DNA of 50,688 nucleotides from an uncultured Pelagibacteraceae bacterium (lineage in GTDB: Bacteria > Pseudomonadota > Alphaproteobacteria > Pelagibacterales > Pelagibacteraceae): positions 1-50,688 of the forward strand of contig CACFVO010000005.1 of NCBI GenBank assembly GCA_902569785.1, given 5' to 3'. Both the position numbers and the translations under genes were made by a program. The first letter of the stretch is position 1. Every line of letters starts with the position of its first letter. The notes beneath the pieces are model-generated. The model worked only from the letters and a program-made list of their open reading frames with translations. It ran no database searches and was not told the DNA's origin. Shown in pieces: positions 1-50,688 of the stretch.

Positions 1-405
1 AATAATCAAGCTATTTAAATTTGAAGGTTTTGTTTTAATAATTATCTTTTTCAATTGACTGATATTAATTTCTTGCGAAGATAGATTTATTTTATCAATT
101 TTTAATTTGGAAGTAATCAACGAATAGAAGTCTAAATAAACTTTTGCATTTTTTATGGGAATTCTAATTTCTCTATAGATTAATTCTGGATTTTCTGTTT
201 CCAAAAATAAATTTATATCTTTTAGATCAAGTTTGAATTTGATTTTTTCTAATTTGAATGAAATATTTTTATTACTTGCTATAGCTCTGTCTGAAATAGA
301 TTTGTTAAATCTATCAGTCTCAAGACCTATTGTAGATAAAATAATTATCAAAAAAAACAAAAGAACGAGTAAAATTATACTTGTAGTAAAAAATAGCTTT
401 TTCAT
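1..405 (-). CDS. AsmA-like membrane-anchored protein, N-terminal fragment
   Basis: An open frame on the minus strand starts with ATG at 405 and runs off the left edge without a stop (135 codons visible). It opens with two lysines and a strongly hydrophobic segment (about residues 8-26) ending in a TIGLETDRFN-like stretch, then a periplasmic-looking region rich in short beta-prone repeats (FKLDLKDINLFLE, KLKIDKINLSS). A single N-terminal anchor followed by this kind of beta repeat is typical of AsmA/TamB-type inner-membrane proteins that act in envelope lipid traffic or assembly; the assignment is by style, not by a firm motif. Its ATG shares one base with the prfB stop codon (TAATG), so it is probably the last or a middle gene of an mrcA-prfB transcript. 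Confidence 0.5.
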   Translation of the reverse strand, partial: MKKLFFTTSIILLVLLFFLIIILSTIGLETDRFNKSISDRAIASNKNISFKLEKIKFKLDLKDINLFLETENPELIYREIRIPIKNAKVYLDFYSLITSKLKIDKINLSSQEINISQLKKIIIKTKPSNLNSLII

Positions 406-1494
406 TATTTGTTTATTATTCCCGCCTCAATAAATTGATCAATATCACCATTCAAAACATCAGATGGGTTTGTATTTTCTTCTTTATTTCTTAAATCTTT
501 TACAAGTTGATATGGTTGCAATACATAGGATCTTATCTGGTGGCCCCAGCCAATATCTGTTTTAGAACTCAATTGTTTTTGATTTTCAGTCTCTCTTTTT
601 TGAATCTCGTGTTCATAAAGTCTTGCTTTAAGCATTTTAAAACAAGTTTCTTTATTCTTATGTTGAGATCTTTCGTTTTGACATTGAACAACAATTTTTG
701 TTGGAAGATGTGTAATTCTTACGGCGCTATCTGTTGTATTAACGTGTTGACCGCCAGCTCCGCTCGACCTATAGGTATCAATCCTTAAATCTTTTTCATC
801 TATTTTTACATTAATATCGTCCTCTACTGCCGGATATACCCAAACACTTGCAAAACTAGTGTGTCTACGAGCTCCGCTATCAAAAGGTGATATTCTGACT
901 AATCTATGAACCCCAGATTCACTCCTCATTAAACCATATAAATAATCTCCATTAACTCTTAAAGTTGAAGATTTTATTCCAGCTTCCTCTCCTTTATGTT
1001 CGCTTATAATTTCATATTTAAATTTTTTTTTGTCAAACCATTTTAAATACATTCTTCTTAACATATCAGCCCAGTCTTGGCTCTCTGTTCCTCCAGCACC
1101 AGCATGTATTTCAAGATAAATGTTTAGATCATCGTTTTCGCCCGAAAGAAAACAATTAATTTCTTTTTTTTTAATTTGTTTTAATAGTTGTTCAATTTTT
1201 TCATCACAATCTTTCAAAATTTCATCGTTTTTTTCCTCTAATGCTAGATTATATAAATCTCTTAAATTCTTTACTTCATTAGTAGAACTTTTAAAAGAAT
1301 TAAGAATATCTTCGTAAATTTTTTTTTCTTTTACGGTTTTTTTAACTTTTGATTTATCTTTCCAGAAATTTTTACTTAAAAGAGTTTTTTCTAATTCTTT
1401 TAATTTTAAACTGATATTATTTTTTTCAAAGATACCCCCTGATATTACTCAGAGTTTTTTCTACTTGGCTTAATCTGTTTTCAAAATTTTGCAT
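405..1494 (-). CDS. prfB: Peptide chain release factor 2 (programmed +1 frameshift)
   Basis: RF2 recognises UGA and UAA stop codons and releases the finished protein. The gene begins with ATG at 1494 and reads 22 codons to an in-frame TGA at 1426-1428. Skipping one base (the T at 1428) joins it to the long downstream frame, giving about 362 residues, close to the 365 of E. coli RF2. The slippery context is the classical one: AGGGGG, TAT, CTT, TGA on the minus strand. The tripeptide anticodon SPF lies near residue 202 and the catalytic GGQ loop near residue 247 of the recoded product. The start shares a base with the mrcA stop (TAATG). Without the frameshift the gene would look split, with a spurious TTG start at 1217. 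Confidence 0.97.
1426..1440 (-). promoter_or_regulatory. prfB programmed frameshift site
   Basis: On the minus strand the sequence reads AGGGGG (plus 1435-1440), TAT, CTT (1429-1431), TGA (1426-1428). AGGGGG acts as an internal Shine-Dalgarno three bases before the slippery CTT. When RF2 is scarce the ribosome pauses at UGA and slips +1 to continue. The 15 bases are the same as the textbook E. coli element; the base after TGA is A here, where E. coli has C. This makes RF2 synthesis autoregulated. Confidence 0.95.
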
Positions 1495-3842
1495 TAATAA
1501 AACTGTCTATATTTTATTAATTTATCATAACTATTAATGGAGATTAATTTATTATTATCGATATTGTTAATATCTTTTCCTTTCAAAGCTTCTATAATTG
1601 TATTCTTATCTCCCAATGAAGGTTTTAATCCTGTATCGTAATTTAAAGATGTTAAATATATGCCTTCAGGAATTTTAAACTCTTTAAAATCATCTTTGTA
1701 GAGAGCATTTTTAACAAAATCTTTGAAAATTGGAAGAGCGGCCTTTGAGCCAGTTTCATATCTTCCTAATGTTTTTGGGCTATCAAAACCAACATATACT
1801 CCTATAACTAAATTTGAAGTAAAGCCTATAAACCAAGCATCATAATTATTGTTGGTTGTTCCTGTTTTTCCTGCTAAGGGAACTTTTAAATCTCTTAATT
1901 TTTTTGCTGTTCCCCGTTTAACGACTCCTTCTAAAATAGACGTCATTTGATAAGCTGTTTCTTCACTAAACACCGTTTCATTTTTATATTGAATTTCTGG
2001 AAAATGTTTTGAATTATCTAAAAACTTATCGCAACCTAAACATTTTTTATTACTCAATTTAAAAATTGTTTCACCTCTTCTATCTTGAATTCTGCTAATC
2101 AAATTAGGGTTTACTTTTTTTCCTCCGTTTACAAATGATGCATAAGCAGCAGTAAGATTGATTAAAGATGTTTCTGCTGAACCTAACGATACAGACAATA
2201 ATTCTGGTATATCATCGTATATTTCTAGCTTATTTGATAAATTTAAAATCTTATTTAACCCTAGTGTTTTGGCAACCCTAACGGTCATTAAATTTCTAGA
2301 ATACTCAATTCCTTTTCTTAATGTTGAAGGCCCATAAAATTTTTTTCCATAATTCTCAGGCTTCCAATCTTTTAAACCCACTCCTTGACTTTCTACGAAA
2401 GGAGCGTCTAAAACTATTGAGTTAGGAGAATAACCATTCTCTAAAGCAGCTGCATAAACTATTGGTTTAAAAGCAGATCCTGGTTGTCTTTGAGCCTGAG
2501 TTACTCTATTAAACTCACTCGATCTAAAATTAAATCCACCAACTAAGGCCTTTACATCACCCGTATACGGTTCTATCGCTACTATTCCTCCATTAACTTT
2601 TGGGTATTGTTTTAAGTTCCAAAAATTCTTTTCTTTTTTTACAAAAATAATATCTCCAACTTTAAATCTATCAAAAATATTTTTTTTATTTGGAATCGCC
2701 CATTTCAGTTTTTGTAAAACAATTTCTCCTTTTAAGCCTTTTAAAGTTTTAAAACTTATTCCACCCTGATTAACTTGTAAGATTTCAGCAGTTTTCCAAT
2801 TTAAAGTAGGATCTATTTTAAAATTTTTAACTTTTTTTATCCAATTTGAGTCTTTTAACTTATTTGTAATTGCTCCTCTCCATCCATGTCTTCTATCGTA
2901 TGATTCTATTCCACTTCTTAGAGATTCAATTGCTTGAATTTGATAATTAATGTTTAAAGGAGTCCTTATAGACAGTCCCTCAGAATAAAGTTTTTTAAAT
3001 CCATACTTGTCTTTTATGGATCGTCTTACTTCTTCTGTGTACGAATTTGCTTCATTAACAATTTCTATTTTTCTTCTTTTTAATTTAATTGGAGAATTCT
3101 TAAATTTTTTTAATTGTTCTTTAGTAATATAATTATTGTCTTCTAGATTTTGAATTACCAAATTTCTTCGGAATTTCGCAACATCACGATATTTATAAGG
3201 GTCATATTTGCTTGGAGCTTTAGGTAAAGCAGCCAACAAAGCTGCTTCTGTGTAATCTAGATCTTTTACAGATTTATCAAAATACTCTAAACTTGCTGCT
3301 GCTATCCCGTAGGCACCTTGGCCAAGATAAATTTGATTTAAATATAGTTCTAGAATCCTTTCTTTAGAATAAGCGCGCTCAATTCTAAAAGCTAAAATAG
3401 CTTCTTTGATTTTTCTATTTAATGAAACCTCATTTGTTAATAAAAAATTTTTTGCAACTTGTTGTGTAATGGTAGAAGCACCTTCCAATCTTTTATTTTC
3501 ACTAATATTTTTTAAATTTTTAAATAATGCTCTGAGTATTCCTTTGGCATCAATACCTGGATGATTAAAAAAATTTTTATCTTCGGCGGATAAAAATGAG
3601 TTTATAACTTTTTTAGGAACTGACTCAAAAGGTATAAATAACCTTTTTTCAAGAGCGTATTCTGCAATCAAACGTCCATCGCTAGAATATACTCTACTTG
3701 AGATGGGCGGTTGATAAGTAGATAGTTTTTTATAATCTGGTAATCCTATAGAAAAATACCAAAGTGTTGAAAATGAGAATAATAAACAAATTATTGAAAA
3801 TATAATAAAAAATTTAATTGAAAAATTTAGAAATTTTAACAT
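1494..3842 (-). CDS. mrcA: Penicillin-binding protein 1A (bifunctional murein synthase)
   Basis: Polymerises lipid II glycan chains and cross-links them in the periplasm. The 782-residue protein has an N-terminal membrane anchor (about residues 9-29), a GT51 glycosyltransferase domain with the catalytic Glu in SAEDKNFF (residue 87), the GASTITQQVAKN motif (121-132) and ERILELYLNQIYLG (161-174), then a penicillin-binding transpeptidase domain. The transpeptidase active serine is in PGSAFKP (Ser456, Lys459), followed by SRN and KTGTT motifs. All catalytic motifs are present. It is first in the minus-strand mrcA-prfB-AsmA-like group and diverges from the RNase E gene across a 147-base gap. Confidence 0.96.
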   Translation of the reverse strand: MLKFLNFSIKFFIIFSIICLLFSFSTLWYFSIGLPDYKKLSTYQPPISSRVYSSDGRLIAEYALEKRLFIPFESVPKKVINSFLSAEDKNFFNHPGIDAKGILRALFKNLKNISENKRLEGASTITQQVAKNFLLTNEVSLNRKIKEAILAFRIERAYSKERILELYLNQIYLGQGAYGIAAASLEYFDKSVKDLDYTEAALLAALPKAPSKYDPYKYRDVAKFRRNLVIQNLEDNNYITKEQLKKFKNSPIKLKRRKIEIVNEANSYTEEVRRSIKDKYGFKKLYSEGLSIRTPLNINYQIQAIESLRSGIESYDRRHGWRGAITNKLKDSNWIKKVKNFKIDPTLNWKTAEILQVNQGGISFKTLKGLKGEIVLQKLKWAIPNKKNIFDRFKVGDIIFVKKEKNFWNLKQYPKVNGGIVAIEPYTGDVKALVGGFNFRSSEFNRVTQAQRQPGSAFKPIVYAAALENGYSPNSIVLDAPFVESQGVGLKDWKPENYGKKFYGPSTLRKGIEYSRNLMTVRVAKTLGLNKILNLSNKLEIYDDIPELLSVSLGSAETSLINLTAAYASFVNGGKKVNPNLISRIQDRRGETIFKLSNKKCLGCDKFLDNSKHFPEIQYKNETVFSEETAYQMTSILEGVVKRGTAKKLRDLKVPLAGKTGTTNNNYDAWFIGFTSNLVIGVYVGFDSPKTLGRYETGSKAALPIFKDFVKNALYKDDFKEFKIPEGIYLTSLNYDTGLKPSLGDKNTIIEALKGKDINNIDNNKLISINSYDKLIKYRQFY

Positions 3843-3989
3843 CTTTAATAATGTAATGGGTAAAATCTGGCTATCTTAGGGCATGACAAAAATTATTATA
3901 GGTGCAATTAAGGATAAAATTGTATACTATTTAACTATGTCAAAATTCATAATTAAAAAAATAAACCCTTTAAACAGAATTCACTTAAA

Positions 3990-5825
3990 ATGGAAAAAAA
4001 TTTATATATTGATGCTTCGCATCCAAATGAAACTCGTATTGTTCTCAAGTCTAACTCCTCAATTGAAGAATATGAGTTTGAAGATAAAAATAAGTTAAAT
4101 TTTAAAAATAATATTTATCTAGGAACTGTTAGTAGAATAGAACCTTCGCTACAGGCTGCATTCATTAATTTTGGAAGGATTAGACATGGTTTTTTGGCTT
4201 TTAACGATATTCAATCAAATTATTATCAAATTCCCTCTGAAGATAAAGAGAGAATTAGAGATGCTGAAGAAAAAATAAGAGAAAATCTAAAAAATAAAAA
4301 CTTGGAGGAGACATCAGATGAAACTTCTAAAGAAGAAAGTAACAATAGATCGTCAGAAGTAAATGAAGAAGATAAAAATTTAGTTAAAAATGATGAAGAT
4401 AAAAAAAAAGAATATAGAGAAGAATTAAAAACTTCATATGGTCTTAAAAGATATAGAATACAAGAAGTTATAAAACCGGGCCAAGTAATATTGATTCAAG
4501 TCATTAAAGAAGAAAGAGGTCAAAAAGGAGCAGCTCTTACAACTTTTATATCTTTGGCTGGAAAATATATAGTATTAATGCCCAACACTCCCAAAGGCGG
4601 AGGAATATCAAGAAAAATTTTTAACTCTTCTGACAGACAAAAAATGAGAGGTATTTTAAACCAAATTGAAATTCCAAAAAGTATGGGAATAATAGTCAGA
4701 ACTGCCGGTGCTAATAAAACAAAAAATGAGATAGAAAAAGATTTTCATAATACCTTAAAAACTTGGGAAGAAATAAGGGATAAAGCTTTAAACTCTAATG
4801 CGCCATCTTTAATATATGAAGAGGGTGACATCATTAAACGTACCATAAGAGACACATACGATAATGAAACAAAGAATGTTTATATTGATGGCAATGAAGC
4901 TTACCAAAAAGCAAAAAAATTTATGAAAGAATTGATGCCTAAAAGTGTAAAAAATATAAAAAAATACAGAGGAAAAATTCCTCTTTTTCATGATGCAAAC
5001 ATTGAGAAGGAATTAAACAATATCTTTGAGCCTACAGTTAAATTAAAATCAGGCGGGTATTTAGTCATAAATCCAACTGAAGCTCTTGTGGCAATTGATA
5101 TAAATTCTGGACAATCTACTAAACAAATCAATATAGAAAAAACAGCATTAAATACAAATCTTGAGGCAGCTGAGGAAATATCTCGCCAGATAAAACTCAG
5201 AGACTTGTCTGGTTTAATTGTTATTGATTTTATAGATATGATGAATTTTTACAATAGAAGAACTGTAGAAAAAAAAATGAGAGAAAGCATAAGAAAAGAT
5301 AGAGCCAGAATTCAAGTTGGTAAGATTAGTAATTTTGGTTTATTGGAAATGACAAGACAAAGGCTACGAGAAGCCTCAATAAATTGGGAAACTATATTAT
5401 CTTTAGAGTCTTTTGCTCAAAAAATTATAAAAAAAATTGAACTTTTTGCTTTTAATAATAAAGTAAAAATTATCAAGGCTTTCATGCCAGAAAAGGTAAA
5501 ATTATATATAGAAAATAGACTTTCAAAAGAAATTGAGTATTTTGAAAAAAAATACGCATTCAAAATTAATTTATTAGCAAATGCCAAACTAATTATTCCT
5601 GAATATAAAATTGAACTTTTAAATAAGTCAAAAAAAATTATTAATACAATAGAAAATATTGATAAAAAAAATGTTTTTGAAGACACTTCAAAAGAAAATA
5701 AAAAACCGTATAAATCTAAAAGTGATACTAAAATAAATATAAAAAAATTAAAAAAGAATAAGATTATAAAAAAGAAAATTAAGAAACCACGAACATTGTG
5801 GTTCAGAAGAAAAAAAATAGCTTAA
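3990..5825 (+). CDS. rne: Ribonuclease E/G family endoribonuclease
   Basis: Endonuclease for mRNA decay and rRNA/tRNA processing. The 611-residue protein starts [19 protein letters not shown]; an S1-type region ([21 protein letters not shown], about residues 41-61) is interrupted by a long acidic and basic insert (about 90-150), as in alphaproteobacterial RNase E. Two metal-binding aspartates fit the DNase I-like core: D370 (VAIDINSGQ) and D413 (VIDFIDM), 43 residues apart, the same spacing as E. coli D303/D346. After EMTRQRL the usual CPxCxG zinc-link is missing and the sequence passes directly to the small domain. The long degradosome scaffold is absent; only a Lys-rich tail follows. The stop interlocks with that of thiG. 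Confidence 0.93.
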
Positions 5826-6595
5826 ATCAAACCATCAGTTGGGGAGCTAGGTGATGCAAAATAGTTTTTTTTCATTCTCCCTGCTAGATAAGAGTCTCTT
5901 CCAGAAATAACCGCGTTCTTAAAAGCCCTCGCCATTTTAATTGGATTTTTTGAATTTGCAATTGCACTATTTATTAAAACACCATCACAACCCATTTCCA
6001 TTGCTATAGTGGCATCAGATGCTGTTCCAATTCCAGCATCTACAATTACAGGAACTTTTGATTGTTTGATGATTAAAGAAAGATTAACTTTATTTTGTAA
6101 GCCTAACCCTGAGCCTATTGGAGATGCTAAAGGCATAATTGCTGAGGCACCAAAATCCTCTAATTTTTTGGTTAATAAAATATCGTCAGTACAATAGACC
6201 ATCACTTTAAAACCCTCTTTAACAAGAATTTTCGTTGATTTAAGGGTTTCAATCATATTTGGATATAAAGTTTTTTTGTCACCTAAAACTTCTAATTTTA
6301 CTAATTTCCATCCACCCATTTCTCTTGCCAATCTTAATGTCCTTAAAGCTTCTTCTGAAGTAAAGCATCCAGCAGTATTGGGTAAATAAATAATTTTTTT
6401 GGGGTTAAGATAGTCTGTTAAAATTGGTTTTTTTTTATCAAGAATATTTACTCTTCTCACAGCAACTGTAACCATGTCCGCTCCAGATTCTTTTACTGCT
6501 TGAGCTGTTTCTTTAAAATTTTTATACTTGCCCGTTCCAACAATTAATCGAGATTTTAATCTTTTATTAGCAACTTTAAAAATATCTTTTTGCAA
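5822..6595 (-). CDS. thiG: Thiazole synthase
   Basis: Forms the thiazole phosphate ring of thiamine from deoxyxylulose phosphate, dehydroglycine and ThiS-thiocarboxylate. The 257-residue TIM-barrel protein carries [10 protein letters not shown] near its start, TVAVRRVNI, the Schiff-base lysine segment KLEVLGD, and the phosphate-binding [14 protein letters not shown] and GVLINSAIA motifs. It lies one base downstream of thiS, so the two are cotranscribed. The gene order suggests retention of the thiazole branch; nothing here speaks to the pyrimidine branch (thiC). There is no room for a TPP riboswitch upstream of the pair. Confidence 0.97.
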
Positions 6596-6596
6596 A

Positions 6597-6800
6597 CTAT
6601 CCTCCTCCTATAAAATGTACTACTTCTAATTTATCATTATTTCTTAAATATTTTTTTTTATAATTCGACTTTGGAATGATAGTTCCATTATGCTCTATAG
6701 CTACTTTTTTGCTGTTAAGTTTAAATTTTTCTAACAACTCATAAATAGTTGCATTAGGTTTTATTGTGACTTTTTTTCCATTTAATTGTATTTTTGCCAT
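6597..6800 (-). CDS. thiS: Sulfur carrier protein ThiS
   Basis: A 67-residue ubiquitin-like sulfur carrier ending in the required Gly-Gly tail (HFIGGG), which is adenylated and thiocarboxylated before sulfur transfer to ThiG. The start was set at ATG 6800 ([11 protein letters not shown]), because family members begin at this beta strand; the frame stays open upstream to an earlier ATG at 6872, but that would add 24 unrelated residues overlapping aroQ. The gap to the divergent aroQ start is only 34 bases. Confidence 0.93.
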
Positions 6801-6834
6801 AATTAAGCTAACTAGGTACCTTATAAAATTAAAG

Positions 6835-7281
6835 ATGAATAAAATTATAATTCTTAACGGACCAAACCTCAACCTTTTAGGTGAAAGAGAAAAAGAAAAA
6901 TACGGTAATATAACATTAAAAGATATTGAAAATAATTGTAAAAAATTCGCTATTGAAAATAATATTGATCTTTCTTTGTTTCAGTCAAATATCGAAGGAG
7001 AATTGGTTGAAGAAATTCAAAAAGCTAGAATTAAACATAACGGCTTAATCATAAACGCTGGTGCCTACACGCATACTTCTGTAGCAATACATGATGCATT
7101 AAAAATACTTGAAATACCTATAATTGAATTACACATAACTAATATTTACAATAGAGAAGAATTCAGGCATAAATCACTTATTAGTAAATTAGCAACTGGT
7201 ATTTTATGTGGTTTCGGTACTAATGGCTATATCATGGCATTACAAGCAATGAAAAATTATTTAAAAAATGAAAATAGATAA
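6835..7281 (+). CDS. aroQ: 3-dehydroquinate dehydratase, type II
   Basis: Third step of the shikimate pathway, dehydration of 3-dehydroquinate. The 148-residue protein starts MNKIIILNGPNLNLLGERE, the signature of the dodecameric type II enzyme, with the catalytic Tyr shortly after (KYGNITL), INAGAYTHTSVAIHDAL and the ELHITNIYNREEFRHKS segment. The start at 6835 matches the family; an earlier in-frame ATG at 6766 lies inside thiS and is rejected. It overlaps accB by 14 bases, so aroQ-accB-accC form one transcript, a common proteobacterial arrangement. Confidence 0.96.
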   Translation: MNKIIILNGPNLNLLGEREKEKYGNITLKDIENNCKKFAIENNIDLSLFQSNIEGELVEEIQKARIKHNGLIINAGAYTHTSVAIHDALKILEIPIIELHITNIYNREEFRHKSLISKLATGILCGFGTNGYIMALQAMKNYLKNENR

Positions 7282-7693
7282 AAAACTAATTAAAGAGCTA
7301 GTTGATCATTTGAGCGAATTCAACTTAACAGAATTAGAATATCAAGAAGGTCAAACAAAAATTAAAGTTTCAAAAGCCTCCAAAGGAATAGAACAAAGTA
7401 AAACAGGTGCAATAGTATCGCCTAACAAAGCTGTTCTTAATGAAACAGATGAAGCTGAAGGTATACGAATTAAATCTCCAATAATTGGAACTGCTTACTT
7501 AGCTCCAGAACCTGGTGGGAAGAAATTTGTTAAAGTGGGAGATAAAATAAAAAAAGGTCAAACTGTTATGATAGTTGAAGCAATGAAAACAATGAACCAT
7601 GTTCCATCATCAAGTGATGGAGTGGTTAAAAAAATTTTAGTAAATGACGGCCAGCCAGTTGAGTTTGGTCAGCCATTAATTGTTTTAAAATAA
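7268..7693 (+). CDS. accB: Biotin carboxyl carrier protein of acetyl-CoA carboxylase
   Basis: Carries the biotin that shuttles CO2 between AccC and the carboxyltransferase in the first committed step of fatty acid synthesis. The 141-residue protein has an N-terminal helix region (LIKELVDHLSEFNLTELEY), a short linker, and a C-terminal biotinyl domain with the biotin acceptor Lys107 in EAMKTMN. The length is a little below the E. coli form (156), with the linker shortened. It starts inside the end of aroQ and is followed six bases later by accC. Confidence 0.96.
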   Translation: MKIDKKLIKELVDHLSEFNLTELEYQEGQTKIKVSKASKGIEQSKTGAIVSPNKAVLNETDEAEGIRIKSPIIGTAYLAPEPGGKKFVKVGDKIKKGQTVMIVEAMKTMNHVPSSSDGVVKKILVNDGQPVEFGQPLIVLK

Positions 7694-7699
7694 AATACA

Positions 7700-9037
7700 A
7701 TGTTCAAGAAAGTCTTAATTGCTAACAGAGGTGAAATTGCTGTTAGAGTAATCAGAGCATGCAAAGAGTGGGGGATTGGCACTGTGGCGGTCCATTCTGA
7801 TGTGGACTCAGATGCAATGCATGTAAGGTTAGCCGATGAAAGTGTTTGTATAGGTTCTCACCAACCTCAAAATAGTTATCTTAATATATCTTCAATTATG
7901 TCTGCGGTAGACTTAACTAATGCCGAAGCTATTCATCCTGGATATGGTTTTTTATCCGAAAATGCAAAATTTGCTGAAATGGTAAATAAACATGGAATTA
8001 AATTTATTGGCCCAAGCGCTGATTTAATTTCTAAAATGGGAGATAAAATTGAAGCAAAAAGAATAGCAAAAAAATATGGATTACCTGTAATTGAAGGTTC
8101 AGAGGGAGCAGTTAAATCATTCTCTGAGGCAAAATCAATATGTAAAGAAATTGGTTACCCAGTATTGATAAAAGCAGCTGGGGGTGGTGGCGGAAAGGGA
8201 ATGAAAATTGTTGACGAAGAAAGTCAATTAGAAAATTTATTTTTAACGGCAAAAAATGAAGCCAAAAAATATTTTGGGAATGATGAGTTGTATATTGAAA
8301 AATATTTTAAACACCCTAGACACATTGAGGTGCAAATTATGTCTGGAAAAAATAAAACTGTTCATTTAGGAGAAAGAGATTGCTCAGTTCAAAGACGACA
8401 TCAAAAATTAATTGAAGAAACTCCAAGTCCAGTCTTAACAGATGAGCAAAGAAAAAATTTATTAGAAAAAACAGTGAAAATGGTCGAACAGATTGGCTAT
8501 GAAGGTGCTGGAACAGTAGAATTTATTTATGAAAATGGAAAATTCTATTTTTTAGAAATGAATACAAGAGTTCAAGTTGAACATCCTGTAACAGAAGTGC
8601 AAACAGGAATTGATATTGTCAAAGAACAGCTATCAGTAGCATTTACAGGGGAAACTGCTTTGAAGCAGAGTGATATAGATCCAAGGGGTCATTCTATTGA
8701 GTGTAGAATAAATGCAGAAAACCCAGCTTTAGATTTTCAACCAAGTCCTGGGATAATTAGCGTATGCCATCAGCCATCTGGTTTTAGAACTCGGGTAGAT
8801 GGATCAATTTTTCAAGGATGTAAAATTACTCCTTACTATGATAGTTTAATAGCAAAAGTTATTTGCAAAGGAAGAAATAGAACTGAGGCAATTCAAAGAA
8901 CTTTAAGATCATTAGATGAGTTTGTTTTAGAAGGAATTACAACAACAATAGATCTCCACAAAAAAATATTAAATCATGAAAAATTTATAAATTCTACCTT
9001 TGATACAAACTGGTTAGGTAAAGAGAAGTTCTACTAA
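7700..9037 (+). CDS. accC: Acetyl-CoA carboxylase, biotin carboxylase subunit
   Basis: ATP-dependent carboxylation of the biotin on AccB. The 445-residue protein has the N-terminal FKKVLIANRGEIAVRVIRA signature, the ATP-grasp glycine loop KAAGGGGGKGMK, ERDCSVQRRHQKLIEE, and the catalytic MNTRVQVEHPVTE motif; length matches the family (about 449). The carboxyltransferase subunits are not in this window. Its stop interlocks by 4 bp with the stop of the convergent DUF2155 gene. Confidence 0.98.
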   Translation: MFKKVLIANRGEIAVRVIRACKEWGIGTVAVHSDVDSDAMHVRLADESVCIGSHQPQNSYLNISSIMSAVDLTNAEAIHPGYGFLSENAKFAEMVNKHGIKFIGPSADLISKMGDKIEAKRIAKKYGLPVIEGSEGAVKSFSEAKSICKEIGYPVLIKAAGGGGGKGMKIVDEESQLENLFLTAKNEAKKYFGNDELYIEKYFKHPRHIEVQIMSGKNKTVHLGERDCSVQRRHQKLIEETPSPVLTDEQRKNLLEKTVKMVEQIGYEGAGTVEFIYENGKFYFLEMNTRVQVEHPVTEVQTGIDIVKEQLSVAFTGETALKQSDIDPRGHSIECRINAENPALDFQPSPGIISVCHQPSGFRTRVDGSIFQGCKITPYYDSLIAKVICKGRNRTEAIQRTLRSLDEFVLEGITTTIDLHKKILNHEKFINSTFDTNWLGKEKFY

Positions 9038-9543
9038 ACATTATTGCAATTTATTAACTGCAAATCATAGATAGCATGATCGAAAGGAGCTATTGTTGGA
9101 TCCGAAGCAAATGTCCATCCATTAAAAATAAAAACTTTTTCATTTTGATTCTCCGACATATCCTTGACTTGTAAGTAAGCCACACTGTCATTCATATTAT
9201 CCGAATTTAACCTGCCACATTTTAATACTTTTATTTCAAGTGGCCCAAATTTTTTTATCTCACCTAAATTAATTACGATTTCAGAGGTTTTAGCAGTAAT
9301 TTTATCTAGACCAATAAATTTCGCACTAGATAAGTTATTTTTTGGTGAAATCTTCTTTTTATCTTTAATTATTTCATTGCTTGTGATGTCATTGATAGAA
9401 TCTTCTACTTCTTCAAAACTTGGTTTTAATTCATTTAAATTAATAAGAGGTGAGGTAGAAACCCTATCTTCAGCCCAAGATGAAAGATTGTAAAATAATA
9501 AAAAAAAGAATGATAAAGTAAATCTACAACTTCCAAGTTTCAT
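9034..9543 (-). CDS. DUF2155 family secreted protein
   Basis: A 169-residue protein with a basic N-terminus, hydrophobic signal-like stretch (about residues 8-22, ending near WAED) and a C-terminal conserved domain: AKFIGLDKITAKTSEI, GPLEIKVLKCGRL, FNGWTFASDPTIAPFDHAIYDLQLINC. This pattern is the DUF2155 family, widespread in alphaproteobacteria and usually next to the NDUFA12-like gene and accBC, as here. Function unknown; the export signal and two conserved cysteines suggest a periplasmic location. Its start overlaps the end of the NDUFA12-like gene by 20 bases. Confidence 0.88.
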   Translation of the reverse strand: MKLGSCRFTLSFFFLLFYNLSSWAEDRVSTSPLINLNELKPSFEEVEDSINDITSNEIIKDKKKISPKNNLSSAKFIGLDKITAKTSEIVINLGEIKKFGPLEIKVLKCGRLNSDNMNDSVAYLQVKDMSENQNEKVFIFNGWTFASDPTIAPFDHAIYDLQLINCNNV

Positions 9544-9877
9544 ATTTTTTAAGTTTTTTGTTTTTTTTAATCTTTATTGGTTTGTAAGCGTCTTTAAAAC
9601 CAGTTTTATTTTCTAAATGTTTTTTTTGCCAAATATATTTTTTTTCATTATTATCAGGAATCTTGTCTATAGTATGGTGCATCCACATAAACCAATCGGA
9701 AGTAATTTTTGTAGCTTCCACATTTTTGGAATAAATCACCCATCTTTCATTCTCCTTACTTTTATAGTACTTATTTCCAAATTCATCTTTACCCACAAAT
9801 TTCCCAAAAAATAATGTCTTTAGAAAAGTTCCGAATGTCTGTCTATTCCACCAAGTAAAAAAAATTTTTAAATTCAT
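9524..9877 (-). CDS. NDUFA12 (B17.2)-like complex I accessory protein
   Basis: A 117-residue protein resembling the mitochondrial complex I subunit NDUFA12, which alphaproteobacteria share as a supernumerary subunit of NADH:quinone oxidoreductase. Supporting stretches are FTWWNRQTFGTFLKTLFFGKFVG, DEFGNKYYKSK, RWVIY and the SDWFMWMHHTIDKIPD segment. I chose the ATG at 9877 (MNLKIFFTWWN) rather than the longer frame from 9904, since homologues begin just before the WWN motif. It diverges from the TSCPD gene across about 106 bases that contain a 9-bp inverted repeat. Confidence 0.85.
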   Translation of the reverse strand: MNLKIFFTWWNRQTFGTFLKTLFFGKFVGKDEFGNKYYKSKENERWVIYSKNVEATKITSDWFMWMHHTIDKIPDNNEKKYIWQKKHLENKTGFKDAYKPIKIKKNKKLKKYETWKL

Positions 9878-9906
9878 TTTTTTTATTTTTATAAGTCCAC
9901 ACAATT

Positions 9907-9941
9907 AATAAGTGTATAATTATTTATATCAGACACTTATT
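9907..9941. repeat. Inverted repeat in a divergent promoter region
   Basis: AATAAGTGT (9907-9915) and ACACTTATT (9933-9941) are perfect 9-bp inverted arms separated by 17 bases, so equivalent half-site positions are 26 bp apart. It sits between the NDUFA12-like gene (minus) and the TSCPD gene (plus). The position and symmetry suggest a protein-binding operator; it is not the canonical two-box NrdR arrangement. No T-run follows, so a terminator is unlikely. Confidence 0.45.
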
Positions 9942-9983
9942 ATATTTGCTATATATCTTTAATAAAAAGATTCCTTTTTTAAA

Positions 9984-10805
9984 ATGAAAAAATTTATAGT
10001 TGAAACCTATTATACGTGTACCTTTAAAACAGTCCACACTCTAGATAATCTTAATGATAAGGAGTTAGCAAAAATTGACTCGAGAAACGATGGAAAAGTT
10101 GAAGTTATTGATGTTAAACTAAATAACCGTAAAACAAAAAAACTTGGCGAAAACAAAAAATCTTCGGAAAAAATCAAAAAAACAGACGGTCTATTGTCTC
10201 CGTCTATTTCAAAAAAAGTTACCGATCCTAAAAATCAAACTATTATTCAAGACAATCATCCAATAAAATTAAAAGATAATGCGAGATTTAAAATGCCTGA
10301 TCGCAGAAAAGGTTATATTCAAAAAGCGCAAATTGGGGATCACAAGGTTTATTTACACACTGGTGAATATGACGATGGAAAAATAGGTGAAATTTTCATT
10401 GATACAAATAAGGAAGGTGAACTAGTAAAAGCTATGATGAATAATTTCGCCATCGCAATTTCTTTAGGTTTACAGTATGGAGTTCCGCTTGATGAGTACG
10501 TTGATGCTTTTATTGATACCAAATTTGAACCATCTGGAAATGTTATTGGTAATGACAGAATTTTAAGCGCCTCTTCAATCTTAGACTATGTATTTAGAGA
10601 GCTTGCTATTTCATATTTAGGAAAAGAAGAATTAGCTCACACACCTTCAATCGCGAGCTCCAAAGATATAGCCAATGAGGAACCAGATGATAAATTCTTA
10701 AAAATTGTTAAAAATATAACTTCAAAAGGTTTTGTAAGAAGTAATTACGAGGAAAAACTGGTTGATCTTACAGATGTAAGGATCAATCTAAAATCTAAAA
10801 ATTAA
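9984..10805 (+). CDS. Stand-alone TSCPD-domain protein, like the class II RNR C-terminus
   Basis: This 273-residue protein carries no ribonucleotide reductase catalytic core, but residues about 104-215 strongly resemble the extreme C-terminal TSCPD region of alphaproteobacterial adenosylcobalamin-dependent RNR (NrdJ): [75 protein letters not shown]. The N-terminal 55 residues form a separate compact segment with a YYTCTF motif, joined by a Lys/Ser-rich linker. It may be an RNR-associated or nucleic-acid-related accessory factor; the function is unknown. It ends by interlocking stops with aspS, and the upstream gap holds a 9-bp inverted repeat. Confidence 0.8.
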
Positions 10806-12589
10806 TTTTTTTTACTATCGATCTTAATTCCTAATTCTTTTAATTGTTTCGCTTCAACTTCCGAAGGAGCTTTCATCATAAGATCTTGGGCATTTTGATT
10901 CATGGGAAATAGTGTAACCTCTCTAATATTTTTCTCACCTGCAAGCAACATAACAATTCTATCTATTCCTGGAGCTATTCCACCGTGAGGTGGTGCTCCG
11001 TAGCTAAGCGCATTTAACATTCCACTAAATTTTTCTTCAACTTGTTTTTTATCATAACCCGCTATTGAAAAAAGTTTATACATCAAATCTGGGATATGAT
11101 TTCTTATTGCTCCTGAAGATAATTCAACACCATTACAAACAATATCATATTGATACGCTTTTATTTCTAAAGGATCATTAAAATCTAATTTATCTACTTC
11201 TCCTTGTGGCATTGAAAAAGGATTATGACTGAATTTAATTTTTTTCGTTTGTTCATCTATCTCATACATTGGATAATCAACAATCCAGCAAAATGCAAAT
11301 TGATTTTCATCAATTAGATTTAAATCTTTTGCAATTTTATCTCTAGCGATAGATAAAATTCTTTCAACTTCCTTAACTTTACCGCATGCTAAAAATATAC
11401 TATCCCCCACTTCAGCATTGCAGATTTTCATTATTTCTTTTAAAGAATCTTCGCTAAAAAATTTACCTACTGGCCCTTTTCCTATAATTTTTTTATCTTT
11501 TTCTATTGTAAAATAAGCCAAACCAGAGGCGCCTTGATCTTTTGCCCATTTATCAATGTTATCAAAAAAACTTCTGGGTTTTTCTTTTGTGTTTTTTGTA
11601 ATAATGCATCTTGATTTAGATCCTGATTGTACTAATTTTTTAAAAATATCAAATTTAACGTCATCTCTAGTAAAAATATTTGTAATATCATAAATTAATA
11701 AAGGATTTCTTAAATCAGGTTTATCTGTGCCATATTTAAGCATTGCCTGCTGATAAGAAATTTTTGGAAATTTATCGTGCATTATTTTCTTTGATGAAAA
11801 TTTTTTAAATAAATTTACCATTAACTTTTCTACAACAAAAAAAACATCTTCTTGTTCAACAAAAGACATTTCAATATCAAGTTGATAAAATTCACCTGGA
11901 CTTCTATCTGCCCTGGCATCTTCATCTCTAAAACATGGAGCAATTTGAAAGTATTTATCAAATCCTGAGATCATTATTAATTGTTTAAATTGTTGAGGAG
12001 CTTGTGGTAAGGCATAAAATTTTCCTGGATTTAATCTGCTAGGTACTAAAAAATCTCTAGCACCTTCTGGACTTGAAGAAGTTAAAATTGGAGTTTGGTA
12101 CTCTAAAAAACCTAATTTCAACATTTCTGACCTTATAAATGATATTACTTTAGATCTTAATATAATATTTTTATGCATTTCCTCTCTTCTTAGATCTAAA
12201 AATCTATATTTTAATCTTACATCTTCGGGGTAATCTTGTTCTCCAAAAACTGGCATGGGCAATTCTTTTGACTCAGATAAAATCTTAACTGATTTAATGT
12301 CTACTTCAATTTTACCTGTGCTTAATTCTAAATTTTCAGTTCCTTTTTCTCTCTTAATAACTTTTCCAGAAATAGTTAAAACTGATTCTGGTCTAATTTT
12401 TTCCAAAACAGAAAAAAACTTGTTATTATTTTCTATAACACATTGGGTTAAACCAAAATGATCCCTTAAGTCTAAAAATAATAAATTTCCATGATCTCTC
12501 TTTCTGTGAAGCCATCCAGATAAAAAAGTTGTCTTTCCAACATCTTTTTCGCTTAGCTCAGAACAATTATGAGATCTATATTTATTCAT
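10802..12589 (-). CDS. aspS: Aspartyl-tRNA synthetase
   Basis: Charges tRNA with aspartate. The 595-residue bacterial-type enzyme has an N-terminal OB-fold ([19 protein letters not shown]), class II motif 2 ([19 protein letters not shown]), an inserted GAD-type domain in the middle, and motif 3 ([16 protein letters not shown]). Length is as expected (E. coli 590). Alphaproteobacterial enzymes of this type are often non-discriminating and can also charge tRNA-Asn; that is not decidable from this window. The start lies inside the 3' end of hda (8 bases overlap). Confidence 0.97.
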
Positions 12590-13244
12590 TATTAATAAGT
12601 ACTTTTTTTATTAAATTAATATTTATCGATTTGCCAGAAGATAAAGATAAATCATCAATTTCTTTTATAAATTTAAACACTTTTTCATAAGAACGATCTA
12701 TATTCTTTATAATAAATTCAGAAATTTTGGGACTTATCTCTATTTGCTTATCTGAAAAAGATTTGGATATTATTACCCGTAATAAATCATCTGTTGGTAA
12801 CTCTATGCCTAAACTTACAAAACTTTCAGCTCTAGATTTTAAATCTTTTAATTGAAATTTATTATTTTTTATAGGTAAAAAAGAATTTACTACAACATAA
12901 GTATCAAGTTGTTTAAAATGGTTTAACATTGAATAAAAAAAATTTTCATTAATATTGTTTTCATAATTATCTATTATTAAACAATCCAATTTTTCAAATT
13001 TAGTTATTTTCTCTTCATCTATTTTTTTAGCATCTAATATTTCAATTACGTTGATTTTTTTCTTTAAAATATTAGATAAATGTGTTTTCCCGCAACCTGT
13101 CGGACCATATATATTTACCCATTTGTCTGGCCATTTTGGCCAACTTTCTATTAATCTATAAGCTGAAAAATTATTACTAGAAACATAATAATCTTGCTCA
13201 TAATATTTCGTTTTAAAAGGAAATTTGAACACAAGTTGATTCAT
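12582..13244 (-). CDS. hda: DnaA-homologous regulator Hda
   Basis: A 220-residue AAA+ protein resembling the ATPase domain of DnaA but lacking its DNA-binding domain IV, so it fits Hda/HdaA, which stimulates ATP hydrolysis by DnaA after replication starts. It begins [11 protein letters not shown], which includes a clamp-binding-like QLVFKF segment, and has Walker [15 protein letters not shown] and Walker [10 protein letters not shown]. The ATG shares a base with the preceding stop (TAATG) of the DUF2066 gene, and the gene runs into aspS. Confidence 0.88.
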
Positions 13245-14281
13245 TAGATTATATTAAGTTCCCACTGACCTTTTTTCATAATCAGTTCAATATTTTGATC
13301 TTTAAGTCTTTTAATAATTTTATTTATTTTACCTAAATATTTAATTTTTACTAAAACATAATCCTTATTTAGTTCTTGAACATAAAAACTATCAATTAAA
13401 TCTATTTTTTTTAATCTATTATTAAATTCGACTAAATTACTTCTATTATTAAGTTTTATTTCAGCATTCAAGAAAGAAGGAATTCTTACATCTATTAGAT
13501 TTTGTGATTTAATTAAATCTCTTATTATATTTTTTATTTCCAAAATAATTTTATTGTTGAACTGTTCTTGATTTAAACCCGAATTACTTATCAATAAATT
13601 CTTATTTAATTTTTTTCCTGCAGTTTTTATATTTAAAAAAACTTTTGCAATATCTTTATTAATATTAATTGAAACAAATGCCATATTTTCTAAATTATAT
13701 TCTTTAAAAAAATCTTCTATATCTATTTTATATATATTCTCTCTATTCAATTTTATCTTTTGAATACTCTCTATGTTCTCTGTTGGCAAAGTATATTGAA
13801 TTAAATCTTTTGAACTTTCTTTATTCCAATTTTCATAAAAATAATTTTTTGTATATATAAAATATTGCTTATCACTAATTAAAAGAGGGAATATTATCAT
13901 ATCTGTATTAATGATATCTGAATAAAGAATTTTTTTTTTATAAAAAAAATCATGAATTTTGTCTTTGTCAAAAAAAATATTAAATCTTATATTGTCGTTT
14001 TCTCCATTTTTTTTATTTTTAATTTGATAATAAGAAACTAAACTTTTTATTTGATCTAAATTTGTAGTTGAAATTTTTTTATAATCTTCCTTTAACAATA
14101 GCCTATTTATTAACTCTTTAAATCCTTTCTTGAAAGCATGATTAACTAATTTTTCTTTGTTTGCAGAAATTCCTTTGCTTATTTCAATATTATTAACATT
14201 AAATATGTTGTTATCTGATAAAACATTTCCAGTTTTTAATAAAATAATTAATATACAACATATAAATATTAAATTTTTCAT
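13244..14281 (-). CDS. DUF2066 family exported protein
   Basis: A 345-residue protein with a clear signal peptide (KNLIFICCILIILLKTGNVLS). The following part (KLVNHAFKKGFKELINRLL, then SLVSYYQIK and IRFNIFFDKDKIHDFFYKKKI) matches the DUF2066 pattern, common in proteobacteria and often located beside hda and purM. It has no known function; the signal peptide predicts a periplasmic protein. Its start is only 25 bases from that of the divergent purM, and its stop is coupled to hda (TAATG). Confidence 0.7.
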   Translation of the reverse strand: MKNLIFICCILIILLKTGNVLSDNNIFNVNNIEISKGISANKEKLVNHAFKKGFKELINRLLLKEDYKKISTTNLDQIKSLVSYYQIKNKKNGENDNIRFNIFFDKDKIHDFFYKKKILYSDIINTDMIIFPLLISDKQYFIYTKNYFYENWNKESSKDLIQYTLPTENIESIQKIKLNRENIYKIDIEDFFKEYNLENMAFVSININKDIAKVFLNIKTAGKKLNKNLLISNSGLNQEQFNNKIILEIKNIIRDLIKSQNLIDVRIPSFLNAEIKLNNRSNLVEFNNRLKKIDLIDSFYVQELNKDYVLVKIKYLGKINKIIKRLKDQNIELIMKKGQWELNII

Positions 14282-14306
14282 AATTAGCTAATTATCATTT
14301 TTATTA

Positions 14307-15338
14307 ATGAAAAAAATAGAAAATAGTTACAAAAAAAGTGGCGTAAATATTTCTATTGCTAATAAATTTGTAGATCACATTGCAAAAATATCAAAAAAAA
14401 ATGACCAAAAAACGAATAACTTATTTAACTCTGGTAATATTGGTGCTTTTGGATCAGTTTTTGACATAAGTAATATTAAAATAAAAGATCCCGTTATAGT
14501 CTCATGTACAGACGGAGTAGGAACAAAATTAGACTTAGCAAACAAATATAAAAAATTTGATACTATCGGAATTGATTTAGTTGCGATGTGTGTAAATGAT
14601 CTAATAGTTCAAGGAGCGAAACCATTATTTTTTTTAGATTATATAGCTTTAGGAAAATTAGAACTTAAAAAAACAAAAAATATCTTAAAAGGTATTTTAG
14701 AAGGTTGTAAAATTTCAAGTTGTAAGCTCATAGGTGGAGAAACTGCAGAAATGCCTGGCATATACTCAAAAAATAAATTTGATTTAGCTGGTTTTAGCGT
14801 CGGAATTGTTTCTAAGAAAAAAATTTTGAATAAAAAGAATGTTAAAAAAGATGATTTAATTTTTGCTATACCTTCCAATGGCATTCACTCTAATGGATAT
14901 TCATTAGTAAGATCAATATTAAAAAATAATAAAATTACAAAAGATTTAAAAAGGGAATTATTAAGACCAACTAAAATTTATACAAAAGAAATATTGCAAT
15001 TGGTAAATAAAGATTTAATTAATGCAGCGGCTCATATTACTGGTGGTGGTTTAATAGAAAATATAATTAGATCTGTACCAAATCATTTATCTATTAATAT
15101 TGATCTAGCCAAAATAAAGACGAAAAAAATATTTAAATGGTTAAAATCTAAAAATATCTCCGATCTTGAAATGCTAAGAACTTTTAATTGTGGCGTTGGT
15201 TTCTGTATAATAATAAATAAAAAAAATATAAAAAAAATTAAAAAACACTTTAGTAGAGACTTCATGCCTTACCAAATAGGATATGTATCCAGAAATTTAA
15301 AAAAAAAAATAAATTTTACTAATTCTATTAAATGGTAA
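14307..15338 (+). CDS. purM: Phosphoribosylformylglycinamidine cyclo-ligase
   Basis: Fifth step of purine synthesis (AIR synthetase). The 343-residue protein matches the family from SYKKSGVNISIANKFVDHI, with VSCTDGVGTKLDLA, the nucleotide-binding GIDLVAMCVNDLIVQGAKPLFFLDY, CKLIGGETAEMPGIY and AAHITGGGLIENI. It overlaps purN by 7 bases, forming a purM-purN unit as in many proteobacteria. The 25-base gap to the divergent DUF2066 gene means its promoter must lie partly within that gene. Confidence 0.97.
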   Translation: MKKIENSYKKSGVNISIANKFVDHIAKISKKNDQKTNNLFNSGNIGAFGSVFDISNIKIKDPVIVSCTDGVGTKLDLANKYKKFDTIGIDLVAMCVNDLIVQGAKPLFFLDYIALGKLELKKTKNILKGILEGCKISSCKLIGGETAEMPGIYSKNKFDLAGFSVGIVSKKKILNKKNVKKDDLIFAIPSNGIHSNGYSLVRSILKNNKITKDLKRELLRPTKIYTKEILQLVNKDLINAAAHITGGGLIENIIRSVPNHLSINIDLAKIKTKKIFKWLKSKNISDLEMLRTFNCGVGFCIIINKKNIKKIKKHFSRDFMPYQIGYVSRNLKKKINFTNSIKW

Positions 15339-15895
15339 AAAAAAGAACTTGTATTTTTATATCTGGATATGGTTCAAATTTAAAATATCTTATAAATAAT
15401 TCGAGAAATCAAAATTTTCCAATTAAAATAAGTCTTGTAGTTTGTAATAACAAGAATGCAAAAGGAATTTTACATGCTAAAAAAAATTCAATTCCATGTT
15501 TAATAATAAATACAAATAAAAGAAATTTTGAAAATAAAATTCTCAATGAACTTAAAAGATATAAAATATCTCTTATTTGTTTGGCAGGATATATGAAAAT
15601 TATTTCAAAAAAATTTATAAATACTTATGGAAAAACGATAATTAATATCCATCCTTCTTTGCTTCCAAAATTTAAAGGTTTAAATACTTTTAAAAGAATT
15701 TTAAAGAATAAAGAAAAAAAAACAGGATGCACTGTTCACTTTGTTAATGAAAAGTTAGATGCTGGAACTAACATTATACAGAAAAGTTTCTTTATTAACA
15801 AAAATGATAATGAAAAAATTTTAAAAAATAAAACTCAAAACCTAGAGTATAAAGCGTTTTCCGAAGCTATTATAAAGATTTTTAGATATAACTAA
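15332..15895 (+). CDS. purN: Phosphoribosylglycinamide formyltransferase (GAR transformylase 1)
   Basis: Third step of purine synthesis, using formyl-tetrahydrofolate. The 187-residue protein has the N-terminal FISGYGSNLKYLI motif, LICLAGYMKIIS, the catalytic region NIHPSLLPKFKG with essential Asn and His, and GCTVHFVNEKLDAGTNIIQ. It is a little shorter than E. coli PurN (212). Its stop overlaps by 4 bp with that of ndk on the other strand (CTAA). Confidence 0.96.
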   Translation: MVKKRTCIFISGYGSNLKYLINNSRNQNFPIKISLVVCNNKNAKGILHAKKNSIPCLIINTNKRNFENKILNELKRYKISLICLAGYMKIISKKFINTYGKTIINIHPSLLPKFKGLNTFKRILKNKEKKTGCTVHFVNEKLDAGTNIIQKSFFINKNDNEKILKNKTQNLEYKAFSEAIIKIFRYN

Positions 15896-16302
15896 TTTTT
15901 AAAAAAAAATTTAATTTCTTTTTTTGCATTATCTACAGAGTCAGAACCGTGCACTGAATTTTTATCTATTGATAATCCATAAAGTTTTCTAATAGTGTTT
16001 TCTTTCGCTTTTTTTGGATCTGTTGCACCCATAAGTTCTCTATTAAATAATACAGCATTTTTGCCCTCTAAAATCATTACTACTATAGGGCCAGATGATA
16101 AATATGAACACAAATCATCATAAAAAGGTTTAGTTTGGTGAACTTTATAAAATTCTGCTGCCTCTTCTTTAGTAATATGAATTTTCTTATCTTCTTTAAT
16201 TATCAAATTATTTTTAGTGAAAATTGTTTTAATTTCTTCTATTAAATTTCTCTCAACCGCATCAGGTTTTATTATTGAAAGAGTTTGTTCAACATTATTC
16301 AT
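15892..16302 (-). CDS. ndk: Nucleoside diphosphate kinase
   Basis: Balances nucleoside triphosphate pools by phosphate transfer through a phosphohistidine. The 136-residue protein shows QTLSIIKPDAVERNLI, ELMGATDPKKA and the active-site histidine in the NSVHGSDS motif. Length is typical (about 140). The start overlaps the end of pepA by 8 bases, so the two are cotranscribed. Confidence 0.98.
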   Translation of the reverse strand: MNNVEQTLSIIKPDAVERNLIEEIKTIFTKNNLIIKEDKKIHITKEEAAEFYKVHQTKPFYDDLCSYLSSGPIVVMILEGKNAVLFNRELMGATDPKKAKENTIRKLYGLSIDKNSVHGSDSVDNAKKEIKFFFKN

Positions 16303-17752
16303 AATTTTCTTCTATCAATTCGTTTAATAATCTTACTCCAAATCCAGTAGCACCTCCTGAATTTAAAGCACCTCCATATTTTGAAAATGCCATGCCTGCG
16401 ATATCTAAATGAGCCCAAGGGGTTTTATTTAAAATAAACCTTTGCAAAAATTGAGCTGCTGTTGTTGATCCTGCTCCACCAACGTAATTTATATTTTGCA
16501 TATCTGCATTTTTAGAATTCATAAGTTTATCGTAATTTTTATGAAGAGGCATTCTCCATACTTTCTCCTCAACCTTTTCTCCTGCGTTAAAAATTTGCTT
16601 AGATAATTTATCATCATTTGAAAAGAGCCCAGCATATTCAGATCCTAAACAAACTATTATTGCTCCTGTCAAAGTAGCCAAATCTACGATAAATTTGGGT
16701 TTAAATTTTTTTTCTGTAAAAGTTAAAGCATCTGCTAATACTAATCGACCCTCAGCATCTGTATTTAATATTTCTATAGTTTTACCACTATAAGATTTAA
16801 CAATATCTCCGGGTCTTTGAGCGTTTCCACTCACCATATTTTCAACAAGACCAACTACGCCAACAGCATTTATCTTTGCTTTTCTTAAAGCTAAGCTTTT
16901 CATTAAACCAACTACTGTAGCTGAACCCGCCATATCATATGTCATATCCTCCATAAATCTTGCAGGTTTTAATGAATACCCTCCAGTATCAAAGCAAACT
17001 CCTTTTCCAACAAAAGCTAGAGGTTTAGAATTGTTTTTTGCTCCATTCCATTCCATTGTAACTAGATAGGATCCTCGGATACTTCCCTGTCCTACTCCAA
17101 GCAAGGCATGCATACCAAGTTTTTTTAATTTTTTTTCATCAAATACATTTATTTTTAATCCATCTTTTTTAAGAGAACTTATTCTTTTTGCGTATTCATC
17201 TGGATGTAGAACGTTTCCTGGTTCTGAAACTAAATCTCGTGCATAAAACGTTCCTTCTTCCAAAGCTTTAAATTTTAATTGGTTTTGATTTGAGGGTTTA
17301 TTTTTGTTTCCTAATACGTTTATATCAATGAGTCTTGTTTCTTTTTTTGTTTTATACTTTTTGAATTCGTAAGATTTTAATTTAAGTCCATGAAGAAAAT
17401 GACCTAAAAAATTTTCATTTTTACCTACTATGCTATCAGAGATTAAAAAATACTCACTGTTTTTTCCATAGTTTATACGTCCATAAAATTCTGCTCCTAA
17501 ATTTTCAACATCTGAGGACTTTAAGTCATTTTTAATAGATATTAAGACTATCTTTTTTTTTGAGGTTAATTCAAATACAAGTAACTTTTTTTTTAAATCG
17601 CTAGTTTTCAATAAGTCGTCTATGTAAGAAAATTCAGAATTAGATAGATATTTTTTAAGACCACTAATATTGAATTTTTCATTAGAAAATAAAACTAGAT
17701 TAGCTGATGTCTTGCTACTAGATTTGTTCAAGTAATTAATTTTAATAGACAT
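16295..17752 (-). CDS. pepA: Leucyl aminopeptidase (M17)
   Basis: Cytosolic two-metal aminopeptidase that removes N-terminal residues from peptides. The 485-residue protein has a divergent N-terminal macro-like domain and a conserved catalytic domain with GKGVCFDTGGYSLKP, the metal-binding NTDAEGRLVLADAL signature, and FILNKTPWAHLDIAGMAF near the end. It diverges from lptF across 137 bases and is followed by ndk. The pepA/lptF divergent arrangement is common in proteobacteria. Confidence 0.97.
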   Translation of the reverse strand: MSIKINYLNKSSSKTSANLVLFSNEKFNISGLKKYLSNSEFSYIDDLLKTSDLKKKLLVFELTSKKKIVLISIKNDLKSSDVENLGAEFYGRINYGKNSEYFLISDSIVGKNENFLGHFLHGLKLKSYEFKKYKTKKETRLIDINVLGNKNKPSNQNQLKFKALEEGTFYARDLVSEPGNVLHPDEYAKRISSLKKDGLKINVFDEKKLKKLGMHALLGVGQGSIRGSYLVTMEWNGAKNNSKPLAFVGKGVCFDTGGYSLKPARFMEDMTYDMAGSATVVGLMKSLALRKAKINAVGVVGLVENMVSGNAQRPGDIVKSYSGKTIEILNTDAEGRLVLADALTFTEKKFKPKFIVDLATLTGAIIVCLGSEYAGLFSNDDKLSKQIFNAGEKVEEKVWRMPLHKNYDKLMNSKNADMQNINYVGGAGSTTAAQFLQRFILNKTPWAHLDIAGMAFSKYGGALNSGGATGFGVRLLNELIEENYE

Positions 17753-17889
17753 AAATTTTTTAATAAGCTCCTGTCGAGTTGAATGCTATATATGTACAAA
17801 TATATCAGATTTCAATGGAAAATCGATCATAGTTAAACCATAGATTGAATTTTCTCTAAGGTTGCTTTATTTATATACATTAAATTGCC
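17753..17889. other. Divergent intergenic region between pepA and lptF
   Basis: This 137-base AT-rich gap must hold the promoters of both the pepA-ndk and the lptF operons. On the plus strand TTGAAT (17845-17850), 17 bases, TATTTA (17868-17873) is a weak sigma70-like candidate for lptF. I see no strong hairpin, riboswitch or repeat. Confidence 0.3.
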
Positions 17890-19032
17890 ATGCTACAAAA
17901 CAAAATTTATGAAAATTTTATCAAAGAAATACTGAAAACTTTTTTTGTTATATTATTTGGCTTAACAATAATTGCATGGACAGTAAGAGCTGTAAATTTT
18001 TTAGATTTAATTGTAGAAAGTGGATACTCTATTTCAACATATTTTCAATACTCTATTTTAAACTTGTTGGGTATATTAACAAAATTTATTCCTTTGTCTT
18101 TTTTGTTATCTTTAATAATCTTTATCATAAGAAAAATTCAAGAAAAAGAATTTACAATATTATGGACTTCTGGAATTAAAAAAATAACACTAGTTAATCT
18201 TTTTTTCATAATTTCAATATTTATCTTATTATTATATCTAATTTTTTCTACTTTTGTTACTCCAACTGCATTATATAAGTCTAGAGCTTTATTAAACAAA
18301 GAAAATTTTAATTCTTTTTTACCTACAATTAGAATTCAACAATTTAGTGATTCATTTCAAGGGTTCACTTTCTTTGTTGAAAAGAAAAAAGATAATAAAA
18401 TTGAAAATGTATTTATTTATGATGAGTCTAATGTATTAAAAAATCTAACCTCTGATCAATCAAATAAGAGCTCAATAACAATAATTGCTAAAAATGGAAT
18501 TATTGAAGAAAGAAAAAAATTAATATTATTTAGTGGACAAATAATATCAACTCAAAAAGAAAATTCAAAAAATAGTATAATAAAATTTGAACAGCTTAAC
18601 ATTAATCTAGAAAATCTTTCACCAGGTACCATCAAAATTCCAAAATTACAAGAAACACCCACGCATCTTATTTTGCAATGTGTTTTAAAATCATTTGATG
18701 AAAAAATTCTTAATTGCAAAAAAAGTGCTGAAGAGGAAATTAAGACTGTGTTAAATAGAAGGTTCGTTCTTCCTTTTTATATACCTATAATTTCTCTTTT
18801 ATGTTCTCTTTTAATGATAAGAACTGAAGAAAAAAAAAATTATTTTTTAAATAAATATACTATCTTTATTTTAAGTTTTTTAACTTTACTCTATGCAGAA
18901 TTAATTGTTAGATTTACAGGTATCTCAGAAATAATAAATATATTATTTTTAATTTCTCCTCTAATTTTAATTCCAATAATCTATTTATTACTAATTTATA
19001 AATTTTCAAAGGAGTCTATTGTATCAAAATGA
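17890..19032 (+). CDS. lptF: LPS export ABC transporter permease LptF
   Basis: Inner-membrane subunit of the LptB2FGC complex that extracts LPS and pushes it to the periplasmic bridge. The 380-residue YjgP/YjgQ-family protein has membrane segments around residues 16-35, 57-79 and 100-122, a periplasmic beta-rich domain, and a second cluster of membrane segments after residue 290. It is the first gene of a tightly overlapping run and overlaps lptG by 4 bases (ATGA). Confidence 0.92.
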   Translation: MLQNKIYENFIKEILKTFFVILFGLTIIAWTVRAVNFLDLIVESGYSISTYFQYSILNLLGILTKFIPLSFLLSLIIFIIRKIQEKEFTILWTSGIKKITLVNLFFIISIFILLLYLIFSTFVTPTALYKSRALLNKENFNSFLPTIRIQQFSDSFQGFTFFVEKKKDNKIENVFIYDESNVLKNLTSDQSNKSSITIIAKNGIIEERKKLILFSGQIISTQKENSKNSIIKFEQLNINLENLSPGTIKIPKLQETPTHLILQCVLKSFDEKILNCKKSAEEEIKTVLNRRFVLPFYIPIISLLCSLLMIRTEEKKNYFLNKYTIFILSFLTLLYAELIVRFTGISEIINILFLISPLILIPIIYLLLIYKFSKESIVSK

Positions 19033-20117
19033 TTAAAGTTTTATCTCAATATTTACTGTACGGTTATTTTAAAACGATCTTTAAAGTTATATTAATTTTT
19101 TATTGTTTTGGTTTAATCTTAAATTTATTTGAAGAAATTGAGTTTTTTAAAAATTTGAACGTTACATTATTTATACCAATAACTCTTACAGCACTATTTA
19201 TACCAAGTTTAATAATTAAAATGCTACCTTTTGTTATTTTTATATCCAGCTTATGGTTTCTTTTAAATTTAAGAAATAGTAAAGATTTGCTTACTTTAAA
19301 AGTATTTGGATTCTCAAATTTTAAAATATTTTTTATATTGGCATTAACATCTTTTATTTTTGGTTGGATGATATTGTTCACAATAAATCCTTTCACATCA
19401 ACTATGGTCAAGTATTATGAGCAAACTAAATCCGAATACTCTAAAGATGTAGATCATTTAGTTTCAATTAACAAAAATGGACTTTGGATTAAAGAAAATT
19501 TAAATACTGAGCACCGTATTATTTCGGCAGATGAAATAAAAAAAAATATGCTTGAAAATATAACAATTTTTGACCTGAATAAAGATTACAACTTGACTCA
19601 GAAAATCTTCTCAAAAACTGCTGATATATCTAAAAATAAATGGGAGCTTAAAGAAGTTGTAATCATCAAATTTGATAATGGAGTTGCCCAAGAAAGTTAT
19701 AAAGAAAATTACTCCATAACATCTAAGTACGATGATGAGAAAATCAATAGTTTATTCCGTAATTTTGATACTATGTCTTTTTTAGATTTGGTTCTAAACT
19801 ACCAAGATTTACAAAACCAAGGTTACAATAAAGCCTATTTAGATCAAAATCTAAATTCAATGTTATCTTTACCATTCTTCTTATTTATGATGACAGCGTT
19901 GGCATCTATATTAACAATGAACACATTAAAGCAATCAAATAATTTCACTTACATAGTTGTTGGGCTTATAGCTTGCGTAGCTGTTTATTATTTCAAGGAT
20001 TTATCTTTAGCTTTGGGTAAAACTGATAGAGTTTCTTTATCCTTATCCGCTTGGATTCCTGTGGCAGTAATTGGTTTATTTAGTTCAATAGGGATTTTAC
20101 AAATAAATGAAAAATAA
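19029..20117 (+). CDS. lptG: LPS export ABC transporter permease LptG
   Basis: Partner of LptF, with the same layout in 362 residues: an N-terminal membrane segment (about 15-36), others near 48-78 and 100-121, a periplasmic beta-jellyroll domain (including GLWIKENLN and HRIISADEIKKN) and three C-terminal membrane segments (after about residue 278). The start overlaps lptF by 4 bases and the stop overlaps lptD by 11, which implies coupled translation of the LPS export machinery. Confidence 0.92.
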   Translation: MIKVLSQYLLYGYFKTIFKVILIFYCFGLILNLFEEIEFFKNLNVTLFIPITLTALFIPSLIIKMLPFVIFISSLWFLLNLRNSKDLLTLKVFGFSNFKIFFILALTSFIFGWMILFTINPFTSTMVKYYEQTKSEYSKDVDHLVSINKNGLWIKENLNTEHRIISADEIKKNMLENITIFDLNKDYNLTQKIFSKTADISKNKWELKEVVIIKFDNGVAQESYKENYSITSKYDDEKINSLFRNFDTMSFLDLVLNYQDLQNQGYNKAYLDQNLNSMLSLPFFLFMMTALASILTMNTLKQSNNFTYIVVGLIACVAVYYFKDLSLALGKTDRVSLSLSAWIPVAVIGLFSSIGILQINEK

Positions 20118-22419
20118 ACTTTTAGCAGTTTTTCTTTCAATAATCTTTTTTCAACCATTAATGGCTGAAAATCTTAATATCCAATCATCCGAAATTTTTA
20201 TAGATAAAAAAAGTAGTTTAACTATTTTTAAAGGTGATGTTGTGGCTACTGATTATAAAAATAATGTATTTAAATCAGAATATGCTGAATATAAAAAAGA
20301 TCTTAAATTTTTAAAAAGTAAAGGAAAAACTACAATTCTTACTTCTGAAGGCTACTTGCTTACAGGTGCAAATATAATATTTGATAATAAAACCAGATTT
20401 ATAAAATCTGATGACAAAGCTGTCATTGAAGACTTAGAAAATAATATTATCTATTTAGAAAATTTTGAATACTCTGCAGAAAATAATTTTTTTAAATCGA
20501 CAGGTAAAATTAAAATTGTCGACTCTAAAGATAATTCATATAATTTTTCTCAAATATATATAGACGAAAAAAAAAGAGAAATCCTTGGAGCTGATATAAA
20601 GGCCTTCTTAAATCAAGAAAATTTTAAAATTCATAGTGATAACAAACCACGTGTTTTTGCTAACACGGTAAAGATAGATAATACAAACAATGAATTTACT
20701 AAAAGTATCTTTACTCTATGTAATTATAGAGAAAATGATAAATGCCCTCCATGGACAGTTCAATCAAGCAAAATGAAACATAATAAAAAGAACAAAACTA
20801 TTTATTACGATAATGCAGTAATCAAAGTTTACGATTTACCTATCTTTTATTTACCAAAATTATCTCATCCCGATCCTTCTGTAGATCGTAGATCTGGATT
20901 TTTACCACCTTCATTTTCAGATTCAAGAAACTTAGGTGCTGGTTTAGAAATTCCATATTTTTGGAATTTAGATAAGGACAAAGATTTTACTTTGAAAAGT
21001 AGATTATTCGAATCTGAGCATCCTCTATTCTCTGGAGAATATCGTCAAGCATTTAAAGAGTCTGACTTGATTATAAATTTAGGTTTTACTGAAGGATACA
21101 AAAATACGAGTAACACCAAAAAAAGCGGTAACAAATCTCATTTTTTTTCTCAGTTTGTTAAAAAGTTTAAGGGCGAAAATGGATCAAATAATGAATTTAA
21201 ATTATCATTACAAAAAGTTTCGAATAAAAAATACTTGAAATTATATAAAATTAAAAACAATTTGGTCAATTATGAAAATAATATATTAGAAAATTCTTTA
21301 GATTTTTCTCATGAATATGAGGATTTATTTCTTGGTTTGAAAGCAAGTGCTTATGAAGATTTAACAGAAAATAATACGAGTGATCAATACGAATATATTT
21401 TACCAGATATACTGCTTGATAAAAATTTATTTAGTAGCGATAAATATGGGTATGCTGATTTACAGTCTAATCTAATTTTTCATAATTTTGAAACCAATAA
21501 ATTTACTAAATTTTTTATTAACGATATAGATTGGAAGTATAAACAATTCAATTTTTTATCTGGTGTAAAGGGACGTCTAATAGGAAAATTGAAAAACGTT
21601 AATTATGAAGCAAAAAATACTTCAATTTATAAAACTGACACAACCCATGAAGTGTTTGGAGCAATTGGTTATTTGAGTGAAATAAATCTTTTCAAAAAAA
21701 TTAGAGAAAATTCAAAACATTTTTTAACACCTAAAATGTTAATAAGATATGCACCCGGACATATGAGAGAAGAAACCAGTGAAACAAGATTAAATCACTC
21801 AAATATATTCTCTTTAGATCGGCTAAATACTAACAAAAATTTTGAAAGTGGGTTAAGTGCAACCTTAGGATTTAATTATGAAATAGAACAGTCAGATAAA
21901 AAGCTAGATTTTTCAATAGGTCAAATAATTAATGAAAAAGAAAATCAAAATATGCCTTCTTCATCAAGCTTGGATCAAAGGTTTTCAGATGTAGTCGGGT
22001 ATTCTCAGCTTGAAATAAATGATAATATAAAAATTAACTATAATTTTGCTTTAGATCAAAATTATGGACAACTTAACTATAATGAACTTGGTGCTAATCT
22101 TAATTTTAATCCTATAAAATTTGATTTTAATTATTTACAGGAGAAAGAACACTTGGGAGATCAAGAGTATTTTAAAGGCAAAATAGGGTTCTCACCGAAT
22201 GAATATGGTCTTTTTTCAGCGGAAACAAAGAGAAATTTAATTACAAATTCTGCTGAGTATTACAATTTAAGTTACGAGTACACTAACGATTGTCTAAGAG
22301 CTGGCTTAGTTTATAGAAGAGAATTTTATAATGACTCAGAGTTAGAACCGGAAGACTCGTTAATGTTTAAAATTACATTAACTCCATTTGGAGACATAAA
22401 TTCACCTTCTTTTAACTAA
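20107..22419 (+). CDS. lptD: LPS assembly outer membrane protein LptD
   Basis: Beta-barrel that inserts LPS in the outer leaflet. The 770-residue protein has a signal peptide (NKLLAVFLSIIFFQPLMA), an N-terminal OstA/LptA-like beta-jellyroll (about residues 25-180), and the LptD barrel domain, introduced by CNYRENDKCPPWTVQSSK and LPIFYLPKLSHPDPSVDRRSG. Two N-terminal-domain cysteines (CNY, KCPPW) and one near the C-terminus (NDCLRAGL) could form disulfides. It supports the presence of LPS in this organism. It ends TAATG into surA. Confidence 0.93.
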   Translation: MKNKLLAVFLSIIFFQPLMAENLNIQSSEIFIDKKSSLTIFKGDVVATDYKNNVFKSEYAEYKKDLKFLKSKGKTTILTSEGYLLTGANIIFDNKTRFIKSDDKAVIEDLENNIIYLENFEYSAENNFFKSTGKIKIVDSKDNSYNFSQIYIDEKKREILGADIKAFLNQENFKIHSDNKPRVFANTVKIDNTNNEFTKSIFTLCNYRENDKCPPWTVQSSKMKHNKKNKTIYYDNAVIKVYDLPIFYLPKLSHPDPSVDRRSGFLPPSFSDSRNLGAGLEIPYFWNLDKDKDFTLKSRLFESEHPLFSGEYRQAFKESDLIINLGFTEGYKNTSNTKKSGNKSHFFSQFVKKFKGENGSNNEFKLSLQKVSNKKYLKLYKIKNNLVNYENNILENSLDFSHEYEDLFLGLKASAYEDLTENNTSDQYEYILPDILLDKNLFSSDKYGYADLQSNLIFHNFETNKFTKFFINDIDWKYKQFNFLSGVKGRLIGKLKNVNYEAKNTSIYKTDTTHEVFGAIGYLSEINLFKKIRENSKHFLTPKMLIRYAPGHMREETSETRLNHSNIFSLDRLNTNKNFESGLSATLGFNYEIEQSDKKLDFSIGQIINEKENQNMPSSSSLDQRFSDVVGYSQLEINDNIKINYNFALDQNYGQLNYNELGANLNFNPIKFDFNYLQEKEHLGDQEYFKGKIGFSPNEYGLFSAETKRNLITNSAEYYNLSYEYTNDCLRAGLVYRREFYNDSELEPEDSLMFKITLTPFGDINSPSFN

Positions 22420-23354
22420 TGAAACAATTAATAATTATTTTAATTATTTTTTTTTTTAAAGTAAGTGTTTCCTTTGCTTCAATTGAAAATAAGATAATAG
22501 TAAATATTGGAAATCAAATCATCACTTCTTACGAATTAAAAAATAGAATTAAAACAATTTTAGTTTTAAATAATAAAGAATTAAATCAAGAAAATGTAAA
22601 CAGAACTAAAAGTCAAGCTTTAAGTTTTTTAATCAATTATAAATTAAAAAAAGAAGAAATCATTAAATACAAAATTACGGCTAACGATCAATTAGTTTCA
22701 AATCACTTAAATAATATTGCTTCAAACTACAATACTGATGAGAAAGGTCTAAAAACAATATTTAAAAGTAATGGCATAAATTATGAGCTTTTTTTAGACG
22801 GAATTCAAATTGAATTTAGTTGGCAACAGTTAATTTTTAATTTTTACCAAGATAAAATAAATGTTAATGAAAAAGAAATAGATGAAGAATTAAATGAAAT
22901 AGTTACGCAACAAAAAAAAGCAGAAGAATACAATTTAGCAGAAATAGAAATAATATTGGGAAGTAATGCCGATAATGAAAAAAAAATTAAAGAAATTAAA
23001 GATCAAATAAATAAAAATGGATTTAAAAATACTGCAATTAAATATAGCTCATCATTAACAGCTCTAGAAGGTGGAAGTTTAGGTTGGATTGCCTCTCAAG
23101 CGCTATCAAATATTATTTTAGAAAGAGTAAAACAAATGAAACCCGGGGATATATCTGAACCTATATTTCAAGCAGAAACCGCAACATTTATTAAATTATT
23201 AGATAAAAGAAAAATAAGTTTTAGTGATATAAATTTAAAAAAAATGAAAAGTCAGATAATTTCTCAAAAGAAAAATGAACTTTTAAATCTATATTCAAAC
23301 AGCTATTTATCAAAAATTAAAAATGCTACTCTTATAAAATATAATGAGCAATAA
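22419..23354 (+). CDS. surA: SurA-like periplasmic chaperone/peptidyl-prolyl isomerase
   Basis: Periplasmic chaperone that escorts outer-membrane proteins to the Bam complex. The 311-residue protein has a signal peptide (IIILIIFFFKVSVSFA), a SurA N-terminal helical domain (VNIGNQIITSYELKNRI) and a single parvulin domain (LAEIEIILG to QAETATFIKLLDKR), with the GGSLGWIASQAL motif. E. coli SurA has two parvulin domains in 428 residues, so this is a reduced form. It is coupled to lptD (TAATG) and overlaps pdxA by 11 bases. Confidence 0.85.
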   Translation: MKQLIIILIIFFFKVSVSFASIENKIIVNIGNQIITSYELKNRIKTILVLNNKELNQENVNRTKSQALSFLINYKLKKEEIIKYKITANDQLVSNHLNNIASNYNTDEKGLKTIFKSNGINYELFLDGIQIEFSWQQLIFNFYQDKINVNEKEIDEELNEIVTQQKKAEEYNLAEIEIILGSNADNEKKIKEIKDQINKNGFKNTAIKYSSSLTALEGGSLGWIASQALSNIILERVKQMKPGDISEPIFQAETATFIKLLDKRKISFSDINLKKMKSQIISQKKNELLNLYSNSYLSKIKNATLIKYNEQ

Positions 23355-24309
23355 AATTATTATCGTCGCCGGAGATCCTAATAGTATTAATTCTGAAATA
23401 ATCTATAAAGCTTTTAAAAAAATAGATAATAAAACTAAAAAAAGATTATATTTAATTGGAAGTTTTAATTTAATTTGTAGACAGTTTAAAAAATTAAACT
23501 ATAAGTCAAAAGTAATTAAAATTAAAAACATTGAAGATAATATTATTTCAACAAATTTAAAAATTATAGATATTCCAATTAATTTTAAAAATCCTTTTAA
23601 AATAAATTTTAAAACGTCTTCTAAATATGTATTAAAAAGTTTAAATTTAGCCCACTCATTAGCGGAAAAGAAAAAAGTTAAGGGAATAATAAATTGCCCT
23701 ATAGACAAAAATTTATTAAAAGTTTCAAAAAAAATTGGTGTTACAGAATTTCTTGCTTCAAAATGTAAAATCAAAAATTCTACTGAGGTTATGTTGATAC
23801 ATAATAAAAAATTTTCAGTTGTACCACTTACTACTCATTTAGATATCAAGAATATTGCTAAGAAAATTACTTCAAAATTAATAATTCAAAAATTAAAGTC
23901 TTTAAATAAAGAATTTAAAAAAATATTTAAAATTAAGCCTAAAATTGGTGTTCTTGGATTAAATCCTCATAACGCTGAATTAAAGAGGAAATCTGAGGAA
24001 GTAAAAATAATAATACCAGCTATATCCAAACTAAAAAAATTTGGTTTAAATATTTACGGACCACTTGTTGCTGATACAACATTTGTTGATAATTATAAAA
24101 AATATGATGTTGTTGTAGGCATGTATCACGATCAAGTATTAACTCCGTTTAAAACATTGTTTCACTTTGATGCTATCAATGTTACTCTTGGTTTGCGTTA
24201 TTTACGTGTCTCCCCAGATCATGGTCCTGCGATTGATTTAATTGGAAAAAATAAAGCAAATTACTTAAGTCTGATTGAATGCATTAAATTTATAAAATTA
24301 AAAAAATGA
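23344..24309 (+). CDS. pdxA: 4-hydroxythreonine-4-phosphate dehydrogenase
   Basis: Step of pyridoxal phosphate synthesis by the deoxyxylulose-dependent route. The 321-residue protein shows AGDPNSINSEI near the start, NCPIDKNLL, a metal-binding region TTHLDI, GVLGLNPHNAE and the signature GMYHDQVLTPFK, then NVTLGLRYLRVSPDHGPA. Usual GDP(A/G)GIGPE is altered to GDPNSINSE, consistent with divergence in this lineage. The pdxA-rsmA pairing with surA/lptD is a classic proteobacterial operon; overlap with rsmA is 4 bases (ATGA). Confidence 0.93.
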   Translation: MSNKIIIVAGDPNSINSEIIYKAFKKIDNKTKKRLYLIGSFNLICRQFKKLNYKSKVIKIKNIEDNIISTNLKIIDIPINFKNPFKINFKTSSKYVLKSLNLAHSLAEKKKVKGIINCPIDKNLLKVSKKIGVTEFLASKCKIKNSTEVMLIHNKKFSVVPLTTHLDIKNIAKKITSKLIIQKLKSLNKEFKKIFKIKPKIGVLGLNPHNAELKRKSEEVKIIIPAISKLKKFGLNIYGPLVADTTFVDNYKKYDVVVGMYHDQVLTPFKTLFHFDAINVTLGLRYLRVSPDHGPAIDLIGKNKANYLSLIECIKFIKLKK

Positions 24310-25106
24310 ATATTTATGCTAAAAAATCTTTAGGGCAGAATTTTTTAGTAGATACCAATATTATTAAAAAGATAATAAATTTAACTAATATTCTTGATAA
24401 AAATATTTTGGAAATTGGCCCAGGTAAAGGTGCTCTAACTGATCAAATATTAAAAAATAAACCTAAATCTTTAATTCTTATTGAGAAAGATAACTCACTC
24501 TCAAATGAATTAAAATTCAAATATAGTAATAATAAAAAAATAACAATTTATAACAAAGATGTTTTAAAGTTTAATTTTGAAAAAAAATTACAAAAAGACA
24601 CGATCATTTTTGGTAATCTCCCTTACAATATCGCTTCTCAAATACTTGTTAATATCATTAAATTCAAAAAATGGCCTCCTAAATATTCTAGCCTAATTTT
24701 TATGTTTCAAAAAGAAATGGCAGAAAGAATAATGGGAAAGCGCGGTACAGCAGAATATGGAAGGCTTTCTATTTTAACAAATTTTAGATTAAAAGTTATG
24801 AATAAATTTAAAGTGTCTCCTAATTGTTTTTTCCCTAAACCTAAAATAGATTCAACTGTGCTTTTTTTTAAACCTAATACCAAAATTAAAAACAAAATTA
24901 AGAATGTTGAAAATTTAGAAAAAATTACACATCTTTTTTTTTCTAAAAGAAGAAAAATGATTAATAAAAGCTTTTCGAAACTATTCAAAAATTCTCAAGC
25001 TTTATCGAAAAAATTAGAAATAAATTTATCTTTAAGACCCAGCCAATTACATGAAAATGATTTTTACAAAATTGTTGAGTGCTACGAAAAATACAAAAAA
25101 ATTTAA
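24306..25106 (+). CDS. rsmA: 16S rRNA (adenine1518/1519-N6) dimethyltransferase
   Basis: Dimethylates two adjacent adenines in the 3' hairpin of 16S rRNA, a late ribosome-assembly checkpoint (KsgA). The 266-residue protein has KKSLGQNFLVD at the start, the SAM-binding EIGPGKGALTDQIL, and the catalytic NLPYNIASQIL motif, then the SRRK-like FFSKRRKMINKS segment of the C-terminal domain. It is the last gene of the lptF operon; the convergent gmk ends two bases away. Confidence 0.97.
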   Translation: MNIYAKKSLGQNFLVDTNIIKKIINLTNILDKNILEIGPGKGALTDQILKNKPKSLILIEKDNSLSNELKFKYSNNKKITIYNKDVLKFNFEKKLQKDTIIFGNLPYNIASQILVNIIKFKKWPPKYSSLIFMFQKEMAERIMGKRGTAEYGRLSILTNFRLKVMNKFKVSPNCFFPKPKIDSTVLFFKPNTKIKNKIKNVENLEKITHLFFSKRRKMINKSFSKLFKNSQALSKKLEINLSLRPSQLHENDFYKIVECYEKYKKI

Positions 25107-25108
25107 AA

Positions 25109-25687
25109 TTATTTCTTACCTTTTTTTATAAGGATAATTTTTTCAACTTCTTTAAAACAATTTTCAAGATTGTCGTTTATAACAACATGGTCGTAATCTT
25201 GTTTGTGAGCTGAATCAGCGTCGTAGGCTTTTAATCTTTCTTCAACGACATCTAGTTTGTCTTGATTTCTTTGAATTAATCTTTTTTTTAGTTCTTCTTT
25301 GCTAGGTGGAAGAATAAAAATTTTTAATAAATTAAGTTCTTTAAATCTAGATAATTGTTGAGTCCCTTGCCAATCTATATCAAATAAGACGTCATTTTTA
25401 TTATTCAATAAATTTAATACTGACTCTTTCGAGGTGCCATAATAATTTCCAAAAATTTTGGCATATTCATAAAATTCATTGTTTTTTATTTTATTTTTAA
25501 AATTATTTTCATCAACAAAATAATAGTCAATACCTTCTACTTCATTTGATCTGGGCTTCCTAGTTGTGTGAGAAACTGATATTTTGAAGTTCTGATATTT
25601 TTGTTGAATTTTTTTACTTATCGTTGTTTTGCCGGCTCCAGAAGGAGATGATAAAATTACCATGATATTATTTGAATCATGACTCAT
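25109..25687 (-). CDS. gmk: Guanylate kinase
   Basis: Phosphorylates GMP to GDP. The 192-residue protein has the P-loop SSPSGAGKTTIS, the GMP-binding SVSHTTRKPRSNEVEGIDYYFV, FDIDWQGTQQL and FILPPSKEELKKRL. The ATG at 25687 was chosen; a second ATG (residue 9) is possible but gives a shorter N-terminus. Lies 23 bases downstream of acpP in the fabD-fabG-acpP run. Confidence 0.97.
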   Translation of the reverse strand: MSHDSNNIMVILSSPSGAGKTTISKKIQQKYQNFKISVSHTTRKPRSNEVEGIDYYFVDENNFKNKIKNNEFYEYAKIFGNYYGTSKESVLNLLNNKNDVLFDIDWQGTQQLSRFKELNLLKIFILPPSKEELKKRLIQRNQDKLDVVEERLKAYDADSAHKQDYDHVVINDNLENCFKEVEKIILIKKGKK

Positions 25688-25710
25688 AATAGTTTGAGGA
25701 ATGTATTGAT

Positions 25711-25953
25711 TTATTGATTAGTCTTACTCTCAATAAATTTAATAGCATCTCCAACTGTTAAAATTTTTTCAGCTTCGCTGTCTGATATTTCAGATCCAAA
25801 TTCTTCCTCGAAAGCCATTACTAATTCAACAGTATCTAAACTATCTGCGCCTAAATCATCTATGAAACTTGCTTCTTCTGTAACTTTCTCTTCTTCTATG
25901 CCTAAATGATCGGCAACTATCTTTTTAATTTTTGGTTTTATATCGTTCGACAT
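25711..25953 (-). CDS. acpP: Acyl carrier protein
   Basis: Carries growing acyl chains on a phosphopantetheine arm. The 80-residue acidic protein has the modified Ser38 in the [18 protein letters not shown] signature. A purine-rich GAGG lies shortly before the ATG, one of the clearer Shine-Dalgarno sequences in the window, fitting a highly expressed protein. Located 58 bases downstream of fabG, so it could have its own promoter as in many bacteria. Confidence 0.98.
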
Positions 25954-26011
25954 TAATTACCTCTGTTGTGTTAATGATAATATTTTCTTAATAGATTATT
26001 GGATAGAATTG

Positions 26012-26743
26012 TCAAGCCATATACATTCCGCCATTAACATGAATGGTTTCACCATTAATATAATTTGCCATATCTGATGCTAAAAAAGCTACACAATTGG
26101 AAACATCTTCACCTGATCCCAGGTCCCCTGCCGGAATTCTACTTATTAACTTTGTTTTGTACTCTTCGGGAATCTTATCTGTCATTTCTGTTTTGATAAA
26201 ACCAGGTGAAACACAATTAATATTAATATTTTTTTTTGCATATTCTAAAGCTAAACTTTTGGAAAAAGCAACTATTCCAGCTTTTGATGCAGAATAATTT
26301 GTTTGACCAAAATTTCCTGTATGTCCAACTATTGATGTAATATTTATAATTTTTCCAGATTTATTTTTGATCATCTTTTTAATTGCTGATTTACACATTA
26401 AAAAAGTTGACGTTAAATTAATATCTAATACTTTTTTCCAATTTTCTTCGGTAAGTCGTATTGTTAAACTATCAAGGTTTATACCAGCATTATTAATTAA
26501 AACATCTAAACCACCAAGTTTATTATTTGCTGATTCTATAAAAGACTCAATTTTAGAATGTTCACCTAAATTAAATTTTTCAATTTGTAAGTCGCTAAAT
26601 TTGCTTTTTAAATTATTTAATTTTTCTTCTTTCGTTCCTGTTGCCAAAACAATAGATCCGCTTTCAACAAATTTTTTTACTAAGCTATTGCCAATGCCTC
26701 CAGTCGCTCCAGTAATTATTACTTTTTTATTTTTTAGATTCAT
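26012..26743 (-). CDS. fabG: 3-oxoacyl-[acyl-carrier-protein] reductase
   Basis: NADPH-dependent reduction in fatty acid elongation. The 243-residue short-chain dehydrogenase has the TGATGGIGNSL cofactor loop, NNAGINLD, catalytic Ser in INITSIVGHTG, and the YSASKAG Tyr/Lys pair; the C-terminus INGETIHVNGGMYMA is typical of FabG. It overlaps fabD by 17 bases. Confidence 0.97.
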   Translation of the reverse strand: MNLKNKKVIITGATGGIGNSLVKKFVESGSIVLATGTKEEKLNNLKSKFSDLQIEKFNLGEHSKIESFIESANNKLGGLDVLINNAGINLDSLTIRLTEENWKKVLDINLTSTFLMCKSAIKKMIKNKSGKIINITSIVGHTGNFGQTNYSASKAGIVAFSKSLALEYAKKNININCVSPGFIKTEMTDKIPEEYKTKLISRIPAGDLGSGEDVSNCVAFLASDMANYINGETIHVNGGMYMA

Positions 26744-27665
26744 CGATTGTTTTTTTCATATCATCTATTGAATTTATACTAAAGCAATTAATATTCTTTA
26801 CAGTCCTTTTAACCATGCCAGATAAAACTTTTCCAGGGCCTATTTCAATAAAATTATTAATATTTTCCTTAGACATATTGATGATACTTTCTCTCCATCT
26901 TACTGTAGAGCAAATTTGCTCGACTAATAATTTTTTTATATCTTCCGGGTTGTTTACAGGCTTTGAAGTCACATTACATACAATATCAAAAATAGGCTTT
27001 TTAAAGTTTATCGAATAAATTTTATCTTTCATTTTATTAGCTGCAGGACTCATCAAAGAGCAGTGAAACGGAGCACTTACATTCAAAGGTACAAATTTTT
27101 TTTTATTTTCTTTTAGAATATCTTTCAATGAATTAATACTTTCAATATCTCCACTTATAATTGTTTGACCTTCTGCGTTATCATTGGCAATTTCACATAC
27201 TCCTTTTGTTTCGACTTTTTTAATCAAATCACCAAGTTCCTCTATTTTAGAACCTAGTACTGCTATCATGCTACCTTTGCCTACTGGAACAGCTTCTTGC
27301 ATTGATTTACCTCTCTCAAAAAGCAAAAATAAGGCATCATTAAATTCAAGTGAACCAGCACAAACTAAAGCGCTATATTCACCTAAAGAGTGACCTGCAA
27401 AAAACTTTGTAGATTGAAAATCAAAATTATATTCTTTTTTAAGCACTGAAAAAATTGCATAACTAACTGTTAGTATCGCAGGTTGAGTATTTTGAGTTAA
27501 TTTTAGTTTGTCTTCTGGACCTTCTAAAATGATTTTCGAAATTTTATAATTAAGTTTATCATCAGCCTCTTTAAAGATTTTTTTTACGATTTCAAAATTA
27601 TTGTAAAATTCTGATCCCATCCCAACAATTTGTGAACCTTGGCCTGGAAAGAGTATAGCTTTCAT
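26727..27665 (-). CDS. fabD: Malonyl-CoA:ACP transacylase
   Basis: Loads malonyl units on ACP. The 312-residue protein shows LFPGQGSQIVGMG, the active serine in AGHSLGEYSALV, the His in VSAPFHCSLM, and IGPGKVLSGM near the C-terminus. First gene of the fabD-fabG-acpP-gmk run; it diverges from rpsF across 112 bases. The condensing enzyme gene fabF, often after acpP, is not here; gmk takes its place. Confidence 0.97.
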   Translation of the reverse strand: MKAILFPGQGSQIVGMGSEFYNNFEIVKKIFKEADDKLNYKISKIILEGPEDKLKLTQNTQPAILTVSYAIFSVLKKEYNFDFQSTKFFAGHSLGEYSALVCAGSLEFNDALFLLFERGKSMQEAVPVGKGSMIAVLGSKIEELGDLIKKVETKGVCEIANDNAEGQTIISGDIESINSLKDILKENKKKFVPLNVSAPFHCSLMSPAANKMKDKIYSINFKKPIFDIVCNVTSKPVNNPEDIKKLLVEQICSTVRWRESIINMSKENINNFIEIGPGKVLSGMVKRTVKNINCFSINSIDDMKKTIDESKK

Positions 27666-27696
27666 ATTTTTAGCATTTTATTACTGATAATTAGTA

Positions 27697-27724
27697 TTGA
27701 TATAAATATCTATTATAGTATAAA
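27697..27724 (+). promoter_or_regulatory. Putative sigma70 promoter for rpsF-rpsR-rplI
   Basis: TTGATA (27697-27702), a 16-base spacer, and TATAAA (27719-27724), placed 54 bases before the rpsF ATG in the fabD/rpsF divergent gap. Inferred by pattern only; AT-rich sequence makes chance matches common. Confidence 0.4.
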
Positions 27725-27777
27725 GCTTTTTTTACAATTATGTACTTTAAAGCTAACTAATTAACAATAATCTTTTG

Positions 27778-28104
27778 ATGTCATTTTACGAAAATACTCT
27801 AATTGCTAAGCAAGATTTGCCCGCTTCTGAATTAAAAAAAATTAAAGAAAAATATAGCGATATTATTAACAACAATTCAGGTAAAGTTGTAAAGATTGAA
27901 GAATGGGGTTTGTTAAATCTTGCTACAAAAATAAGAAAATATAATAAGGGTTTTTATATTCATTATAAATTTGAAGGAAACAAGAAAACTTTAAATGAAA
28001 TAGATAAAAAAATAAAAATTGATACTTCGATAATTAGACATCTTTTAGTAAAATATAAAAAATTAGATACAAAAAATGAGTATTTTAAAAAGGAAAATAA
28101 ATGA
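27778..28104 (+). CDS. rpsF: 30S ribosomal protein bS6
   Basis: Small-subunit protein that binds S18 on the platform. The 108-residue protein starts MSFYENTLIAKQDL and has the S6 fold with KIEEWGLLNLATKIRKYNKGFYIHYKFEG. Start set at the ATG 27778; the TTG three bases earlier is not needed. The stop overlaps rpsR by 4 bases (ATGA). I looked for the conserved S6:S18 leader motif upstream and did not recognise it. Confidence 0.97.
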   Translation: MSFYENTLIAKQDLPASELKKIKEKYSDIINNNSGKVVKIEEWGLLNLATKIRKYNKGFYIHYKFEGNKKTLNEIDKKIKIDTSIIRHLLVKYKKLDTKNEYFKKENK

Positions 28105-28370
28105 AAAGAAAAGGAAAAAAATTTCAAAGAAGCTCGAACTCTTTAAACAAGCTTAGCTTGTTTCAAAAATCTGAAGGAAGGTTTAATAGATCTTGTCCTT
28201 TATCTTTAAAAAATGCTCCAATAATTGACTATAAGAATATAAGTATATTAAAAAAATATATCTCTGAAAATAATAAAATTTTATCTTCAAAAATCACTTC
28301 TGTATCAAGTGGTAAACAAAAAAAATTAACAAAAGAAATTAAAAAAGCAAAAATTTTGGGACTTATATAA
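28101..28370 (+). CDS. rpsR: 30S ribosomal protein bS18
   Basis: An 89-residue basic protein with CPLSLKNAPIIDYKNISILKKYISENNKIL and the C-terminal SGKQKKLTKEIKKAKILGLI, both typical of bS18. It partners with bS6 on the 30S platform. The N-terminus is lengthened by a basic tail (KRKGKKFQRSSNSLNK) compared with the E. coli 75-residue form. Two bases separate it from rplI. Confidence 0.97.
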   Translation: MKRKGKKFQRSSNSLNKLSLFQKSEGRFNRSCPLSLKNAPIIDYKNISILKKYISENNKILSSKITSVSSGKQKKLTKEIKKAKILGLI

Positions 28371-28372
28371 TT

Positions 28373-28828
28373 ATGGAATTAATACTTTTAGAAAACATAA
28401 TGAACCTAGGAAACATTGGTGATAGAGTTCAAGTCAAGCCTGGATACGGAAGAAACTTTCTTTTAAAAACTGGAAAAGCATTAAGATTTAATAAAGAAAA
28501 TTTAGAATATGTTTCTAAAAAAAAAGATGAGCTAAATAAAAAAAATATTGAACTAAAAAAGAAACTAAAAAATACAGCTCAAGTAATTAACAATAAATCT
28601 TTTACGTTTAATAAAGAAAGTAAAGAGAATGGTGAATTATACGGTTCAATTAAACCAAAAGAAATTTCTACGGCAATTTTTGAAAAAATGAAGGTCGAAG
28701 TAAAGCCTTCTCAAATAGTTTTAAAGAATGATTTAAACAAAATTGGTAGTTATAAAGTAGACATAAACTTTCATACAGAAGTTTCAGCTCAAATTTCAAT
28801 TAAGATAGACAAAGTTCAATCAAAATAG
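28373..28828 (+). CDS. rplI: 50S ribosomal protein bL9
   Basis: A 151-residue protein with the canonical N-terminal domain (ILLENIMNLGNIGDRVQVKPGYGRNFL), the long connecting helix (residues about 45-75) and the C-terminal domain (NGELYGSIKPKEISTAI). Completes the rpsF-rpsR-rplI unit upstream of dnaB. A short 7-bp palindrome (28825-28840) overlaps its stop, with no T-run. Confidence 0.97.
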   Translation: MELILLENIMNLGNIGDRVQVKPGYGRNFLLKTGKALRFNKENLEYVSKKKDELNKKNIELKKKLKNTAQVINNKSFTFNKESKENGELYGSIKPKEISTAIFEKMKVEVKPSQIVLKNDLNKIGSYKVDINFHTEVSAQISIKIDKVQSK

Positions 28829-28849
28829 ATAACTATCTATCCCCTAAAC

Positions 28850-28858
28850 TTTTCCACA
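28850..28858 (+). promoter_or_regulatory. DnaA-box-like sequence upstream of dnaB
   Basis: TTTTCCACA in the 94-base rplI-dnaB gap fits the DnaA box consensus TTWTNCACA, about 65 bases before the dnaB GTG start. A single box in an AT-rich genome can occur by chance, but the position ahead of a replication gene makes DnaA control plausible. Confidence 0.35.
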
Positions 28859-28922
28859 GGTAACTATAAAAAGTGTGTAACTTTTAACTTTATTTGTAAT
28901 TCTCTCAAACTATTATTCTCAC

Positions 28923-30347
28923 GTGGAAAAGATCAAATTAACAGATAATAATATAAATAAAAAACAACCCTCAAATCTTGAAGCTGAACAAGCATTATTG
29001 GGATCAATTTTAGTTAATAATGATATTATAGATGAAGTATCAAATACTATCAATCCTTCGAGTTTTTATGATCCTGCGCACACTAAAATTTATGAGGTAA
29101 TTCAAACCTTAAACAATAAAGGAATGATTGCTAATCCTATTACTTTAAAGAATTATTTTGAAAAAGATAATATGTTAAATGAAGTTGGGGGGACCGAATA
29201 TTTAGTAAAATTAACAAGATTTTCTGGATCAACAAAACAAGCAATTGATTATGCAAAAGTTGTTCATGAAATGTATTTAAGAAGAGAATTAGTTTTAATT
29301 TCTGATAATTTATCTTCTGAAACACTAGATTCCAAAGAACAAACAGCAGAAAAAATAATAATAAATACAGAAAAATCTTTATATGACTTAGCAGAGAGAG
29401 GTAGTTTCTCTCAATCATATTTAAAATTTAATCAAGCATTAGATCAAACAATTGCCTCAGCTACTCAAGCAATGAAAAGTGACAGAGGAATTGTAGGCGT
29501 GCCAACTGGTTTAACTGACTTAGATGAAAAGTTAGGTGGTCTTCATAAATCTGATCTAGTTATATTGGCTGGTAGACCTGGAATGGGTAAAACAGCTCTT
29601 GCAACTAACATTGCTTTTCATGCAGCTCAAAACATTATGAGTCGCCAAGAAAAATCCTCTATAGCATTTTTTTCTCTAGAGATGTCATCTGAACAGTTGT
29701 CTACAAGGATACTCTCTGAACAAGCAAGAATTAAATCCGATGATATAAGAAAGGGTAAAGTTACAGAGGAAGAGATAAATAGATATATTGAAACATCAAG
29801 AAATATATACAATCTTCCACTTTTTATAGATGAAACTCCAGCAATTAATATTGCAACATTAAGCAATAGAGCTAGAAGAATTAAAAGATTGTTTGGTATA
29901 AGTTTAATAGTTGTTGACTACATACAATTAATGAGATCGGCTAGTTTAAACCGAAATGATAATAGAGTTCAGGAAGTATCAGAAATCACACAAGGTTTAA
30001 AAGCATTAGCTAAAGAACTTAAAGTGCCTGTCTTAGCTCTATCTCAATTATCAAGGGCTGTTGAGCAAAGAGATGAAAAAAAACCTCAATTGTCTGATTT
30101 AAGAGAGTCTGGTTCTATTGAACAGGATGCAGATGTAGTAATGTTTGTTTATAGAGAAGCTTACTATTTAGAAAACAAACAACCTAAATTAAACACTATT
30201 GAACATGCCGAATGGCAATCCAAAATGGATGACGTTAATGGGCTCGCGGACATTATATTAGGCAAACAAAGACATGGTCCGACTGGCACTGTTAAAGTTG
30301 AGTTCGAAGGAATGTATACAAAATTCAAAGATTTAAGCAAAAAATAG
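28923..30347 (+). CDS. dnaB: Replicative DNA helicase DnaB
   Basis: Hexameric helicase at the replication fork. The 474-residue protein has the N-terminal primase-interaction domain (NLEAEQALLGSILVNN) and a RecA-fold with Walker A LAGRPGMGKTALATN, FFSLEMSSEQLSTRI, Walker B VVDYIQLM and the LSQLSRAVEQR and DLRESGSIEQDADVVMF motifs. Start is GTG at 28923, fitting the family start; the 94-base gap after rplI suggests an own promoter. Followed by an MMPL transporter gene. Confidence 0.97.
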   Translation: MEKIKLTDNNINKKQPSNLEAEQALLGSILVNNDIIDEVSNTINPSSFYDPAHTKIYEVIQTLNNKGMIANPITLKNYFEKDNMLNEVGGTEYLVKLTRFSGSTKQAIDYAKVVHEMYLRRELVLISDNLSSETLDSKEQTAEKIIINTEKSLYDLAERGSFSQSYLKFNQALDQTIASATQAMKSDRGIVGVPTGLTDLDEKLGGLHKSDLVILAGRPGMGKTALATNIAFHAAQNIMSRQEKSSIAFFSLEMSSEQLSTRILSEQARIKSDDIRKGKVTEEEINRYIETSRNIYNLPLFIDETPAINIATLSNRARRIKRLFGISLIVVDYIQLMRSASLNRNDNRVQEVSEITQGLKALAKELKVPVLALSQLSRAVEQRDEKKPQLSDLRESGSIEQDADVVMFVYREAYYLENKQPKLNTIEHAEWQSKMDDVNGLADIILGKQRHGPTGTVKVEFEGMYTKFKDLSKK

Positions 30348-30401
30348 GTCTAAATTTTATCTTTAGTTATCGTAAATTTAAGATATATCTGAAATATCTC
30401 T

Positions 30402-32876
30402 ATGTTTGCTAATATTTATAAAAAATTGGTTATAAGTTTTCCTAAAATAACTCTTCTATTTTTAGCAATATTTATAACCTTTTCTCTTTATCATGCTAAA
30501 AATTTTAATTTAGATGCATCATCTGACGCTCTGTTGCTTGAAGGAGATCCAGATCTTAAATATTTAAGAGAAGTTAATGAAACTTATGGTTCAAAAGACT
30601 TTCTAGTTTTAACTTATAGTCCAGTTTCAAGTTTTACTGAAAAAGAAACTATTCTTAATCTTCAGTTGTTAAAGTCTAAAATAGAAAAATTAACCTGGGT
30701 TGATAGTGTTATTACGGTTATAGATGTTCCTCTTTTAAAAAGTACTGACGAAGGGTTAATGGAAAGGTTAGAAAACTATAAAACTTTAGCATATCCAGAA
30801 ATAGACAGAAAAAGAGGATTTGATGAAATAATAAATAGTCCTATTTATAAAAATTATGTTATTAGCGAAGACGGTAAAACATCAGGAATTGTTGTTTATC
30901 TAAAAAAAGACGAAAGACTGGCAGAATATATAAAAGTTAAAGACAATTATTTTAATCAATCTATTGAAACAGGTTTATCGAAAGAAGAAAAAATAAATTA
31001 TAAAAAATTTCTCAATGAATACGAAGAATATAAAAATTTATATAATATTAGAAATAACCAAAATATAGCGGAAATAAGAGACGTGATTAGTAAATACGGA
31101 GAAAATGCTAAAATTCATCTAGGAGGTATTCCAATGATTGCTAATGATATGATGAGCTACATAAAAAGTGACATAGTTGTTTTTGGAATCGGAGTTTTCA
31201 TTTTTATTATTTTAACACTTTGGTTTATTTTTAGAAATTTAAAATGGGTAGTGATGCCATTATTAGGATGCGCAACTTCAGTGATTATAATGATTGGTCT
31301 CTTAGGATTGGTTGGATGGAAAGTAACTGTAATCTCATCAAACTTTATTGCTTTAATGCTAATATTAAATATGGCAATGAATATCCATGTAACAGTTAGA
31401 TTTTTACAATTAAAAAAAGAATTTCCACAATTAACAAAAGATGAAGCTGTTTTTGAGGCTAGTAAAAAAATGATGCTGCCAATTCTTTATACTGTTTTAA
31501 CTACTATATGTGCTTTTTTGTCTTTAGTATTTAGTGGAATAAAACCAATAATAGATTTTGGTTGGATGATGACTGTAGGATTGATGGTTTCATTTTTAGT
31601 TACATTTTTATTATTGCCTTCTTTATTAAGCTTATTTTCATCTAGTGATGAGATGAATGTTAAAGACACAGAAAAATCCTTAATTACTTCTGCTTTGGGT
31701 TCTTTTGCTAAAAATAATAAAATTTTAATTTTTGGATCTACCTTGCTAGTAATCTTATTTAGTATAGTTGGAATATTTAAGCTAGAAGTTGAGAATAGTT
31801 TTATAAATTATTTTGATAAGGAAACAGAGATTTATAAAGGAATGAAAAAAATTGACGATGATCTAGGTGGTACTACTCCTTTAAATATAATTTTAAAATT
31901 CCCTGTAAAGAAAAAAGAAATTAATGAGGAAAATGATGAATTTGATGAATGGGAAGAAGACCTTGAAACCAACGAAGATAAAGCTAAGTACTGGTTTACG
32001 AGAGATAAAATGAATAAGATCATAAAAGTACATGATTATTTAGATTCTTTACCAGAAATTGGAAAGGTTTTATCATTTGGTTCAATTTTAAGAGTAGCTG
32101 AAGATTTAAATAACAAAGAACTACAAAGTTTAGAAATAGCAGTTTTATACAGTAAAATTCCTGAAGCAATAAAAAAAGAAATTGTTACTCCTTACATCTC
32201 CGTTGATAAAGATGAAGCTAGAATTAGCGTAAGAATTAAAGACTCCTTGGAAAATTTAAGAAGAAATGACTTAATCAAAAAAATTAATTCTGATTTAAAT
32301 ACAAAATTAGGTTTAGATAGAGAAGAGTATAAATTAGCAGGTGTTCTAATTTTATTCAATAATTTATTGCAGAGTCTATTTAAATCTCAAATACTCACGT
32401 TGGGTATAGTCATGCTTGGTATTTTTTTAATGTTTTTGGTTTTGTTTCGAAATATTGTTCTTGCTTCTATAGGGGTTGTTCCAAATTTTTTAGCAGCTTT
32501 TTTTATTCTTGGTATTATTGGTTTACTTGGTATTCCTTTAGATATGATGACTATAACTATAGCTGCTATTACAATTGGTATAGCGGTGGACAATAGTATT
32601 CATTATATTTACAGATTTAAAGAGGAATTTAAAAAAATAAATAACTATAATAAAACTCTTGATAGATGCCATAGTACTGTTGGTATTGCAATTTTAAATA
32701 CTTCTATAACTATTGTTTTTGGATTTTCAATTTTGATTTTGTCAAATTTTATACCAACAATATATTTTGGTGTCTTCACAGGTGTTGCAATGTTGCTAGC
32801 CATGATTTCAGTCTTAACTTTACTTCCTAAATTATTATTAGTTTACAAACCTTTTGGAGATGAGAAGATAAATTAA
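30402..32876 (+). CDS. MMPL/RND superfamily exporter
   Basis: An 824-residue membrane protein with the duplicated RND layout: a first membrane segment (about residues 13-32), a large periplasmic loop, a block of membrane segments (about 255-410), then a second set: a segment near 440-460, a loop, and a block (about 665-815). The second half has the GIAVDNSIHYIYRFKEE motif, like the GIGVDFxxH signature of RND/MMPL families that move lipids or hydrophobic compounds by proton motive force. The second loop carries a highly acidic stretch near residues 505-531. The substrate is unknown; hopanoid- or lipid-type is a guess. It sits between dnaB and cvpA, 4 bases before cvpA. Confidence 0.85.
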   Translation: MFANIYKKLVISFPKITLLFLAIFITFSLYHAKNFNLDASSDALLLEGDPDLKYLREVNETYGSKDFLVLTYSPVSSFTEKETILNLQLLKSKIEKLTWVDSVITVIDVPLLKSTDEGLMERLENYKTLAYPEIDRKRGFDEIINSPIYKNYVISEDGKTSGIVVYLKKDERLAEYIKVKDNYFNQSIETGLSKEEKINYKKFLNEYEEYKNLYNIRNNQNIAEIRDVISKYGENAKIHLGGIPMIANDMMSYIKSDIVVFGIGVFIFIILTLWFIFRNLKWVVMPLLGCATSVIIMIGLLGLVGWKVTVISSNFIALMLILNMAMNIHVTVRFLQLKKEFPQLTKDEAVFEASKKMMLPILYTVLTTICAFLSLVFSGIKPIIDFGWMMTVGLMVSFLVTFLLLPSLLSLFSSSDEMNVKDTEKSLITSALGSFAKNNKILIFGSTLLVILFSIVGIFKLEVENSFINYFDKETEIYKGMKKIDDDLGGTTPLNIILKFPVKKKEINEENDEFDEWEEDLETNEDKAKYWFTRDKMNKIIKVHDYLDSLPEIGKVLSFGSILRVAEDLNNKELQSLEIAVLYSKIPEAIKKEIVTPYISVDKDEARISVRIKDSLENLRRNDLIKKINSDLNTKLGLDREEYKLAGVLILFNNLLQSLFKSQILTLGIVMLGIFLMFLVLFRNIVLASIGVVPNFLAAFFILGIIGLLGIPLDMMTITIAAITIGIAVDNSIHYIYRFKEEFKKINNYNKTLDRCHSTVGIAILNTSITIVFGFSILILSNFIPTIYFGVFTGVAMLLAMISVLTLLPKLLLVYKPFGDEKIN

Positions 32877-32880
32877 AAAA

Positions 32881-33423
32881 ATGGGAGATTTTTCTAAAAT
32901 TTTTTCGAGTATCAATATTTTTGATATTATTTTTTTAATTTTAATGATTTATTTTATAATTCAATGTTTTTTAAAAGGTTTTTCCCTAAGCTTTATCTCT
33001 TTTATGAAATGGGTATTTGCTTTGGTAATAACAATTGTTTTAGTACCAAAATTACAACCTTGGGTTAACGATTATATAGAGTCAGATTTTATAAATAATT
33101 TTGGTATTGGAATTGTAGTATTCATTATAACAATATTCCTTACTATTCTTGCTGGGAAATCCCTCAGTAGAGCAGTTACTTGGACCGGAGTAGGTTCTAT
33201 AGACAAAACATTTGGCTTGTTATTTGGATTTTTCAAAGGCTATGTTGTTTCTATCTGTTTGTTTTCCATATTAAATTGGTTTTATCCTTATCAAAATTGG
33301 GGTATATCAGCAGAAGATGCAATTTCATTTAATATAGTTAAAAAAGGAAGTGAAATACTCATAGAAGAATTTCCTTCTAGTGAAGATTTCATAGACACAA
33401 AAGATAAAATTGAAAAAATTTAA
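32881..33423 (+). CDS. cvpA: CvpA family membrane protein
   Basis: A 180-residue integral membrane protein with four hydrophobic segments (about residues 13-33, 39-56, 70-95, 115-135), matching the CvpA (colicin V production) family. Its location immediately before purF is the classic cvpA-purF arrangement. Its molecular role is unresolved; in other bacteria it affects envelope stress. It overlaps purF by 14 bases. Confidence 0.85.
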   Translation: MGDFSKIFSSINIFDIIFLILMIYFIIQCFLKGFSLSFISFMKWVFALVITIVLVPKLQPWVNDYIESDFINNFGIGIVVFIITIFLTILAGKSLSRAVTWTGVGSIDKTFGLLFGFFKGYVVSICLFSILNWFYPYQNWGISAEDAISFNIVKKGSEILIEEFPSSEDFIDTKDKIEKI

Positions 33424-34861
33424 ATCAGATAAACTTAGAGAAGAATGTGGAGTTTTTGGCATATCTAATCATGATGATGCATCTGCGTTGGTAGCCTTAG
33501 GTCTTCACGCTCTTCAGCACCGAGGTCAAGAAGGATGCGGTATAGTTACTTATGATGGTAAAAATTATCATTCAGAAAAAAGACAAGGTTTAGTCGGAGA
33601 TCATTTTACTAAAAGTAATGTTATAAATAAATTACCTGGAAAGTTTGCTATAGGTCATAATCGATACTCTACTACTGGAGAAACATCTTTAAGGAATATT
33701 CAACCCTTTTTTGCTGATCTTCATTTAGGTGGTTTAAGTATTGCTCATAACGGAAACTTAACAAATGCCTTGGTTTTGAGAGAGCGATTGGTTAAGGAGG
33801 GTGCAATTTTTAGAACTACCAGTGATACAGAAACAATCGTACAATTAATTGCTAAGTCGAAAAGAGATAAAATGATTGATAAATTGATTGATGCTCTTTT
33901 TCAAATACATGGGGGATACTCATTAGTTATTATGACTAATAAAAAAATGATAGGAGTAAGAGATCCTTTCGGAATAAGACCTTTAGTGATTGGAAAATTA
34001 AAAGACTCTTTCATTTTGGCTTCAGAAACTTGTGCATTAGATATTGTTGGGGCTAAATTTTTAAGAGAGGTAGAAAATGGTGAAATAGTTATAATAGAAA
34101 ACAATGAGATAAGTAGCGTAAAACCTTTTCCTAAGCAAAAAGCTAGACCTTGTGTATTTGAATATATCTATTTTGCAAGACCAGATAGTTTAATAGATGG
34201 CAAATGTGCATATGAATATCGTAAAAATTTTGGAATGCAATTAGCAAAAGAATCTGATGTAAACGCCGATATTGTTATTCCTGTCCCAGACTCAGGAGTT
34301 CCGGCTGCTTTAGGCTATGCTGAGTATTCTAAGAAAAAATTTGAACTAGGATTAATAAGAAATCATTATGTCGGCCGAACATTTATTGAACCCTCTCAAA
34401 GTATTAGAAGTTTAGGTGTAAAATTAAAATTAAGCTCAACCAAAAGTGTTGTAAAAAATAAATCTATAATATTAATAGACGACTCCTTAGTAAGAGGAAC
34501 AACATGTTATAAAATTGTAAAAATGCTTTATGAGTCTGGAGCAAAAGAGGTTCATGTAAGAATTGCGTGTCCAGAAATAAAATTTCCTGATTTCTATGGA
34601 GTAGATATGCCTACAAAGAATGAGCTCTTGGCATCTAAAAAAAGTAATGATGAGATGTGCAAATATATTAAAGCAAAATCATTACAATTTTTAAGTTTAG
34701 ATGGACTTTATGAGGGATTAGAAAAGGGTAAAAGAAATAATGCATATCCTCAATTCAGTGATCACTACTTCACAGGAGAATATCCGGTAAAACCAGAAGA
34801 CAATTTAGGTCAGTCAAAAATTACTCAATTATCTTTACTAAGCGGAAAATCTAATAACTAA
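33410..34861 (+). CDS. purF: Amidophosphoribosyltransferase
   Basis: First committed step of purine synthesis: transfers glutamine ammonia to PRPP. The 483-residue protein begins with a TTG codon at 33410, giving a short propeptide (KKFKSDKLREE) before the nucleophilic Cys of CGVFGISNHDD, as in the processed Bacillus-type enzyme. N-terminal Ntn glutaminase (LQHRGQEGCGIV, GHNRYSTTGE) is followed by a PRPP-binding domain (IILIDDSLVRGTT). The C-terminal CxxC used by the Bacillus enzyme for an iron-sulfur cluster is missing (the region reads NAYPQFSDHYFTGEYP). Ends with stops interlocked with bamB. Confidence 0.96.
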   Translation: MKKFKSDKLREECGVFGISNHDDASALVALGLHALQHRGQEGCGIVTYDGKNYHSEKRQGLVGDHFTKSNVINKLPGKFAIGHNRYSTTGETSLRNIQPFFADLHLGGLSIAHNGNLTNALVLRERLVKEGAIFRTTSDTETIVQLIAKSKRDKMIDKLIDALFQIHGGYSLVIMTNKKMIGVRDPFGIRPLVIGKLKDSFILASETCALDIVGAKFLREVENGEIVIIENNEISSVKPFPKQKARPCVFEYIYFARPDSLIDGKCAYEYRKNFGMQLAKESDVNADIVIPVPDSGVPAALGYAEYSKKKFELGLIRNHYVGRTFIEPSQSIRSLGVKLKLSSTKSVVKNKSIILIDDSLVRGTTCYKIVKMLYESGAKEVHVRIACPEIKFPDFYGVDMPTKNELLASKKSNDEMCKYIKAKSLQFLSLDGLYEGLEKGKRNNAYPQFSDHYFTGEYPVKPEDNLGQSKITQLSLLSGKSNN

Positions 34862-36183
34862 TTTAAAACTATTAATTTATTACTTTTATTTAAAAATAAA
34901 ATCGATTTATTAATAAATATTGGAGAAGTTCCTAATTTATTCTTAGGTTTATCAATTTTTACGATTTTTCCATTTTTATTGAAAACTAACAAATATGAAT
35001 TGTCTAAAAATATCAGCAAATTATCGTTTGCCAAAGATAAAGACTTTATACTGATCGATTTTTTTTTAGTGTCTAAAAAATCAGCAATTTGATTAGATAT
35101 ATTTAGAGAATAAATTATTTTTCCAGTAATTATATTCATGCATACTAGTAAATTGTCTTTTGTAATTATAAATAAATATTTTCCAGAAACCACCGGTTTA
35201 ACAATTGAAGTAATTGCAGTTTTAAAAATAATTGATCCATTATGAATGTTTAATATATATAAATATGGATCGGTAGATAATATTATTTTATCTTTAGATA
35301 CTATAACAGGATTCGAATAAAATAAATTAGTTGGGTTTAAATCAAGAGATTGTTTAAAATTTGCAAACCAATTTATTTTAAAATTTTTACTATTAATAGA
35401 GTAAAGAGATCCAAATGTATTTAAATAAATTAAAGTATTTTTATATAAGGCTAAAGAGTTAATAAAATCATTTTTAATTGTTGTTTCTTCAGTAGGTATA
35501 AATTTTAATTGCGTGCCATTAAATTTATTAAATATTTGAAGGATATTATTTTGATCTGCTGTAATAATAGTATTTCCATATATCTTTATATTTGATCTAA
35601 AGGGTATTTTTAAATTTTTTGCCCATGAAAGTTTTTTATTCTTATAATCTAATGCGTATAGATAACCTAAATTATCTGAGACATAAATAATATTAGCATC
35701 AATTATTATATTTAAATTTTTCTTAATTTTTTTAAATTTTTTTTGATAAAAATTATATTTGTAAATAATATCTTTTTTATTAATTGAATAAACAAATATA
35801 TTACCTTTAATATCAGTAGCTATAATATTTCTACCATCAAATAATATTTTATCTTTTATTTGGTGATTGCTTAATTTTTTACTTTTAAAGATAATCTCGT
35901 TTAAATTCTTATATTCAAAATTATCAAAATTATTTGACCCTTGATAAAATTCATCTGACCATTTTGTATTAGCTTTAACAGGATCCAATAAAAGATCTAA
36001 ATTTTTATTTGGTAAGATAATTTTATTGAAAGATTTTTCTTTTGTATTAAGCGTTTCAAAATCTTGGAATCTATCTTTTTTTTTTGAATCTATTGTATTG
36101 CTATTTTTCCAAATACCAGATTTGTCATCAAAAGAACAATGAGAAGATATAAATATAAATAATATTAATATTAATTTTTTCAT
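34858..36183 (-). CDS. bamB: BamB-like outer membrane lipoprotein (beta-propeller)
   Basis: A 441-residue protein with a lipoprotein signal (KKLILILFIFISSHCS; lipobox cysteine about residue 16) and repeated PQQ-type propeller blades, e.g. IYVSDNLGYLYALDYKNKKLSWAKNL and NTFGSLYSINSKNFKINWFANF. It fits BamB, the scaffolding lipoprotein of the outer-membrane Bam complex. Sequence is highly divergent and Asn/Lys-rich, so the assignment rests on layout and on the preceding YfgM-like gene, an arrangement known from alphaproteobacteria. Last gene in the nine-gene minus-strand run. Confidence 0.8.
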   Translation of the reverse strand: MKKLILILFIFISSHCSFDDKSGIWKNSNTIDSKKKDRFQDFETLNTKEKSFNKIILPNKNLDLLLDPVKANTKWSDEFYQGSNNFDNFEYKNLNEIIFKSKKLSNHQIKDKILFDGRNIIATDIKGNIFVYSINKKDIIYKYNFYQKKFKKIKKNLNIIIDANIIYVSDNLGYLYALDYKNKKLSWAKNLKIPFRSNIKIYGNTIITADQNNILQIFNKFNGTQLKFIPTEETTIKNDFINSLALYKNTLIYLNTFGSLYSINSKNFKINWFANFKQSLDLNPTNLFYSNPVIVSKDKIILSTDPYLYILNIHNGSIIFKTAITSIVKPVVSGKYLFIITKDNLLVCMNIITGKIIYSLNISNQIADFLDTKKKSISIKSLSLANDNLLIFLDNSYLLVFNKNGKIVKIDKPKNKLGTSPIFINKSILFLNKSNKLIVLN

Positions 36184-36219
36184 GCATTTTGTGTTTTGAT
36201 AATAAAAATTTTTTTTATT

Positions 36220-36723
36220 TTAGAATTTAGATATTGCAGATGCAGCTTCCTTCCATATTGAATCATCAGAAATAATCTCATCAAGTAATTTTTTTCCTTC
36301 ATTATCTCTAGATATCTTTATTAGATATAAAGCTTTCTTTAATTTAATTAAGTTTTTTTGTTCATTTTCAATTTTAATATTTTCAACAATATCAAAAAGT
36401 TCTAAAACTTCTTCATTATTTTGCTCAAGATCATTATCTATTATGTTGTTTAATGCTAATATTGAATAAAATTTATTTTTGCTTGATATAACTTCTTTGT
36501 AAATTTTTTTTGATTCTTCTTGCTTGTTTAGAGAAAGGTATATCCCTGCTTGAACAAATTTTTCTGAAATTTTTTCATTTTTAGAATTTTGATAATAATT
36601 AAAATAACTTATTCCTACTAAAACTGATATTATTAAAATAAAATTTATTAATATGATATTCTTATTTTTTTGAACAAAGTTTACTATTTTCTCTGAAGAA
36701 TTTATTTTTGTTTCATTTTCCAT
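36220..36723 (-). CDS. YfgM-like membrane-anchored TPR protein
   Basis: A 167-residue protein with a short cytoplasmic N-terminus, one membrane segment (residues about 24-42, IILINFILIISVLVGISYF) and a TPR-like helical region (EKISEKFVQAGIYLSLNKQEE, YSILALNNIIDNDLEQN). This matches the YfgM/TPR_21 type, an ancillary protein of the Sec translocon and periplasmic chaperones, normally encoded beside BamB, as here. Overlaps panB by 11 bases. Confidence 0.75.
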   Translation of the reverse strand: MENETKINSSEKIVNFVQKNKNIILINFILIISVLVGISYFNYYQNSKNEKISEKFVQAGIYLSLNKQEESKKIYKEVISSKNKFYSILALNNIIDNDLEQNNEEVLELFDIVENIKIENEQKNLIKLKKALYLIKISRDNEGKKLLDEIISDDSIWKEAASAISKF

Positions 36724-37495
36724 ATAAAAAGTTTTTATTTTTGGGAAATACTTTGGTCTTTACCTCTTTACTATATTTTTTTACAGCTTTTTCAATTATT
36801 GTGTTTAGATTGATATATTTTTTCACAAATTTTGGATAAAAACCACTCAAACCAATAATATCATCTGTTACTAAAATTTGGCCATCGCAATTTGTTGAAG
36901 AACCAATCCCAATCGTAGGTATCTTTAATAAATTGGTAATTAATTTAGCTGTATTTGGAGTAATACATTCTAAGACAATAGAAAAAGCGCCAGCTTTTTC
37001 TATTAATATTGATTCATTAATTAATTTTTTAACCTCATGTTTCTTTTTTCCTTCGACTTTAAAACTATTTTTAAATTGAGGAGTGTAACCTATATGACCC
37101 ATTACAGGTATTTTAGCTTTTGTTATCTCTCTTATGATTTTAAAATTTCTGTTATTGCTTTCTATTTTTACAGCATCACAATTCGTCTTTTTTAAAATTA
37201 ATTTTGCATTTTTTTTTGCTTCAGAGGGATTTTTGTAAGAACCTTTTGGCATATCTACAACTAATAAGGATTTTTTTGTTCCTTTTCTAACACTTATGCT
37301 GTGCTGAATAATTGTGTTTAATGTAATTTTATGAGTATTTTTCATACCATATAAAACATTTGCCATCGAGTCTCCTACTAAAATTATATCGCAGTATTTA
37401 TCTAAAATTTGTGCAATATTTTTTGAGTATGCAGTTAAGCTTACGATCTTTTTTTTATTCTTTTTTGCTAATATCTTTTTTATTTTTTGAGACAT
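36713..37495 (-). CDS. panB: 3-methyl-2-oxobutanoate hydroxymethyltransferase
   Basis: First step of pantothenate synthesis, adding a hydroxymethyl group to ketoisovalerate. The 260-residue protein has SLTAYSKNIAQILDK, VGDSMANVLYGM, VVDMPKGSY, VKIESN, PVMGHIGYTPQ and PTIGIGSSTNCDGQILVTDD. The ATG shares a base with the guaA stop (TAATG). The partner panC is not in this window. Confidence 0.96.
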   Translation of the reverse strand: MSQKIKKILAKKNKKKIVSLTAYSKNIAQILDKYCDIILVGDSMANVLYGMKNTHKITLNTIIQHSISVRKGTKKSLLVVDMPKGSYKNPSEAKKNAKLILKKTNCDAVKIESNNRNFKIIREITKAKIPVMGHIGYTPQFKNSFKVEGKKKHEVKKLINESILIEKAGAFSIVLECITPNTAKLITNLLKIPTIGIGSSTNCDGQILVTDDIIGLSGFYPKFVKKYINLNTIIEKAVKKYSKEVKTKVFPKNKNFLYGK

Positions 37496-39057
37496 TATTC
37501 CAACTCAATAGTGCTAGGTGGTTTTGAAGTTATATCATACACTACTCTATTTATTCCAGGTACTCCATTAACGATTTTATTTGAAATTTTATCTAAAAAA
37601 TCCTTTGGAAAAGTAAAATAATCTGCTGTCATGCCATCTTCCGAAACAACTGCCCTCAACAAACAAGTATATTCATAAGTTCTTGAGTCACCCATTACAC
37701 CAACTGTTTTCATAGGCAATAATCCAGCATAAGCTTGCCAAATCTTGTTGTAAAGTTTGTGCTTAATTAGCTCATTTATATAAATATGGTCAGCTTCTTG
37801 AAGTATTTTTATTTTTTCAGATGTTATATTACCTACTATTCTAATTGCTAGTCCCGGTCCTGGAAAAGGATGTTTGTTTCTTATACTATCTATTAATCCT
37901 AATGATTTTCCTAAAACTCTTACTTCATCTTTAAAAAATTCTTTTAGAGGCTCTATTAACTTTAAATTCATCCTTCTTGGCAATCCTCCAACATTATGAT
38001 GAGATTTGATTTTAGATGATTGACTTCCTGTAACTGATCTACTTTCTATTATATCAGGATAAAGAGTTCCTTGTGCGAGGTATTTTATAGACTTATATTT
38101 TTTCGACTCCTTTTCGAAAATCTTAATAAATAAATTTCCTATTATTTTTCTTTTTTTTTCTGGATTATTAATATTTTTAAGTTTTTTAAGATATAATTTA
38201 GAGGCATTAATCAATTTTACATTTAATTTATATTTTTTTTTAAATATTTTGTATGAATCCTTAAATTCATTTTTTCTCATTAATCCAGTATCAACCATTA
38301 TACAAACAAGATTTTTTTTTATAGCTTTATTGATTAATAAAGCAACCACGCTACTATCTACTCCTCCAGATAGTGCGCAAATTACTTTATCTCTTTTTAC
38401 AGTTTTTCTAATTTGATTAATCAATCTATTAGTTTCTGAAGATACTTGCCATTTTTTTTTAATTTTACAGACTAAAAATAAAAAATTTTTAAAAATTTCA
38501 TTACCGTTTTCAGTATGAGTGACCTCTGGATGAAATTGAACGCCATATATTTTTATTTTAGTATTTTCTATAATAGTTAACTTTGAGTCTTTGGTTGATG
38601 CAATAATTTTAAAACCTTTAGGTAATTTAGTAACAGCATCTTGGTGACTCATCCAAACGGATTTATTCTTTACTTTAAAAAAATTTTTAATAAGCAATGA
38701 TTCACTTTTTTTATTAAGAATAGCTCTCCCAAATTCCCTTTTTTTTCTTAAGGATTTAATTGAACCGCCAAATAACTTTGCTATTAACTGCAACCCATAA
38801 CATATCCCAAGAATAGGTATCTTTTTTTGAAAAATTTCTTTAGGAATACTTAAATATTTTTTCTTAGTTACTGTTGAAGGGCCTCCAGATAAGATTATTC
38901 CTTTTATGTCTGTATAATCTTTAACTTTATATAGATCATTAATTGTTAGAATCTCTGAAAAAACTCCAAAATCTCTAATCCTTCTGGCTATAAGTTTTGT
39001 AACTTGAGAACCAAAATCAATTATTATAATTTTTTCCTTCTGATTTTGAAGTCCCAT
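37495..39057 (-). CDS. guaA: GMP synthase (glutamine-hydrolysing)
   Basis: Converts XMP to GMP. The 520-residue protein has a class I glutaminase domain (catalytic Cys86 in [15 protein letters not shown], and [14 protein letters not shown]), an ATP-pyrophosphatase domain with PP-loop [14 protein letters not shown], and the C-terminal dimerisation domain ending in [11 protein letters not shown]. In the guaB-TPR-guaA-panB run, so both committed steps from IMP to GMP are cotranscribed. Immediately adjoins the TPR gene (no gap). Confidence 0.98.
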
Positions 39058-39474
39058 TTATTTTTTTTGAGATTTTTCTATTTCAATTTTAAGTCTTTGG
39101 CTTTTTTGACAATAATCTTTACAAAAAATTATTAATTTTTCTATCAATTTTTTACTGCCTTCAAAATCTGATTTTTTTAATTTTAGTTGGGCTAAATTGT
39201 AGGTTGCTTCCTCATTTTTTGGATTTAAAAGTATTACTGTATTTAAATTTTTTTCTTCTAATTCCCTTTTTTCCTGTTCATTAAATATTTTTGAAAGATA
39301 AAGATAAGATTTTTCATTTTTCGGATTAAAAACTATATCTTGCTCAAATTTAAATTTTGCCTTATCAAATTCTTTATTTTCATAAAATGTTAATCCCTCA
39401 TTAAAATAATTTGCGCCTGCATAAGCCAAATTAGGTAAAAACAATAAAATTAAAATAATTTTTGATAATCTCAT
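39058..39474 (-). CDS. Exported tetratricopeptide-repeat protein
   Basis: A 138-residue protein with a signal peptide (RLSKIILILLFLPNLAYA) and about three TPR-like helical repeats (NYFNEGLTFYENKEFDKAKFKFEQDI, EKSYLYLSKIFNEQEKR, EEATYNLAQLKLKKSDFEGSKKLI). A C-terminal segment carries two cysteines four residues apart (IFCKDYCQKS). The precise role is unknown; it is likely periplasmic. It sits between guaB and guaA with gaps of two and zero bases, an odd location for an exported protein. Confidence 0.75.
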   Translation of the reverse strand: MRLSKIILILLFLPNLAYAGANYFNEGLTFYENKEFDKAKFKFEQDIVFNPKNEKSYLYLSKIFNEQEKRELEEKNLNTVILLNPKNEEATYNLAQLKLKKSDFEGSKKLIEKLIIFCKDYCQKSQRLKIEIEKSQKK

Positions 39475-39476
39475 GG

Positions 39477-40553
39477 TTATAATCTAAAGTTTAAAGTGGG
39501 TTCCATAATTTCAACGCTATGTACCATGCTTTCATAAAAACCTGCTTTTGTAATTTTAATAAATTTAGCATTTTTTTTTATATCTTCTAATTTTTTTGCT
39601 CCAATATATCCCATAGATGATTTTAATCCTCCCTTTAATTGATATATAATTTTTGAAACATTGCCTTTGTATTCTACTCTTCCTTCAACTCCTTCTGGCA
39701 CAAATTTTGATTTATCTTTGTAATTTTTTTGAAAATATCTATTTGAAGAACCTGCTGACATTGCTCCAATAGACCCCATTCCTCTATATTGCTTGTAAAA
39801 TTTATTCCCAATTTTAAATTTTTTTCCAGGACTCTCTTGAGTTCCAGCAAATATAGAACCCATCATTATGGCATCAGCTCCTGCTGCTATTGCCTTTGCT
39901 ATATCTCCTGAGAACTTAATGCCTCCGTCAGAAATTATTTTAATTTTTTTTCTTTTTAAAACTTTATGAACTTGCATTATTGCCGATATCTGAGGAACTC
40001 CTATCCCGGCTACCATTCGTGTTGTGCAAATGGAACCAGGTCCAATACCAACTTTAATTATATCAGCTCCAGAATTATATAATTTTTTTGCAGCCTCAGC
40101 CGTAGCGATATTACCCACACAAATTGGTATTTTACTATTTTTTTTAACTTTTGATAAAGTTTTTAAAACTTTTTCACTATGACCATGAGCTGTATCAATT
40201 ACAATTAAATCTACACCACTGTCTATAAGAGATTTAGCTCTTTTTAAATCTTCCGAACTTGTCCCAATAGCTGCACCAACAAATAGTTTTTTTCTTTTAA
40301 CTTTTTCAACTTCTTTGCTTTGTTTTTTTATATTCAGATTCCTGTGTATAATTCCTATTCCACCTGATTTTGCGATTGCAATAGCCATAACAGATTCGGT
40401 TACTGTATCCATTGCTGAAGATAAGAAAGGTGTTTTTAGCTTAATTTTTTTAGTTAAATTTAAAGAAATGTCAGTATCTGATGGTAAAATATTTGAAAAA
40501 CGAGGCAACAACAGTACATCATCAAAAGTTAATGCTTCTTTTATTGCTCCCAT
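39477..40553 (-). CDS. guaB: IMP dehydrogenase, CBS-less form
   Basis: NAD-dependent oxidation of IMP to XMP, the rate-limiting step to GMP. The 358-residue TIM-barrel has [24 protein letters not shown], catalytic Cys176 in [30 protein letters not shown] and the flap [20 protein letters not shown]. The family usually has about 490 residues with two CBS domains inserted; here residues about 80-92 pass directly from EVEKVKR to [10 protein letters not shown], so the Bateman module is completely absent. Catalytic residues remain, so it should be active but without CBS nucleotide control. Confidence 0.95.
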
Positions 40554-40579
40554 ATAAACTTATATACAATTTTTAAAAA

Positions 40580-41206
40580 TTATAAAGTCCTTAATGTCAC
40601 ACAGTGTAAATAAGTTTCTTTTGATTCGTTTCTGCTAGATTCAGGTTTAAAAAAGGATACTTTTTTAAACCTAGATTTTGCCAATTCTTTAACTTCTAAA
40701 AAGTCTTCACCCATAAACAATTTTGAAACTAATACTCCATTAGGCTTTAGAATTGTTGATGAAAATTCAACAACATCAGCACATAATTGATTGGTTCGAA
40801 TACAATCTAAAGACTTATTTCCCGTTGTATTAGCGGCCATATCGGAGATCACTACGTCTAACTTATTTTTAAAGAATTTTAGTATTTTTGCTTTAGTGTC
40901 CCCCTCAAGAAAATCACATTGTAAAAATGATACATTTTTTAATTGATCCATCTTTTTAATGTCTAATGATAATATCTTGCCAGTTGAAATAATCTTACTG
41001 GAAACTTGCGACCATCCCCCTGGATAAGCTCCTATATCTAATAAATTAGTATTTTTCTTAATAAATTTATATTTTTTATTTAATTCAATTAATTTAAATG
41101 CTGAACGAGAGCGATAGCCTAAGGTTTTAGATTTTTTGAAAAATTGATCTCTGTGTTGTTTTATCTTCCAGGTATTGCTTTTTTTACTCTTTTTTGATTT
41201 TTTCAT
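40580..41206 (-). CDS. rlmE: 23S rRNA (uridine2552-2'-O)-methyltransferase
   Basis: FtsJ/RrmJ-type 2'-O-methyltransferase acting on U2552 in the 23S A-loop. The 208-residue protein has YRSRSAFKLIELNKKYKF, the SAM-binding DIGAYPGGWSQV, VVISDMAANTTG and LVSKLFMGED, supplying the catalytic lysines and aspartate, and ends SRNESKETYLHC. An N-terminal Lys/Ser-rich tail precedes it. Coupled to pssA by TAATG. Confidence 0.95.
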   Translation of the reverse strand: MKKSKKSKKSNTWKIKQHRDQFFKKSKTLGYRSRSAFKLIELNKKYKFIKKNTNLLDIGAYPGGWSQVSSKIISTGKILSLDIKKMDQLKNVSFLQCDFLEGDTKAKILKFFKNKLDVVISDMAANTTGNKSLDCIRTNQLCADVVEFSSTILKPNGVLVSKLFMGEDFLEVKELAKSRFKKVSFFKPESSRNESKETYLHCVTLRTL

Positions 41207-42000
41207 TATAAAACATCTTCATGCTCATCTTCTGATGTTTCTAAAATTTCTTTTTTATTGTTTTTGTTATACATAAAAAGACTAAAAGGTATTGAAATTA
41301 AATAAACTAAACCAAAAACTAAAAGTGTTTCAAACGTATAATATAATAAAGAAATAAAAATTACTCCAATGCCTAACAGAATAAACACCGTTGCTTTTGG
41401 AGAAATTGATATTTTTTTTAAAGATAAAGTTGGAATTTTACTTACTAATAAAATAGCTATTAAAATTGTAAAAAATGGAGTTAAGTTTTTGATATCAATA
41501 TTAAAATTTAAATTTGATAGTTCAAAAATTAGTGGCATTAAAATCATGATTCCCCCTGCAGGTGCAGGAACACCTTCAAAATAATTGCTCTTCCAAAGTT
41601 GTTTACTATCAATTTTTGTTAAATTAAATCTTGCTAATCTTAAAACACAACATACAGAATAAATTAATGTAATTGCCCAGCCTAATTTTCCATAATTATT
41701 TAATTGCCAAAAATATAAAATAAAAACAGGTGCTATACCAAAGCTGACAAAATCCGTTAATGAATCCAGCTCTTTTCCAAATTCTGATGTTCCTTTTATT
41801 AAACGCGCTATTCTTCCATCCAACGCATCAAGTATTGCAGCAAATAAAATAAAAATTACAGCTAAACTATAATTTCCATCTATTGAAAATTTAATTGAGC
41901 TTATACCAAGACATACTCCTCCTAATGTTAGTATATTGGGAAGCAAGTATCTTGTTTTTTTAGACGAAACTAATTTAAACTTTTTATTTTCTTGCATCAT
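41206..42000 (-). CDS. pssA: CDP-diacylglycerol-serine O-phosphatidyltransferase
   Basis: Makes phosphatidylserine for the phosphatidylethanolamine branch. The 264-residue membrane protein has the CDP-alcohol phosphotransferase signature DALDGRIARLIKGTSEFGKELDSLTD (D-G-x2-A-R ... D-x3-D pattern) and several hydrophobic segments. Its ATG overlaps the psd stop by 4 bases; a second ATG follows at once and cannot be excluded as the start. Stop is coupled to rlmE. Confidence 0.95.
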   Translation of the reverse strand: MMQENKKFKLVSSKKTRYLLPNILTLGGVCLGISSIKFSIDGNYSLAVIFILFAAILDALDGRIARLIKGTSEFGKELDSLTDFVSFGIAPVFILYFWQLNNYGKLGWAITLIYSVCCVLRLARFNLTKIDSKQLWKSNYFEGVPAPAGGIMILMPLIFELSNLNFNIDIKNLTPFFTILIAILLVSKIPTLSLKKISISPKATVFILLGIGVIFISLLYYTFETLLVFGLVYLISIPFSLFMYNKNNKKEILETSEDEHEDVL

Positions 42001-42647
42001 TCAGAGGCTATTAAGCTTTCTCCTGCTACTACATTTTGTCCTACTTTAGCTAAGACTTTTTTATTCTTAAAATAAATATCCACTCTACTTCCAAAACGTA
42101 TCATGCCTATTCTATCACCTTGCTCTAAATTTTGTCCTTGTTCAACTTCACAAACTATTCTCCTTGCAATTAACCCTGCTATTTGAACAATAATAATTTC
42201 TTCACCTGATTTACTACATTTAATTTTGTAATAATTTCTCTCATTTTCTTCACTAGCTTTATCTAATGAAGCATTTAAAAATTTTCCAGGTTTATAATTT
42301 ATCTCTTCAATTGTTCCTGCTAGAGGTACTCTATTAACGTGGCAATTAAATACATTCATAAAAATACTTGTTCTTGTATAAGTCGTATTTTCTAGTTGTA
42401 ATTCCATAGGTCCAGTTCGCTCGGAAATATCAGTTATCAACCCATCTGCTGGACTAACTAAGAAGGCGTTATCATTAATCGAATATCTTTCTGGATCTCT
42501 AAAAAAATAATAAATCCAAATAGTTGTTAAAATCAAAAGTGAGCCAAGAAACTTTGAAAAAAGCAAAACTATAAATGTAGCAATTATAGAAATAGCTAAA
42601 AATTTATAGCCTTCTTTGTGAATACTTGGAAAAATCGTATTAAACAT
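41997..42647 (-). CDS. psd: Phosphatidylserine decarboxylase proenzyme
   Basis: Decarboxylates phosphatidylserine to phosphatidylethanolamine. The 216-residue protein is the short, archaetidylserine-decarboxylase-like form common in alphaproteobacteria: hydrophobic N-terminal region (residues 15-47), VSPADG (Asp near 68), MNVFNCHVNR (His near 103), and the self-cleavage site at Gly186-Ser187 in RFGSRVD that creates the pyruvoyl group. First in the nine-gene run psd-pssA-rlmE-guaB-TPR-guaA-panB-YfgM-bamB; diverges from icd over 68 bases. Confidence 0.95.
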   Translation of the reverse strand: MFNTIFPSIHKEGYKFLAISIIATFIVLLFSKFLGSLLILTTIWIYYFFRDPERYSINDNAFLVSPADGLITDISERTGPMELQLENTTYTRTSIFMNVFNCHVNRVPLAGTIEEINYKPGKFLNASLDKASEENERNYYKIKCSKSGEEIIIVQIAGLIARRIVCEVEQGQNLEQGDRIGMIRFGSRVDIYFKNKKVLAKVGQNVVAGESLIASE

Positions 42648-42715
42648 AATTTTAAGTTTGCTAATTTTTTTCTAATATGTATAAAAATCTTGCTTAATCA
42701 ATCTATATTTATTTT

Positions 42716-43930
42716 ATGGCAAAAATTAAAGTCAAAAACCCAGTAGTTGAGCTAGATGGAGACGAAATGACTCGAATTATATGGTCATTTATTAAAGACA
42801 AACTAATTAAACCTTACTTGGAAATTGATCTTAAATACTACGATCTGGGTATGGAAAATAGAGATAAAACTAACGATCAGATAACAATAGATTGTGCTAA
42901 AGCAATCCAAAAATATGGAGCCGGGGTTAAGTGTGCAACTATAACACCAGATGAAGCTCGGGTAAAAGAATTTAAATTAAAGAAAATGTGGAGATCTCCA
43001 AATGGAACAATTAGGAACATAGTTGGTGGAACAATTTTTAGAGAGCCGATAATTTGTAAAAATGTTCCTAGGCTGGTTCCACATTGGACTGAAAGTGTAA
43101 TAGTTGGTAGGCATGCCTTTGGAGATCAATATAAAGCTACTGATTTCAAAGTTCCTGGGAAAGGTAAAATGACTGTTAAATGGGAATCTGAAAATGGAAA
43201 GGATAAAATAGAACATGAGGTTTTCAATTTTGACGGCCCCGGTATAGCTCTTTCAATGTATAATTTGGATAGTTCTATTAAAGACTTTGCAAGAGCTTGT
43301 ATGAATTATGGTTTAGTGAGAAAATGGCCTGTCTATTTTTCTTCAAAAAATACAATCTTAAAAGCTTATGATGGAAGATTCAAAGATATTTTTGAAGAAG
43401 TTTTTGAAAAAGAATTTAAAAATAAATTCAAAGAAGTGGGTATAACTTATGAACATAGATTAATTGATGACATGGTCGCTTGCGCTATGAAGTGGAGTGG
43501 AAAATATATTTGGGCCTGTAAAAATTATGATGGAGATGTCCAATCTGACACTGTTGCTCAAGGATATGGTTCATTAGGATTAATGACTAGTGTGCTAAGA
43601 ACTCCAGATGGAAAAATAGCTGAAGCTGAAGCAGCTCATGGTACTGTGACTAGGCATTATAGACAACACCAAGTAGGTAAAGAAACCTCAACAAACCCTA
43701 TTGCTTCTATTTTTGCTTGGACAAGAGGATTGTCTCACAGAGGAAACCTTGATGGAAATCAGGACTTAATTAAATTTGCAGAGTCTCTTGAAAAAGTTTG
43801 TATAGAAACTGTTGAAAGTGGGTCTATGACTAAAGATTTAGCAATATTAATTAGTAAAGATCAAAAATTTTTAACAACTAATCAATTTTTAGAAGCAATA
43901 GACTCGAATCTTAGAAAAAAACTTAATTAA
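42716..43930 (+). CDS. icd: NADP-dependent isocitrate dehydrogenase
   Basis: TCA-cycle oxidative decarboxylation of isocitrate. The 404-residue protein is of the eukaryotic-like type II IDH subfamily, as in many alphaproteobacteria, with [66 protein letters not shown], and [18 protein letters not shown]. The His in AHGTV and nearby Arg favour NADP. It overlaps alaS tail-to-tail by 8 bases. Confidence 0.97.
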
Positions 43931-46598
43931 TTTTATCTGTTATTGATTTAAAAGCTTCCTCTATTTTGTTTATATTTGTTCCTCCAGCTTGAGCAAAATC
44001 TTTCCTGCCACCGCCGCCTTTTCCTCCAAGAATTTCAGAGGCAATTTTTACAAACTTCACTGCATCATATTTTGAAATAAGATCATTTGTAACACCGACA
44101 GCAACTCCGACTTTGCCGTCAAAAGTAGAAATGCTTATTATAATACCTTTTTTAATATCTTTTTTTCCTTGATCAATTACACTTCTCAACTCTTTTGGAG
44201 GAAAATCACTCAGAACTTGTTCTCTAATAATAAAATTATCAATTCTCTTGTCTTTAATTTTATTTTTGTTTTTATCTTTAATAACGTTTTGAATTTTTAA
44301 TTTTTCAAGTTGTTTATTTAAATTTCTCAAATTCTCAGCGAAATCTTTATTTTCATTTAAATCAGGCTGAACTTTATAATTTAAGAGTTCTTTTCTAATT
44401 TTTTCCAACTGTTCTTTGGTTGTTTTTTCTTTTGAAATTTTGTCTTGTTCTTGAGATTTTTCATACTCAGTAAGTTGCTTGTCTCTAAGAGCCTCAACCC
44501 TTCTTACCCCAGATGCAATTGAAGACTGGCTAACAACTCTAAATTTTCCAACTTCTTTTGTGTTTTTAACATGTGTTCCTCCACATAGCTCAGTTGAAAA
44601 GAAACCATTAGCCTCTTTTCCCATAAATACTACTCTGACTTCTTCACCATATTTTTCTCCAAAGAGAGCTAAAGCCCCCATTTTTATAGCTTCTTTAGGT
44701 GTCATTATTCTTGTTTGTACGTCAGTGGAGCTTTCTACTATTTCATTTACAACTTTATTTATTTTATTCATCTCTTCTTTTTCAATAGGTTTATTATGGC
44801 TAAAATCGAACCTGAGTCTTTCGGGAGAAACTAACGACCCTTTTTGAGTTACATGTTTACCTAAAGTCCTTCGTAGAGACTCGTGCAGTAAATGAGTTGC
44901 AGAATGATTGGCTTTAGAATTATTTCTTTTTTCTACATCTATTTCTAGATTAAGACTTTGACCTATTTTTATCGAGCCCATCTTAATTTTACCTGTATGG
45001 ACAAAAAGATCTCCCATTTTTTTTTGGGTATCAATTATATCTATTTTACAATCAGAATTAAACATTACTCCTTGGTCGCCTACTTGACCTCCAGACTCTC
45101 CATAAAAAGGTGTTTGATTTGTAATAATTTCTATCTGATCTCCATTTTTTGCTTTATCTACAAATTCATTATCTTTAGATATTTTTAGCACAACGCCTTC
45201 CGCCTTATCAAACTCATAACCCAAAAATTCTGTTGGTTTTAATTCCTCTCTAACTTTGAACCATTTTTCTTCTACTGATTTGTCTCCTGAGCCTTTCCAA
45301 TTAGCTCTAGCTACAGCTTTGCTTTTTTCCATTTCTTTTTCAAATGTAACATGATCAACCTGAATATTTTTAGTTCTTAAAATATCTGCTGTTAAATCTA
45401 TTGGAAAACCATAAGTATCATACAATTTAAAAGCAACTGAACCAGGTAATTTATTGTTTTTAACTTTATTTAAATTTTCATCTAAAATTTTCATACCTCT
45501 TTCAAGCAGAGAGGAAAATTTCTCTTCCTCATTTTTTAAAGTTTCAACTATAAGATCTTTACCTATTTTTAATTCTGGGTAACTATTTTGCATTTCGCTA
45601 AGTAAAACATCGAAAAGTTTGTAAAAAACCGGAGACTTGCTTCCTAACGAATGAGCATGCCTCATGCCTCTTCTCATTATTCTTCTTAGGACATACCCTC
45701 TTCCTTCGTTTGAAGGCAATATTCCTTCTGCTATTAAAAAACTACTAGCTCTTAAATGATCAGAAATTACTCTATGGCTAGCAATAGTCTTAGTATCAAT
45801 TGGTGTTTTAATAATATCTGAGGAAGCTTCAATAATTTTTTTAAAATGATCAATATTATAATTGTCATGAGTTCCTTGAAGAACTGCAGTCATTCTTTCA
45901 AGGCCCATTCCAGTATCTACTGAGGGCTTGGGTAAATCTATTCGTTTTTCTTTTGAAATTTGTTCGTATTGCATAAAAACAAGGTTCCATATTTCTATAA
46001 ATCTATCTCCATCTTGATTGGCACTACCAGGTGGCCCTCCTTCAAGTTTATCTCCATGATCATAGAATATTTCAGAACATGGTCCGCATGGACCAGTGTC
46101 TCCCATCGACCAAAAATTGTCAGAAGTTGAAATTTTAATTATTTTATTTTCGCTTAAACCAGCAATCTTTTTCCATAATTTAAAAGAGTCTTCGTCTTCA
46201 TTAAAAACTGTTACTGAAAGTTTCTCTTTTGGTAATTCAAAATCTTTTGTTAATAATTTCCAAGCATGCTCTATTGCTTGCTCTTTAAAGTAATCTCCAA
46301 AAGAAAAATTTCCTAACATTTCAAAAAATGTATGATGGCGAGGAGTATAACCAACATTCTCTAAATCATTGTGTTTTCCTCCTGCTCTTACACATTTTTG
46401 AGATGTGGTAGCTCTTTTATATGGTCTTTTTTCTAAACCAGTGAATACATTTTTAAATTGAACCATTCCTGAATTTGTAAACATTAAAGTTGGGTCGTTA
46501 TTAGGAACCAAATTACTTGAATCTACTATTTCATGATTATTTTCCTTAAAATAATTAAGAAATTTTTTCCTTATATCAGTCAACAAAAATTGGCTCAT
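43923..46598 (-). CDS. alaS: Alanyl-tRNA synthetase
   Basis: Charges tRNA-Ala. The 891-residue protein is full length: aminoacylation domain ([37 protein letters not shown]), editing domain ([13 protein letters not shown] and [10 protein letters not shown] zinc/editing motifs), a charged coiled-coil region (about residues 720-790, Lys/Glu-rich), and the C-Ala domain ([16 protein letters not shown]). It is the last of the minus-strand recA-ALDH-DUF779-alaS genes; the 43-base gap to DUF779 holds a short AT-rich inverted repeat. Confidence 0.98.
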
Positions 46599-46617
46599 AT
46601 AATATTAAATACAGATA

Positions 46618-46637
46618 TTTATAGGGTTGTCTATAAA
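46618..46637. repeat. Short inverted repeat between DUF779 and alaS
   Basis: TTTATAG (46618-46624) and CTATAAA (46631-46637) form a 7-bp perfect stem with a 6-base loop, just after the DUF779 stop. It is A/T-rich and has no following T-run on the minus strand, so its terminator activity is doubtful. Confidence 0.3.
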
Positions 46638-46641
46638 GAGA

Positions 46642-46998
46642 TTAGCCTGTTTTCTTCTTTTCGTTATCAACTACTAAGCAAATTTCTGATTTTGTTAAAA
46701 ATCTTTCTCCAGTTCCATTATCTAATGAAAACATTCCACCTATACCCTTAACAGCATCAATAGTTAGATCTGTATGTTTCCATTTTTCATACTGGTCTCC
46801 ATTCATATAAAAAGGAACCCCTCCTATTTCGCCTAGCTTGACGTCATTATCTCCTAGAGGAAATTCACCTTCTTTAAAACACATAGGTGCGCTTCCATCA
46901 CAACATCCTCCAGACTGATGAAACATTAATTTTTCACCGTATCTTTCTTGAAGTTTGGATAATAAGCTTAAAGCTGAGTGAGTAGCAGATACTTTCAT
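46642..46998 (-). CDS. DUF779 domain-containing protein
   Basis: A 118-residue protein starting MKVSATHSALSLL. It has the DUF779 core HQSGGCCDGSAPMCF, GEIGGVPFYMNGDQYEKW and GMFSLDNGTGERFLTKSEICLV, with three cysteines that could bind metal or react. DUF779 genes are typically next to aldehyde dehydrogenases of the acetaldehyde/alcohol-oxidation type, as here, suggesting a partner or quality-control role; function unproven. I chose ATG 46998 rather than the ATG 18 bases upstream because that one lies inside an 11-bp hairpin. Confidence 0.88.
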   Translation of the reverse strand: MKVSATHSALSLLSKLQERYGEKLMFHQSGGCCDGSAPMCFKEGEFPLGDNDVKLGEIGGVPFYMNGDQYEKWKHTDLTIDAVKGIGGMFSLDNGTGERFLTKSEICLVVDNEKKKTG

Positions 46999-47009
46999 TT
47001 TTAATGTAC

Positions 47010-47034
47010 GGCCCATGATTTAGAATCATGGGCC
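47010..47034 (-). promoter_or_regulatory. Hairpin between the ALDH and DUF779 genes
   Basis: GGCCCATGATT (47010-47020) and AATCATGGGCC (47024-47034) form a perfect 11-bp stem with a 3-base loop, in a gap of 51 bases. It begins 15 bases after the ALDH stop and ends 11 bases before the chosen DUF779 ATG. There is no T-run, so this is not a classical terminator. It may control processing or translation in the ALDH-DUF779 mRNA. Confidence 0.6.
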
Positions 47035-47049
47035 ATTATATATTATTGG

Positions 47050-48603
47050 TTAAAAGAATCCCAATTTCTTCTCAGCGTAAGAAACATGCAAGTTCTTGTT
47101 TTGTCTGTAATGATTAAGCATCATTTTATGAGTTTCTCTTCCCACACCAGACTGTTTGTAACCTCCAAATGGTGAGTGCGCTGGATAAGCGTGATAACAG
47201 TTTGTCCACACTATTCCGGCTTGTATTCCTCTACCCATTCTGTGAGCTGTATTACCGTCTCTAGTCCATACTGCTGCTCCTAAACCATAAAGAGTATCAT
47301 TAGCAATTTTTAATGCCTCAGCTTCATCTTTAAATTTAATCACAGATACAACAGGTCCGAATATCTCTTCTTGTGAGATACGCATATTATTTTTAGCTTC
47401 AAAAATAGTTGGTTGAATATAGTTTCCTTTTTCCAATCCACTATTAAGTTTAGCAACACTTCCTCCGGTTAGAACTTTAGCGCCCTCTTTTTTGCCGAGT
47501 TCAAGATAAGATTTTATCTTTTCCATCTGCTCTACAGATGCTTGGGCTCCAATCATTGTTTCCATTTTTAAAGGATTGTCTTGTTTTACAGCTTTAGTTC
47601 TTGCGATAGCTCTCTCCATGAATTTATCATAAATTGACTCTTGAATTAAAGCTCTACTTGGACAAGTACAAACTTCACCTTGGTTAAGATTAAACATAAC
47701 AAAACCCTCAATACATTTATCAAAGAAGTCATCATCTTTTTCCATAACGTCTTCAAAGAAAATGTTTGGAGATTTTCCGCCTAATTCCAAAGTAATTGGA
47801 ATTATGTTTTGTGCAGCATACTGCATGATCAATCTTCCAGTAGTTGTTTCACCAGTAAATGCAACTTTCGCAACTCTTTTAGAAGATGCTAAAGGCTTAC
47901 CTGCTTCCAATCCATAACCACTAACAATGTTAACAACGCCTGGAGGTAGTAAATCTCCAATAAGTTCCATTAAAACATTAATAGACGCTGGTGTTTGTTC
48001 AGCTGGTTTTAATACAACACAGTTTCCTGCTGCAAGAGCTGGAGCTAATTTCCATGTTGCCATTAATAATGGAAAGTTCCATGGAATAATCTGACCTACA
48101 ACTCCTAATGGTTCATGAAAGTTATAAGAGTATTGATTATTGCTTATTTCTGCAATTGATCCTTCTTCTGCTCTTATTACTCCAGCAAAATATCTCCAAT
48201 GATCAACTACCAATGGCAAGTCTGCTGCCATACACTCCCTGATTGGCTTTCCATTATCTAAACATTCAGCTGTTGCTAATAAGTTTAGATTTTTTTCAAT
48301 AACATCAGCTATTTTATTCAAAATGTTTGATCTAGTAGTGATGTCTGTCTTTCCCCACGTGGAGAAAGCTGCGTGAGCTGCGTCCAATGCAGCATCTACG
48401 TCTTTTTCATTCGATCGTGCAACTGAACAGATCTTCTCATTATTTATCGGGCTAACATTATCAAAATATTTACCAGATTTAGGTTCTACAAATTTACCAT
48501 TTATATAATTGCCGTATTTAGCTTTAAATGGAAATTTTACTTTTAAATGAGAGGTATCTAGAGCAGAAGACACTTTCGAGCTTTTAGCTTGTTGTGTGCT
48601 CAT
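47050..48603 (-). CDS. NAD-dependent aldehyde dehydrogenase (ExaC/AldB-like)
   Basis: Oxidises aldehydes, probably short aliphatic ones such as acetaldehyde. The 517-residue protein has the full ALDH fold: [19 protein letters not shown] (about 172-190), [10 protein letters not shown], general base Glu273 in LELGGKSPN, and the nucleophile Cys312 in GEVCTCPSR. The PYNGYK-type end [15 protein letters not shown] is present. It starts with an unusually strong Shine-Dalgarno sequence, GGAGGG, five bases before the ATG. The DUF779 partner gene follows, which supports an acetaldehyde or alcohol-oxidation function. Confidence 0.93.
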
Positions 48604-48646
48604 TTTCCCTCCTTGTTAACGAACTTTACTATTGAACTAAATCTAG

Positions 48647-48688
48647 ATTAAATTGTACACTAATTATTTTTCAACCAGAGGTGTTACA
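48647..48688 (-). promoter_or_regulatory. Putative promoter/operator of the ALDH gene
   Basis: On the minus strand TTGAAA (plus 48669-48674) and TTTAAT (plus 48647-48652) stand 16 bases apart, about 44 bases before the ALDH ATG. TGTACAC (48654-48660) and GTGTTACA (48681-48688) form an imperfect inverted repeat overlapping this promoter, possibly for a regulator. The TGTACAC heptamer also occurs in the recA promoter. Pattern-based and tentative. Confidence 0.3.
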
Positions 48689-48732
48689 TACTAAATGTTG
48701 AATTAGTCAATCAAAAGTTGTTGTTTCATGGG

Positions 48733-48758
48733 AAACGGGAGAAAGGTTTCTCCCGTTT
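48733..48758 (-). terminator. Probable terminator hairpin after recA
   Basis: AAACGGGAGAAA (48733-48744) and TTTCTCCCGTTT (48747-48758) are perfect 12-bp arms with only two bases between, 22 bases after the recA stop. It is GC-rich in the middle (CGGGAG). On the minus strand only TTT follows, so it is an imperfect intrinsic terminator, but it is the strongest stem-loop of the window in GC terms. Confidence 0.55.
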
Positions 48759-48780
48759 AAATTTTAAGATGGCTGAAGAT

Positions 48781-49884
48781 TTACTTATCTTCTTTTTCTT
48801 CGCTAATTTTTTCGTTTGGTGAAGGATTTCCTTCTAACTCTTTAGAAATTGCTGTTGCTTTGTCGCGAATAATTTTTTCAATTTCTGCAGCTACGTTAGG
48901 ATTTTTTTCTAAGTAGATTTTCGCATTTTCTCTACCTTGTCCGATTTTTTCACCTTTATATGCGTACCAAGCACCTGATTTTTCAACTACGCCTGCTTTT
49001 GCACCAAGATCAACAAGTTCTCCAACTTTGCTAATACCTTTTCCATACATCAAATCAAACTCAACAACTTTAAATGGTGGAGCCACTTTGTTTTTAATAA
49101 CTTTAACTCTCGTCGAGTTTCCAATTATCTGATCTTTGTCTTTAATCGCTCCTATTCTTCTTATATCCATTCTTACAGATGAATAGAATTTTAATGCATT
49201 TCCACCAGATGTTGTTTCTGGATTTCCAAACATTACGCCAATTTTCATCCTAATCTGATTTATAAAAATAACCATTGTGTTTGATTTAGAAACCGAACCA
49301 GTTAATTTTCTTAGAGCTTGACTCATAAGTCTAGATTGAAGACCAACATGATGATCTCCCATTTCTCCTTCTAATTCAGCTTTAGGTGTCAATGCTGCAA
49401 CTGAATCAACGACTAATACAGAAACAGAACCTGATTTAATTAATGTGTCAGTTATTTCTAAAGCTTGTTCTCCAGTATCTGGTTGTGAAATTAAAAGCTC
49501 TTCCGTTTTAACTCCAAGTTTTTTTGCATAAACAGGGTCCATTGCATGTTCAGCGTCAACAAAAGCACATATTCCCCCTGCTTTTTGTGCTTCAGCAACA
49601 ACTTGTAATGCTAATGTTGTTTTCCCAGATGACTCTGGCCCATATATTTCGATAATTCTTCCTTTTGGTAAACCGCCTATTCCTAAGGCTAAATCCAAGC
49701 TTAAGGATCCTGTAGAAATAGCTTCAACGTCTAAAGCTTGTTGTTGACCAAGCCTCATTACTGAGCCTTTTCCAAAATTTTGGTCTATTTGGCTAATGGC
49801 AGCCTCTAAAGATTTCTTTTTTTCCTTTAATTCTTGTTCTTTTTTATTATCTGTCTTTACAACTTTTAAATTATTTTTAGTCAT
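48781..49884 (-). CDS. recA: Recombinase RecA
   Basis: Strand-exchange ATPase for homologous recombination and repair. The 367-residue protein has Walker A at residues 82-89 (GPESSGKT), [53 protein letters not shown] (Walker B), SQALRKL, and [21 protein letters not shown] (loop L2). The C-terminus is acidic as expected. An AAGGA Shine-Dalgarno sequence precedes the ATG, with a candidate promoter and LexA-like site further up. Confidence 0.98.
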
Positions 49885-49919
49885 ATTTTATCCTTTTTTT
49901 GTTTCGAATCGTTATGATA

Positions 49920-49947
49920 AATGTACACATTTTGTTCTTTTTTGCAA
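49920..49947 (-). promoter_or_regulatory. Putative recA promoter with LexA-like site
   Basis: On the minus strand TTGCAA (plus 49942-49947), a 16-base spacer and TACATT (plus 49920-49925) form a sigma70-like promoter. Within the spacer the minus strand reads GAAC, seven bases, GTAC (plus 49923-49937), one base off the alphaproteobacterial SOS box GAACN7GAAC. The placement between the -35 and -10 elements suits a repressor site. Tentative; a lexA gene is not in this window. Confidence 0.4.
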
Positions 49948-49979
49948 GAAGTAATAGAAAAAGCCTTTAAAATCAAGGT

Positions 49980-50688
49980 TTATAGAGACTTAATAGAGCT
50001 TAAAGATAAAGTTCCTATCTGAAAAGCCAGTTCGAATTTAGAAATCATAAAATCTCTCTGAGCTTTAGCAAACGCTATTCTTGCATCTAAAAGTAGACTT
50101 CTGGATTGAATAACTTCAAGAGTAGTCCTCGTGTTACCAGAGTCATATTCTAGAGTGATCCCTTCATTAGCAATTTCAGCAGCTTTTAATTGAGCTTCTG
50201 TAGCAATTAGCACGCTTTCTGAAGATTGATACTTAGACCATACATTTGTGGTCTCGGTAACAACTCTATTTTCAGCATCTTCAGATAACAACAAAAATCT
50301 CTGTTTTTTCAAAGAGGACTTTTTAATTGAAGAAATATTTTCTCCTCCTTTAATTATTGGCCAAGTTACAGTTGCTTTAACTGTTTCTTGGTTTACTTCA
50401 TCAATTGTTGAGCTAAAATCTTTATTTTCTGATTTAGAGTAATTAATTGAAGCTGATGGAGATAGTTTGGCTTTTTCTATATTCAAGTCTTTTTCAGCTA
50501 TCTGATAGTCCAATTTGGCAATTATTAGATCTGCATTATTCAATTTCGCGCTTTCTATAGCTTCATTTAATGTACTAGGTAAATCAATCTCTACTCTTTC
50601 ATTTGTATTTATTGAATTAGGTGTCTTTTTTCTAATTATTCTCTCAAAATTTGTTTTTGAAGCTAGTAATTCTGTTTTTGCTTTTATT
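49980..50688 (-). CDS. tolC: TolC family outer membrane efflux protein, C-terminal part
   Basis: An outer-membrane channel for type I secretion or efflux; the frame is open to the right edge, so the N-terminal half is missing and only about 235 residues are seen. Typical TolC features are the repeat-domain signature (PSTLNEAIESAKLNNADLIIAKLDYQIAEKDL), ITLEYDSGNTRTTLEVIQSRSLLLDARIAFAKAQRDFMISKFEL. Transcription runs toward recA; a weak CCTT...AAGG hairpin followed by T5 lies just after its stop. Confidence 0.9.
   Translation of the reverse strand, partial: IKAKTELLASKTNFERIIRKKTPNSINTNERVEIDLPSTLNEAIESAKLNNADLIIAKLDYQIAEKDLNIEKAKLSPSASINYSKSENKDFSSTIDEVNQETVKATVTWPIIKGGENISSIKKSSLKKQRFLLLSEDAENRVVTETTNVWSKYQSSESVLIATEAQLKAAEIANEGITLEYDSGNTRTTLEVIQSRSLLLDARIAFAKAQRDFMISKFELAFQIGTLSLSSIKSL

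Follow-up and report, generated by a model that had tools for sequence, protein, structure and literature searches.

The RNase E of the SAR11 order lacks the zinc-link between its large and small domains

Can an RNase E dispense with its zinc-link? In Escherichia coli, each RNase E protomer carries one CPxCxGxG motif between its large and small domains, and a pair of these motifs shares one zinc. The window analyzed here, a stretch of 50,688 nucleotides of contig CACFVO010000005.1 from an uncultured Pelagibacteraceae bacterium, encodes an RNase E for which a preliminary description had reported that the link cysteines are missing, that the segment following EMTRQRL is shortened and that the oligomeric state may differ, on the grounds that the link holds the E. 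coli tetramer together. In E. coli, mutation or deletion of the link yields no tetramers and substantially reduces activity (PMC2631609). The argument from E. coli needs refining: within the principal dimer, it is the shared zinc that connects one protomer to the other, whereas the small domains join dimers to one another, and the interfaces formed by the DNase I subdomains and by the small domains are themselves hydrophobic (PMC2631609, PMC4435900, PMC3997798). When the link is disrupted in E. coli, an artificially held tetramer preserves activity (PMC12510024), which indicates a structural role for the zinc.

An intact RNase E without link cysteines

The features of the rne gene and its product are collected in Table 1. 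PF10150 (RNase_E_G) matches residues 188-458 (E 1.1e-99, 333.7 bits against a Pfam cut-off of 25.5) and TIGR00757 scores 473.8 bits against a cut-off of 325.95, with a match that stops at position 385 of 415. The NCBIfam RNase E equivalog NF008074, a model of 1068 positions, yields 396.7 bits and remains under its curated cut-off of 908, to which the short C-terminus would contribute. Sequence alignment to the PDB matched residues 3-80 and residues 154-547 to chains of E. coli RNase E, and between these two stretches lies a charged insert in the S1 domain. Inserts of this kind are known from alphaproteobacterial and plant RNase E, and PMC4245959 describes the S1 insert as the sole significant deviation of the catalytic domain. 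With a pN/pS of 0.58, the SAR11 insert changes almost as quickly as the C-terminal tail (0.64).

The catalytic machinery is retained, as the preliminary description had stated for the aspartate pair and for EMTRQR. Asp370 and Asp413, which we take to be the equivalents of E. coli D303 and D346, respectively, are 43 residues apart and both align with the conserved Asp pair of the E. coli enzyme. Arg237-Thr238 aligns with R169/T170, which function in 5'-monophosphate sensing in E. coli RNase E (PMC2631609). The protein contains no cysteine, residues 459-474 included, and none of its four histidines (residues 11, 66, 253 and 334) lies near the junction between the domains. At the 3' end, a convergent minus-strand gene (5822-6595, putative thiG) overlaps rne at positions 5822-5825, where the TAA stop codons of the two genes meet.

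The window's genome, an assembly that is 75.6% complete, contains a single RNase E/G-family match, which is rne. Its complete relatives G212, G315 and G401 likewise have one RNase E/G match each, and the SAR11 protein must therefore do the RNase E work of the cell.

Table 1. Features of the rne gene in the window (111 refers to the distinct sequences of the order described in the text)
Feature	Positions	Strand	Basis
rne, RNase E, 611 aa	3990..5825	+	intact ORF, no frameshift; PF10150 and TIGR00757
Charged S1-domain insert, ~residues 87-150	4248..4439	+	E. coli alignment jumps from 80 to 154
Arg237-Thr238, 5'-monophosphate sensor, equivalent of E. coli R169/T170	4698..4703	+	alignment; invariant 111/111
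Asp370, catalytic Mg ligand by homology	5097..5099	+	E. coli alignment; invariant 111/111
Asp413, catalytic Mg ligand by homology	5226..5228	+	E. coli alignment; invariant 111/111
EMTRQR, residues 453-458, end of DNase I subdomain	5346..5363	+	sequence read
Junction, residues 459-475, 11 residues shorter, no Cys/His	5364..5414	+	alignment, conservation
Trp466 codon	5385..5387	+	Trp invariant in 111/111 order sequences
Small domain, residues 476-545, retained, highly divergent	5415..5624	+	PF20833, AlphaFold2, structural match
Lys-rich variable tail, residues 546-600, replaces long degradosome scaffold	5625..5789	+	pN/pS 0.64
C-terminal motif RTLWFRRKK, residues 601-609	5790..5816	+	pN/pS 0.20 (residues 601-610)

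Distribution of the zinc-link in the order, the class and the phylum

The shortened junction is present in all of the best 80 of 180 confirmed contigs, these 80 being labeled Pelagibacteraceae, Pelagibacterales or Candidatus Pelagibacter (71 and 9 read separately). Among whole genomes, PF10150 matched in 98 of 121, the window's included, and junctions were read for 35 members of the window's genus group (g1, window included), for G212, G315 and G401, which belong to two further genera (g6/g7) of the same family, and for 20 members of a second family, f2, which is placed in the same order and is called SAR11 here by virtue of that placement. The same junction recurs in genomes of two families and seven genera. 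Merging the whole-genome set with the 71 named contigs gave 111 sequences distinct over their last 500 residues: a CxxC occurs nowhere in any of them, 62 are devoid of cysteine and 14 have a lone cysteine somewhere in residues 440-520. The nine further SAR11 sequences, read apart from the 111, agree in having no zinc-link. The absence of the link is a lineage trait and not an error.

The end of the TIGR00757 match was considered as a proxy for the link and rejected, as the matches of SAR11 and G232 stop at positions 387-392 but that of G142, which also has no link cysteines, runs to 414. We used instead a direct zinc-link profile of 44 columns, built from 44 of 80 Zn-bearing loci; a match to it does not display each cysteine, and the motif itself was read directly in the 80 loci. 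In 298 genomes of the order the profile gave nine matches at E <=0.001, all of them in DnaJ-like frames, an absent match there being also compatible with a gene missing through incompleteness. These nine frames (L270-L278) are 378-384 residues long and each carries a J-domain and three or four CxxCxGxG motifs; as they keep the motif, the loss in SAR11 is specific to RNase E.

At the level of the class, 273 of 289 genomes (window included) match the profile at E 7.3e-10 or better. The remaining 16 comprise four genomes of the window's family, two others with a Zn-less RNase E (G142 and G232) and ten in which there is no RNase E junction to judge: G217 and G255 have no match, G154 and G268 have a junction-less fragment, and G135, G163, G313, G357, G391 and G398 have only a shorter RNase G-type protein (that of G398 runs off its contig). 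The assemblies of G135 and G391 (loci L229 and L230) are 2.3 and 5.1 Mb in size and 93-94% complete, and an RNase G-type protein bearing a Zn-link-like motif is all that they show; the missing full RNase E perhaps reflects assembly gaps. In a draw of 299 genomes from the phylum, 294 match at 5.8e-11 or better, the weaker five being the window's genome, G485, G496, G521 and G523. The loss of the zinc-link probably dates to the common ancestor of the SAR11 order as sampled, or to an earlier time.

Both other Zn-less groups have a full-length RNase E with neither a junction CxxC nor a junction tryptophan, in assemblies of 0.7-1.2 Mb. G142 and four relatives (f24; L117, L143-L147) keep the full junction length, with Gly/Ser and Ser at the two cysteine positions and a single cysteine a few residues beyond these substitutions; an RNase E gene is present in five of the six genomes of that order. 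G232 (f113; L130/L148), the only genome of its order here, is missing 14 residues at the junction and ends in GGWWQQK. The three lineages changed in different ways and by different lengths (substitution in place with unchanged length, 14 residues missing, and 11 residues missing with a tryptophan), which suggests, at the sequence level, separate events. A quick tree of the catalytic part requires three changes and gathers the 14 SAR11 rows into one group (SH-aLRT 95), with a poorly supported backbone. Its 65 rows comprise these 14, four of the five distinct f24 sequences, one f113 row and 46 Zn-bearing loci out of 80; left out were three loci that are very divergent, eleven near-duplicates or short ones and 20 of the 30 from large genomes. 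Placing every Zn-less row in one clade is not rejected by an approximately unbiased (AU) test (p 0.89), and the tree constrained in this way was even better than the one found by the quick search; the tentative case for separate losses thus comes from the differing sequence changes themselves.

The junction, the small domain and how the enzyme may assemble

In an alignment of 25 representatives, compared with Zn-link-bearing alphaproteobacterial proteins, the SAR11 sequences show one gap of 11 residues that falls exactly over CPxCxGxG, so the segment is indeed shortened. By manual count, about 27 residues separate RQR from the first small-domain helix in Zn-bearing alphaproteobacteria and about 16 in SAR11. 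What stands in this place follows an order-wide signature, L-R-x3-[IV]-x-W-x3-L-[ST]-x2-S, in which no exception to Leu459, Trp466, Leu470 or Ser474 occurs among the 111 distinct sequences, position 464 is Ile or Val and position 471 is Ser or Thr. A tryptophan between RQR and the first link cysteine occurs in only one of the 80 Zn-link-bearing loci.

Within the order sample, four of 17 junction columns are invariant, as are 52 of 108 in the DNase I subdomain and none of 70 in the small domain. In 600 pairs drawn at random from the 71 named loci, pN/pS came to 0.09 and 0.07 for the catalytic subdomains, 0.19 for the junction and 0.27 for the small domain, next to the values given above for the tail and the S1 insert; these ratios are rough, as synonymous differences are near saturation (0.6-0.7). 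The invariant columns and the low pN/pS indicate that the junction is constrained and is no decaying scar. The Trp466/Leu470/Ser474 segment is probably packed into the hinge that connects the two domains, where it would stand in for the metal staple.

The small domain is kept in SAR11 RNase E, as judged from profile and model. PF20833 (RNase_E_G_Thio) matches residues 469-542 (E 2.4e-8, 34.4 bits against 26.8). An AlphaFold2 model of the whole protein, built from a shallow alignment of 71 SAR11 sequences, had a pLDDT of 48; a model of residues 345-556 reached 64.5 overall, with about 79-90 in the small domain and less than 50 at the junction. The top structural matches of the latter were E. 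coli RNase E structures (Z 12-14, rmsd 7-8 over 169-191 residues), against Z 7.2 for the best unrelated fold. The large rmsd suggests that the orientation of the domains in the predicted model is unreliable.

We favor the reading that RNase E in the SAR11 order is functional without zinc, the link having been lost and the hinge segment substituting for it, and we hold this to be probable. The 11 residues covering CPxCxGxG are missing, whereas the small domain is kept, as are the 5'-monophosphate sensor and the Mg-dependent DNase I site. The enzyme would most likely be a 5'-sensing endonuclease of the E. coli type, in which one protomer holds the 5' end of the RNA and its partner cuts. Judged from the retained domains, it most likely still assembles in a metal-free manner through the hydrophobic DNase I and small-domain interfaces, to which the new junction would add. 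Since E. coli link mutants lose the tetramer, retained assembly in SAR11 is an assumption on our part: we infer the assembly, the type of oligomer and the role of Trp466. With the small domain kept, a different oligomeric state, as raised in the preliminary description, is possible. The proteins of G142, its kin and G232 have no junction tryptophan, and this residue is therefore not a general replacement; this speaks against the favored reading, as do the 14 sequences with a lone cysteine in residues 440-520.

A bolder form of this proposal is that Trp466-x3-Leu470-[Ser/Thr]-x2-Ser474 forms a 'tryptophan link', a hydrophobic contact across subunits that takes over from the shared zinc. The need of this essential enzyme for zinc would then be dispensable in evolution, and small-genome alphaproteobacteria would have abandoned it as many as three times, each in a different way. 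We put it forward tentatively and think it rather unlikely to hold as a whole.

Loss of the staple might instead have changed the oligomer, leaving only the principal dimer, or a weak and reversible one, whose small domain has ceased to connect dimers. In E. coli, both the link and the small domain organize the tetramer (PMC2631609, PMC4435900), and conservation between SAR11 groups is much lower in the small domain than in the large one (22-37% against 56-69% identity). It also lacks the N-x-K-R motif, which was found in 0 of 59 SAR11 rows, 0 of 6 f24 rows and 2 of 2 f113 rows but in 65 of 79 Zn-bearing ones (duplicates kept; L101 dropped as too short). On this sequence evidence, small-domain function could be weakened. 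Nevertheless, the domain is under purifying selection and its fold is confidently predicted, which argues that it still has a job, and SAXS data on the catalytic regions of RNase E from five pathogens, which vary in the small domain, agreed with a tetramer in every case (PMC6538622). We therefore regard a dimer-only enzyme as an arguable but less than probable outcome.

Another view is that the link was simply lost under relaxed selection during genome streamlining, the junction being an ordinary linker with no replacement role. The three Zn-less groups all have small assemblies (0.5-1.3 Mb, many incomplete) and the junction is variable at 13 of 17 positions. However, by direct reading CxxCxG is kept in 50 of 55 small genomes, a set hand-picked at about 1.5 Mb or less rather than all such genomes; the exceptions are three SAR11 genomes, G142 and G232. 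Small genome size alone thus does not explain the loss, and Trp466, Leu470 and Ser474 are invariant in 111 sequences in which no small-domain column is. We consider this explanation doubtful.

Scarcity of dissolved zinc in the surface ocean provides a third candidate cause for shedding the link. Indeed, zinc in pelagic surface water is described as extremely low and the versatility of SAR11 metal uptake as minimized (PMC4771312). The same study, however, reports a ZnuA-type zinc uptake gene in 50% of its SAR11 genomes (PMC4771312), and the three or four CxxCxGxG motifs kept in nine of nine SAR11 DnaJ-like loci speak against wholesale shedding; zinc economy appears quite improbable to us. The preliminary description had also considered an error of assembly and ligands for zinc supplied from another part of the protein. 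Nothing was found in favor of either; the reading frame is intact, the junction is repeated in the best 80 of 180 contigs and across the order, the 111 sequences have no CxxC and the window's RNase E has no cysteine and four scattered histidines. We give these possibilities, and an artefact of sequencing, almost no weight.

The C-terminus and relation to other RNase E systems

The preliminary description had also noted the absence of the C-terminal degradosome scaffold. The long scaffold is missing, and short RNase E proteins (<=720 aa) have already been reported for Rickettsidae including Pelagibacterales (PMC5436854), but a conserved terminus remains. All 20 sampled f2 sequences (L061-L080) end in a GWW motif (e.g. 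KTGWWQK), and in the window's genus group a TLW, mostly as RTLWVRR, occurs within the last 14 residues of 87 of 88 distinct sequences, at the position of the GWW of f2; the codons of this terminus are under constraint (pN/pS 0.20) beside a fast-changing tail (0.64). No tryptophan is present in the last 70 residues of the three g6/g7 sequences (L121-L123, from G212, G315 and G401). GWW is the motif by which alphaproteobacterial RNase E binds PNPase, as described for Caulobacter (PMC3376730). Of 28 genomes searched, 25, the window's included, have a PNPase that scores over the cut-off; the other three, G021, G053 and G072, belong to the window's genus. A minimal PNPase contact may thus survive in SAR11, as far as the terminal motifs tell, and the TLW form might bind PNPase by analogy with GWW.

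Set against the E. coli catalytic domain (PDB 2BX2, 2VMK), the SAR11 protein has the same S1-DNase I-small domain layout, Asp pair and Arg-Thr sensor, and differs in lacking CPxCxGxG, in a junction 11 residues shorter with Trp, Leu and Ser, in the charged S1 insert and in the missing long scaffold. With the Caulobacter-type alphaproteobacterial enzyme it has the S1 insert in common, and the GWW terminus is kept in f2. Cyanobacterial RNase E, like that of SAR11, departs from the E. coli layout of junction and small domain and is its mirror image, with the zinc-link kept and the small domain lacking (PMC10989914). RNase G-type paralogues in three alphaproteobacterial genomes (L233, L235, L236) are likewise devoid of the link; they end soon after the DNase I subdomain or bear an unrelated-looking tail, whereas SAR11 keeps the small domain. 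Many genomes of the class show a second RNase E/G match beside RNase E, whereas the SAR11 protein is the sole copy.

The RNase E papers covered here present the zinc-link as conserved, with the tetramer and activity dependent on it, and a 2025 paper states that CxxC (CPHC) is conserved throughout alphaproteobacterial RNase E (PMC12510024), a claim that the SAR11 proteins contradict. The portions of the open-access literature on the zinc-link and on Pelagibacter and SAR11 RNase E that were covered hold no statement that the link is absent in SAR11; an earlier mention is possible, as subscription reviews lay outside this coverage. Loss of the long scaffold was already known, and loss of the zinc-link, as read from these sequences, appears to be new.

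In summary, the loss extends to the SAR11 order as a robust trait, the mechanism being what we infer. SAR11 bacteria are described as the most abundant heterotrophic bacterioplankton (PMC10030771). Our data caution against defining RNase E by the presence of CxxC, and equally against reading the SAR11 enzyme as one without any degradosome contact. The 11-residue deletion, the 14-residue deletion and the in-place loss of cysteines make up a ready-made comparison set, and the natural SAR11 RNase E makes it testable whether the shared metal is needed for catalysis, for the oligomer, or only in the context of the E. coli enzyme.
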